From Lachnospiraceae bacterium (GTDB lineage Bacteria > Bacillota > Clostridia > Lachnospirales > Lachnospiraceae): a DNA stretch of 44,469 nt. The stretch covers positions 1-44,469 of the forward strand of contig JAFRZM010000010.1 in assembly GCA_017442585.1 (NCBI GenBank). Reading direction: 5' to 3'. A program made the translations under genes and the position numbers. This document shows, piece after piece, positions 1 through 44,469 of this stretch (its first letter is position 1; each line of letters opens with the position of its first letter). Below the pieces are notes generated by a model. The model saw only the letters and a program-made list of their open reading frames with translations. It was not told where the DNA came from and did no database searches.

Positions 1-462
1 ACCTACGTTAGCACCAATCTGAAGTCTGTTATCTTCCAATGTACCGTCAAGTAAGTTCTTGCGGTTGAATTGTGTTGTTGAAGAAATTCTGTCGATTTCA
101 AATGTAAGTGCACGAAGTTCGTCGTTGATTGCATCACGGTCGATATCTTCGTTTGTATCGTTAGCACCCTGAACTGCTAACTGATTCATTCTCTGAAGTA
201 TTGCGTGTGTCTCGTTAAGAGCACCTTCAGCTGTCTGGATTAAAGAGATACCATTCTCTGCGTTGTCAGATGCCTGGTCAAGACCACGAATCTGGCTTCT
301 CATCTTCTCGGATATCTTAAGTCCTGCAGCGTCATCGCCTGCACGGTTGATTCTATATCCACTTGATAACTTCTCTGTTGATTTAGACAGTGCACCTGTA
401 GAGATACCTAACTGTCTATTTGTGTTCATTGCTGATAAATTGTGCTGTACTACCATACTCAT
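1..462 (-). CDS. hag: Flagellin, N-terminal part (gene runs off the left edge)
   Basis: The visible 154 codons encode the conserved D0/D1 N-terminus of flagellin, the filament subunit exported by the flagellar type III system. It begins MSMVVQHNLSAMNTNRQLG and continues with SSGYRINRAGDDAAGLKISE, diagnostic of the family, then the RSQIRGLDQASDNAENGISL helix. The start is set by AAGGAGG seven to eight bases upstream of the ATG at 462. A second ATG two codons in is less well spaced. The gene follows the fliS/FliT-like gene after a 193-base leader region with hairpins and likely CsrA sites. In Bacillus the equivalent gene sits just after csrA; here it has moved to the end of the fliD operon. The C-terminus is outside the window, so glycosylation sites and total length cannot be judged. 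Confidence 0.97.
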   Translation of the reverse strand, partial: MSMVVQHNLSAMNTNRQLGISTGALSKSTEKLSSGYRINRAGDDAAGLKISEKMRSQIRGLDQASDNAENGISLIQTAEGALNETHAILQRMNQLAVQGANDTNEDIDRDAINDELRALTFEIDRISSTTQFNRKNLLDGTLEDNRLQIGANVG

Positions 463-470
463 AATATTTT

Positions 471-508
471 CCTCCTTGAAATTTAATTTTTATCCGGCAT
501 CCTTGCCG
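471..508 (-). promoter_or_regulatory. Predicted CsrA-binding sites in the flagellin mRNA leader
   Basis: On the minus strand a perfect 5-bp stem, CGGCA/TGCCG, closes an AGGA loop (loop at 500-503). This is the form of a high-affinity CsrA site and matches the core CAAGGATG. About 27 bases downstream the Shine-Dalgarno itself reads CAAGGAGG (471-478), a second GGA. In Bacillus subtilis CsrA binds two such sites in the hag leader, the second over the ribosome site, and FliW relieves repression. csrA and fliW lie 3-4 kb away in this window. Binding is inferred from sequence only. Confidence 0.72.
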
Positions 509-530
509 TTATAAGATATGGTTCTTAAGG

Positions 531-557
531 CTATCACCCCTTAAGAAAAATTATTAA
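531..557 (-). promoter_or_regulatory. Weak candidate sigma-28 promoter for flagellin
   Basis: Read on the minus strand, TTAATAAT, 11 bases, then GGTGATAG has the spacing of the three clear sigma-28 promoters in this window (TAAR-N4-N11-NNCGATAN) but matches the consensus poorly. It would start a leader of about 65 nt containing both CsrA sites. A better -35 word, TAAAGTTA, lies just upstream at 555-562 but at the wrong distance. Confidence 0.35.
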
Positions 558-569
558 CTTTAGTTACGT

Positions 570-615
570 TCGATTCGGTGTCATGCACCTTGCGCATGGT
601 GCACGTCCGATTCGA
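570..615. repeat. Large imperfect inverted repeat upstream of flagellin
   Basis: Outer arms at 570-578 and 607-615 pair over 9 bp with one mismatch (TCGATTCGG against CCGATTCGA). Inner arms TGCACC/GGTGCA at 584-589 and 598-603 pair perfectly around an 8-base loop. No T-tract follows on either strand, so it is not a normal intrinsic terminator. It lies between the FliT-like gene and flagellin. Confidence 0.75.
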
Positions 616-620
616 TATAT

Positions 621-643
621 GTTAAAGGATTGCTCCTTTTAAC
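621..643 (-). repeat. Hairpin just downstream of the FliT-like gene
   Basis: GTTAAAAGGA and TCCTTTAAC (minus strand) pair with one bulged A around a GCAA tetraloop, 13 bases after the stop codon at 656. The following bases are ATATAT rather than a T-run, so termination would be weak. It may instead protect the 3' end of the fliD operon message. Confidence 0.5.
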
Positions 644-655
644 CTTAAGTTTAGA

Positions 656-1135
656 TCAATGCTTTTCATTAAAGAATTGCGGATCTACCATGTTTACTCT
701 TTGCATTGTGTCCTTATAGAGCTTTGCTGCCCGGTTCGACTGAGTAATCGTCTTGCCTCTTTTTTTAAGTCTTGCGAAGTGATATTCCGCCATCTCTTTG
801 TTCCTTGCTTCTCCTGCCTGGATGTCCATTGAGAGATCTGTTAAGCGGCGAATCAACTTCTTTATGTATTGTATATCGGATGAATATTCATTAACTTTAG
901 TAGTTAACACATCTTTCACATGTTGATATACTTCTTCGAATCCATCATCCAGTAAATTAAGCTCATCTATGAGTTTTCCTTTACTGTCGGTCAGCGAATC
1001 CCATTTGTCAATGTCCGGATCTTCTTCTGAAAGAAGTGTCTTTTGTTCTTCGTTTTTGGCTTTAATAAGTTCCAGGACATCGATCTTTTTCTCGAGACCC
1101 TGAACCAAAGCTTTAACGTACTCTCGTTCTTCCAT
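656..1135 (-). CDS. FliT/FlgN-like flagellar export chaperone
   Basis: A 159-residue, charged, helical protein with no membrane segment. The N-terminal half (about 1-90) has the long-helix pattern of FlgN/FliT chaperones, including LTDSKGKLIDELNLLDDGFE, where a Lys-Leu-Ile-x-x-Leu helix leads to a D-(D/E)-G-F turn. The C-terminus (AAKLYKDTM then PQFFNEKH) resembles the tail of Clostridial FlgN-family proteins. It starts 2 bases after the fliS stop with no strong Shine-Dalgarno, so translational coupling to fliS is likely. The position after fliD-fliS is that of fliT in Bacillus, where FliT chaperones FliD. The family-level call rests on pattern and position, so fliT versus a second flgN is undecided. 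Confidence 0.7.
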   Translation of the reverse strand: MEEREYVKALVQGLEKKIDVLELIKAKNEEQKTLLSEEDPDIDKWDSLTDSKGKLIDELNLLDDGFEEVYQHVKDVLTTKVNEYSSDIQYIKKLIRRLTDLSMDIQAGEARNKEMAEYHFARLKKRGKTITQSNRAAKLYKDTMQRVNMVDPQFFNEKH

Positions 1136-1137
1136 GT

Positions 1138-1530
1138 TTACTGTGCCTTTGCCTGGTTTCTGTTAAGTTCCATTACCTGCTTCCATGTATCACGCATGGT
1201 TCTTAAGTGTCCAAGCACTTCCTCTAAGATTTCCTTATCCTTTGTCATATTGGCTTCGTGGAGACGCTGCTTTAAATATTTGTATACGTTCTCGAAGTCC
1301 TGAGCTACCGGATATTTATGATCCAATGTGATGATAAATTCGGTAATAATGTTTTTTGTCTTTGTAATATTAAGATACGCCTTCTCTACATCATTCTGTT
1401 CGATAGCCATAATTGCTATGTTGCAAAACTTAATGGCTCCGTCGTAAAGCATTAATGTAAGTTCAGCCGGTGTAGCCGTCAATATCTTATTGTTGTTATA
1501 AGCTGCGTAAGAGTTCTGTGCTACTGCCAT
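1138..1530 (-). CDS. fliS: Flagellin export chaperone FliS
   Basis: A 130-residue FliS. It opens with the family's YAAYNNNKILTATPAELTLM stretch (residues 8-27), followed by LYDGAIKFCNIA. FliS binds the flagellin C-terminus in the cytosol, prevents premature polymerisation and delivers it to FlhA. In Bacillus it also takes part in FliW-CsrA homeostasis by sequestering flagellin. The start is well supported by AAGGAGGG upstream. It follows fliD by 12 bases and belongs to the flaG-fliD-fliS transcription unit driven by the sigma-28 promoter at 3553-3579. Length is normal for the family. Confidence 0.96.
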   Translation of the reverse strand: MAVAQNSYAAYNNNKILTATPAELTLMLYDGAIKFCNIAIMAIEQNDVEKAYLNITKTKNIITEFIITLDHKYPVAQDFENVYKYLKQRLHEANMTKDKEILEEVLGHLRTMRDTWKQVMELNRNQAKAQ

Positions 1531-1542
1531 ATCTATCCCTCC

Positions 1543-3048
1543 TTAATTGCTTCCACCGAGTAATGATGTAAGCGATTGTGTTTTAGCTTGTAACTGCGTC
1601 ATCGCCTTTTCCATCTGAGCGAACTTGTCATACCACTTGTCTTCGTAATTCTTTACTTTCTTCTCCCAGTCGGTAATGTTCTGCTTGATGTTCTTCATCT
1701 CGTTCTTCATTTCCTTATCGTTATAAACCGTATAAGCTGAACGAAGTGAAGTCGATGTCATCTTTGTATGTAATGAATCGTGTACCTTGTCAGCAAGTTT
1801 GTTAAAGAACTTCTGTACAAGATCAGGATTCGTATTGATAAGTTCTTTTAACTTATCTGCCTTACTTGATGTAAGCTTGTCTTCTGCGTCGCCGTCGATA
1901 TGGTAAGCATTCTGCTCGTTTTCTGCCGAGTATGTAATACCCATGCTCTCGATACCAAAATCTGATAAGTGATATGTCTTACCGTCTATTTCAATACCGC
2001 TCATAATTGAGTTTGAAAGAACACTCATGATCGACTGTATCTGCTCATCTCTTCTAAAGAGAGAATCCTTAATCTTCTTCTCCCACTTTTCGACTTCGGT
2101 GTCGGACATTTCGTCTTTCTCTTCGTCGGTAAGCGGTTCGTAATCCTTAGCGGATTCTGCGTTATAACCCTTAGTCATCGTATTGATGAGCTCGTTATAA
2201 TCTTTAAAGAAGGACTTAACCATATTATAGATACCGTCTGTATCGCTTGATACATTGATTGTTAAAGCGGTATCCGTTACACCTAAAGCATCAATTGTAA
2301 GTCCGCCAATGTTAAGGGTGTTACTGTCTGATATGAAAGTTGCACCATTAACGATTATCTTCGAATCGGAACCATCCTGCTTTTGAGCTCCGTTAGCTAC
2401 ATCAAGTCCCATGATGTCTGCTGCGTCACCACTAACTGAGAAGTCATTCTTCTCACCGGTTTCCGCATGGAGGATAAAGCGCTGTGTTCCTTTATCAAAT
2501 GAAGCCGAAAGTCCGGTTTCATTTTTAATTTTTTCAAGTACATCAGATATCTTGTCTGTATCCTTAATCTCTACATCCTTAGGAACTACAAGATGATCTT
2601 CCGTATTCTTTCCTATACTGAATGTTAATGTCTTAGTACCGCTAATTCCAAGTTCTCCCATTGTAGTTGAGGAATCTGCCTTAGCTCCAACCTTTGACAT
2701 ATGGATCTCATCGCCTGTAAGGTAAGCCGCCTTCGCAAGAGATTTAATCTCTACTGTCTGGATACCTGCTGCGGCACCGGAACCTGCGGATATCTTTGCC
2801 TTTGTGGAATCAGATACCGTAACATTCCTCTTGCTTGTAAAAGCGGATGCTCTTCTTAAGGAATCAAGGGAACCTGAATAAAAACCGTATACCTTAGTAT
2901 TAAGTTCCTGCCATGCTTCCTGTTTCCACTCGAGCTTGGTCTTCTGTTTTTCATATGATGTAAGCTTAGTGCTATATGCGCTTACAAGTTCTTTTACCAT
3001 GGAATCAGTATCAAGACCTGACGCCATACCTGTTAATCTTATTGACAT
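1543..3048 (-). CDS. fliD: Flagellar filament cap protein FliD (HAP2)
   Basis: A 501-residue filament cap protein. The N-terminus, IRLTGMASGLDTDSMVKELV, is the conserved FliD_N motif (region 3-100). The C-terminal FliD_C domain ends in a coiled coil with KKVKNYEDKWYDKFAQMEKA and the terminal repeats LQAKTQSLTSLLGG. The pentameric cap sits at the filament tip and folds incoming flagellin. AAGGAGGTG lies 7 bases before the ATG. It is 12 bases downstream of flaG and 12 bases upstream of fliS, a typical flaG-fliD-fliS operon. Nothing suggests truncation. Confidence 0.97.
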   Translation of the reverse strand: MSIRLTGMASGLDTDSMVKELVSAYSTKLTSYEKQKTKLEWKQEAWQELNTKVYGFYSGSLDSLRRASAFTSKRNVTVSDSTKAKISAGSGAAAGIQTVEIKSLAKAAYLTGDEIHMSKVGAKADSSTTMGELGISGTKTLTFSIGKNTEDHLVVPKDVEIKDTDKISDVLEKIKNETGLSASFDKGTQRFILHAETGEKNDFSVSGDAADIMGLDVANGAQKQDGSDSKIIVNGATFISDSNTLNIGGLTIDALGVTDTALTINVSSDTDGIYNMVKSFFKDYNELINTMTKGYNAESAKDYEPLTDEEKDEMSDTEVEKWEKKIKDSLFRRDEQIQSIMSVLSNSIMSGIEIDGKTYHLSDFGIESMGITYSAENEQNAYHIDGDAEDKLTSSKADKLKELINTNPDLVQKFFNKLADKVHDSLHTKMTSTSLRSAYTVYNDKEMKNEMKNIKQNITDWEKKVKNYEDKWYDKFAQMEKAMTQLQAKTQSLTSLLGGSN

Positions 3049-3060
3049 AGTAGCACCTCC

Positions 3061-3474
3061 TTACCTCTTTTCGTCTACCATCATTCCGGCCATCTCCCAT
3101 GCCTTTGCGATTAAATCTAATGTTTTCTCTGCCGGAAATTCCTTTATAACTTCTTTTGTATCCTTATTAAGGATCTTAATTGTCATACGACCTGTTTTTT
3201 CATGAATACCGAACTGAACAGTCTTATTCATGTTCTGCTTGTTAATCTCTTCTACAGCCTTCTTAATTGCATCTGCTGCCTTTGCATCCATAATTGAATC
3301 GTCTTGTGACTGCTCGCGAGACTTATCGGTTATTTCAACTGCTTTTGAAGAATACTTATCAGAAGTATCGGCTTTTTCAACTGATACTCTTTCCGGTTCT
3401 ACATTGGGTTTAACCTGGATTGATGCATTATTTGAATATGTTGCTGCTGACTGATTAATTTTCTCAATTGACAT
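3061..3474 (-). CDS. flaG: FlaG family flagellar protein
   Basis: A 137-residue protein from the ATG at 3474 (MSIEKINQSAATY). A longer frame from a GTG at 3486 is rejected because that GTG overlaps the Shine-Dalgarno GGAGGTG, which is correctly spaced for the 3474 ATG. The N-terminal half is low-complexity and polar. The C-terminal 60 residues carry the FlaG domain, with FGIHEKTGRMTIKILNKDT and then KEFPAEKTLDLIAKAWEMAG. FlaG proteins influence filament length and stability; the biochemical role is unclear. It is the first gene after a sigma-28 promoter and leads the flaG-fliD-fliS operon. Confidence 0.93.
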   Translation of the reverse strand: MSIEKINQSAATYSNNASIQVKPNVEPERVSVEKADTSDKYSSKAVEITDKSREQSQDDSIMDAKAADAIKKAVEEINKQNMNKTVQFGIHEKTGRMTIKILNKDTKEVIKEFPAEKTLDLIAKAWEMAGMMVDEKR

Positions 3475-3552
3475 AAGTCTTTTCACCTCCGTGTGAATAT
3501 TACTTACTTTTATGACGGTCCATTCCGTTGGACTAACATCTTGTTAATCCGT

Positions 3553-3579
3553 ATATCGACCAAGCAAATAACATTCTTA
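3553..3579 (-). promoter_or_regulatory. Sigma-28 promoter of flaG-fliD-fliS
   Basis: Minus strand: TAAGAATG, 11 bases, GTCGATAT. This matches the flagellar sigma factor consensus (TAAAGTTT, 11 bases, GCCGATAA) in spacing and in the key CGATA core. It lies 79 bases upstream of the flaG start, between csrA and flaG, so the filament-assembly genes can be transcribed separately from fliW-csrA. Confidence 0.8.
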
Positions 3580-3629
3580 ACCCTTTCTTTGTTAATATTG
3601 TGTGAACTTTACTGATAAGTATTATAAGC

Positions 3630-3845
3630 TTAGAAAAGCTCGCCTAACTTATCAAGGCCTTCATTCTTCATTGCCTCAGCATTTTCCTGCTGAATCTGGA
3701 GATAGATCTCCTTACGGTAGATAGAAACTTCCTTAGGTGCGTTGATTCCTATCTTAACCTGATCACCTTTAACTTCAAGTACTGTTATTTCTATATTATT
3801 ACCTATAACGAGGGCTTCACCCTTTTTTCTGGTTAATGCTAACAT
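3630..3845 (-). CDS. csrA: Translational regulator CsrA
   Basis: A 71-residue CsrA. It contains [20 protein letters not shown], the [20 protein letters not shown] core and the conserved Arg of the strand-5 RNA-binding surface (the R of YRKE). The homodimer binds GGA in hairpin loops and blocks translation. In Firmicutes the main target is flagellin mRNA, and FliW is the antagonist. Its ATG is immediately adjacent to the fliW stop, with a GAGGGGGG ribosome site inside the fliW 3' end, so the pair is translationally coupled. Length and motifs are canonical. Confidence 0.98.
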
Positions 3846-4307
3846 TTATTTGCCCCCCTCTTCCTTCATTTTCTTTAAAATTTCGTAGATAGGGAAGCGT
3901 ACAGGACAATCATCTTCTACAATTACCTGTGCTCCGGCCTTCTCATCAACGTTAATGATGATAGGAGCCTTAAGATTAACGCTTATCTGCTCAATATTTG
4001 ATGGAACCTTAACTGTAACAAGTACGCAAAGGTTTGTCTCGTTTAAATTACCGAGTGGCTTTAAAAGCTCATCGTCAAAGAAAGGATTGTAATCCGGCTG
4101 AATAAGTATCGGATTCATAACCGGAAGAGCAAATTCTCCGTTCTCAATGCTCTGAAGGTAAGAGATACGATTATTCCCTTTCTTTTCCTCATCATAGACA
4201 ACCGCGAAATGTTTTAATTCCGGGAAACCGATAATTCCATTTTCAAATGTTACAATCTTCGCGTCGTCGATATCGATCTGGCCAAATATCTTAGTATTTA
4301 CTTGCAT
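3846..4307 (-). CDS. fliW: Flagellar assembly factor FliW
   Basis: A 153-residue FliW. The N-terminus, MQVNTKIFGQIDIDDAKIV, and FENGIIGFPELKHFAVV are the family signature, followed by the LCVLVTVKVPSN strand. FliW binds either CsrA, allosterically preventing RNA binding, or free flagellin, so flagellin synthesis is matched to export. The start is fixed by homology of the N-terminus. The ribosome site is unusual: AAGGAGA lies 24 bases upstream, and a hairpin at 4317-4330 separates it from the ATG. Transcription probably starts at the extended -10 promoter at 4362-4370. Confidence 0.97.
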   Translation of the reverse strand: MQVNTKIFGQIDIDDAKIVTFENGIIGFPELKHFAVVYDEEKKGNNRISYLQSIENGEFALPVMNPILIQPDYNPFFDDELLKPLGNLNETNLCVLVTVKVPSNIEQISVNLKAPIIINVDEKAGAQVIVEDDCPVRFPIYEILKKMKEEGGK

Positions 4308-4316
4308 AGCCTCTTC

Positions 4317-4330
4317 GCAGGATAACCTGC
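4317..4330 (-). promoter_or_regulatory. Hairpin between the Shine-Dalgarno and start codon of fliW
   Basis: GCAGG-TTAT-CCTGC forms a 5-bp stem with a tetraloop on the minus-strand mRNA. It lies between AAGGAGA (4331-4337) and the ATG (4305-4307). The 24-base linear spacing would shrink to about 10 if the hairpin folds. A weaker GAAGAGG lies only 2 bases from the ATG. Confidence 0.6.
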
Positions 4331-4361
4331 TCTCCTTTCTCTTTTAAATCGCGATACATCT

Positions 4362-4370
4362 ATTATACCA
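4362..4370 (-). promoter_or_regulatory. Sigma-A extended -10 promoter of fliW-csrA
   Basis: The minus strand reads TGGTATAAT: a perfect TATAAT with an upstream TG typical of extended -10 promoters. No good -35 hexamer is seen 17 bases upstream. It lies in the 110-base flgL-fliW gap, 55 bases upstream of the fliW ATG. fliW-csrA could therefore be made before sigma-28 becomes active. Confidence 0.65.
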
Positions 4371-4417
4371 TAAATTATGTGTTATAAGTACGAACTCTTC
4401 TCACTACTTCTACTTAT

Positions 4418-5998
4418 TTATAAGAAGTTAAGTAAAGACATCTTATTTACTTCGCTTGCAGCTTTCAAAGAAGCTTCGTATGCCTGATATGCAGTTTCGA
4501 AGTCAATAAGTATATCGGACATTTCTCTGTCTTCATTAGTATGAATAAGGTTCTGTAACGAAGATTTCTGAGCCGTCATTCTTGTCTTTGTAAGTTCCAG
4601 GCGCTTTTCCCTGGATCCGACATCTGTCTTTGCAAGATCTACGGTCTGCTTATAATCCTGGAACTTTGTAATTCCTTTAGAGAAAATGTCTTTCAAATTC
4701 TCTGTTGTATATGTAACTTCCTTTTCTGCTGCGGTAAGCCATGTTTTAAACTTTGACTGGCTATCTTCATCCGCATACATCGGATTCTCTAAAAGTGTCT
4801 TTATGTAATCAACTTTTTCGTTGGCTTTCTGTGCTGCCGTAACCGCATTCATGAGTTCTTCGACATCACGTCTTATCGTAGTTGTAAATACACCGTCCTG
4901 TGAAGCCTGTGTATTAACGTTTAATAACTGATTGCCCGCTACGGTATAGTTGATATCCTGAGCTTCACGCTTAAATGTATTCTTAACTACGTCAAACTCG
5001 TCGTACTCACGGCAATCGAATAACATTTCCGGTCTTACTTCGCCGTCGTCAAATCCTGTCTTATCATAAGCTATCTGAATCTGAATGTTATTCTTCTTAA
5101 AATATTCCGCATCAGGTAAAAGCAACTCGCCTGTTTCGGTATTTAAGATTATATTTCCGCCCGGTCTATCCGCTGCATCTGCTGCATAAGGATCCTTTGT
5201 ATCGTCATCAGGATAAAGTGGAGCAGCTAAAGCATCAAGATCATATCCTGCTGCCTCTAAATCGTTTGTTGTAACACAAACTACGCTTAAATCAATATCC
5301 ATAAGCTCGCCTGTGTCTTTATTCAGAAGCTTTATGGTCGGTGCGGTTGCTGAATCAATCTCTTTATATGCCAAACGGATTCTGTCAATATGAACGCTCT
5401 CATATTCATCCTCGATTTTAGGAACGTTATTAAGCATATCCTGCGCACTCATAGGGAATGCAAGTAAGTTCTTTGAATATGTTCCTGTCTCTATGTTTTC
5501 GAAAGACAACTTCTGATCTATGCTGTAGCGAAGATTCGGTGTTGCTTCCTGGAAAGTTAAAGTCTTATTGGTTTTAAATCCCGTAAAGATTGTTCTTCCT
5601 GCGTATTCTGTATTGCCTTCGGAATAAATCTGATCCACATAAGCAGAAAGGTTACTTAATATAGTATTACGATCGTCTGTTGTAAGTGTTCCGGTTGAAC
5701 CGTTAACGCACATACCGTAAATCTCTTTTAATACGTTCGATACGTTATTTAAAGAAGTTTCTGTAACTGAAAGCCAGCTTGATGCATCCGGAATATTCTT
5801 ATCCGTATACTGCTCAACCTCATGAAGCGAATCGCGAAGTCTTAAAGATCTAATCGCTACTACCGGGTCATCCGACGGCTTTTCTATCTTCTTTTGTGAT
5901 GTCATCTGCTCGTTATATTTATCTGTAAGCGTCTTTGTACCGAATATATTAGTCTTGCTGCGATTATTGATCATCGCACTTGTAATTCGCATTCCCAT
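4418..5998 (-). CDS. flgL: Hook-filament junction protein FlgL (HAP3)
   Basis: A 526-residue flagellin-like junction protein. The N-terminus has MRITSAMINNRSKTN, then EKPSDDPVVAIRSLRLRDSL, the FlgL counterpart of the flagellin D0/D1 motif. The C-terminus ends MSDILIDFETAYQAYEASLK then NKMSLLNFL, the matching D0 helix. FlgL forms the last ring between hook and filament. It is far longer than the roughly 300 residues common in the family: about 200 extra central residues (roughly 180-370) are inserted as surface domains. GGAGGT lies 5 bases before the ATG. It follows the second flgK by 13 bases. Confidence 0.95.
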   Translation of the reverse strand: MGMRITSAMINNRSKTNIFGTKTLTDKYNEQMTSQKKIEKPSDDPVVAIRSLRLRDSLHEVEQYTDKNIPDASSWLSVTETSLNNVSNVLKEIYGMCVNGSTGTLTTDDRNTILSNLSAYVDQIYSEGNTEYAGRTIFTGFKTNKTLTFQEATPNLRYSIDQKLSFENIETGTYSKNLLAFPMSAQDMLNNVPKIEDEYESVHIDRIRLAYKEIDSATAPTIKLLNKDTGELMDIDLSVVCVTTNDLEAAGYDLDALAAPLYPDDDTKDPYAADAADRPGGNIILNTETGELLLPDAEYFKKNNIQIQIAYDKTGFDDGEVRPEMLFDCREYDEFDVVKNTFKREAQDINYTVAGNQLLNVNTQASQDGVFTTTIRRDVEELMNAVTAAQKANEKVDYIKTLLENPMYADEDSQSKFKTWLTAAEKEVTYTTENLKDIFSKGITKFQDYKQTVDLAKTDVGSREKRLELTKTRMTAQKSSLQNLIHTNEDREMSDILIDFETAYQAYEASLKAASEVNKMSLLNFL

Positions 5999-6011
5999 AG
6001 GTTACCTCCTA

Positions 6012-7946
6012 TTATACGCCGGTATTAAGGATTAACTGATTATACATTTCCTGTAATACCGATATCATCTTCGACGAAAGATTATAAGCATTCTGGAATT
6101 TAACGAGATCCAATGCTTCCTCATCTTTATCAACTGATGAAACGCTCTGTCTTTGTCTTAAAATTGCTTCCTGGAGGTTCTCGTAGTTATTCGTGAAGAT
6201 CTTGGTCTTTTGTGTATCTACCGAGATATCCGAAAGTAAGCACTGTAAGAACTCTCCTGCTACACCGCCCCTGAACATCTTGACACCGTCTTTTAATTCA
6301 AGGAGCTTATCTACTATATCGTACGAATCGACACCATTCATAAATGCATCCGGAGTCGCTGTAGCGATAGAACCCGCATTTTTCATGGCTTCAGCGGAAA
6401 TTGTGAAATTTTTTGCTGTAAGGTAAGTATAGTAATAACTACCCTTATATGAGTGAATCGTATTACCGTTTTCATCAACAGATTCTTTCATAACATGGGC
6501 TGCGTCGGTATATCCGTACTCGCCGCCGTTATAAAGATCGTCAGCTATGAAAAACGCACTGCTCATTTCTCCGCTCTCGTCTACACCTGCCATTGAAATC
6601 TTATTATATTCAAGAGCAAAATTACGTACGAATTCGTTAATCTGCTGCTGATAATAAGCTATTCCCATGTAATCGATACTCTCACCGATCGTCGCTTCCT
6701 TGCCTGTCAAACCTCTAAGGTCGTCAAGGCTTATCGGTGAACCATCTTCTTCGTAACGAATTTCAAATACATACTCATAAGTGCTTTCGCCTGTGTTTTT
6801 ATCTACTATCTCGTTTAAAGTATAGCTCTCATATCTAAAATTCTTATTACCTAATCTGATAGTTCCGTGCTCCGGCATTGAAGCCTTCTTAGGATCTGTT
6901 ATTGAAGGATCGGAAATCGTTACCGTAAGTGGATACTTTGATCTGTCAAGCGGCACATCCTTTATCGTTCCGCTAAATCCCTGGTTATTGTTACCGTCAC
7001 GTACTGCGAAGAGAGCTTTTAACTCGCCGCCCATTGTTTTTGAGTTAACTTCAAGCTTACGGGATGAAACTTCGTCAGTGTAAGGGTTAACTGTCCAGTA
7101 GATATCAAATAATCCGTCAACATCGGATTCATTAACCTGATGGTTTAAATCTCTTGCGACACATACGAGCTTATTGTAATCATAATTATCTACAAGAAGC
7201 TGTCCGTCAATCTTAACACGGTACTCTGTAGCGCCTGTATAAACATCCGGGAAGTTGGAGTTTACGATAGGTCTCTCAGAAATTTCAACCGGCACTATCT
7301 TAGCCAACTGATCCACGAGTAAGTTTCTCTGGTCACGAAGCTCTGCTGCAGAACCCTGCTGCTGCTCGATGATGTTAATCTGTTTATTTAAATTCGCAAT
7401 CTTTTGTGCGATACCGTTAATGTCCGCAACACGTGTCTCTATAACGTTATTAATCTCGTCCTGAAGATCGGATAACTTCTCGTTGATACTATTAAAGTAC
7501 TCGCATAAAGTCTTGGCTTGGCCGATATATGCATTTCTTGAAGTGAGTGAATATGCATCGGTCTTCATCGTATCCATAGCCTTGAAGTAATCGCTGAAGA
7601 TTGTAGTAAAGCCTTTAATCTTTTCATCATCAACGAAGTTTAATTCTATCTGAGAAAGATAATCCTGCTTGGTCTGCATTTCACCGAGCTTAGTTTCATT
7701 GCTCCAGTACTTAAGGTCATAGTATTCATTTCTAAGCTGCTCGATCTTATCTACTTCAACACCGGCACCCATCGAACCATACTTGGTATTGATTCTTATG
7801 GCCTGCATTGTATTAAGGTTTGCTTTCTGTCTTGTAAAGCCTTCAGTATCAACATTGGCGATATTGTGTGCTGTCGTATTGACAGATGCCTGATATGATA
7901 CGAGTCCGCTTTCTGCTATTTTTAATCCAAAAAATTGTGATGGCAT
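6012..7946 (-). CDS. flgK: Hook-associated protein FlgK (HAP1), second copy
   Basis: A 644-residue FlgK. The N-terminal D0 region is complete, with GLKIAESGLVSYQASVNTTA and NIANVDTEGFTRQKANL, as is the C-terminal one (LVKFQNAYNLSSKMISVLQE then YNQLILNTGV). A heptad-rich segment around residues 155-215 (INEKLSDLQDEINN, QQQGSAAELRDQRNLLVDQL) is typical of the D1 domain. It lies 48 bases downstream of another full-length flgK; the two differ strongly over the centre, so this is an old duplication rather than an assembly artefact. Both retain the parts needed for export and polymerisation. The N-terminal NTTAHNIANVDTEGF is the classic flagellar rod/hook bb_rod signature. Confidence 0.93.
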   Translation of the reverse strand: MPSQFFGLKIAESGLVSYQASVNTTAHNIANVDTEGFTRQKANLNTMQAIRINTKYGSMGAGVEVDKIEQLRNEYYDLKYWSNETKLGEMQTKQDYLSQIELNFVDDEKIKGFTTIFSDYFKAMDTMKTDAYSLTSRNAYIGQAKTLCEYFNSINEKLSDLQDEINNVIETRVADINGIAQKIANLNKQINIIEQQQGSAAELRDQRNLLVDQLAKIVPVEISERPIVNSNFPDVYTGATEYRVKIDGQLLVDNYDYNKLVCVARDLNHQVNESDVDGLFDIYWTVNPYTDEVSSRKLEVNSKTMGGELKALFAVRDGNNNQGFSGTIKDVPLDRSKYPLTVTISDPSITDPKKASMPEHGTIRLGNKNFRYESYTLNEIVDKNTGESTYEYVFEIRYEEDGSPISLDDLRGLTGKEATIGESIDYMGIAYYQQQINEFVRNFALEYNKISMAGVDESGEMSSAFFIADDLYNGGEYGYTDAAHVMKESVDENGNTIHSYKGSYYYTYLTAKNFTISAEAMKNAGSIATATPDAFMNGVDSYDIVDKLLELKDGVKMFRGGVAGEFLQCLLSDISVDTQKTKIFTNNYENLQEAILRQRQSVSSVDKDEEALDLVKFQNAYNLSSKMISVLQEMYNQLILNTGV

Positions 7947-7994
7947 ATTGTCACCTCATCTCTAAAAAACCACTGCCTTTTTAGGTAAAAGCGC

Positions 7995-9749
7995 TTATCT
8001 TCCAAGCTGCATTATCATATGCTCTATCATCTCATCTATTGTCGTGATGAAACGGCTTGCTGCGTTATATGCACTTTGGAATCTGATCATGTTACTTAAT
8101 TCTTCGTCAGAAGATACATTTATAACTGCCGAACGCTGATGGTCTATCGACGCTACCGATGAAGAAAGCGTATTGGATACACTTGAGAATACAGAACCTG
8201 CATTAGCAGTATATCCTACCATGTTATCGTAATAATTCTTAAACGAAAGAAGCGGCGCATCCGGTGTAAGCTCTGTAAGCTCTTTATCAAAGATATTTGC
8301 AAGCTTATCGGATAAACTGTGATCTATTTCACCGTTCTGTCTGAATGTCGGAAGAAGTGTCTCATCCGCAACAAGGTCCTTATTTATAATAAGGTTAACC
8401 ATGTTATAGTAAGTTGCCGTATCTCTCGGAATTGCTTTACCGTTGTCATCGTACTTCTGCTCACCGGTGTCTTCCTCATTATATACGTACCAGATCTTAC
8501 CGTTGTCGTCTTTTACTTCTTTATATCTGTCATAACTTCTTCTTGAGAAAAGCTCCGTTCCCGGTCCCTTGCCGTTTGCACCGACAGTACCGTTTTCTTC
8601 ATTCCAGACCTGACATGTAATCTGTCTGCCGTTTACCGTTATTGTTTCTTCCTTTAACGGTGAGAAAAGATTGTTAAGTGTTGTAACCAATGTATGTACA
8701 AGATGATCAAGCTGTGCTTCGGCAGCTTCCAAAGGTGAAAGCTGCGTCGTATCGGAAAACTCTTTTGCGCTTTTGCCTTCTATATCAAGGAAGTCGGCAT
8801 ATTCTGTACCACGGCACATAACGATTGCCTTAAGCTCTCCGATATCTGTATTTAACTCTGTTGATATATCTACGTTAAAGTCGTATACATCAACCCATTC
8901 TTCTTTATCAAGATCTGATAAATCCTTCCATACAGGAGTCTTAAATCCTGTAATGGTATCTTCTCTTGTTGTAATCTCGTGACATGCGAACTTGTCTACA
9001 AATTCAACGCCCTCAAATCTTACTGTTACGACACCGTCTTCGCGCTCTTTATAAGTAATCTTTCCCAAAGAGCCAAGTTCATCCAAAAGATTATCACGTC
9101 TATCTCGAACTTCCATTGCGGTCTCCACATGACCTGCTTCGACTGTTCGAACGATTTCATTTAACTCTACAAGCTCTTTACCAATCTCATTTATTCTTTT
9201 AATCTTATCCTCAATCTGTGTATTAAGGTTAAGCTGATATTCCTTTAAGCTGTCATATAAAGCAACAGATCTTTCTATAAAAAGTGTTGCTTTCTGAACT
9301 ACTAAGTTCTGGTTAATTGAAGTTCCCGGGTCCTTGGCAAGCTCCTGGATTGCTTCATTTAAATCTGCCAAAACTTCCTGGAAGGCTTCGCCTTCTGTTT
9401 CCTGTAATAACTCCTCTATCTCTCTTGTCGTACCGTAGCTTGTTTCGTAGAATGTTCTTCTACCGACTTCCGAACGATAATACTGATCAAGGAAGATATC
9501 TCTGTTATGTACTACGTCACCTATCTGAACACCGAGTCCAGACTGCTTCATGTTTATGGACTGATCTGTTACGTAGTTGACTTTAGCAGGAGAAAGCGTG
9601 CTATACTGAGTATCGGTAAATATTACCTGCTCACGAACATAGCCCTGAGTATTAAGGTTAGATAAGTTATTCGCCGTAACGTTGATAGCGTTTTGTGCTC
9701 CCTGTAATCCTGAGCGTCCTACATATAAACTTCCGAATCCGTTAGCCAT
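7995..9749 (-). CDS. flgK: Hook-associated protein FlgK (HAP1), first copy
   Basis: A 584-residue FlgK that starts GFGSLYVGRSGLQGAQNAIN, followed by ANNLSNLNTQGYVREQV, the bb_rod motif. It ends with IRFQSAYNAASRFITTIDEM then IEHMIMQLGR. FlgK polymerises at the distal hook end and seeds FlgL and the filament. This is the copy nearest to flgN and carries its own sigma-28 promoter at 9825-9851. The ribosome site AAGGGTGAG is weaker than usual. The central variable domains differ from those of the downstream copy. Which copy is the functional HAP1 cannot be told from sequence; both look intact. Confidence 0.93.
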   Translation of the reverse strand: MANGFGSLYVGRSGLQGAQNAINVTANNLSNLNTQGYVREQVIFTDTQYSTLSPAKVNYVTDQSINMKQSGLGVQIGDVVHNRDIFLDQYYRSEVGRRTFYETSYGTTREIEELLQETEGEAFQEVLADLNEAIQELAKDPGTSINQNLVVQKATLFIERSVALYDSLKEYQLNLNTQIEDKIKRINEIGKELVELNEIVRTVEAGHVETAMEVRDRRDNLLDELGSLGKITYKEREDGVVTVRFEGVEFVDKFACHEITTREDTITGFKTPVWKDLSDLDKEEWVDVYDFNVDISTELNTDIGELKAIVMCRGTEYADFLDIEGKSAKEFSDTTQLSPLEAAEAQLDHLVHTLVTTLNNLFSPLKEETITVNGRQITCQVWNEENGTVGANGKGPGTELFSRRSYDRYKEVKDDNGKIWYVYNEEDTGEQKYDDNGKAIPRDTATYYNMVNLIINKDLVADETLLPTFRQNGEIDHSLSDKLANIFDKELTELTPDAPLLSFKNYYDNMVGYTANAGSVFSSVSNTLSSSVASIDHQRSAVINVSSDEELSNMIRFQSAYNAASRFITTIDEMIEHMIMQLGR

Positions 9750-9824
9750 GTTCTCACCCTTTCTTCGACCTTTAGTGTTTTTAGCAGACCCTTCATATAA
9801 AATTCGAAAAGTCCCCTAGAATAT

Positions 9825-9851
9825 CTATCGGGAGTACGCTAAGAAAACTTA
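9825..9851 (-). promoter_or_regulatory. Sigma-28 promoter upstream of the first flgK
   Basis: Minus strand: TAAGTTTT, 11 bases, CCCGATAG. The -35, spacing and CCGATA core fit the flagellar sigma consensus. It is 76 bases upstream of the flgK ATG, in the 138-base flgN-flgK gap. The promoter is embedded in the inverted repeat at 9828-9862. Confidence 0.8.
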
Positions 9852-9881
9852 ACGACTCCCGACGGAATTTTTTCTTTTTTT
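9828..9881 (+). terminator. Plus-strand intrinsic terminator structure facing the flagellar operon
   Basis: Arms TCGGGAGT (9828-9835) and ACTCCCGA (9855-9862) pair over 8 bp. An inner CTTA/TAAG stem closes an AAAA loop. On the plus strand this is followed after five bases by a run of thymines interrupted by one C (9868-9881). That is a canonical Rho-independent terminator, yet no plus-strand gene lies upstream for 9.8 kb. It would stop antisense transcription. On the minus strand no T-run follows. Confidence 0.6.
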
Positions 9882-9887
9882 AAATTG

Positions 9888-10400
9888 TTACTGTGTTACG
9901 TTAAACCCGCTGCCCGGCAGAATTGTTTCGGTACTTGCCGCATTCTTGTCGTAATTGGCCGTTGTTGGGGCTTGACGTGTACTTCGTATAAGATTCATGT
10001 CATATTCAAGCATCTCTAGCGATTGCTTAAGGAGCATCTCATTCTCCTTATTGATTCTGGCAACTTCGATAAGAGTTAATCGGATATCTTCACGAAGTTT
10101 AAGTATCCGTTCTTTTTCCTCAGGACGTTTGTCCAGGATTGTTGCCATGTTAAGCAGTGTCAGGCTTTTTGCCGGAACCTTTAAGATCCCTGCCATTTCT
10201 TCACGGACCTTCACCCTTCTCTTATCGAGATTTAAGATTTTTCCCATTATCTCCTGCTCCTGCTCGGTGATCTTCATGAGCTCATCGATCTTTGCATAGA
10301 TAATCGTTTCGGTCTTCTTTCTCGATATGAAGCTTAAGTCTTCGTAGGCTTTATTCTCTTCTTCCAAAATCGAGATGAACTCGTCCATGATACTAGCCAC
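9888..10400 (-). CDS. flgN: FlgN family export chaperone
   Basis: A 170-residue helical protein of the FlgN type, the cytosolic chaperone for FlgK and FlgL. It shows ISILEEENKAYEDLSFISRK (about 8-27), the KTETIIYAKIDELMKITEQE segment and then ILNLDKRRVKVREEM, the pattern of E-x-L-x-x-L helices with a central L-D-K-R-R that defines the family. The start is a GTG at 10400, chosen because GAGGT lies 7 bases upstream; the first internal ATG (10388) would be 19 bases away. It sits 14 bases after flgM and ahead of the two flgK copies it probably serves. Confidence 0.88.
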   Translation of the reverse strand: MASIMDEFISILEEENKAYEDLSFISRKKTETIIYAKIDELMKITEQEQEIMGKILNLDKRRVKVREEMAGILKVPAKSLTLLNMATILDKRPEEKERILKLREDIRLTLIEVARINKENEMLLKQSLEMLEYDMNLIRSTRQAPTTANYDKNAASTETILPGSGFNVTQ

Positions 10401-10414
10401 TTAACTTACCTCGC

Positions 10415-10702
10415 TTAAATGATCCCTGCGAATTTCTCTAATAACTTGTTTGCAAAATCTTCAGTGTCCACATTATAGCTACCGTTAGCTATTCTCTCCT
10501 TCAACTGGGCAACTCTATCTTCCCTGATATCCGAAGCTCCTGCGACTGCCTGTTTTGCAATTTGATAATCCTTTCCAAGTTGAGAAATCTGAAGCTGATC
10601 TTTATTAGATGCAACATTCATCTTATCGTAAGCATTTTTGGCTTTTGATAATTTTCCGGCCTTCATGATCTGGCCAACTTGGTTGTAAGCATCAATACGC
10701 AT
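10415..10702 (-). CDS. flgM: Anti-sigma-28 factor FlgM
   Basis: A 95-residue FlgM. It begins MRIDAYNQVGQIMKAGK and ends with the sigma-binding helix region, QLKERIANGSYNVDTEDFAN followed by KLLEKF. The G-x-Y-x-V/I-D core is the family hallmark. FlgM sequesters the flagellar sigma factor until it is exported through the completed hook. The start at 10702 is preferred over an ATG at 10711 that directly abuts the AAGGAG ribosome site. It is preceded by the best sigma-28 promoter in the window, giving autoregulatory control. First gene of flgM-flgN-flgK-flgK-flgL. Confidence 0.95.
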   Translation of the reverse strand: MRIDAYNQVGQIMKAGKLSKAKNAYDKMNVASNKDQLQISQLGKDYQIAKQAVAGASDIREDRVAQLKERIANGSYNVDTEDFANKLLEKFAGII

Positions 10703-10728
10703 ATTAGGCATCTCCTTTCTTATTCTCC

Positions 10729-10747
10729 GTATATGAATGTCATATAC
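10729..10747 (-). repeat. Hairpin in the flgM leader
   Basis: An 8-bp perfect inverted repeat (GTATATGA/TCATATAC) around a 3-base loop lies between the sigma-28 promoter and the flgM ribosome site. It could stabilise the 5' end or modulate translation. No T-run follows. Confidence 0.5.
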
Positions 10748-10761
10748 AGGTTCTATTTAAT

Positions 10762-10788
10762 ATATCGGAGCGAGCGACTAAAACTTTA
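10762..10788 (-). promoter_or_regulatory. Sigma-28 promoter of flgM
   Basis: Minus strand: TAAAGTTT, 11 bases, TCCGATAT. The -35 is a perfect match, the spacing is exact and the -10 has the CCGATA core. It lies 60 bases upstream of the flgM start. Confidence 0.9.
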
Positions 10789-10806
10789 GTGTTTTTTTGA
10801 AAAAAA

Positions 10807-11832
10807 TTATATTAATTTTAGAAGCTCTTCTACATCGGAAGATGTTGTTGCAAAGGATGTTGCAAAACGCACTATCTTGTTATCATCGTCGAAATCTTCC
10901 CAGGCAGAGAACGAGACATTTTTTTCAAGTTCCGGGAGTTTTTTCTTTTCGATTATGAAAAACTGCTGGTTGGTTTCAGAATCCATGTAAGTTCTGTAAC
11001 CCTTTTCGATAAATCCCTTTTTCATCGTAAGTGCAAGCTCTACTGCCCTTCTACCTATTTTCTCATATAACCCATCGGTAAAAAGTACGTCAAACTGTGC
11101 GCCGAGTAGCCATCCTTTGGCCAAAACCGCACCTGATTGCTTCATAATAGAGAAGAAATCAGGCAAAAGCGTTTTATCCTTGATTACCAAAGCCTCTCCG
11201 AAGAGGGCTCCCATCTTTGTGCCTCCGATATAAAACATATCGGTATATTCACCCAGAGTTTTTAGAGTGACATCACAATTTTTTGCACCAAGTGCGTACC
11301 CAAGTCTCGCGCCGTCTACGTAGAGCTTCATTTTGTAGGTTTCGCAGATTTCATGTAACCTTTTTAATTCATCTTTGGTATATAACGAACCGTATTCAGT
11401 CGGGTGCGATATATAAACCATGGCAGGCTTAACCATATGAGGGTATGTCGAATCCGCATAGAAGTGCTTCATGTATTCCGCAACTTCTTCCGGATCTAAC
11501 TTACCGTTATGTGACGGAAGGTCTATAACCTTATGTCCCGCGTGCTCTATGGCGCCGCACTCATGGACATAGATATGACCGGTTTTTGCCGCGATAACAC
11601 CTTCTGTAAGTCGAAGAGATGCAGTTATCGCAACCAGATTCGTCTGTGTTCCACCGACCAGAAACTTTACATAAGCATCCGGTAAACCTACCGCCTGTCT
11701 TATCTTTTCTGCCGCTTTCTCGCAGATTTCATCTTCTCCGTATCCTATATAGCGTTCATCATTCATGGCACTTATACGTTCCATGATTTCATCCGCACAG
11801 CCTTTATTATAATCGCAATCAAACCAAAGCAT
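10807..11832 (-). CDS. Low-specificity threonine aldolase (beta-eliminating lyase family)
   Basis: A 341-residue fold-type I PLP enzyme. It shows the phosphate-binding GGTQTN (60-65), DGARLGYAL (173-181) and the Schiff-base lysine in YIGGTKMGALFGEA (K206), all typical of LtaE-like threonine aldolases. These split L-threonine or L-allo-threonine into glycine and acetaldehyde in the cytosol. Full length for the family. GGGAGA lies 6 bases from the ATG. It is 11 bases downstream of the RsiV-like lipoprotein gene and ends just before the flgM promoter, so it closes the operon beginning upstream. A related tyrosine phenol-lyase-like specificity is possible but less likely. Confidence 0.9.
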   Translation of the reverse strand: MLWFDCDYNKGCADEIMERISAMNDERYIGYGEDEICEKAAEKIRQAVGLPDAYVKFLVGGTQTNLVAITASLRLTEGVIAAKTGHIYVHECGAIEHAGHKVIDLPSHNGKLDPEEVAEYMKHFYADSTYPHMVKPAMVYISHPTEYGSLYTKDELKRLHEICETYKMKLYVDGARLGYALGAKNCDVTLKTLGEYTDMFYIGGTKMGALFGEALVIKDKTLLPDFFSIMKQSGAVLAKGWLLGAQFDVLFTDGLYEKIGRRAVELALTMKKGFIEKGYRTYMDSETNQQFFIIEKKKLPELEKNVSFSAWEDFDDDNKIVRFATSFATTSSDVEELLKLI

Positions 11833-11843
11833 TTTAAATCTCC

Positions 11844-13490
11844 CTAGCCTGCGTAAATAATATTTTCAAATATCTCCTGCATTTCGACACCGTCGATTTC
11901 ATACGGCCACTCATTTGTAACCTTTACTCTTAAGATGTTGCCATCCTTATCTTTCATGTCTAATATGCTTTCATTGTCAGTTCTATAAGGTGTTACTTCC
12001 TCACCTGCAGCAAGTTCTCTTTCACCTGTCTTGTTACCGGCTTCGTCAATTATCTCAACCTTGATTGACTTTAATACCTTATAAGAAACCTTCGATACAA
12101 ATGCCCAATATTCATCATTTGTCTCAGGCATACCGTCTGCACCCAAATGATATGTCTTATATACTGATGTTGTGCCGAAGATATCGGTTCTCGTATCAAA
12201 TTCCATATGCTCCATATCTGTAATGCATCCTTCTGCCCATACGATATTATCGGAACCGTCTTCTATTACATCCGGATACTTAAGTCCGCCGTAGAAGAAC
12301 TTCGGAGCACTTATTCCATCTTTCTTAATCTCGAAAACTGCTATTGTTTCGTAATCATTGCAGCCTCTTCCAAGATAATAGCAGAATACTTTACCTTCTT
12401 TAGTCTTAAAGATAAATACTCTTCCTTCAAATGAATCAAGGTATTCTTCTGTAGTATCGTTTTCAAATTTATACTCATTGTTATTTATATAGAAACAGAT
12501 TGCATTAAGCTGATAAGAATCCATATCATATTCTGACCAAAGGCTTACGGTTTCTTCAGTACCGTCTCCATCAAGGTCTATAGTGAAATCGCCGTTTTCG
12601 GAAATTTCTATTACATAGCTTTCAGGAACATCTGTAAAGTACTTCTCTTCAAAAAGATTTTCATTACCCTTAAACGGAATCTTTATAACCTGCTGGCCTG
12701 CTGCATATGCTGCAATATCATATGGATTATAAATTACATTTATTCCGTCATAATCAATTAAAAAAGCCTGCTCATATTCACCGCTCTTGAAATCTGCGAA
12801 CGGATCTTCCGATTCAAAGTTAAAAAACATGTCGAGGCTGTCTGCATACTGCTCTCTTACCTTTTCTTCAACAAGCTTATACATTGCGTCAAGATCTTTT
12901 ACAACATCCTTAAACTCTAATCTTTTACCTGTTTCAACATCGAAGTTTACAGGGTAGTCAGCGCCATAGCCATGAGCTCCGCCCGTATAGGAACTAAATG
13001 TTGAATGTGCTGAAAGAACATGTTCATCCGCACGGCATACATTCATATAACGCTCAATAAAGTACTCACCATACTCGAGTGTAGCGCCCTGTGCCATATC
13101 ATCCTTTGCAAATTCCTTGCAGTCATTATATGTTTCTTCTACAAGACCGCCTATTTCATTGCCATAGTCTTCAAGACCTTTTGCAAGTGCTGCATACTTT
13201 TCTGCATCTTCTTTTGTAAGCTTAAGCTTCTCGTAGTACATACGAGCATAGTTCAACCAATTATCGTTTACAACCGCACCCTCACTGTCGCTATACTTTT
13301 CCTTGTAAACATGAAGGAGTTTTACTTCTTCTTCTACATCAGCGTTAGTGTCGTCATTGTTATCATTGTTTGCGTCTGCAGTTTTATTTGTATCGTTTCC
13401 TGCAGGTGCGTTTTCCTTCTTGCCACATCCTGCAAATACACCGATGACAAGAATCATTACGAGTAATAAACTTAATACTCTTTTTTTCAT
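11844..13490 (-). CDS. Secreted lipoprotein with RsiV-like DUF3298 region
   Basis: A 548-residue predicted lipoprotein. A Lys/Arg start and hydrophobic core (1-20) end in the lipobox VFAGC, with Cys about 21. A low-complexity N/D/T linker follows (30-50). The middle (about 140-215) has FSSYTGGAHGYGADYPVNFD followed by ETGKRLEFKDV, the DUF3298/RsiV-type signature also found in extracellular sensor parts of anti-sigma factors and in PdaC-like proteins. A DLDGDGTEETV segment (about 310) resembles a calcium-loop repeat. It lies 19 bases downstream of feoB and 11 bases before the aldolase. Function unknown; it should be anchored on the outer face of the membrane. Confidence 0.75.
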   Translation of the reverse strand: MKKRVLSLLLVMILVIGVFAGCGKKENAPAGNDTNKTADANNDNNDDTNADVEEEVKLLHVYKEKYSDSEGAVVNDNWLNYARMYYEKLKLTKEDAEKYAALAKGLEDYGNEIGGLVEETYNDCKEFAKDDMAQGATLEYGEYFIERYMNVCRADEHVLSAHSTFSSYTGGAHGYGADYPVNFDVETGKRLEFKDVVKDLDAMYKLVEEKVREQYADSLDMFFNFESEDPFADFKSGEYEQAFLIDYDGINVIYNPYDIAAYAAGQQVIKIPFKGNENLFEEKYFTDVPESYVIEISENGDFTIDLDGDGTEETVSLWSEYDMDSYQLNAICFYINNNEYKFENDTTEEYLDSFEGRVFIFKTKEGKVFCYYLGRGCNDYETIAVFEIKKDGISAPKFFYGGLKYPDVIEDGSDNIVWAEGCITDMEHMEFDTRTDIFGTTSVYKTYHLGADGMPETNDEYWAFVSKVSYKVLKSIKVEIIDEAGNKTGERELAAGEEVTPYRTDNESILDMKDKDGNILRVKVTNEWPYEIDGVEMQEIFENIIYAG

Positions 13491-13509
13491 TTCTCTTTCC
13501 TCCCGAAAA

Positions 13510-15903
13510 TTAAAAGATCACGTTACCGATTAAAGTAACTATATATGCACCTATCCATGCAATCGCGCACTGTAGCAATATCATGACGCAAGCCCATTTT
13601 CTTCCAAGCTCGCGCTTTACCGCACTTATAGCGGCTACGCAAGGCGTATAAAGAAGGCAGAATGTCAAAAGTGCAAATGCGGCAACCGGCGTAAGGAATG
13701 CCTTTAATTCCGAAGCCGATCCAAAAAGCACGGATAGAGTAGATACCACACTTTCTTTTGCGATAAAGCCACTGATTAAAGCAGTCGTAACTCTGAAATC
13801 TCCGAAACCAAGCGGTTTATTAATAACCGCCAGGATTCCCGCTATCGTAGATAACATACTGTCCTTCGAATCAGATACCATCGCAAGGTTAAAGTTAAAT
13901 GTCTGTAAGAACCATATGACGATAGACGCCATAAAAATTATCGTAAATGCGCGCTGTAAAAAATCCTTTGCCTTATCCCAAAGAAGGAGTCCTACGTTTT
14001 TAATACCCGGCATTCTGTAGTTTGGAAGTTCCATTACAAACGGCACCGCCTCACCCTTAAATACCGTATTCTTCGCAACGTGTGCAGCCAAAATTCCCGT
14101 TCCTATTCCCATAAAATACAGGATTACCATCAAAAGTCCCGAAATCTCAGGGAAGAAAACCTGCGCGAAGTAACCGTAAATCGGCAATTTCGCGGTACAG
14201 CTCATAAACGGTATCATCATTATGGTAATCTTTCTGTCTCGCTCTGACGGAAGCGTACGTGACGCCATAATACCCGGTACGGAACATCCGAATCCTATAA
14301 GCATAGGAACAATCGATCGTCCCGATAAACCGATACGACGAAGCAACTTATCCATAATGAACGCAACTCTCGCCATATAACCCGTATCTTCAAGTAATGA
14401 TAAGAAGAAGAACAAGATTACAATTATCGGCAAGAACGACAATACCGAGCCTACACCCGTAAATATACCGTCTGTTATAAGCGAATGCAAAACATCGTTG
14501 ACATTAGCATTTGTAAGCAATGCATCCACCCATTCGGACAAACTGTCAATTCCTGTTTGTAATAAGTCCTGTAAAAACGCACCTATCACATTAAACGTTA
14601 AGAAGAACACTGCTGCCATAATGAGGAAAAAGCACGGAATCGCAGTATACTTACCGGTCAACACCTTATCTATAACGCGGCTTCTTTCACGTTCCTTCGA
14701 CTCATGCGGCTTTATAACGCACTCAGATACAAGATTACGTATAAATGCATATCTCATATCTGCTATCGCAGCTGCACGGTCAAGACCGCTTTCTTCTTCC
14801 ATCTGGCATATGATATGCTCTATTGTTTCTTTCTCGTTTTGAGAAAGTTTGAGGCGCTCAACTATCTGACTGTCACCCTCTATAAGCTTTGTCGCAGCAA
14901 ATCTTATCGGAATCTCAGCAGTTCTTGCATGATCTTCTATCAAATGCATAATAGAATGTATACTTCTATGCATTGCACCACCACGCTCAGTCTCAGGACA
15001 GAAATCCTGTCGTTCAGGAGCTTCCTGGTACTTCGCAACGTGAACCGCATGATTTATAAGTTCATTTATACCTTCATTTTTAGCGGCCGATATCGGAATA
15101 ACAGGAATTCCTAAGCGTTGCTCCATTAAGTTAATCTTAACTGCACCGCCGTTACCCGTCATTTCGTCCATCATATTAAGCGCCAAAACCATAGGAACAT
15201 TAAGTTCCATAAGCTGCATCGTAAGATACATATTGCGCTCGATATTTGTCGCATCAACTATATTAATAATGCCTTTTGGCTTTTCATCCAATATGAAATT
15301 TCTTGATACAACTTCCTCGCTTGTGTAAGGAGAAAGCGAATAAATACCCGGAAGATCGGTTACTTCCGTGTCCGGATGCTTCCTTATAGCACCGCTTTTT
15401 CTGTCTACCGTTACGCCCGGGAAGTTACCTACGTGCTGATTGGATCCCGTAAGCTGATTAAAAAGCGTAGTCTTTCCGCAGTTTTGATTTCCTGCCAACG
15501 CAAATGTAAGAATAGTTCCTGCCGGAAGTTCGTTTTCTGTCTTATGATCATGGAATCTTCCGCCTTCACCAAGTCCCGGATGCTCTGTCTTTTCAGGTGC
15601 AGGCTTAATAGGTTTTGCGACTTTTCCTTTTTTATCGGTATTTATATCAGCTGAAGCTATATCTTCTATTTTCTCGCTTGATACCGCGGCAATCTTAATC
15701 TTGTCTGCATCCGCAAGACGAAGCGTAAGCTCATAACCATGGATTCTAAGTTCCATCGGATCGCCCATAGGTGCAAACTTAATAAGACTTATCTGTGCTC
15801 CCGGAATAACTCCCATATCAAGAAAGTGCTGACGAAGTTCACCGGAACCTCCAACCTCTTCTATTATCGCAGAATACCCGACTTTAAGTTCCTTTAATGT
15901 CAT
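13510..15903 (-). CDS. feoB: FeoA-FeoB fusion, ferrous iron transporter
   Basis: A 797-residue protein joining an N-terminal FeoA (SH3-like, 1-75; FLDMGVIPGAQISLI and HGYELTLRLADADKI) to FeoB. The cytosolic G domain shows G1 GNQNCGKT (138-145; usual FeoB GNPNCGKT), G3 DLPG (183-186), G4 NMMD (243-246) and G5 SAAK (272-275). The C-terminal half has the membrane Gate regions, with FGCSVPGIMASRTLPSERDR and the CLLYTPCVAAISA helix carrying conserved cysteines. It imports Fe2+ across the cytoplasmic membrane. A variable K/P-rich linker (about 85-125) joins the parts. FeoA is usually a separate gene. Its ATG directly abuts the stop of the Dabb gene. Confidence 0.96.
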   Translation of the reverse strand: MTLKELKVGYSAIIEEVGGSGELRQHFLDMGVIPGAQISLIKFAPMGDPMELRIHGYELTLRLADADKIKIAAVSSEKIEDIASADINTDKKGKVAKPIKPAPEKTEHPGLGEGGRFHDHKTENELPAGTILTFALAGNQNCGKTTLFNQLTGSNQHVGNFPGVTVDRKSGAIRKHPDTEVTDLPGIYSLSPYTSEEVVSRNFILDEKPKGIINIVDATNIERNMYLTMQLMELNVPMVLALNMMDEMTGNGGAVKINLMEQRLGIPVIPISAAKNEGINELINHAVHVAKYQEAPERQDFCPETERGGAMHRSIHSIMHLIEDHARTAEIPIRFAATKLIEGDSQIVERLKLSQNEKETIEHIICQMEEESGLDRAAAIADMRYAFIRNLVSECVIKPHESKERERSRVIDKVLTGKYTAIPCFFLIMAAVFFLTFNVIGAFLQDLLQTGIDSLSEWVDALLTNANVNDVLHSLITDGIFTGVGSVLSFLPIIVILFFFLSLLEDTGYMARVAFIMDKLLRRIGLSGRSIVPMLIGFGCSVPGIMASRTLPSERDRKITIMMIPFMSCTAKLPIYGYFAQVFFPEISGLLMVILYFMGIGTGILAAHVAKNTVFKGEAVPFVMELPNYRMPGIKNVGLLLWDKAKDFLQRAFTIIFMASIVIWFLQTFNFNLAMVSDSKDSMLSTIAGILAVINKPLGFGDFRVTTALISGFIAKESVVSTLSVLFGSASELKAFLTPVAAFALLTFCLLYTPCVAAISAVKRELGRKWACVMILLQCAIAWIGAYIVTLIGNVIF

Positions 15904-16209
15904 CTATTTTACCTCGAAATCCATACAAGTACGGGTTTTCGTAAATGGGCGTACAAATGTATTTGCTGCTTCTACGTGATCGGGATGTACAGCGTAACCC
16001 TTAAGCGCTTCCTCGGATTCAAGTACGGAGTAAAGCATAACATCACAGTTTGAAGAAGGAAGAGGATTGGTTTCTACCTTAATCTCAACTAATCCCGGAA
16101 CCTTGCCCTGCAAAGACTCAAGAGCATTCTTAATGCCCTTTTTAACTTCTTCTTTTTTTACACCTTCGAGCTCGTCTTTCAAGTTCCAAAGGATGATGTG
16201 TTTAACCAT
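15904..16209 (-). CDS. Dabb (stress-responsive alpha/beta-barrel) domain protein
   Basis: A 101-residue single-domain protein. The N-terminal MVKHIILWNLKDE and VKKGIKNALESLQGKVPGLV, then the YAVHPDHVEA motif, place it in the Dabb family of dimeric ferredoxin-like proteins. Members have been linked to stress responses and to small-molecule cyclases or enolases, but the activity of this one is unknown. GGAGGG is well placed before the ATG. It sits directly upstream of feoB with no gap, so co-expression with iron uptake is likely. Confidence 0.88.
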   Translation of the reverse strand: MVKHIILWNLKDELEGVKKEEVKKGIKNALESLQGKVPGLVEIKVETNPLPSSNCDVMLYSVLESEEALKGYAVHPDHVEAANTFVRPFTKTRTCMDFEVK

Positions 16210-16266
16210 GATTTTCCCTCCTTTTAATAAACGATTCCGCTTTAAAAATTATGTTATCCGAAAGAA

Positions 16267-17625
16267 TTATTCATTCTTTACATCGACTATCGTCGTCGCC
16301 TTTAATTCTCCGTCTACGTAAGTAATTATCTTAACTATGCAACGACCGCTGTCACAATATGTAATCTCACCCGTTACACCGTCACCTAAGATGATATCAT
16401 CCTCACGACTATCAAAAGTCCAAAGTTCATTCTGATCTCCATCCATAACGATAACTTCGTAGTAGAACTTACCGGATGTGATATTCGTTACAGGCTTAAA
16501 TGTAAGCTGCGCTTCATCACGCTTATTCACTATAAGACCGAAAACATTAGGCGTCATCTTTTCAAGCTTTTCCTTAATGGTATCGTACATTACGTCAGAA
16601 CGTGACACTTTTCCCGACATAAGATCCGTAAAGATACTCTGAAAAGCTTTTGTGCCCTTAAGACTTAAATGATGGTCGTCGGAATAATAAGTCGTTGTAT
16701 CCGCAAAAACATCATCTTTCAAAAGGTTAAAATCGTAATATTCTACATCTTTGCCCTTTATACGCTCATTTATAAAATCTATATACTCATCGTAATTACC
16801 GACATTACAGATTCTGAAATTTGAAAGCGGAGTTGCAACCAAAACAAGCTTTATATTATGTTCTTCGCAGTACTCTACAATTCCGTCAAAAGCCTTAATC
16901 CAGTCCTTGCTTAACTTATCTACGTTTATCGGATTATGATCGCCAAAGCGCATAAGGTTACCTTCGGTCTTAAGCGCTTTGTAATTATAGACATAACCTT
17001 TGGATGCATACTCGTTAGGCTTAGTATCCTTATAAATAAGTCCGCCCGAAAGATATGTCTTTGTAAGTTTTTTCTTTAAAAGATCGGTTACCGCAGCAGG
17101 TTCTAAAAGCATATTGGCATTTCTTCTCGACAGAAGAAATGTATTAAAATAATGCTTTCTGTTACTTGCATCTATACAATACTTAACACGATCAATTGAA
17201 GGCTTCATGTAATCGGAAATAAGATACGTGCTTGTAAGATCAACCCTTTTCTTATTTTCATAAAGCGTCGGTATCGAACAGAATAAATCAAGATAAACCG
17301 TCTTTAATTCATGGCTTTTACCTGCTTCTTTTAAAAGAGCATACGAACCGTCCATTCCCTGATGCATCGTTGCAAGGTTAAAGGAATGAGTTCCTAATTT
17401 TTCATCTATATACTCCGGGTTAAACGCATAAAAACATACAGAACTTCCTAAGAATATCGTGTCGATATCTTTGTCCTCGTACATTTCATTTATTGAAACC
17501 CTTGAAAAATAAAGAGTATCATCATTTGTCAAAAATCCAAGGCCTAAGTTTACGGCCGCAAAAAGCACGATGAAAATAAGAATCATCAATATAACTTTAA
17601 CCTTGGCATTACTTAAAAACTTCAT
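16267..17625 (-). CDS. SGNH/DltD-like membrane-anchored acyltransferase partner
   Basis: A 452-residue protein with one N-terminal membrane helix (about 9-31) and an extracellular domain. It shows the SGNH-type nucleophile motif TIFLGSSVCFYAFNP (GSS at 60-62) and the catalytic Asp-His block YYSDDHHLSLKG (315-323). This arrangement is that of AlgJ/AlgX/DltD-type proteins that work with an MBOAT channel to O-acylate extracellular polymers. The MBOAT gene lies 8 bases upstream. A beta-rich C-terminal tail (about 370-452) has no recognised family. The acceptor is unknown; a surface or flagellar glycan, teichoic acid or exopolysaccharide are all possible. No dltA/dltC are nearby, which argues against D-alanylation. 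Confidence 0.8.
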   Translation of the reverse strand: MKFLSNAKVKVILMILIFIVLFAAVNLGLGFLTNDDTLYFSRVSINEMYEDKDIDTIFLGSSVCFYAFNPEYIDEKLGTHSFNLATMHQGMDGSYALLKEAGKSHELKTVYLDLFCSIPTLYENKKRVDLTSTYLISDYMKPSIDRVKYCIDASNRKHYFNTFLLSRRNANMLLEPAAVTDLLKKKLTKTYLSGGLIYKDTKPNEYASKGYVYNYKALKTEGNLMRFGDHNPINVDKLSKDWIKAFDGIVEYCEEHNIKLVLVATPLSNFRICNVGNYDEYIDFINERIKGKDVEYYDFNLLKDDVFADTTTYYSDDHHLSLKGTKAFQSIFTDLMSGKVSRSDVMYDTIKEKLEKMTPNVFGLIVNKRDEAQLTFKPVTNITSGKFYYEVIVMDGDQNELWTFDSREDDIILGDGVTGEITYCDSGRCIVKIITYVDGELKATTIVDVKNE

Positions 17626-17633
17626 AATCTCTC

Positions 17634-19082
17634 CTAGAACTGGAAATAAATAAATGTACTTGCGTCATAGCCTACGCCGTATACACCGAAAAGTACCGTA
17701 AGATAGCAAAGTACGATTGCCATCGCGTAACGCACAACCACATTTTGCTTTCTAAAGAATTTCATAAGCGAAACCTTGTGGTCATGCAGGATATCTACAA
17801 TTACAAGAAGGATAAGCGCCACTATAAGCACTCCCCACATCTTTTCATCAAGGCCGAGGCTTAAAAGGCTTGCCTTTTTAACGCCTGTAAACATCTGGCC
17901 AATTACATGAATAGCATGCATAAAGCGATCCGACGCAAAGAATATCCAGGCAAAATCGGTTAAAATAAAGGTGCCGATGATGCGTAAGATTCTTAATACC
18001 TCATTATCATGACGATTCTTTATAATATAACGGTTCTTGATGTCTCCCGCAATCTGGAATATCGCATGGATAAGACCCCAGGCGATAAAGTTATAACTTG
18101 CACCGTGCCAGAGACCGCTTACGCCGAATACGATAAGGATGTTGATGTACTTTCTTATCTGGCCCTTACGGTTTCCGCCAAGCGGAATGTAAAGATAATC
18201 CGTAAACCAGGATGTAAGCGATATATGCCATCTTCTCCAAAATTCCTTAATGGACGTTGCCATATAAGGCGTCTTAAAGTTATGCATGAGGTCAAAGCCC
18301 ATAACTTTAGCTGCACCTCGTGCAATATTGGAATATCCTCCAAAGTCACAGTAAATCTGAAACGCAAATAAGACGGAGGCAAGAATTATCTCTACCGCTC
18401 CGTAATTTGTATAATGCTGATAAACCTGACGCACAACAATAGATGCGCGGTCTGCAATTACAAGCTTCTGGAAGAATCCGTAAAACATTATCATAAAGCC
18501 GTCACGGATTCTGTCTTTATCAAAAAGCTCAATGTTTTCTACATTCTGTACCTGTGTCAAAAGATTCTCCGAACGCTCTATAGGCCCCGCAACAAGCTGA
18601 GGAAAGAACGACACAAAGAGCGCATATCGTAAGATATTACGCTCCGGTTTGATCCTTTTCCTATATACGTCCATTGTATAGCTTAAAGCCTGGAAGGTAT
18701 AAAACGATATACCAACCGGCAAAAGAAGGTCTAAATGCGCTTCTCTCACCGTAATACCCAATGCTTTCGTAAGTGAGTAAACATTTTCCAGGAAAAAGTT
18801 ACCATACTTAAATACCGCGAGTATTCCGATGTTAATGATAAAACTTAACGCCACACAGGCATTCTTTTTTGTCTTTGTGTCCGACTTTTCTATAAAGATT
18901 CCGCTAAGATAGGTTATTACCGTAGAGATTGCAATCAAAGCCGCGTAGCTTGGATTCCAGCTCATGTAGAAATAATAGCTTGCAACAAGTAACCATATAT
19001 ATCTTACCTTCTTCGGTATTACGAAGTAGACAAGGCATACTATCGGAAAGAATATAAGAAAGTCAATCGAATTAAAAACCAT
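17634..19082 (-). CDS. MBOAT family O-acyltransferase (AlgI/DltB type)
   Basis: A 482-residue polytopic membrane protein. It begins MVFNSIDFLIFFPIVCLVYF and has the MBOAT signature blocks LPVGISFYTFQALSYTMDVY (121-140), FWRRWHISLTSWFTDYLYIP (281-300) and the active-site GLWHGASYNFIAWG with His326. Such proteins move an acyl group, usually acetyl, across the membrane to a secreted SGNH partner; the neighbouring gene encodes one. Length is typical. AGGAGA lies before the ATG. The pair lies between chemotaxis/flagellar and nonulosonate genes, so it might decorate the same glycan, but that is inference from context. Confidence 0.92.
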   Translation of the reverse strand: MVFNSIDFLIFFPIVCLVYFVIPKKVRYIWLLVASYYFYMSWNPSYAALIAISTVITYLSGIFIEKSDTKTKKNACVALSFIINIGILAVFKYGNFFLENVYSLTKALGITVREAHLDLLLPVGISFYTFQALSYTMDVYRKRIKPERNILRYALFVSFFPQLVAGPIERSENLLTQVQNVENIELFDKDRIRDGFMIMFYGFFQKLVIADRASIVVRQVYQHYTNYGAVEIILASVLFAFQIYCDFGGYSNIARGAAKVMGFDLMHNFKTPYMATSIKEFWRRWHISLTSWFTDYLYIPLGGNRKGQIRKYINILIVFGVSGLWHGASYNFIAWGLIHAIFQIAGDIKNRYIIKNRHDNEVLRILRIIGTFILTDFAWIFFASDRFMHAIHVIGQMFTGVKKASLLSLGLDEKMWGVLIVALILLVIVDILHDHKVSLMKFFRKQNVVVRYAMAIVLCYLTVLFGVYGVGYDASTFIYFQF

Positions 19083-19090
19083 ACTTTCTC

Positions 19091-19288
19091 CTACTGATCG
19101 ATTATTCCATCATCTTCAGGCATAATTAAAGCTGCGATGATATAGGCAATGATGCCGCTTCCACCTGCAAGGCAAAATAATACCCATGCAAGACGGATGA
19201 GTGTCGGATCTGTTCCTAAATACTCACCGATACCGCCGCATACACCTGCGATCTTTTTGTCTCTTGATTTTTTAAGTCTCTTATTCAT
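19091..19288 (-). CDS. PspC domain protein
   Basis: A 65-residue PspC. A basic start (MNKRLKKSRDKK) leads to IAGVCGGIGEYLGTDPTLIR, then one hydrophobic helix (about 32-55) and an acidic end. The start at 19288 is chosen because AAGGAGGAG lies 7 bases upstream; the open frame continues further upstream without a ribosome site. Stand-alone PspC proteins in Firmicutes are small membrane proteins connected to envelope stress. No other psp gene lies in the window. The stop is 8 bases before the MBOAT start. Confidence 0.88.
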   Translation of the reverse strand: MNKRLKKSRDKKIAGVCGGIGEYLGTDPTLIRLAWVLFCLAGGSGIIAYIIAALIMPEDDGIIDQ

Positions 19289-19307
19289 AACATTCTCCTC
19301 CTTAAAA

Positions 19308-19568
19308 TTAATTATTAAATCTTTTCTTTGCAACCATATCCGCAAAAACTTCCGTTGCTTCTTCACCGAGTGATACACGGATTGCCATTACGTTATAGTC
19401 ATCTTCCGTAAGGCCGTAAGCCTTCATTTCCTTCTCGGTCTTACCGAATATCGCGCCTGCCTTAAGGCGGCCCTTTAATTCTTCAGTGCCTATATCCTTA
19501 CCCTTGTATTTCTTTTCAGGGATATTCGCAAGCTGCTTAATAAGCGCATTTCTATCCATTCCGGACAT
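19308..19568 (-). CDS. Small conserved-looking protein of unknown function
   Basis: An 86-residue cytosolic protein I do not recognise. It is rich in Lys and Glu with no signal or membrane segment. It starts MSGMDRNALIKQLANIPEKK, and the central LKAGAIFGKTEKEMKAYGLT could form two helices. A strong GGAGGT six bases before the ATG and tight packing between the chemoreceptor (33 bases upstream) and pspC (19 bases downstream) support it as real. Composition matches its neighbours. Confidence 0.7.
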   Translation of the reverse strand: MSGMDRNALIKQLANIPEKKYKGKDIGTEELKGRLKAGAIFGKTEKEMKAYGLTEDDYNVMAIRVSLGEEATEVFADMVAKKRFNN

Positions 19569-19601
19569 ACCGACACCTCCTTATATCATAAAACAAATTA
19601 C

Positions 19602-21086
19602 TTATAAGTATTTCTCCAATTCTTTTGAAGCATCACCGAGTTCTCTTACGCGGCTTACCGCTTCAGCTGCTTTGTTCTTAGAAGACTCACTGAATGATAC
19701 CGCATTATCCGTACTCTGTGCAACTTCTTCGGATACTTCCGAAATCTGATTGATACTTTCAACGATAACATTGTTTGCGTCGAGAAGGTTGCCGACATTC
19801 TCTGTTACTTCGTTTACGTTACCGGAAAGGTTCTCGACATTTTCTCTGATGCTTTCAAATGCATCAACAGTACTCTTAACGATTTCTTCTTCTTCCTCTG
19901 TAACTGTTACTACAACGCCTAAAGTATCTTTTGTCTTAGCTGCGTTATCCATTAAGGATTCAACTACAACTTTAATCTTCTCTGTCAAAGCGTTTGTCTG
20001 CTCTGAAAGGATACGTACCTGCTCTGCTACGACCGCGAAGCCACGTCCTGCTTCACCGGCACGTGCGGACTCGATAGATGCGTTTAACGCAAGAAGGTTT
20101 GTCTGACTTGAAACCTCTGCAATCTCCTGCATCATCTTGTTAACATCCACAGCGTTGCTGTTCAAGAGTTCCATGTATTCTTCGGCAGCCTTATTGGCAT
20201 CCTGCATCTTCTTTGTCTGTGACTGAAGTTCTTCCATTGAAGAATGGCCGGATCTAACTGACTCTAAAGCTGTATTGGCAAGTGTCGCCATTTCTTCTGC
20301 CTTAGCCTTTGTCGTTGTAATACGCGCCTGAATACCTTCTGTCTCAGTAGTCTGTTTCTCTATACTTCTAACATTATCTTCATTGGAATTTGCAATGTCT
20401 GCCAGGATATCTGCTGTCTGTGATGTAGCATCGTTTAAATCGTTCATGATGCCTTCGATAGCAGATGCGTTATCGCTTATAGTCTTAGCAACCTTTAATA
20501 CATCATCAAGCATTTCCTTTGAAGCATCGTTTTGCTCTTCGATGACACGAACTTTTTCCTTGTTAATCTTATCAGCAAGATGTGTAAGAAGGGTTAAAAG
20601 TGTAAGGAAAATTGCTACGCCCGCGAAATGGATAAGAAGTGCGGAGGTATTAACCTCTCCGCCTGACGGCATTTCTTTGGCGATTATATAATATTTCAAG
20701 ATGTACACGATGTTGATTACCATTGTGATAACCGAGAATGTGCACATAAGCTTAAAGTCATAATAAAGAAGGAAGCACAACATAACAGGCATAAGCTGGA
20801 TGAACAAAAGGTCATTATGCGTGTTGAAAATTGAAAGACCGAGCATTATCGTCGCACCCGTTATCGCGTAGTATCTGAAGCGATCAGATGACTTATCACG
20901 AATAAGAGTGATGACGTTAATAATAAGTGAAGCGAAAACTTCAACTTCAATAATGATACCGAATAAAGTATCAACCGTACCGTTAATAATCTCCTTGAAA
21001 TATCCCACGATAATACAAAGGTCGATTATCGTAAGAACTATCATGGTAGTTTTGTTAATGACGCGAAGTCGCTCTTTGTCAGACAT
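19602..21086 (-). CDS. Methyl-accepting chemotaxis protein with a membrane-embedded sensor
   Basis: A 494-residue chemoreceptor. Residues about 12-175 hold some six hydrophobic segments with very short loops and no extracellular ligand domain. There is no recognisable HAMP. The rest is a long cytosolic coiled coil with the conserved hairpin tip ([20 protein letters not shown] and [15 protein letters not shown]) that binds CheA/CheW. The input is probably a membrane property or a lipophilic or internal signal. AGGAGG lies 5 bases before the ATG. Only the terminator at 21105-21144 separates it from neuB, leaving no room for its own promoter, so expression may rely on read-through or a start inside neuB. 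Confidence 0.93.
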
Positions 21087-21104
21087 AATTGCCTCCTAGA
21101 AATT

Positions 21105-21144
21105 AAAAAAATTACTGTGCACGTAAAAAACACATACACAGTAA
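21105..21144 (-). terminator. Intrinsic terminator at the end of the sugar cluster
   Basis: Arms at 21132-21144 and 21112-21124 pair over 13 positions with two G-U pairs around a 7-base loop. Seven thymines follow on the minus strand (21105-21111). It starts 7 bases after the neuB stop and ends just before the ribosome site of the chemoreceptor gene. Confidence 0.85.
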
Positions 21145-21150
21145 ATTTTA

Positions 21151-22143
21151 TCAGATATCAATCATTTCGTCTAGAGAATAATCTCTTTTTGCTGTCGTTC
21201 CTATTATCTCGTTCCAGAACATAGGCGAAAGCCCTGTTCCCGGGCGTTTAACGGTTAGGTTTTCTTCCGTAAAGGTCTGGCCCTTCTTAATATCACACGC
21301 GGCAACTATGCTCTTTCTTGCAACGGCTTTGTTTTTAAGCTCTGACTCAGTCGGTGCCTTCTTGCCCGTACCGAGCGCTTTTTCGATATTTCTTATCGCA
21401 TCTACCATGGCTTTTAACTCATATGGTTCAAGGCTCGCCTTGTGGTCCGGCCCTTCCATGTTTTTATCCAGGGTAAAGTGCTTCTCTATAACAGTCGCGC
21501 CGAGTGCCACCGCAGCTATCGGAACTTCGATGCCCTTTGTATGATCGGAATAGCCCACCTTTACGTCAAACGTTTCTTTCATTGAAACCATTGCCTTAAG
21601 ATTTACATCTGTAAACGGTGTCGGATACTCTGTGTTGCAATGAAGAATCGTAATCTCGCCTGCTCCGTTTTCTTTTAAAACATTTATCGCGGCATCTATC
21701 TCGTTCAAATCGCACATACCGGTGGACATAATGACGGGCTTATGAGTTTTCGCAAGCTTTACAAGATACGGATAATTCGTAACCTCACCTGACGGAATCT
21801 TCCAAAACGGCATATCAAGTGAATTCAAAAAATCCACGCTTTCCGAATCGAAAGGCGTTGAAAGGAATGTTATACCGACCTTGTCGCAATACTTTTTCAA
21901 TTCTATGAATTCGTCATACGAAAGCTCTAACTTTTTAAGCATTTCCTGCTGAGAACTGTCACCTGTGGTTTCTTTCTGGTACTCAGCCTTTACGGCATTT
22001 TTCGAGACAAGCTTTTCTGCCTTAAAGGTCTGGAACTTTACGCAATCCGCTCCTGCAGCCTTCGCCGAGTCAACAAGCTTTTTCGCAATCTCTAGCTTGC
22101 CGTTATGATTCACTCCCGCTTCCGCGATAATGTATACGCTCAT
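21151..22143 (-). CDS. neuB: NeuB-family nonulosonate synthase with SAF domain
   Basis: A 330-residue PEP-dependent aldolase. The TIM barrel shows YIIAEAGVNHNGKLEIAKKL, DCVKFQTFKAEKLVS and QKETTGDSSQQEMLKKLELS, then TILHCNTEYPTPFTDVNL and the GYSDHTKG/EKHFTLDKNMEGPDHKAS blocks. The C-terminal 60 residues (about 270-330) form the SAF antifreeze-like lid (RKSIVAACDIKKGQTFTEEN). It condenses an N-acylated hexosamine with PEP to give a sialic, legionaminic or related nine-carbon acid; sequence alone does not choose among them. Last gene of the cluster, 64 bases after the epimerase, followed by a terminator. No CMP-synthetase is in the window. Confidence 0.9.
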   Translation of the reverse strand: MSVYIIAEAGVNHNGKLEIAKKLVDSAKAAGADCVKFQTFKAEKLVSKNAVKAEYQKETTGDSSQQEMLKKLELSYDEFIELKKYCDKVGITFLSTPFDSESVDFLNSLDMPFWKIPSGEVTNYPYLVKLAKTHKPVIMSTGMCDLNEIDAAINVLKENGAGEITILHCNTEYPTPFTDVNLKAMVSMKETFDVKVGYSDHTKGIEVPIAAVALGATVIEKHFTLDKNMEGPDHKASLEPYELKAMVDAIRNIEKALGTGKKAPTESELKNKAVARKSIVAACDIKKGQTFTEENLTVKRPGTGLSPMFWNEIIGTTAKRDYSLDEMIDI

Positions 22144-22207
22144 AGGATTTACCCCTTTCTACGCAATGTTTATAATCAAAGTTTAATCTATTATCTTGTT
22201 ACGATTT

Positions 22208-23086
22208 TTACAAATTACTTAGCGAATCTCTCACGCCTTGTTCAAAGGTGATGCACGGCTTCCAATCGGTGTCCGCTTTAAGTTTCGATATATCAGGGCT
22301 TAGGGAAACGTATGGATTTGGATCTTCGCCATACGATACCTTACCATGCGTTCCGGTTATATCTTCCATTATCTTTACATATTCCTTTAGCGGTCTGTAG
22401 TCGCCTGCTGCCACGTTATAGATTTCACCGCTTTTACCTCTTTCTACAAGCGCAATTAAAGCATTCGCAGCATCCCTTGCATCGAGATAATCCCAATTTT
22501 GATTACACGAGGACAAAGCAAACTCCTTATCCTCTTTTAACGCTTTAAGTAACGCAGGTAACATTCGGTTTTCAGGTTCCTGCACTCCATATAGACTAAA
22601 AATTCTCGCCCAAATCCAATCTAAATCAAGGTCGGATGCAAGTTTTCTTGAAAGATAAAGTGTCGCAACTTTCGCAGCTCCATATGCACAGAAAGGATTC
22701 GGTGTTAAGTCTTCTGTTTCAATTTCACGTGTTGCACCATATTCAGCCTGCGAGCCCGTGGTTATAATGCGCTTGCAATTAAGCCTTTTTAGTTCCTTTA
22801 TAAGCTTAATAGCCGCATCGACGTTCTTCTTCTGTGATTCGAAATCATTGCGTTTGCCCGCCCACGCAAGATGGAAGGCTACATCTGCATCTTTTACCTT
22901 GTCCGGTAATAAAAAGTCACCCATAAGGTCAACTTCTATCATCTCTACATTAGGCATACCCTTAAGCAATTCGTTATGCATCGATCCCGGGTACACTAAA
23001 GCAAAGACCCTATCTCCACGGTCCGACAATGCCTTTGTTAAGTTATAACCCAAAAATCCGGCTGCACCGGTTACTATTACTCGCAT
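22208..23086 (-). CDS. NAD-dependent sugar epimerase/dehydratase (extended SDR)
   Basis: A 292-residue extended short-chain dehydrogenase. The Rossmann motif is VTGAAGFLGYNL (5-16; TGxxGxxG), with HLAWAG at 72-77 and catalytic YxxxK at AYGAAK (Y135, K139). Family members change C4, C5 or C6 of nucleotide sugars. It is shorter than typical GDP-mannose or CDP-glucose 4,6-dehydratases (about 340-360), so a 4-epimerase or 4-keto reductase is likelier, but the substrate cannot be read. GGAAAGG precedes the ATG. It follows the transketolase C-half by 16 bases. Confidence 0.85.
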   Translation of the reverse strand: MRVIVTGAAGFLGYNLTKALSDRGDRVFALVYPGSMHNELLKGMPNVEMIEVDLMGDFLLPDKVKDADVAFHLAWAGKRNDFESQKKNVDAAIKLIKELKRLNCKRIITTGSQAEYGATREIETEDLTPNPFCAYGAAKVATLYLSRKLASDLDLDWIWARIFSLYGVQEPENRMLPALLKALKEDKEFALSSCNQNWDYLDARDAANALIALVERGKSGEIYNVAAGDYRPLKEYVKIMEDITGTHGKVSYGEDPNPYVSLSPDISKLKADTDWKPCITFEQGVRDSLSNL

Positions 23087-23102
23087 AAACTATTCCTTTC
23101 CT

Positions 23103-24032
23103 TTAAAGCATCGACTTCATCGTTTCATATATTCCGTCCGCATCCATCTTAAATTCATGATAAAGATAAGGCGCATGTGCCATCGGAACAAACTCATCTT
23201 TCACGCCAAGTATTTTAAGCTTCGTGCTTATTCCTTCTTCTGCAATTACAGTTCCTACGATGCTTCCAAGTCCACCCGATACATTATGATCTTGTACGAC
23301 TACCACTTTGCCCGTTTTTGATGCGCTTATTACAGCTTCCCTATCTATAGGTTTAACAGAATAAAGATCGATAACTCTTATATCCTTGCCACAGTCTTCT
23401 TTTATCTTATGTACAGCTTCTATAGCATATTGTACTGTGACGCCCGTGCAAAGAATCGCACCGTCATCACCCTTCACAGCTTCTATCGAGCCGCCCGGCC
23501 TTACATCTATATTCTCATCATATATATCATCCACAGGTTCAACCGTACATCTCACATACATCGGGCCTTCATGAATAAGCGAATAATCCATGACCTTCCT
23601 TGCAAGTACCGCATCGCTTACTTCAAAGACTGCAATATTCGGAATCGAAGTCATAATGCCCACGTCTTCTATTCCCCAATGCGTAGCGCCAGATATTCCG
23701 CCTGACACACCTGCATATACACTTATAAGTCGCACGTTCCTATTTCCATATGCAACATCGGTTCTGACCTGTTCCAATGCTCTCATCGACAAAAACGGAG
23801 CCATCGAAAACGTATACGGAATAAAACCTTCCGTTGCCATACCTGCCGCAAAAGATACCATATTCTGCTCAGCGATTCCAACATTAAAAGAACGATTTGG
23901 ATACTTCTCGATGAAGCTTTTATTTCTGCATGTTCCGGCGAGGTCGGCATTAACGAGAAGCACTTTGGCCTCTTTATCACCAAGGGTTGTCATGTATTCA
24001 CCGATAACATTTCTAAGGAAACTCTTACTCAT
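23103..24032 (-). CDS. Transketolase, C-terminal subunit (split enzyme)
   Basis: A 309-residue pyrimidine-binding plus C-terminal half of transketolase. It has NVGIAEQNMVSFAAGMATEG, which contains the catalytic glutamate of the cofactor site, then THWGIEDVGIMTSIPN and a C-terminal domain with VVVQDHNVSGGLGSIVG. With the N-half encoded just upstream it should form one heterotetrameric enzyme that moves two-carbon ketol units and can make sedoheptulose 7-phosphate. The gene overlaps the N-subunit by 8 bases (ATG within CATGAGTAA), giving balanced coupled translation. Split transketolases recur in surface-glycan clusters. Confidence 0.92.
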   Translation of the reverse strand: MSKSFLRNVIGEYMTTLGDKEAKVLLVNADLAGTCRNKSFIEKYPNRSFNVGIAEQNMVSFAAGMATEGFIPYTFSMAPFLSMRALEQVRTDVAYGNRNVRLISVYAGVSGGISGATHWGIEDVGIMTSIPNIAVFEVSDAVLARKVMDYSLIHEGPMYVRCTVEPVDDIYDENIDVRPGGSIEAVKGDDGAILCTGVTVQYAIEAVHKIKEDCGKDIRVIDLYSVKPIDREAVISASKTGKVVVVQDHNVSGGLGSIVGTVIAEEGISTKLKILGVKDEFVPMAHAPYLYHEFKMDADGIYETMKSML

Positions 24033-24870
24033 GACCCCACCTCTTTACATACTGATCTTTAAGCGCGGAAATTGCCTCTTTAAGCTCGTCGTCGCTTACC
24101 TTACCCGCATGGTAACATGGATTATTCTCCATAAAGGATACGCCCTTGCCCTTGACGGTATGAGACACTATGCACGTCGGAACATCCGAATCCGCACCCG
24201 GGAGCGCATCAAACGCGCCCACAATTTCTTCTATATTGTTACCGTCTATCTCGATGACATTCCAGCCAAAAGTACGATACTTATCAGCTATATTGCCAAG
24301 GCCTGTTATGTCTTCTATTTTCCCATCTGCCTCTAAACCGTTATTATCAACTATCGCAACAAGATTACCGAGCTTATAGTTTACGGCATTTATCGCAGCT
24401 TCATATATCGAACCCTCGGACTGCTCGCCGTCACCCATTACGGTATATACGCGACTTTTCTTATTACCCTTAAGCCGAAGCGCTGCTGCCATACCGCAAG
24501 CCACAGGCATACCATGTCCTAAGCTTCCTGTAGATACCTCAACATAAGGATTAACAAGATTGCAGGAATGCATAGAAAACCTGCCTTCATCAGTCGCATA
24601 TTCATTTATAACATCTTCTGCCAAAAAGCATCCTATCATCGCCTGGCAAAAACTTGTAACAGCAGATGCATGGCCCTTTGAAAGGACGAATCTGTCACGG
24701 TCTTCCGCGTTAATATTTTTCGGATCGTAATTCATATACTTAAGCCAAAGCACCGTCATTACATCTGCCACCGACAAATCGCCGCCGATATGAATGCTTT
24801 CGCGATTACACAATGTAAGCAGATTGATTCTAATCTCAAGAGCCGCTTTTTCAAGGTCTTTTATAGTCAT
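24025..24870 (-). CDS. Transketolase, N-terminal subunit (split enzyme)
   Basis: A 281-residue ThDP-binding half. It shows HIGGDLSVADVMTVLWLKYM, FVLSKGHASAV, GSLGHGMPVACG and the cofactor motif VMGDGEQSEGSIYEAAINA, ending in the NNG characteristic of the GDG-N(25-30)-NN pattern. It pairs with the downstream C-terminal subunit. Placement within a NeuB/RfbF cluster suggests a dedicated role in making or elongating a special sugar rather than central pentose metabolism. AAAGGTGG lies about 10 bases from the ATG. It follows an FkbM methyltransferase gene by 33 bases. Confidence 0.93.
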   Translation of the reverse strand: MTIKDLEKAALEIRINLLTLCNRESIHIGGDLSVADVMTVLWLKYMNYDPKNINAEDRDRFVLSKGHASAVTSFCQAMIGCFLAEDVINEYATDEGRFSMHSCNLVNPYVEVSTGSLGHGMPVACGMAAALRLKGNKKSRVYTVMGDGEQSEGSIYEAAINAVNYKLGNLVAIVDNNGLEADGKIEDITGLGNIADKYRTFGWNVIEIDGNNIEEIVGAFDALPGADSDVPTCIVSHTVKGKGVSFMENNPCYHAGKVSDDELKEAISALKDQYVKRWGHE

Positions 24871-24903
24871 AAAACTTAAACCACCTTTTTTAAATCAAGC
24901 GCA

Positions 24904-26106
24904 TTACCTTAAATGCTCAACATCATTTTTGTCTACTGCATAGCATACGACGTCATGGCCGACGGAGCTATGCACTCTATACCGGATTCTGTAATCCGGA
25001 TTTAGTTTCTTTAAAAGAATCGGAATCTCCATAAACTGCTTTAAGCCATGATACATAGAAATTGCGCAAAGCGGCTTTTGTTCCTTTATTATATGTTCAG
25101 CACCATGTATTGCAGGGATTTCGCTATTCTCGATATCCATCTTTATAAAGGTAACTTTTTTGCCTTTTAAACATTCGTCCAAAGCATTAACTTCCGCAAA
25201 AAGGCACTCTTCATTATTTGCCTCTACCGTATCAGAAATATGACTTCCGTCGTTTTGTGCTACAATCTCAACTTTCTCATACTTATCATACAAACCATAC
25301 GGATAAACTCGATACTTATCTGCGTCTTTTTCAACTTTTTTTATCTGAGCTTCGAGCCTTGACCTATTAACATCTTCGAGTTCGAAACCGTAGTATTTTT
25401 CGTATTCCCCATTTGTCCAATCGTTATACGTAACAAAGGTGTCTCCGCAAAACGCACCGCCATCGACAAAGCATTCATCTTTTCTAGGCTTTAAGAAATC
25501 CGGGAAATAATGCTTAGGCTCAAACCATTTTTCGATAATATTATCCGCATCTATATCTCTATAGTCTTTTAACAACACTTCCACATAGTCACGTATCAAT
25601 TCCTTAGACTCAGCATCTTCAGCATAATCCAACATCGTCATTATGTTTTTCAAAAAGTCGTCCTTATCTATTTCCACGATTTCCTGAATCATGTATGCCA
25701 TATTCTTCCATAACGGTCCTCTTACCACATTTTTAAAACCGGCATCATTCAGCTGACCGTTTATAGCATCATTGATCTTTCTTACCCCATTGGAAGGACT
25801 TACAAAAACAAGACATTCGTCCTTATACTTACACAATTCATCGAATGTTATAAGCTTGGCTTCTCCTTTATACGTTGCCTTTACCGATTCATAATTATTA
25901 TCGCAAACGAAATCAACAGGCACACCGAACCTACCCATCATACGAAGCATTTCTCCACCCAACGAGCCCATTCCGAATATACAAATATACTTGTACTTAT
26001 TTCTCAGTTCTTTAAAGTATTCTGCCCGGCTATTATTCTTTACCGCTTCTTTCGCAGTTTCAAAACATTCTTCAATTATTCTTGCTACATCTTCCTTTAC
26101 GCTCAT
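24904..26106 (-). CDS. FkbM family methyltransferase with N-terminal Rossmann-like domain (A)
   Basis: A 400-residue two-domain protein. The N-terminal half has a nucleotide-binding-like stretch, YICIFGMGSLGGEMLRMMGR, then FVCDNN. The C-terminal half is an FkbM SAM-dependent methyltransferase, with FVDGGAFCGDTFVTYNDW, FELEDVNRSRLEAQI, FIKMDIENSEIPAIHGAEHI and SMYHGLKQFMEIP. It should O-methylate a sugar or a glycan intermediate. It lies 26 bases downstream of a paralogue of the same layout. AGAGG precedes the ATG. The substrate is unknown; N-terminal domains of this kind occur in glycan-cluster FkbM proteins. Confidence 0.85.
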   Translation of the reverse strand: MSVKEDVARIIEECFETAKEAVKNNSRAEYFKELRNKYKYICIFGMGSLGGEMLRMMGRFGVPVDFVCDNNYESVKATYKGEAKLITFDELCKYKDECLVFVSPSNGVRKINDAINGQLNDAGFKNVVRGPLWKNMAYMIQEIVEIDKDDFLKNIMTMLDYAEDAESKELIRDYVEVLLKDYRDIDADNIIEKWFEPKHYFPDFLKPRKDECFVDGGAFCGDTFVTYNDWTNGEYEKYYGFELEDVNRSRLEAQIKKVEKDADKYRVYPYGLYDKYEKVEIVAQNDGSHISDTVEANNEECLFAEVNALDECLKGKKVTFIKMDIENSEIPAIHGAEHIIKEQKPLCAISMYHGLKQFMEIPILLKKLNPDYRIRYRVHSSVGHDVVCYAVDKNDVEHLR

Positions 26107-26132
26107 AGAAACCTCTTCATATTCTTCTCAAT

Positions 26133-27182
26133 TTATATTGCATATAATACCGAATCAAGATCCATCGTTGTATGATGTCTGAAATACAGCTTGTAATCAG
26201 GATTAAACTCTTTGATACATTCAGCAACTTCCACGTAATGCTCAATCAAGTGATACACGCAAATCGCGAGCTTTGGCCTATTTTTCTTAATAAGATTTTC
26301 CGCTCCCTTTAATGCCAAGACCTCGCTTCCCTCTATATCCATCCAGATTAAAGTCGCATCGTTTACATCTGCATCGTCGAGTTTCACCGCCTTAATTGTT
26401 TCGGCGTTTTCGTTTATAGGCTCGTTTTCTCTTACCGCTACAACATGCGCCGATAAGTCAACCGAATTATCAAGCAAAAGCGTGACATTCTCATTAAACA
26501 AGCCATTTTCGCGAACTACTATATTAGGATTATCCTTATACTTATCGCGCAACAAGTCGGCATATTTTGCATTAGGTTCAAAAGCATAACATTTTATCTT
26601 AGGGTTAATCATAAGTGCCCTATCGATATGCTCGCAGTTATAACATCCTCCCGCGATAATCACATCATTATCGTTTAGGTTAGGAATCACATCGTTTCCG
26701 TAATACGGATTAAAAGAGATACAAGACGGCGCATATATAACGCCACGTCTATAATCTTCTATCTTCGTTCTGAATAATTCTTTCGAAAGGTCATCCGATA
26801 ACCATGACTCTACTCTGTCAATCCTATCCTTGTTATCCTTTATAAATATATAATCATCGATGGATTTTACGGTTATCGTCATGAAATAATATGCACCCAT
26901 ATGGCGGAGCTGATCTACTATCGCCAGCCAATGGGTTGCAATAATAATAACCGTCTTTTTATAATCCTCGCTCATAACTTTTTTCGGATCTTCAATGGTT
27001 AAATTTCCAAGCCACTTTGTGCCCCATTTTTCTGGATTATTATCAACAACATACTTAGGCATCGGAAGTACACCGGAAGCTAAATACTTATTATAAAACT
27101 CCGCGCTTTTTACTCCCGCTCCAAACAATATCCAATCATAATCCGAAGGTTTTGCAAGAATTTCATCGATAAAATTATACAT
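26133..27182 (-). CDS. FkbM family methyltransferase with N-terminal Rossmann-like domain (B)
   Basis: A 349-residue paralogue of the next gene. The N-terminal half has DYDWILFGAGVKSAEFYNKY and YVVDNNPEKWG; the C-terminal half has CYAFEPNAKYADLLRDKY, LIWMDIEGSEVLALKGAENL and ICVYHLIEHYVEVAE. The start at 27182 is chosen because GAAGGAGA, formed by the end of the aminotransferase gene, lies about 10 bases upstream. The longer frame from 27218 overlaps that gene and lacks a ribosome site. The start is 7 bases after the aminotransferase stop. Two methyltransferases imply two methylation positions or two different sugars. Confidence 0.85.
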   Translation of the reverse strand: MYNFIDEILAKPSDYDWILFGAGVKSAEFYNKYLASGVLPMPKYVVDNNPEKWGTKWLGNLTIEDPKKVMSEDYKKTVIIIATHWLAIVDQLRHMGAYYFMTITVKSIDDYIFIKDNKDRIDRVESWLSDDLSKELFRTKIEDYRRGVIYAPSCISFNPYYGNDVIPNLNDNDVIIAGGCYNCEHIDRALMINPKIKCYAFEPNAKYADLLRDKYKDNPNIVVRENGLFNENVTLLLDNSVDLSAHVVAVRENEPINENAETIKAVKLDDADVNDATLIWMDIEGSEVLALKGAENLIKKNRPKLAICVYHLIEHYVEVAECIKEFNPDYKLYFRHHTTMDLDSVLYAI

Positions 27183-27189
27183 TCGCAAC

Positions 27190-28422
27190 CTATTCTCCTT
27201 CTTTGAACATTTTTTCAATCCCGTTTATAAGATAATCAAATTCCTCTTCCGTTAAATAATAATTCGGCAATAACCTTATCGTTCTTCCCGAATTGCAGTC
27301 CTGCAAAAGCAAATTCTGCTTCAACGCATTCAGGACAAAGCTCGAACCTTTTATGGCTGCTTCCTTATCGGAAATGCTTTCATCCGATATGTCAAAGCCG
27401 CACATAAGTCCGCATCCACGCGCGTTTCTTATTCTATCCGGATATTTCTTTTCTAATTCTTTAAGCTTTGAAAGTAACAATTCGCCTTTCTTTACATTAC
27501 TTTCCAATAATCCGCCCTTTTTAATTGTATCAATTACTCCGCAAATAATCGCAGAGGCAAACGGATCGTTCTGATGCGAAGAATACATATGCATAACATA
27601 TGAATCTTCATTAAAAGAATTACCGTTAAACAAAACTGCTGAAACAGGGTATCCCGCACCGAGTCCTTTTGATAATGTAATTGCATCAGGCACAACTCCG
27701 TATCTTTGACAGCAAAACCAAAAGCCGGTTCTTCCCATTCCGGTCTGTGCCTCATCAAAAGCAAGGAATATTCCATTACTTTTAAGGATTCTTTGTGTTT
27801 CAACAAAATAACGCTCATAAGGAATAATAAGTCCTCCCGACGATACAATCGGTTCAAAGAACGCGCATGCAATCCTATCTTTATATGTCTGCACAGTAGT
27901 CTCAAGCACCTCAAGACACTTATCTATTTCATCTTCTGAATTATTCTTCGGAACCGGAACCACATATGTATCAGGAACAGCAGGTCTTACATGTCTTCCT
28001 GCCATAGAATAGCTTTCCGTACCATGCGTAAGGCCATGATATGCTCTGTCAAAGCAAATGACTCCGGGCTTATTATTTAAAAACTTTAAATATCTAAGGC
28101 AAGCCTCATTTGCTTCGGCGCCTGTAGATAATATAACCACTCTGGCATTCATTTCCGGACATATATCATGTAAATAATCAGCTGCTTTTACCGCGTCCTC
28201 GGACAATGCTAAAGTTCCCGTGTTTTGAATCTTCAAGGAACTGTCCGCTACTATCTTTGCAATATCCTTATTCGAATGTCCCAAAATCGCGCAAAACTGT
28301 CCGGAGTTTAAATCAAGATATTTATTTCCGGAGGTATCATATACCCATGAACCTTCGCCTCTTGATAATACAATCGGTAATTGTGTTAATACAGGGAAAA
28401 AATGTCTCGTAAAATTGTCCAT
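27190..28422 (-). CDS. Class III PLP aminotransferase (aspartate aminotransferase family)
   Basis: A 410-residue fold-type I enzyme of the class III (acetylornithine/glutamate-1-semialdehyde) group. Motifs are STGAEANEACLRYLKF (99-114), FFEPIVSSGG (188-197), DEAQTGMGRTGFW (223-235) and TLSKGLGAGYPVSA with the PLP lysine K252. Sugar aminotransferases are more often of the DegT type, so a class III member in a glycan cluster is notable. It may act on an aldehyde or keto group of an acyclic or side-chain carbon, or make an amino-acid substituent. It follows the ThDP enzyme by 12 bases; AAGAGG lies before the ATG. Confidence 0.88.
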   Translation of the reverse strand: MDNFTRHFFPVLTQLPIVLSRGEGSWVYDTSGNKYLDLNSGQFCAILGHSNKDIAKIVADSSLKIQNTGTLALSEDAVKAADYLHDICPEMNARVVILSTGAEANEACLRYLKFLNNKPGVICFDRAYHGLTHGTESYSMAGRHVRPAVPDTYVVPVPKNNSEDEIDKCLEVLETTVQTYKDRIACAFFEPIVSSGGLIIPYERYFVETQRILKSNGIFLAFDEAQTGMGRTGFWFCCQRYGVVPDAITLSKGLGAGYPVSAVLFNGNSFNEDSYVMHMYSSHQNDPFASAIICGVIDTIKKGGLLESNVKKGELLLSKLKELEKKYPDRIRNARGCGLMCGFDISDESISDKEAAIKGSSFVLNALKQNLLLQDCNSGRTIRLLPNYYLTEEEFDYLINGIEKMFKEGE

Positions 28423-28434
28423 ATATATTTCCTC

Positions 28435-30180
28435 TTATAACTTCGGCCACATGTCTTCCAATAATCCCGACTTCATCTGTCCGTTCTCGCCGACATATGC
28501 TTTAACACGCGGCGATACTGTTTCTGTCGGATCCATATGAAGCATTACAAGTATAGGCTTGTCGTCCTTCATAATATTAGGTAAAAGCTCATCCAATTCA
28601 GTATTATTCTTAATTTCTAAGGTTTCAAACCCATAAGCTCCTGCCACTTTTATCATGTTCGGAATCGTATGACCGCTGTCCTCACTACTTCCTACATAAT
28701 GTCCTTCGAAGTTATTACGCTGCATATTACGGATACTAGCATATCCGCCGTTACTCCAAATAAACATCTTTACCGGAAGATTAAGGCGATGCATCGTTTC
28801 TAATTCCTGGATATTAAGCTGGAACGCGCCGTCACCGTTTATAAGAATTGTTCTTCTCTTATTATTTGCAACGCAGGCACCGATAGAATACGGAAGTCCG
28901 AATCCCATAGAACCGAGTCCTGCAGCATTTTTCATCTTCTGACCATCTTTAATCCTAAAAGCCTGATACGTAATCTCGCCCGCGCCTCCGGAACTTTCAG
29001 GAACAATTACATCATCGTTTCTTAAAAGTTCACATAATCTATCCGTGAAATAGTATGCCGAAACGAAATCTTTAACCTCTTTATGTGCAGATGTAACTGC
29101 AGGGAACTTGCGGCGCTTTTCTTTACAGAAATCAAGCCACTCCTGCCAGCTAAACTCTATGCCTTCAGTGCATATTTTTTCATTAAGTGCTACTATAAAC
29201 TCTTTTGCATCGCAGGCCTTCTTTATTTCTGCGCTCATGCCCATGCGTTTAAGCTCATTTTCATCAATATCGATAATGACTTTTTTAGCATTAAACGCAA
29301 AATGCTCGTCATTAAACGCTGTAATACTTGTATCAATTCTTGAGCCTACAGAGATTAAAAGGTCTGCCTCTTGTAAAATAAGGTTCGCGCCTCTATCTCC
29401 CATGATGCCCGGATGTCCGACGTAAAGTTCATCATCCTCCGCGAACATGTCTATCGTCTTCCATGTTGTCTGCACCGGAATTTTAACCTTTGACAATAAT
29501 TCCTTTAATTCAGAAACTCCGCCCGAAAGCTTTATTCCGTTACCGGCTAAAAGAAGCGGTTTTTTAGATTCTTTTATTAAATCAACCGTCGTCTTAATGA
29601 CTTCTGTCAAATCCGGCTTATTTTCATCGGAAGGTGTATATCCTTCCAAACTATCTTCATCAATCATCGTGCCCTGAACATCAAGCGGCACATCAAGCCA
29701 TACCGGTCCCTGACGGCCGGTTGTCGCTTCACTCCATGCTTTTTCAAGGTAATACTTTATTCTTTCAGGTTCAAGTACCTGCACCGCGAACTTCGTAATC
29801 GGAGTAACCATAGGAACAATCTGTACTTCCTGCGATCCGATCTGGCGCACGTTTTTATCACCTACAAGATCCGCGCGCTTTGCCTGTCCGGATATTATAA
29901 ACATCGGTGTCGAATCAATCCAGCCTGCCGTAACCGCGGTTATGGCATTAGTAGCACCCGGACCCGATGTAACTACGCAAAGTCCCGGCGTATTTGTATG
30001 CTGGCCATACGCTTCCGCTGCAACCGACGCTCCCTGCTCATGTAAAAACGGGATATACCCGATTCCCGATTTACCGAGTGAATCTACCAAATGCATAGCG
30101 CCTCCGCCCGGAAGCATAAACGCATGGCGAACACCTTTTTCTTTTAAAAATTTAAAAACGTAATCAGACAGTTTAATCAT
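28435..30180 (-). CDS. ThDP-dependent enzyme, acetolactate synthase-like
   Basis: A 581-residue three-domain ThDP enzyme. The catalytic glutamate is in FLHEQGASVAAEAYG (E48). The middle domain runs about 195-330. The cofactor motif is INGDGAFQLNIQELETMHRL (GDG 449-451, N456), ending NGGY. It groups by pattern with acetolactate synthase and related enzymes such as YerE, which adds a two-carbon acetyl unit from pyruvate to a keto sugar. No small regulatory subunit or other branched-chain amino acid gene is adjacent, so a role in branched-sugar synthesis is more likely than valine synthesis. Its ATG directly abuts the stop of the HAD-SIS gene. Confidence 0.87.
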   Translation of the reverse strand: MIKLSDYVFKFLKEKGVRHAFMLPGGGAMHLVDSLGKSGIGYIPFLHEQGASVAAEAYGQHTNTPGLCVVTSGPGATNAITAVTAGWIDSTPMFIISGQAKRADLVGDKNVRQIGSQEVQIVPMVTPITKFAVQVLEPERIKYYLEKAWSEATTGRQGPVWLDVPLDVQGTMIDEDSLEGYTPSDENKPDLTEVIKTTVDLIKESKKPLLLAGNGIKLSGGVSELKELLSKVKIPVQTTWKTIDMFAEDDELYVGHPGIMGDRGANLILQEADLLISVGSRIDTSITAFNDEHFAFNAKKVIIDIDENELKRMGMSAEIKKACDAKEFIVALNEKICTEGIEFSWQEWLDFCKEKRRKFPAVTSAHKEVKDFVSAYYFTDRLCELLRNDDVIVPESSGGAGEITYQAFRIKDGQKMKNAAGLGSMGFGLPYSIGACVANNKRRTILINGDGAFQLNIQELETMHRLNLPVKMFIWSNGGYASIRNMQRNNFEGHYVGSSEDSGHTIPNMIKVAGAYGFETLEIKNNTELDELLPNIMKDDKPILVMLHMDPTETVSPRVKAYVGENGQMKSGLLEDMWPKL

Positions 30181-31236
30181 CTAGCCAAACATTCTCCATT
30201 CTACGTATTCTGCAATTACATGACCGATAAAAATATGTGCCTCCTGAATTCGAGGTGTTATTCTTGACGGGACTCTTATTATATATTCCGCATATGTATT
30301 TATCATCGGATCTTCATTGTTACCGGTTAAAAGGACCGTTATAATACCGTTCCCTTTTGCATATCGAAGTGCTTCGACTACATCCTTCGATGTACCGCTT
30401 GTTGAAATACCGATAAGCATGTCGCCCGATTTCGCTTTGGCCTCAAGCTGTCGAGCGAAGATTCGCTCGAAACTGTAGTCGTTGCCGATTGCTGTTATTG
30501 TTGATGTGTTTACAGATAACGCTTCGGCATTTAACCCCGGACGTTCCTTATAGAAACGGCTTACAAATTCTGTCGCGATATGCTGCGCATCTGCCGCGCT
30601 TCCGCCGTTACCGCAGGTAAAAAGGCGATTTCCGTTTTTAAAAAGTTCTATAAGTTTATCGCCTATTGCCGTTACCGCATCGGTGACTGCTCTATCCGTC
30701 GCAAGAGTTTTGAAAATATCTGTATGCTCCTGCAATCTCTTGTAAAAATAATTGTGAGAAGAAAACTCATCGTTATATTCTTCGAGAATAGTTAAAAGCT
30801 CCCAAATACAGCCTTTACCACCGTCGTTTTGAAGAATCATCTTGGCTGCTGCCTTGGCCTTATCAATTGCATTTCTCGGACATACGCCAAGTCCCGCGAA
30901 AGTCAAAGGCTCAACGTCGTACTTACCGTCACCGACGTAGCAGATATGTTCTCGCGAAATTCCGGTTCCTTCTTCTATCTGAAGCATTGCATCCTTTTTC
31001 GTCTTGCTGCCTCTATAGAAATACTCCCACGGAAATCTTTTTTCGAAATAATCAACTATGTCCGTATCTTCACCGGTTATCGCAGCAATCTTATATCCGC
31101 GACGATGAAGCTCAAATATCGCATCGACATCTTTTAAGTTAATCTGCTTTTGCTCATGACCTTCGGAATCAATTATCATAGATCCGTCAGTTATAACGCC
31201 GTCAATATCAAATACAATGAGTTCGATTTTCTCCAT
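30181..31236 (-). CDS. Fusion of KdsC-type HAD phosphatase and GmhA-type SIS sugar isomerase
   Basis: A 351-residue bifunctional protein. Residues 1-155 are a KdsC-like C0 HAD phosphatase: FDIDGVITDG (D10, D12), ITGEDTD (T54), SKTKK and YVGDGKYD (D103, D107), ending GGKGCIWELLTIL like KdsC. Residues about 160-351 are a SIS isomerase of the GmhA group: FTCGNGGSAADAQHIATEFV with E223, LIGISTSGTSKDVV, and RIQEAHI with Q331 and H334, matching sedoheptulose 7-phosphate isomerase active-site residues. Both active sites look intact. It lies 3 bases after the SAF-less NeuB homologue. Together they resemble a KDO- or KDN-type route: isomerase, PEP condensation, dephosphorylation. Confidence 0.9.
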   Translation of the reverse strand: MEKIELIVFDIDGVITDGSMIIDSEGHEQKQINLKDVDAIFELHRRGYKIAAITGEDTDIVDYFEKRFPWEYFYRGSKTKKDAMLQIEEGTGISREHICYVGDGKYDVEPLTFAGLGVCPRNAIDKAKAAAKMILQNDGGKGCIWELLTILEEYNDEFSSHNYFYKRLQEHTDIFKTLATDRAVTDAVTAIGDKLIELFKNGNRLFTCGNGGSAADAQHIATEFVSRFYKERPGLNAEALSVNTSTITAIGNDYSFERIFARQLEAKAKSGDMLIGISTSGTSKDVVEALRYAKGNGIITVLLTGNNEDPMINTYAEYIIRVPSRITPRIQEAHIFIGHVIAEYVEWRMFG

Positions 31237-31239
31237 GGC

Positions 31240-32073
31240 CTATCCTCTTAGCTTTTTCTTGGTTTCTTCTTCTGCAGGCGAAAGAACTTTCTTTCCGTCT
31301 CCCATTATCTTTTCCGTATCACGAATATTCTTTACAAGTTCGCATAATTCGTACGGCTCTATCGATGCTTTCTGGTCCGAACCGTACATCGTTTTATCCA
31401 ATGTGATATGTCTCTCTATAGATGTTGCACCCATTGCTACCGCCAAAGCACTTATAAGAATTCCTGCCTCGTGTCCGCTGTAACCGACTTTGCAACCGTA
31501 CTTTTCAGCCAATGTATGTATAAGATTAAGATTTGCGTCTTCCTTCGGCATCGGATATGTGCTGTTGCAATGCATAAGTTCAAACGGGCAATCATGCTTC
31601 TTAAATATCTCAACCGCATGATCTATCTCATCTAACGTACTCATTCCCGTACCGATAAACGTATATCGCTTTTCAGATGCGATTTCCTCCAAAAGGTCGT
31701 CACGCACAAGCATCGCTGATGCAACTTTATTATATTTTAAATTATATTTACGTAAGAAAAGCTGTGAATCCACATCCCATGCGGATGCAAACCACTCTAT
31801 ACCTTTTTCTTTGCAATATCTGTCAATCTCGTCGTACTCTTTTTCACCGAACTCGAGGCCTTCCTTCTGCTCTCGCTGAGTTGTGCCCCAAGGGCTTTGA
31901 CGCGGTCCGTCCAGATATTCTTTTGTATATACTTTATCTACTGTTCTTTTCTGGAATTTAACTGCATCGCATCCGGCAACTACCGCCGCATCAATAAGCT
32001 TTTTAGCTATATTTAGATCTCCGTTATGATTAATTCCGATTTCTGCAGTTACAAAGACATGATTATTGTTCAT
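31240..32073 (-). CDS. NeuB-family synthase lacking the SAF domain
   Basis: A 277-residue TIM-barrel PEP aldolase. It has FVTAEIGINHNGDLNIAKKL, DAVKFQKRTVDKVY, FIGTGMSTLDEIDHAVEIF, LMHCNSTYPMPKEDANLNLI, GYSGHEAG and HITLDKTMYGSDQKASIEPY. It ends at KKKLRG, exactly where the SAF (antifreeze-like) domain would begin, so it is about 60 residues shorter than the other NeuB in this cluster. The stop is followed 3 bases later by the phosphatase-isomerase fusion, so a phosphorylated sugar (as in KDN 9-phosphate or KDO 8-phosphate synthesis) is a reasonable substrate. AAGGAG sits 8 bases before the ATG. Confidence 0.88.
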   Translation of the reverse strand: MNNNHVFVTAEIGINHNGDLNIAKKLIDAAVVAGCDAVKFQKRTVDKVYTKEYLDGPRQSPWGTTQREQKEGLEFGEKEYDEIDRYCKEKGIEWFASAWDVDSQLFLRKYNLKYNKVASAMLVRDDLLEEIASEKRYTFIGTGMSTLDEIDHAVEIFKKHDCPFELMHCNSTYPMPKEDANLNLIHTLAEKYGCKVGYSGHEAGILISALAVAMGATSIERHITLDKTMYGSDQKASIEPYELCELVKNIRDTEKIMGDGKKVLSPAEEETKKKLRG

Positions 32074-32124
32074 TTAACTTTCTCCTTAAACCTTCTTGTT
32101 TTATGCGCTCCAACGTTCCGCGCT

Positions 32125-32901
32125 CTACCAAACCTTCCACGGTGCGGCATTTTGTGCTATTAATTCTTCCAAAATGCGCTTCTCATGAAGTGAATCCATG
32201 CACTGCCAGAAACCTTTATGACGATAACTCATAAGTTCGCCTTCTTTGGCCAGTGTCTCAAGCGGCTCGCGCTCTAAGATTGTAGTATCGTCTTTAAGAT
32301 AATCAAATATCGCAGGCTCAAGTACCATATATCCCGCGTTTATAGAAACTTCCGCATTTGATTGCTTTTCACGGAAGGAACGTACTGCGCCGAGATAGTT
32401 GATATCCAATACGCCCTTATCCTGCTTTTGAGTTACGGCTGTAATTGTCGCTTTCTTTCCGTGACTCTTATGAAATTCGACAAGTTTTGCAATATCAACG
32501 TCGCAGACACCGTCGCCGTATGTAAGCATAAATGTCTCATTACCTATATACTTCTGCACACGTTTAAGACGGCCACCCGTCATTGTATCAAGTCCCGTAT
32601 CTACGCAGGTTACGCTCCACGGCTCGATATTGGCTTCGTTAACTATAACTTTACGTTTTCCGCCCTTAAACTCAAAAGTTACATCACAGTTATGAAGGAA
32701 ATAATCGTTAAACCATTCCTTTATCATGTACTGCTTATAACCGCAGCAAATAACAAACTCATTAAAACCGTAGTGTGAGTACTCCTTCATGATATGCCAG
32801 ATGATTGGTTTGTCATCAATCTCGATCATCGGCTTTGGCATGTAATCGGATTCTTCGGATATTCTGGTACCTCTACCACCTGCTAAGATTACTACTTTCA
32901 T
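32125..32901 (-). CDS. rfbF: Glucose-1-phosphate cytidylyltransferase
   Basis: A 258-residue nucleotidyltransferase. The N-terminal AGGRGTRISEESDYMPKPMI and the RfbF-specific blocks FVICCGYKQYMIKEWFNDYF, SVTCVDTGLDTMTGGRLKRV and MLTYGDGVCDVDI identify the CTP-dependent enzyme that makes CDP-glucose. The C-terminus has YRHKGFWQCMDSLHEKRILE. It is the first gene of the sugar cluster, 6 bases after the histidine kinase. CDP-glucose normally feeds a CDP-glucose 4,6-dehydratase (RfbG), which I do not see here. GAGGAG lies before the ATG. Confidence 0.95.
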   Translation of the reverse strand: MKVVILAGGRGTRISEESDYMPKPMIEIDDKPIIWHIMKEYSHYGFNEFVICCGYKQYMIKEWFNDYFLHNCDVTFEFKGGKRKVIVNEANIEPWSVTCVDTGLDTMTGGRLKRVQKYIGNETFMLTYGDGVCDVDIAKLVEFHKSHGKKATITAVTQKQDKGVLDINYLGAVRSFREKQSNAEVSINAGYMVLEPAIFDYLKDDTTILEREPLETLAKEGELMSYRHKGFWQCMDSLHEKRILEELIAQNAAPWKVW

Positions 32902-32907
32902 AAAACT

Positions 32908-34728
32908 TTACTCCTCATAAACTATCTCGCTTACATCGAGAACATCTTCCAATAAATTACCCAACTTCTCCATATCCACAGGCTTTACGAGGAAGTGCGT
33001 AACTCCTACTTCCTTGAAAAGCTCCAAGGCTTCATTCATCGCGTTTGCAGTAAATGCAACCATTCTGGCGTCCTTATAATAGCCTTCGAATTCCTGAAGT
33101 TCTCTGATATAGCGGATTGCCTCGATTCCGTCCATCTTCGGCATCATGTGATCCATCAAAATCACATCGTACTTTTTACGGCGCGCCATAAATATCGCGT
33201 CTTCACCGCTACGCGCGGTATCCGCTTTGACCTCGAAGGCGTTTAGAAGTCCACGCGTTACAAGCAGATTCGTATTATTATCATCTACAATAAGTATATC
33301 GACATTCGGCGCGGTAAATTTACGTTTCGGTGCAACGACATTGCTCATATCCTCCGTCGTCATAGTTTCGACGTTTTCTTTTACGACGCCTTGTTTGATC
33401 TTACAGGTAAAAGTGCTTCCGATTCCGTATTCACTTTCAACCGTTATGTCGCCGCCCATTAAGTGTGCGAGCTGACGCGCGATTGCAAGTCCGAGACCTG
33501 TTCCTTCCTTCTCGCGATTCTTTCTTGTATCAAACTGTTTAAACGAATCGAATATCCTCTCCAGATGCTCCGGCTCTATACCCATTCCGGTGTCTTTAAC
33601 GACGAATGTTATCTCTTTCGTTTCATCATTTATGTCGCGCGACGAAACGCTCAAAGAAACACTTCCCTTGTCAGTGTATTTTACGGCGTTTGTCAAAAGG
33701 TTTATCAAAATCTGCTTAACTCTTATATCATCACCATACAGTGCCTTTGGTACAGACTCATCGATGCCGCCGACAAGACGTATATCCTTATCCCCGACTC
33801 TTGCTTCTAATATCATTCTGACATTATGAAGCATTGCAGTAACGTCGTAGTTTCTCGGAATAAGCGTCATATTACCGGAATCAATCTTTGAATAATCCAA
33901 TATATCATTAATAAGCGTAACCAATGATTCTCCTGAATCCTTGATGCACTCGACATATTTTTTCTGTGCGGCATTAAGCTCGGTATCAAGAAGAAGATCC
34001 GTCATTCCGACTACCGCGTTCATAGGCGTTCTTATCTCATGCGACATATTTGCAAGGAAGGACGACTTCGCACGGTTCTCCTTTGAAGCCTCTGTCTCTT
34101 TAAAAATAGCTTTATCCAGGCGCCTATAAAGCAACACTATCACCAATGTAAATATTATAATGGAAACAAGGCCGACTGCGATTATCATTGCACGTGGACG
34201 TGCTGCAGCCGCAAGAATAATACTCTTGTCATAGACCGTGACAAGAGCCCAGTGGTATTTACTGATATAATTGTATAAAACTATAACCTGGCGACCTTCG
34301 TTGTCTTTTGCGTTATAGCTTATGGATTTTGCGGAACCTTTTTCTTTGATTCTTGCGATGACATCAAGCAAAAGCGCGGACTCAACCTTTTCCCCGGCAT
34401 CATTTGAATCATCCGAGATAACGTATTCGTTGTTTCCGATATCTAAAATGTAATAGCTTTTGCCTTCTTGTTCTTTTGTAGACATGCTTTTAAGCAGGCG
34501 CTTAAGACTTCCGGCACTCGAAACACCGGTCTTAAAATCATGCTGTGACATATATTCTCGGATGGCAGCGGCTTTTGCCGTCGACTCGTCCGCCATACTC
34601 GTTATTATCGAATCCTCGAAATTCTTTGTAACATAGTAATCCGCCATAAAAAAGAGCGCACTGACTATGAGCACGAAAGAGAATACCAGGATCAAAAAAA
34701 ACGATTTTTTATTTACTGTCTTTTTCAT
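32908..34728 (-). CDS. Hybrid sensor histidine kinase with receiver domain
   Basis: A 606-residue membrane kinase. TM1 (about 10-30) and TM2 (about 180-200) flank an extracytoplasmic sensor region of 150 residues (Cache-like by size). Then follow HisKA with [20 protein letters not shown] (H230), HATPase with N-box N347, DTGMG (379-383) and GTGLGL (409-414), and a C-terminal REC with [14 protein letters not shown] and phospho-acceptor D526 in [13 protein letters not shown]. No output regulator gene is adjacent, so the partner is elsewhere. It lies 6 bases after the DNA glycosylase and 6 bases before rfbF, so it may be co-transcribed with the sugar cluster. The ribosome site is weak. Confidence 0.93.
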
Positions 34729-34734
34729 AAATAT

Positions 34735-35634
34735 CTAGTCCAAAAGATTCTTATTATGCGTAATGTAGTAGAAGATGTACTGCTGGATTATACCGGCTTC
34801 GTCACCGAATTCCGAAAATGGACTTTTACCTTCAAAAAATCTATCTATAACCTTGCCTATCCATGTATCGATAGGCGCTATTGCTGTCCTTCCGTAGGCA
34901 AAAAGGGCTACGCACGAAGCCACTTTAAGCCCTACACCGTCGAACTCCTGCAACTTCATAAGAAGATCGACGTCAGAAAGCTTATTCATATCATCCAAAA
35001 GCTTAGGCTTTTTAAGAAGCACTTTGACCGTGTTATATATATAATCGTCCCTATAGCCAAGCTTCATATCAATTAAATCTACAGGCTCGATATCGGCAAG
35101 CTGCTGTAATGTCGGGAAGAAATAAAGATCAGGATACTTAATCTTTGATCCGAATTTTTCAGCAAAAAGCTCGACACTGGTCTTTATCGCAGGAATGGAC
35201 TTGCGCTGTGAAATTATAAAGGATATAAGAGTCTCTAACGGATCTTGCTTTAAGATTCTTATACCTTTACCGAATTCAAGCGCATCATCAAGGAATTTTG
35301 AATGACCTTTGGCATTTTTTCTTAATTCTTCGTAGTTACGATCAAGGTCAAAGTAAGGCACTACCACTTCATCGAAAAACTTCGGACTTGCATAGAAAAG
35401 CGGAGCGTCTTCGTTCTTTTTACGCGGCGCTTTAAGCTTATTTACAGGCACAGACTGATCCACAAAGTGGGTCTGGGCGCTTATCTCATACATCGTAGGA
35501 ATTATCTCTTTGATGTAGATGACGTTATTCTTGTAGAGGAAGCGATAATATTCGCCGGTTCCGTCCACACGAAAAGCCTGTCCCGAATCTGCGATTTTCG
35601 GCAATGACAGATCGTCATAGATTCTAAAAATCAT
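34735..35634 (-). CDS. Ogg-type HhH-GPD DNA glycosylase
   Basis: A 299-residue base-excision repair enzyme. An N-terminal OGG_N-like domain (1-110) precedes the helix-hairpin-helix glycosylase. LISFIISQRKSIPAIKTSVE leads to FDGVGLKVASCVALFAYGRT with the catalytic lysine K237, and PIDTWI with the catalytic aspartate D256. The GVGxKVAxC plus P-x-D arrangement is that of Ogg1, which removes 8-oxoguanine and cleaves the strand. 3-methyladenine glycosylase (AlkA) lacks the lysine, so Ogg is preferred. AGAAAGG lies 6 bases before the ATG. It is 54 bases after the carboxypeptidase. Confidence 0.9.
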   Translation of the reverse strand: MIFRIYDDLSLPKIADSGQAFRVDGTGEYYRFLYKNNVIYIKEIIPTMYEISAQTHFVDQSVPVNKLKAPRKKNEDAPLFYASPKFFDEVVVPYFDLDRNYEELRKNAKGHSKFLDDALEFGKGIRILKQDPLETLISFIISQRKSIPAIKTSVELFAEKFGSKIKYPDLYFFPTLQQLADIEPVDLIDMKLGYRDDYIYNTVKVLLKKPKLLDDMNKLSDVDLLMKLQEFDGVGLKVASCVALFAYGRTAIAPIDTWIGKVIDRFFEGKSPFSEFGDEAGIIQQYIFYYITHNKNLLD

Positions 35635-35688
35635 ATGGTGCCTTTCTTCTTCTCTGATAAAGTTAAAGATGCGAATATTCCTCGCTCT

Positions 35689-37248
35689 TTAAACATTTAA
35701 ATCGTATAATTTATTATACTTCTTTTTGTAGTAGTTTATCAATTGTTTAGCTGTTAAATCTTCGTGACAGACGTCTTTTAAAGTGTCTTTCGGAAGTTTT
35801 GTATTTCCGTAATAGTGGATGTTCTCGTCTAAGTATTTCGTAATTTTTCCAATCTCTTTATTACGCAAAATATCATCAACCGGACCCAAATCACGCTCGA
35901 TAGCACTAAGAAGCATACCATCATAGACATTACCCAAAAGATATGTCGGGAAGTAGCCGAATAATCCGTTGCCCCAATGCATATCCTGCAAGATTCCGAG
36001 AGATGGTTTAGGCGGAACTATTCCCAAATACTCCTTTGTCTTCTCATTCCACATATCTTCAAGATCATTTACGCAAGCGTGGTTTACAAAGATTTCCTTT
36101 TCAATTTCATATCTCAAAATTATATGAAGACAATATGTAAGCTCGTCCGCACTCGTCCTTATATATGTAGGTTTGACGTTATTAATAATGTTATTAAATT
36201 CATCAAGTGTAATCGCTTTTAATCCCGGAAGGATATCTGATATATCATCATATATCGGCTCCCAGAACGCTATATTATGCGCCAGAATGTTTTCAAAAAA
36301 CCTCGACTGGCTCTCGTTTAATGCCGCATATTTACAGCCATCTGCAGGAAGCGAGTCAAATTCCGGATTGACATTTTGCCAGAAGATTGCATGACCGCCC
36401 TCATGAATAGACGAGAACATAGAACGGATACAGTCATCTTCATGGAAATTATTTAAAAATCTCGCATCACCGTGAGAAAACCCCATTGTAAAAGGATGTA
36501 ATCCCTGCGATGTAGTTCCTTTATTAAAGTCAAATCCAATGTACTTTAATAAATAGTTTTGAGCTTCTTCTTCCTGATGTTTTGTATGATTAGTCGACAA
36601 CCTGTCTATTTTATTTCTTCCGTATATCGCAAGCTGTCCCATACGCATGCGCTTTTTAGTCATGATTTCTTTTATAAGCGGGATAAGCTCTTGTTTTATA
36701 TCATTAAAAAGTCTGTCGTATGTTGCGGTATCCATTCCCGGTTCGCAATCGGAAAGAAGGGAATCAAAGATGCCATCATCGCCTGGTTTTAATGACTTCT
36801 TGCAGGATTGAACCTGCGCGGTAAGATTTGCAATTTTGTATAAATCATCCTTAAAAATGCTGTAATCCTCGGCTGCTCTTGCCTTCTTCCAGCTCGCGTC
36901 CGCCTCCATCTTGACACTTTCAAGATCCAGGAACAGTTCCTTCGGGACGTCTTTAAGCTCGTCGAATTCACGCTTTGTCTCCTTAATGGAATACGCAAGA
37001 TATGACGGAAGCTTAGAATCATCCTTAAGACTCTCATATAACGAATTCGTAACTTCGTAAAGCTCATCACCGGTCTGCATTGCATAAAGCTGCTCGGAAA
37101 TAGTCGCTATCGCACGATTGCGGCGATATGCACCTTCCGGCGGCATAACAGTCATACTGTCAAACTTTAAAAGAGCCAGTACATGCTCATAGTCATATAT
37201 TTTCTCCATCAAGGCTCTGTAACAGGCCAAATCTTTCTCCAATGACAT
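35689..37248 (-). CDS. M32 family carboxypeptidase (Taq type)
   Basis: A 519-residue zinc metallocarboxypeptidase. The zinc motif HEGGH lies at 282-286 in SSIHEGGHAIFWQN (usual HEXXH). Other M32 landmarks are HPFTMGFSHGDARF (251-264), ESQSRFFENIL and YCLHIILRYEIEK. It is cytosolic and removes C-terminal residues from peptides. Length is normal (about 500). It sits 4 bases after tdk and probably shares its message; GGAAGG overlaps the end of tdk. Confidence 0.95.
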   Translation of the reverse strand: MSLEKDLACYRALMEKIYDYEHVLALLKFDSMTVMPPEGAYRRNRAIATISEQLYAMQTGDELYEVTNSLYESLKDDSKLPSYLAYSIKETKREFDELKDVPKELFLDLESVKMEADASWKKARAAEDYSIFKDDLYKIANLTAQVQSCKKSLKPGDDGIFDSLLSDCEPGMDTATYDRLFNDIKQELIPLIKEIMTKKRMRMGQLAIYGRNKIDRLSTNHTKHQEEEAQNYLLKYIGFDFNKGTTSQGLHPFTMGFSHGDARFLNNFHEDDCIRSMFSSIHEGGHAIFWQNVNPEFDSLPADGCKYAALNESQSRFFENILAHNIAFWEPIYDDISDILPGLKAITLDEFNNIINNVKPTYIRTSADELTYCLHIILRYEIEKEIFVNHACVNDLEDMWNEKTKEYLGIVPPKPSLGILQDMHWGNGLFGYFPTYLLGNVYDGMLLSAIERDLGPVDDILRNKEIGKITKYLDENIHYYGNTKLPKDTLKDVCHEDLTAKQLINYYKKKYNKLYDLNV

Positions 37249-37252
37249 ACGT

Positions 37253-37825
37253 CTAACCTTCCATCTGTTTTAACTTCCAACATCTATGGCACATAGCTAT
37301 ATAGCTGTCGTTACCGCCGAGCATGACCTGGTCACCCTTGGTAATGATACGGCCCTTGGAATCGATACGTGCGTTAACCGTTGCCTTTGAACCGCAGGCA
37401 CAGACCGTCTTAATCTCCGTCAACGAATCCGCAATCTCCATAAGACGCTTAGATCCCGGGAAGAAATGCGTTAAAAAGTCCGTCCTTAGGCCAAAGCACA
37501 AAACAGGGATATCACGTGTATCTACGATGGTCCTTAATTCATCAATCTGCTCCGGCGTCAAAAACTGCGCTTCGTCAGCGATAATAACATCGAAATTGCC
37601 CTTCTTATCAAGTTCCCCGATGATGCTATCCGTCGGTTTAATAACGTCTGCTTCTTCCACGAGACCAATCCTGCTCTTAACAAGCGAGGCACCGTCTCTC
37701 GTATCTGTCGACGGCTTTATAAGCCAGACCGTCATCTTTAATTCTTCGTAATTAAACTTTGTAATTAAGGCCTGCGCGGATTTACTTGATCCCATCGCGC
37801 CGTATTTAAAATATAACTTTGCCAT
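37253..37825 (-). CDS. tdk: Thymidine kinase
   Basis: A 190-residue type II (E. coli-like) thymidine kinase. The P-loop is GAMGSSKS (9-16; related to GAMNAGKS), with the base-pair motif VIIADEAQFL and the zinc-binding CACGSKA and CHRCW. It phosphorylates thymidine for salvage in the cytosol. The Lys and Ser of the P-loop are kept, so activity is expected despite the unusual GSS. It follows a lipoprotein gene by 34 bases and precedes the M32 peptidase by 4. Confidence 0.95.
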   Translation of the reverse strand: MAKLYFKYGAMGSSKSAQALITKFNYEELKMTVWLIKPSTDTRDGASLVKSRIGLVEEADVIKPTDSIIGELDKKGNFDVIIADEAQFLTPEQIDELRTIVDTRDIPVLCFGLRTDFLTHFFPGSKRLMEIADSLTEIKTVCACGSKATVNARIDSKGRIITKGDQVMLGGNDSYIAMCHRCWKLKQMEG

Positions 37826-37859
37826 AAAACCCTCTCATTTTTTATAAATTTACAGGAAT

Positions 37860-38888
37860 CTATTCTTCCTTTGCGTCAATATCCTTCCATTCAACAACCG
37901 GATAGTCAGTATCCGTATTATCAAAGCCGTACTGTGCAAAAACACTCTCAAGGAACGTTCCTGCCTTATCCGGTGCAACTACATTAACCTGCTTATTCTT
38001 ATAGTACTCAGCATATTCCGGATCTGCTTCTTTAAATTCATCCTTTGAATCCGCAAAGATAAAATACATATGTTTCTTTGAGAACTCATAATACTCCATC
38101 GCATCATAATTCTCCCAGTCGTACTCTGCAGTCTTTATCATCTCAAGGCTGTATGCGTTCTCTTCATCTTCTTCTGTGCAAAGCTCAGGCACAGTCGGAA
38201 ATTCTGTAGAATCGATTACTTCCGGAAGATATCCCGCAGGAATAATACATGCTCTAAGTCCGAGCGCTGTATCCACCGACACGATAAAGTTAACATTGCC
38301 TGCAGCATCAATATAGCGATACTCTGTCACATGCTCAAACGCGCTGTTTGAACCACCCGAAATCACGATACCGTTTATCAAAATATCGGAATAACCTCTG
38401 TAGTAACTATCCGTTCTTAAGATAACGCGGAGTGTTCCGTTAAAATTCTTAACTACCGCCATTATCTCTGCGAAATCATTTTTATCCTCGTTTGTATATA
38501 CAAACTTAAGCGCAAGCTCGGCTTCGCCATCCCCGCCCGCATCGATTGCACCATACTGAATCTTGTCGAGAATACCCGGCATATAGTATTCACCTTCACT
38601 TGAGGCAAAAGCTTCCGCCATTTCATTTATGGTGTATGCTTTGTCCTTTGTAAGGCCTTCTATACCGTCATTTGCAAGCGCGCTGACTTCACCGTTTATA
38701 AACTTTTCCAAAAGCTTATTGTTCTCAGGCTCTTTGGATTCTTTATTGTTATCGGTATTGTCGCCTGCTTCTGTATTGGTATTATCTGTATTTCCTGCGT
38801 TGCTCTTATTATCATCATGCTTAGCACATCCAATAAGAACCATGCTTAAAATCAAACCCACTATAAGTAAAACTCTTATTTTTTTCAT
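37860..38888 (-). CDS. Predicted lipoprotein of unknown function
   Basis: A 342-residue protein with a basic start, hydrophobic core (4-18) and lipobox MVLIGC (Cys about 21), so it should be lipid-anchored outside the cell. A D/N/T/K-rich linker runs about 22-57. The mature domain includes GAIDAGGDGEAELALKFVYT, a D-G-D-G-E-x-E-L motif seen in many Clostridial lipoproteins that bind nothing known. I do not recognise the fold. It has a layout similar to the lipoproteins at 11844 and 40477. It lies 23 bases after the aldehyde dehydrogenase. Confidence 0.75.
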   Translation of the reverse strand: MKKIRVLLIVGLILSMVLIGCAKHDDNKSNAGNTDNTNTEAGDNTDNNKESKEPENNKLLEKFINGEVSALANDGIEGLTKDKAYTINEMAEAFASSEGEYYMPGILDKIQYGAIDAGGDGEAELALKFVYTNEDKNDFAEIMAVVKNFNGTLRVILRTDSYYRGYSDILINGIVISGGSNSAFEHVTEYRYIDAAGNVNFIVSVDTALGLRACIIPAGYLPEVIDSTEFPTVPELCTEEDEENAYSLEMIKTAEYDWENYDAMEYYEFSKKHMYFIFADSKDEFKEADPEYAEYYKNKQVNVVAPDKAGTFLESVFAQYGFDNTDTDYPVVEWKDIDAKEE

Positions 38889-38911
38889 CTCTCACATACC
38901 TCTTTAAATAA

Positions 38912-40294
38912 CTATTTCTGCCACTTTTCGCGTCCCATAAAACGCGCAATAATCTCTTTTTTCGTCTTTGTATACGGATGATAACGAAGCGCCGGATCCA
39001 TATCCGAGAAATTCATAAGCACGCTTCTTCTATGTGTGAACGTCTCAAACGATTTCTTTCCGTGATAATTGCCCATACCGGAATTACCAACACCACCAAA
39101 CGGCATCTTCGGCGATACGATATGCATAATCACATCGTTCACGCAGCCGCCGCCAAACGATAACGAATGAAGAATGCGGTTAACCACCGACTTACGTCTC
39201 GTGAATAAATAAAGTGCCAACGGCTTTTCTCTGTTTCTCACGAAATCAATTACTTCATCTAATTCGCTATAAGTTATAACAGGTAAAAGCGGTCCGAATA
39301 TTTCATCCTGCATAAGTTCGGATTGAGGATCCACGTCCGTTAAAAGCGTAGGCTCGATAAAACGCTCCGACTCAGATACGGTACCTCCAACGCGTATTGT
39401 ACCCTGTGTCAAAAGATTCTCCAAACGCCTAAAATGCTTTTCATTTATAATAACCGGCATTTCGGAATAATCGCCGTTCGGGAATGCCTTCTTTACAGCC
39501 TTTTCAAATTCTATAATGAATTCTTCTAACCTGGATTCATGTATCAAAAGGTAATCAGGTGCGATGCATGTCTGTCCCGCATTTAAAGCCTTGCCGAAAA
39601 CCAGACGTTTAGCAGCAAGACGAATATTTGCCGTCTCGTCCACAATGACAGGGCTTTTACCTCCTAATTCAAGGGTTATAGGAGTAAGATTCTTCGCTGC
39701 GGCCTCCATAACAACCTTACCTACAGAAACCGAACCTGTAAAGAAGATATAATCAAATCTCTGATTAAAAAGCTCTTGATTCTCTGCGCGACCACCCTCT
39801 ACTACTGCCACGTACTCAGGCGGGAAGGTCTCAAGAAGAATCCTTTTAATCTCATGCGAAGTGTTCGTGGCATACGCAGACGGTTTAACTACAGCACAGT
39901 TTCCTGCGGATATCGCACCGATTAATGCCTGGAAGCAAAGGTTTATCGGATAGTTCCACGGAGAAACAATCAAAGCTACACCGTAAGGCTCCGGGCATAT
40001 ATAACCCACGCCCGGCAAATGTGTAGGATTAGCCGATACCATGCGACGTGCCATCCACTTCTTTAAATGCTTCTTATGATATCTGATCTCCTCCAAAGCG
40101 ATACCGACTTCCGTCATGTATCCTTCATAAGGAGTTTTTCTCAAATCATCGTACAAGGCCTTTAAAAGCGCCTTCTCATTTCTTTTTATAGCTTCTTCCA
40201 ACTTCGTAAGCTGCTGCATTCTGAAAGCATAAGACTTCGTGATTCCGGAATTAAAATATTCACGCTGTCTTTCGACAATCTCTTTAATATTCAT
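38912..40294 (-). CDS. Aldehyde dehydrogenase (class 3 type)
   Basis: A 460-residue NAD(P)-dependent aldehyde dehydrogenase. The Rossmann side has VSPWNYPINLCFQAL (N114) and FFTGSVSVGK (184-193). The active site has LELGGKSP (E209) and NAGQTCIAPDY (nucleophile C243). The short length and lack of an N-terminal extension place it with class 3/fatty aldehyde enzymes. Substrate unknown. A C-terminal MPFGGVGNSGMGNYHGKKSF block is canonical. It is the first gene after the divergent promoter region and probably begins a long minus-strand transcript; the extended -10 promoter is at 40337-40345 and AAGGAGGG is before the ATG. Confidence 0.95.
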   Translation of the reverse strand: MNIKEIVERQREYFNSGITKSYAFRMQQLTKLEEAIKRNEKALLKALYDDLRKTPYEGYMTEVGIALEEIRYHKKHLKKWMARRMVSANPTHLPGVGYICPEPYGVALIVSPWNYPINLCFQALIGAISAGNCAVVKPSAYATNTSHEIKRILLETFPPEYVAVVEGGRAENQELFNQRFDYIFFTGSVSVGKVVMEAAAKNLTPITLELGGKSPVIVDETANIRLAAKRLVFGKALNAGQTCIAPDYLLIHESRLEEFIIEFEKAVKKAFPNGDYSEMPVIINEKHFRRLENLLTQGTIRVGGTVSESERFIEPTLLTDVDPQSELMQDEIFGPLLPVITYSELDEVIDFVRNREKPLALYLFTRRKSVVNRILHSLSFGGGCVNDVIMHIVSPKMPFGGVGNSGMGNYHGKKSFETFTHRRSVLMNFSDMDPALRYHPYTKTKKEIIARFMGREKWQK

Positions 40295-40336
40295 TCTTCA
40301 CACCCTCCTTTATAAAACTTACCGACACTTGAGTTT

Positions 40337-40345
40337 ATTATACCA
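40337..40345 (-). promoter_or_regulatory. Sigma-A extended -10 promoter of the aldehyde dehydrogenase operon
   Basis: The minus strand reads TGGTATAAT, a perfect -10 with an upstream TG, 42 bases before the start codon. The -35 region is poor. The same nine bases occur in the fliW promoter. It sits back-to-back with the plus-strand promoter at 40409-40437 in a 182-base intergenic region that otherwise shows nothing recognisable. Confidence 0.6.
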
Positions 40346-40408
40346 TACCGCGCATTTTAAGTACACATTTCACCTTATCAAACAAACGATTCAATCCGTC
40401 AAAATCCC

Positions 40409-40437
40409 TTGCATTTTTCGCGTTTTTCTGCCATAAT
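40409..40437 (+). promoter_or_regulatory. Candidate sigma-A promoter of the plus-strand lipoprotein
   Basis: TTGCAT, 17 bases, CATAAT. The -10 matches five of six consensus bases and the spacing is ideal; the -35 matches only its TTG. It lies 39 bases upstream of the start codon at 40477. Confidence 0.5.
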
Positions 40438-40476
40438 AAGCGTTGTAAATTTTTTATATAAAGGGGACTTTTTAAT

Positions 40477-41031
40477 ATGAAAAAGAAGTTTTTAGCGCTT
40501 ATGCTTATTTTCGCGCTTTCCATGACAATGCTTGTTGCATGCAATAATGACGATAAAAAAGATGACGATGCAAAAGAGGATTCCGTTGTAAATGACCTTG
40601 CAGAAGGCCTTAAGGATTCCGCATCCGGCAACGCCGAAGAGGAAGAAGACACATATCCATATACATTCCATTTTGCTTATGCAACAGACGAAACATTAAA
40701 GGATTACGCAAACTACACTGAGTGTTCTGCAACAAACGACAAAGATGCAGTAAAGATTCTTATCACTGCAGATGAAGAATTAAGCAACATCAAGATTTTC
40801 AGCGTTGAGTTCTTAGACTTTAACAGCGACGGAAAAGCAAATTTCAACTTCAAAGACGTTACAACCGCTGCAAACATCACACCTGACTGCCCGTTGGTTC
40901 TTACAGTAACTTTCGGTGATGTTTTCCCGAATTTCGGTTTCTCCTTCACCGATTCAACAGGCGACCACAAGATTGGAATCGAGATAAGCGGTATCAATAA
41001 CAATCCGATTCCTACAAACCTTGATAAATAA
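40477..41031 (+). CDS. Small predicted lipoprotein of unknown function
   Basis: A 184-residue lipoprotein and the only plus-strand gene in the window. The signal (MKKKFLALMLIFALSM) ends at the lipobox MLVAC with Cys about 22. A D/K/E-rich linker follows to about 60. The remaining 120 residues are beta-rich, with AVKILITADEELSNIKIFSV and VLTVTFGDVFPNFGFSF. I do not recognise the fold. AAAGGGGAC is upstream of the ATG. It is flanked by its own promoter candidate and a strong downstream terminator, so it is a single-gene unit. Confidence 0.78.
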   Translation: MKKKFLALMLIFALSMTMLVACNNDDKKDDDAKEDSVVNDLAEGLKDSASGNAEEEEDTYPYTFHFAYATDETLKDYANYTECSATNDKDAVKILITADEELSNIKIFSVEFLDFNSDGKANFNFKDVTTAANITPDCPLVLTVTFGDVFPNFGFSFTDSTGDHKIGIEISGINNNPIPTNLDK

Positions 41032-41068
41032 TATTAATCAGGAAGTTTAAAAGAAAATCTAACCATAC

Positions 41069-41098
41069 AAAGAAGCACCGGGAAACCGGTGCTTCTTT
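41069..41098. terminator. Bidirectional terminator between convergent genes
   Basis: A perfect 13-bp inverted repeat (AAAGAAGCACCGG/CCGGTGCTTCTTT) closes a GAAA tetraloop. T-rich ends occur on both strands but the T-runs are short. It separates the convergent plus-strand lipoprotein gene and psuG. Confidence 0.8.
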
Positions 41099-41140
41099 GC
41101 TCTATGTATTCACGTGATTTATTAAAATGCTTTTGGCACT

Positions 41141-42064
41141 TTAACCTAATTTTGATAACTCAACAGCTGTTCTTGCTGCAACTGCTGCGTTATTATATAC
41201 GAGACGGATATTTGATTCAAGAGAATCGCCGCCTGTAATATCTTTAACCTTGGCAAGTAAGAAAGGTGTTGTCTCTTTACCCTTAATGCCCTTAGCTTCT
41301 GCCTCAGCGATTGCTTCATCGATAGCCTTGTTTATAACCTTTTCATCCATTGAATACTCTTCAGGGATTGGGTTTGTTACAAGCATTCCGCCCTTCATAC
41401 CAAGCTCGCTCTTAACATATATTGCTTCAGCAAGTTCTTTCTCAGTATCAATTTCATAATCCACGCCAAGTCCGCTCTTTCTTGTGTAGAATGCAGGAAG
41501 TTCCTTTGTCTTAAATCCAATTACCGGAACACCCTTTGTCTCTAAGTACTCGAGTGTTAAAGGAAGATCAAGGATTGCCTTTGCTCCTGCGCAAACTACT
41601 GTTACAGGTGTCATAGAAAGTTCGTCAAGGTCTGCAGAGATATCGAATGTCTTCTGAGCACCGCGGTGAACTCCGCCGATACCGCCTGTAGCGAAGATCT
41701 TGATGCCTGCCATTGCTGCAATAATCATTGTTGTTGCAACTGTTGTAGCTCCGTCCATCTTCTTAGCTACGATGATAGGAAGGTCACGGCGTGAAACCTT
41801 AGTTACGTTATGGCCACTTTTTCCTAAATATTCAATCTCATCCTTTGAAAGACCTGCCTTTAAACGGCCGTTTATAATTGCGATTGTTGCAGGAACTGCA
41901 CCGTTATCACGGATAATCTTTTCAACTTCCAAAGCTGTCTCCACATTCTTCGGATAAGGCATTCCGTGTGAAATAATTGTTGATTCAAGCGCTACTACAG
42001 GCTTGTTGTTCTTAACTGCTTCCAAAACTTCAGGTGCTACATCTAAATACTTTTCGATTCCCAT
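41141..42064 (-). CDS. psuG: Pseudouridine-5'-phosphate glycosidase
   Basis: A 307-residue PsuG. It cleaves the C-C bond of pseudouridine 5'-phosphate to uracil and ribose 5-phosphate. Conserved blocks are [65 protein letters not shown] and [10 protein letters not shown], as in the characterised E. coli enzyme. The start at 42064 is preferred over an ATG at 42070, which lies only 2 bases from AGGAGG. It follows psuK by 43 bases as a two-gene operon for salvage of the modified nucleoside from RNA turnover. Confidence 0.95.
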
Positions 42065-42107
42065 TATCATATCCTCCTATGAAATCAATTTATCAGGTAA
42101 AAGTTCA

Positions 42108-43196
42108 TTACGCGAGTTCTGCGCGCTTCTTAACTGCTGTGAATGTAAGAAGCGGATTATTTGTTTCAAGACTTTCAGTCGTGATTGCTGCTGCGGCCTG
42201 TCCGAGTCTTAATGAATCCTCTGCTGAAAAGCCGTTTACAAATCCGGTTACAACTCCCGAAAGAAGTGCGTCTCCGGCGCCTGTCGTATTAACGGATTTC
42301 GCGCTTACAACAGGAAGTATCATATGCATGTTCTTATTTGCAAGATATGCTCCGCGAGCGCCCAATGTGATAATTACGTTCTTAGCGCCACGCGCTAAAA
42401 TCTCGTCTGCTGCAGCCTTGATAGATGCGTCATCATATTTATCAATCTTTCTGTCGGATAAAACTTCTGCCTCCAACGCGTTAGGTGTTATAAGTTCAAG
42501 CTTAGGCAAAAGCTTTTTAAATTTAACTGCCTTAACGCACGATACAGGGTCTGCGAAGAACGGTACGTTTACGTTATCAACGACATAATTTATCGCATCC
42601 TCGGAAAGGTTTGCATCCAAGACTACCGCTGCGCTGTGACGAAGCGTTTCAAGCTTTGACTGCAAGAACGCCGGTGTTATCTTCTCGTAGATTGCCATAT
42701 CGTTTATAGCAACGTTCATATCGCCTGCGCCGTCATTTATATAAAGATAGATTGAAGTCTGATTCTCGCGAGTAATAAGTGACTCATGGACATCAACCGC
42801 CAGGCGGTTCATTGTCTCGATAATCTTGTGACCGTATTCGTCATCGCCAAGGGCTGTGATGAATTTTACCGAGTTACCGAGAAGACTTAAGTTATGTGCG
42901 ATATTTCTACCTACACCGCCATGTGATGTTCGGATTGTTCCAGGATTTGAGTCATGCGAGAGCAATACTCCGTTCGGCGAACCGCCTATATCGATATTTG
43001 CAGCACCGAGTACTGTAATATATGTAGGCTCCTGAGTTATATAACCCTTACCGATTATATATCCTTTCTTCATAAGGTTGGAAATATGTACCGCTACAGA
43101 AGACCTTGTAAGGCCTAACTTATCGGCGAGTTCCTCCTGTGAAATAAGCGGATCTTCTTTGATGATCATGTAGATTTGTTTTTCGCGATTTGTCAT
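42108..43196 (-). CDS. psuK: Pseudouridine kinase (PfkB family) with N-terminal HTH domain
   Basis: A 362-residue protein. Residues 1-52 form a winged helix (LISQEELADKLGLTRSSVAV then HISNLMKKGYIIGKGYI). The remainder is a PfkB sugar kinase, with NIDIGGSPNG, HGGVGRNIAHNLSLLG and VNTTGAGDALLSGVVTGF carrying the catalytic aspartate. It should phosphorylate pseudouridine for PsuG. The HTH suggests that the kinase also represses its own operon. The start at 43196 is chosen over 43202, which is 1 base from AAGGAG. A perfect sigma-A promoter lies upstream with a CTATTG/CAATAG inverted repeat around it (43276-43316). Confidence 0.92.
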   Translation of the reverse strand: MTNREKQIYMIIKEDPLISQEELADKLGLTRSSVAVHISNLMKKGYIIGKGYITQEPTYITVLGAANIDIGGSPNGVLLSHDSNPGTIRTSHGGVGRNIAHNLSLLGNSVKFITALGDDEYGHKIIETMNRLAVDVHESLITRENQTSIYLYINDGAGDMNVAINDMAIYEKITPAFLQSKLETLRHSAAVVLDANLSEDAINYVVDNVNVPFFADPVSCVKAVKFKKLLPKLELITPNALEAEVLSDRKIDKYDDASIKAAADEILARGAKNVIITLGARGAYLANKNMHMILPVVSAKSVNTTGAGDALLSGVVTGFVNGFSAEDSLRLGQAAAAITTESLETNNPLLTFTAVKKRAELA

Positions 43197-43284
43197 GTTC
43201 ATACTCCTTTTTAAATCAGAAAAACTTGTGTTGTCGCCCGATACGGCGGCATAAACTTTTGCTATGTCATTTTAACTATTGCTT

Positions 43285-43313
43285 ATTATAATACGCACTT
43301 GCTTAGGTGTCAA
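43285..43313 (-). promoter_or_regulatory. Consensus sigma-A promoter of psuK-psuG
   Basis: Minus strand: TTGACA, 17 bases, TATAAT, a perfect match in both hexamers and spacing. CTATTG (43276-43281) and CAATAG (43311-43316) form an inverted repeat flanking the promoter and may be an operator. Confidence 0.92.
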
Positions 43314-43324
43314 TAGTGAAACTT

Positions 43325-43355
43325 AAAAAAGCACGTAGAAAATTTCTACGTGCTT
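43325..43355 (-). terminator. Intrinsic terminator of degV
   Basis: AAGCACGTAG (43329-43338) and CTACGTGCTT (43346-43355) pair over 10 bp around an A/T-rich loop. On the minus strand six thymines follow (43325-43330). It starts 12 bases after the degV stop and ends just before the psuK promoter. Confidence 0.88.
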
Positions 43356-43367
43356 GATATATTGCTT

Positions 43368-44219
43368 TTAACCTTTTGCGATAAAGAGAACTCCGAGCGT
43401 TCCCGGGCCGCAATGCGACGATACTACGCTGCCGGCTCTTGTTATATAAATCTCCTTGAAGTAGTCAAGGCTTTCAAGATATGCTTTGACCTTAGCAACG
43501 TCTTCATCGGATGCGCCCGAATGGGTGATAAATACTCTATCCTTATATGAATTAAGCATCAAAGGCTCTAGGTCTTTTGCGTAATCCATGATAACGGTTG
43601 AAATCTTGCCGCGATACTTTTTATCCGCAAGCATTGCACCGTCTTTAACCACTATACGCGGATGGAGTTTAAGCATGCTGCCCATCATTGCTGCAACCGA
43701 ACTGCAACGTCCGCCGCGGTGAAGGTAGACTAATGTATCTACTACGAAGCTTGCACGAACCATAGGGCGAAGTTCTTCGATACGACGTACTATGTCAGCG
43801 CGGCTTTCACCACGAGATGCAAGAACTGCGGCTTCTATAACAAGAAGACCTATACCTGTTGAAAGGTTCTCAGAATCGATAACCGAAATCTTATCTTCAG
43901 AATTAAGATTAGCCGCCACAAGCTTCATTACGTTATTAGTTGTGGACATCTGGGACGATATTGAGAAAACTATGATCTCATCGCCTGCATCAATTACAGG
44001 TTTAAAAAGTTTCTCGCAATCTTCCGGCGAGATAGCAGATGTCTTAGGAGTTGTATTATTCTCATCAGCCCATTTATATATTTCTTCCGGGGTGATTTCA
44101 AGCCCATCACGATATTCTTTATCAAAAAGACATATATGAAGCGGCACGACCGTTATGTTATATCGCTCAAGTAATTCTTTCGAAAGATCTGCAGTACTGT
44201 CAGTAAAAATCTTTATCAT
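43368..44219 (-). CDS. DegV family fatty-acid-binding protein
   Basis: A 283-residue DegV. Family blocks are IFTDSTADLSKELLERYNIT, VVPLHICLFDKEYRDG, TTPKTSAISPEDCEKLF, IIVFSISSQMSTTNNVMKLV and THSGASDEDVAKV. In Firmicutes such proteins (FakB) bind a fatty acid in the cytosol and present it to the kinase FakA for phosphorylation. No fakA is near. GGTCTC-like ribosome signals are weak; AAGAAGGA lies 7 bases before the ATG. It is a single-gene unit ending in a clear terminator. Confidence 0.93.
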   Translation of the reverse strand: MIKIFTDSTADLSKELLERYNITVVPLHICLFDKEYRDGLEITPEEIYKWADENNTTPKTSAISPEDCEKLFKPVIDAGDEIIVFSISSQMSTTNNVMKLVAANLNSEDKISVIDSENLSTGIGLLVIEAAVLASRGESRADIVRRIEELRPMVRASFVVDTLVYLHRGGRCSSVAAMMGSMLKLHPRIVVKDGAMLADKKYRGKISTVIMDYAKDLEPLMLNSYKDRVFITHSGASDEDVAKVKAYLESLDYFKEIYITRAGSVVSSHCGPGTLGVLFIAKG

Positions 44220-44300
44220 AAGAGTCCTTCTTTCATTAGATTAAGGATAATGTTCATATTACTATACTATCACAGGCGGTAGCTTCTTACAATAAAGATT

Positions 44301-44331
44301 ACAAAAAGGGACGGGAATAATCCCGTCCCTT
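44301..44331 (-). terminator. Intrinsic terminator of a gene beyond the right edge
   Basis: AAGGGACGGGA (44306-44316) and TCCCGTCCCTT (44321-44331) pair perfectly around an ATAA loop. On the minus strand five thymines follow. It would end transcription arriving from the right, upstream of degV. Confidence 0.82.
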
Positions 44332-44340
44332 CAGACTGTA

Positions 44341-44388
44341 GACAAAGTGGTCTTGAGCGTATAGCTCTCAAGACCATTTTGTCTTTTT
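44341..44388 (+). repeat. Long inverted repeat near the right edge, possible terminator or mobile-element end
   Basis: Arms 44341-44357 and 44367-44383 pair over 17 bp with one G-T pair around a 9-base loop, followed on the plus strand by five thymines (44384-44388). The word AAAGTGGTC at 44344-44352 recurs at 44407-44415. From here to the edge (44389-44469) no gene can be supported; a minus-strand frame ending ARIKHEWRLEMA at about 44431 is too short to judge. Confidence 0.5.
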
Positions 44389-44469
44389 GTGGCGGATTTT
44401 TATAATAAAGTGGTCAGAAACGGCCCCTATCAGGCCATCTCTAACCGCCATTCATGCTTGATTCTTGCA

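Follow-up and report, generated by a model that had tools for sequence, protein, structure and literature searches.

A SAF-less NeuB-type synthase and a phosphatase-isomerase fusion as a putative donor module for a YerE-like carboligase in a Lachnospiraceae bacterium

Results

Gene content of the locus

We analyzed a 44,469-nucleotide stretch from a Lachnospiraceae bacterium (contig JAFRZM010000010.1), hereafter the window; L numbers denote loci and G numbers genomes, G000 being the genome of the window. The genes of interest all lie on the minus strand, in the order histidine-kinase-like gene (named by eye), RfbF, a short NeuB, a phosphatase-isomerase fusion, a thiamine-diphosphate (ThDP) enzyme, a class III aminotransferase (27190..28422, PF00202), two FkbM-type methyltransferases, a split transketolase, an NAD-dependent epimerase/reductase (SDR) and a full-length NeuB. 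Farther along this strand are flagellar genes, identified by eye in the translations.

The short NeuB gene (31240..32073) encodes a 277-residue protein of the putative PEP:aldose-phosphate synthase type. PF03102 is covered completely (positions 1-241 of 241, 3.3e-73). Against TIGR03569 the protein reaches 259.8 bits, below the cut-off of 399.65, and the match covers only model positions 1-274 of 329, which indicates that the C-terminal SAF part is missing. This agrees with the preliminary description of the locus, which had read a NeuB-like barrel ending where the SAF domain should begin and had correctly placed the module at 30181..32073 with 3 bases between NeuB and fusion. Residues E11, K39, Q41, H222 and D233, which we take to be the NeuB active-site residues, are invariant over 23 aligned NeuB rows (21 SAF-less and 2 full-length). 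The nearest solved relative is 6ncs, presumably a Leptospira protein. In Neisseria NeuB an arginine of the SAF domain touches the N-acetyl group of the sugar, so the loss of SAF fits a substrate that lacks this group. The other NeuB of the window (21151..22143) retains SAF, covers TIGR03569 from 1 to 329 of 329 at 526.5 bits, over the cut-off, and probably serves a separate legionaminic acid pathway.

The fusion is a single 351-residue protein that starts 3 bases after the short NeuB. KdsC-type HAD models cover residues ~2-155, and GmhA-type models and structures cover residues ~164-351. We accordingly delimit a HAD domain of the KdsC/KDN-9-phosphate phosphatase type (residues 1-155, 30772..31236) and a GmhA-type SIS isomerase domain (residues 164-351 plus stop codon, 30181..30747). 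The HAD domain scores 95.7 bits against TIGR01670 (KdsC; cut-off 106.95) and 91.8 bits against NF058599 (cut-off 180), and matches PDB 3e81/3e8m, which we take to be the phosphatase of the Bacteroides KDN-9-phosphate route, at 1.5e-20. The SIS domain scores 169.7 bits against TIGR00441 (GmhA; cut-off 209.45) and matches PDB 2xbl at 2.6e-45. Since the fusion falls below the curated KdsC and GmhA cut-offs, its precise activities cannot be read from family membership. D10, D12, T54, K78, K80, D103 and D107, presumably the catalytic motifs of C0-type HAD enzymes, are invariant over the 13 different fused proteins that we collected, as are H219, E223, N243, Q331, H334 and H339 of the SIS domain, among which H219, E223, Q331 and H339 presumably correspond to the zinc and catalytic residues of GmhA. 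This indicates that neither domain looks dead. Models and residues together bear out the KdsC-type phosphatase (D10, D12, D103) joined to a GmhA-type SIS isomerase of the preliminary description, and of the domain inactivity that it had named as a refutation there is no sign in these 13 proteins. Its three SIS residues (E223, Q331, H334) are indeed invariant, but judging by the spacing from Q331, which we equate with Q172 of E. coli GmhA, the zinc/catalytic histidine (His180) is likely H339 and not H334. We also considered N243 as a marker of the module. It occurs in 27 of 27 isomerase rows whose locus has a short NeuB, many of them one genome repeated, and the position holds Asp in 65 of the 89 other rows; with Asn in 16 of these 89, including L135 and L136, which are stretches of the same YerE loci, the marker is weak. 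A literature search for a HAD-SIS fusion of this kind turned up no description.

The ThDP enzyme (28435..30180), of the kind annotated as acetolactate synthase, starts straight after the stop codon of the fusion (gap 0). Among solved structures its closest relatives are 8rph (343 bits) and then 5ahk (268 bits), which we take to be PpYerE; the best acetohydroxyacid synthase (AHAS) reaches 238 bits, and the YerE-type structures come ahead of every AHAS listed. We therefore refer to it as YerE-like. In the alignment, 8rph displays the CDG motif, given as special to JanthE in the accessible part of PMC12247030. A search for plasmid-borne YerE relatives gave no match at 1e-95. RfbF, the glucose-1-phosphate cytidylyltransferase (32125..32901), passes the TIGR02623 cut-off (350.6 against 300.25 bits). 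Outside the window, contig C10 of the same genome holds RfbG (404.9 bits against a cut-off of 278.45) and an RfbH-like gene of the DegT family, adjoining two flagellin genes, an MptE-like (Maf-type) gene and legionaminic-type genes (LegB/NeuC/NeuA/PtmE-like); these flagellin, Maf and legionaminic names were read by eye from translations. Between the flagellins and RfbG, C10 carries the MptE-like gene and an 876-residue protein without Pfam match (L108:4246-9132), both candidates for sugar transfer.

Among the remaining genes, the SDR (22208..23086, PF01370) has homologues next to RfbH or YerE in L183, L195, L149 and L150 (33-53% identity), and is a candidate reductase of a branched CDP-sugar. 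Of the FkbM-type methyltransferases (26133..27218 and 24904..26106, both PF05050), the former is a candidate for sugar O-methylation.

Distribution of the fusion and its company

Relatives were collected from a scan of genome contigs (98 relatives, 80 loci kept) and from searches of 391 genomes of the class, 250 of the family and 398 of the phylum. The fused frame is present in 14 genomes as 13 different proteins (those of L029 and L030 are identical), which is more than chance. The genomes are those of the window, G367, G113 (the contig of L028), G491, G582 (the contig of L032) and of loci L024-L027, L029, L030, L031, L033 and L034. The fusion is rare, being found in 3 of the 391 class, 4 of the 250 family and 2 of the 398 phylum genomes, with that of the window counted each time. 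Loci repeating counted genomes (L001-L003, L028, L111-L114, L124 and L032) were left out, and of the 69 loci L035-L103 only L036 and L038 have the short NeuB, the rest being isomerase matches.

In each of the 14 genomes the gene immediately ahead of the fusion is a short NeuB, the co-occurrence of HAD-SIS architecture and SAF-less NeuB that the preliminary description had proposed as a check. A YerE-like gene is in the cluster at 12 of the 14 fused loci. As for the other two, the contig of L033 ends just after a set of TIM-barrel, Gfo/Idh and SDR genes that precedes YerE in L029, L109 and L131, and its genome gave no YerE-like gene at 1e-80; L034 has NeuA in place of YerE, with a weaker YerE-like gene on another contig of the genome. 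The TIM-barrel and SDR set, mostly with Gfo/Idh, was seen in L029, L030, L033, L109, L110, L131, L129, L036 and L034, and was absent from the window, L024-L027, L031 and L032. Twelve of the 14 genomes with the fusion have RfbH (10 of 12 in one examination, plus G000 and G113); it was not found in G582, which is 70% complete, or in the genome of L034. The same parts occur unfused in L129 and in L036 and L038, both Acidobacteriota.

Together 15 loci, 12 fused and 3 unfused, with the window included, combine a short NeuB with a YerE-like gene. All 15 have the SIS part, most of them having been found with the fusion as query, and NeuA was found in none of the stretches examined; in G113 a NeuA lies ~23 kb away within a legionaminic-type set (L195). 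FkbM genes are present in 9 of the 14 loci other than the window.

The split transketolase of the window (23103..24870; N part 24025-24870, C part 23103-24032; PF00456, PF02779/PF02780) had been proposed to feed a heptose phosphate into the module. We rejected this idea because transketolase genes occur in the stretches examined at only one of the 15 loci, the window itself, and a literature search found no description of a transketolase-NeuB link. Split transketolases do recur in Bacillota CDP-sugar clusters (window, 23103-24870; L187:6806-8505; L152:13786-15425). The one of L187 lies beside RfbF, RfbG and RfbH without a YerE-like gene, so these split transketolases may be branching enzymes in their own right. 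According to the accessible text of PMC12247030, split-gene transketolases of such clusters are known only from Streptomycetes.

2-Keto-acid-forming enzymes beside YerE-like genes

Should the module supply the YerE-like enzyme with its donor, other YerE clusters would be expected to hold other makers of 2-keto acids. A YerE-like gene was found at 1e-90 in 13 of the 398 phylum genomes, and we inspected the stretches around all 13, each of which contains at least one of RfbF, RfbG and RfbH. Nine of them have a 2-keto-acid-forming enzyme within 10 kb: NeuB in G000, G113 and G737; DAHP synthase in G689 and G800, accompanied in each by genes for a ribulose-phosphate epimerase, an RraA-like protein and a HAD protein; HpcH/HpaI in G716, G863 and G951, each with a HAD-like gene (recognized by Pfam in G951, by eye in G716 and G863); and an HMGL-like enzyme in G980. 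None of the four families was found within 10 kb in the remaining four (G832, G026, G779 and G902). G863 also has, within 10 kb, an HMGL-like gene adjacent to an AHAS-like one, a pair that probably belongs to leucine synthesis. As a control, the same families were found within 10 kb of 0 of 12 RfbH loci in 11 genomes that gave no YerE-like gene at 1e-90; the RfbH loci of G000 (C10) and G026 (C19), whose genomes carry YerE on another contig, were left out. The difference (9/13 against 0/12, Fisher p 0.00046) is to be read knowing that the families were chosen after seeing the YerE loci, that some control stretches end at contig ends and that related genomes do not count as independent. In a tree of 24 YerE proteins at least 5 changes of donor type occur, the minimum possible being 4; the NeuB-linked proteins form one side of a branch with a support of only 68/95, and one row was flagged as a long branch.

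Some YerE-like clusters have further features of their own. Alongside the YerE-like gene, L147:8283-11682 and L151:1529-5040 carry genes for a member of the DAHP synthase family, a ribulose-phosphate epimerase with a CBS tail, an RraA-like aldolase and a HAD protein, which points to a second donor module based on PEP. In L153:5137-10962 it adjoins a dehydroquinate-synthase-like gene, with an HMGL-like gene farther along; a carbocyclic or aldol-made branch is possible there.

Discussion

Going by the known chemistry of their families, a SIS isomerase, a NeuB-type synthase and a HAD phosphatase together yield a free 3-deoxy-2-ulosonic acid. We propose that the module makes such an acid as donor for a long 4-C-branched sugar built by the YerE-like enzyme, a proposal to which we give somewhat more credence than doubt. 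The SIS domain would convert a ketose phosphate to an aldose phosphate, the SAF-less NeuB would condense this with PEP to the 3-deoxy-2-ulosonic acid phosphate, and the HAD domain would remove the phosphate to leave the free 2-keto acid. The YerE-like enzyme would then decarboxylate the free acid on thiamine diphosphate and join the remaining chain, one carbon shorter than the ulosonate and with its deoxy carbon beside the newly formed ketone, to the keto group at C4 of CDP-3,6-dideoxy-4-ketoglucose, which RfbF, RfbG and RfbH would make together with an E3 (AscD/DdhD-type) reductase. Reduction by the SDR and O-methylation by FkbM would complete the branched sugar, perhaps for use on the flagellum. 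We infer each reaction, the donor role, the chain length (a C8-C10 acid) and the destination from the enzymes, their intact residues and their conserved order and association as read from the DNA. Mannose 6-phosphate (giving a C9 acid), arabinose 5-phosphate (C8) or heptose 7-phosphate (C10) may be the aldose phosphate; a heptose phosphate is possible, no more. A KDN-like acid would fit, since in Serratia KDN requires a NeuB extended by a COG1082 domain (PMC9000132, accessible part).

The preliminary description had proposed a dedicated route to the free ulosonic acid. Judged by sequence, its isomerase, PEP synthase and phosphatase making a free acid from a phosphorylated aldose are supported. 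The acid as end product is not, and the description passes over both the CDP-sugar gene and the YerE-like gene, which comes straight after the fusion and is in the cluster at 12 of 14 fused loci.

YerE-type enzymes decarboxylate a 2-keto acid and attach the rest to the keto group at C4 of CDP-3,6-dideoxy-4-ketoglucose, and the accessible text of PMC12247030 also describes their donor ranges. There, ErwE prefers hydroxylated donors longer than C4 and takes 4-hydroxy-2-oxo acids with a pyranone acceptor, MygE accepts C3-C8 2-keto acids with benzaldehyde and so far lacks ketone activity in vitro, and YpYerE transfers only up to C3. For MMAR_2332 the same text gives no test with ketones, and for two more candidates no acceptance of them so far. 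That several published long-branch candidates have yet to be shown acting on ketones, that four of the 13 YerE loci lack a donor maker nearby and that L034 pairs the same fusion with NeuA are among the reasons why we grade the donor role no higher.

L034, with short NeuB and fusion followed by NeuA and no YerE in the cluster, indicates that the acid can have another fate. It favors the strongest of the alternatives, though one that we judge unlikely, namely that a KDN- or KDO-like ulosonic acid is CMP-activated by NeuA and passed to flagellin by a Maf-type transferase, the YerE-like enzyme using pyruvate for a short-branched, yersiniose-like sugar. The KDN requirement in Serratia would suit this route too, as would the NeuA-like gene, flagellins and Maf-like gene on C10. 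At SAF-less NeuB loci free of YerE, moreover, NeuA or NeuA-HAD neighbors are usual: L120 (an Azospirillum plasmid), L121 (Nonomuraea), L130 (where NeuA is a weak, cut-off match), L011 and L012 have NeuA- and HAD-type neighbors, and L128 has NeuA with no HAD found. However, the NeuA of C10 sits among legionaminic-type genes and is accounted for by the full-length NeuB, none of the 15 loci with short NeuB and YerE has NeuA in its stretch, and the SIS part, present in all 15, is absent from L120, L121, L128, L130 and L122. The tight NeuB-fusion-YerE order would also stay unexplained. With NeuA at YerE-free loci and at none of these 15, the free acid seems to have NeuA and YerE as alternative destinations.

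Six plasmid matches were obtained and four of them examined. L123 (Hymenobacter) has NeuB only. At the Methylomagnum plasmid locus L122:7859-13471, consecutive genes for split transketolase, class III aminotransferase and SDR run on into SAF-less NeuB and HAD, gene kinds that the window has too; NeuA, SIS and YerE were not found in the stretch examined. A second kind of SAF-less NeuB, 47-49% identical, was seen in the same family (L115-L119), with no HAD, SIS or NeuA within 1.5 kb on each side.

Less probable still is that the module supplies a KDN-, KDO- or heptose-derived acid, free or otherwise activated, to a surface glycan, with YerE a mere island neighbor. The three activities do suffice for a free acid, and L115-L119 illustrate that SAF-less NeuB genes exist without such neighbors, but the gap of 0 to YerE and a company conserved across genera and, unfused, in Acidobacteriota argue against mere neighborhood. 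A role of the ThDP enzyme as ordinary acetolactate synthase in valine and isoleucine synthesis can practically be dismissed, for although it matches TIGR00118 at 357 bits it misses the cut-off of 538, YerE-type structures score first, and all 13 YerE-like loci hold CDP-sugar genes (RfbF, RfbG or RfbH).

The donor role for the YerE-like enzyme that we prefer can be set beside known systems. KDO synthesis comprises a SIS isomerase (KdsD), a PEP synthase (KdsA) and a C0-type HAD phosphatase (KdsC). The same three activities are predicted here, but with a NeuB-type synthase and a GmhA-type SIS, and with phosphatase and isomerase fused. The Bacteroides KDN-9-phosphate route likewise has a NeuB-type synthase acting on a phosphorylated sugar, and a related HAD phosphatase; it differs in that the isomerase is here fused to the phosphatase and YerE is in 12 of 14 fused clusters. 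Gastriose carries a C7 chain with a deoxy carbon beside the branching carbinol, the very chain that an eight-carbon 3-deoxy-ulosonic acid would leave behind. With the YerE-type pathways of yersiniose, erwiniose, caryophyllose and gastriose the genome shares a YerE-like carboligase, RfbF, RfbG and RfbH; among the enzymes of this kind, ErwE takes long hydroxylated 2-keto acids as donors and MygE takes long ones (PMC12247030, accessible part). Unlike them, it places a dedicated PEP synthase and a fused phosphatase-isomerase beside the carboligase, and does so in a Gram-positive, next to flagellar genes. Caryophyllose has a hydroxylated C6 chain at C4 (PMC7821131, accessible part). In Leptospira, which presumably also provides the nearest solved NeuB (6ncs), a NeuB-family synthase is coupled to a phosphatase as well, but there the two are fused to each other, with a phosphorylated route proposed and Neu5Ac made (PMC3438082, accessible part), whereas here phosphatase and isomerase are fused. 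Bradyrhizose was considered as a product and rejected: the accessible part of PMC4743980 names a putative dTDP-glucose dehydratase gene and no NeuB, and of ten queries only the isomerase found a match at the Bradyrhizobium locus L047.

Neither the parts nor the YerE principle is new. Our literature searches found neither the arrangement of SAF-less NeuB, fused phosphatase-isomerase and YerE nor the idea of an ulosonic acid as donor; priority is uncertain, as the latter may already be in print. The accessible text of PMC12247030 states no source for the long 2-keto acid donors of YerE-type enzymes. Quite possibly, though we stop short of calling it probable, bacteria make a sialic- or KDO-type acid in order to lose its carboxyl and splice the rest onto a nucleotide sugar, giving C13-C15 branched monosaccharides, with the donor maker exchangeable (NeuB, DAHP synthase, HpcH, HMGL-like) and YerE clusters forming a modular family for long-branched sugars, here in a flagellated Gram-positive. 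The clusters also caution against annotating SAF-less NeuB genes as sialic acid synthesis. If the proposal is true, a sialic-acid-type synthase would act as donor maker for carbon-carbon branching, and the clusters would give the source of the donor gene by gene and would predict the length of the branch from the donor enzyme.
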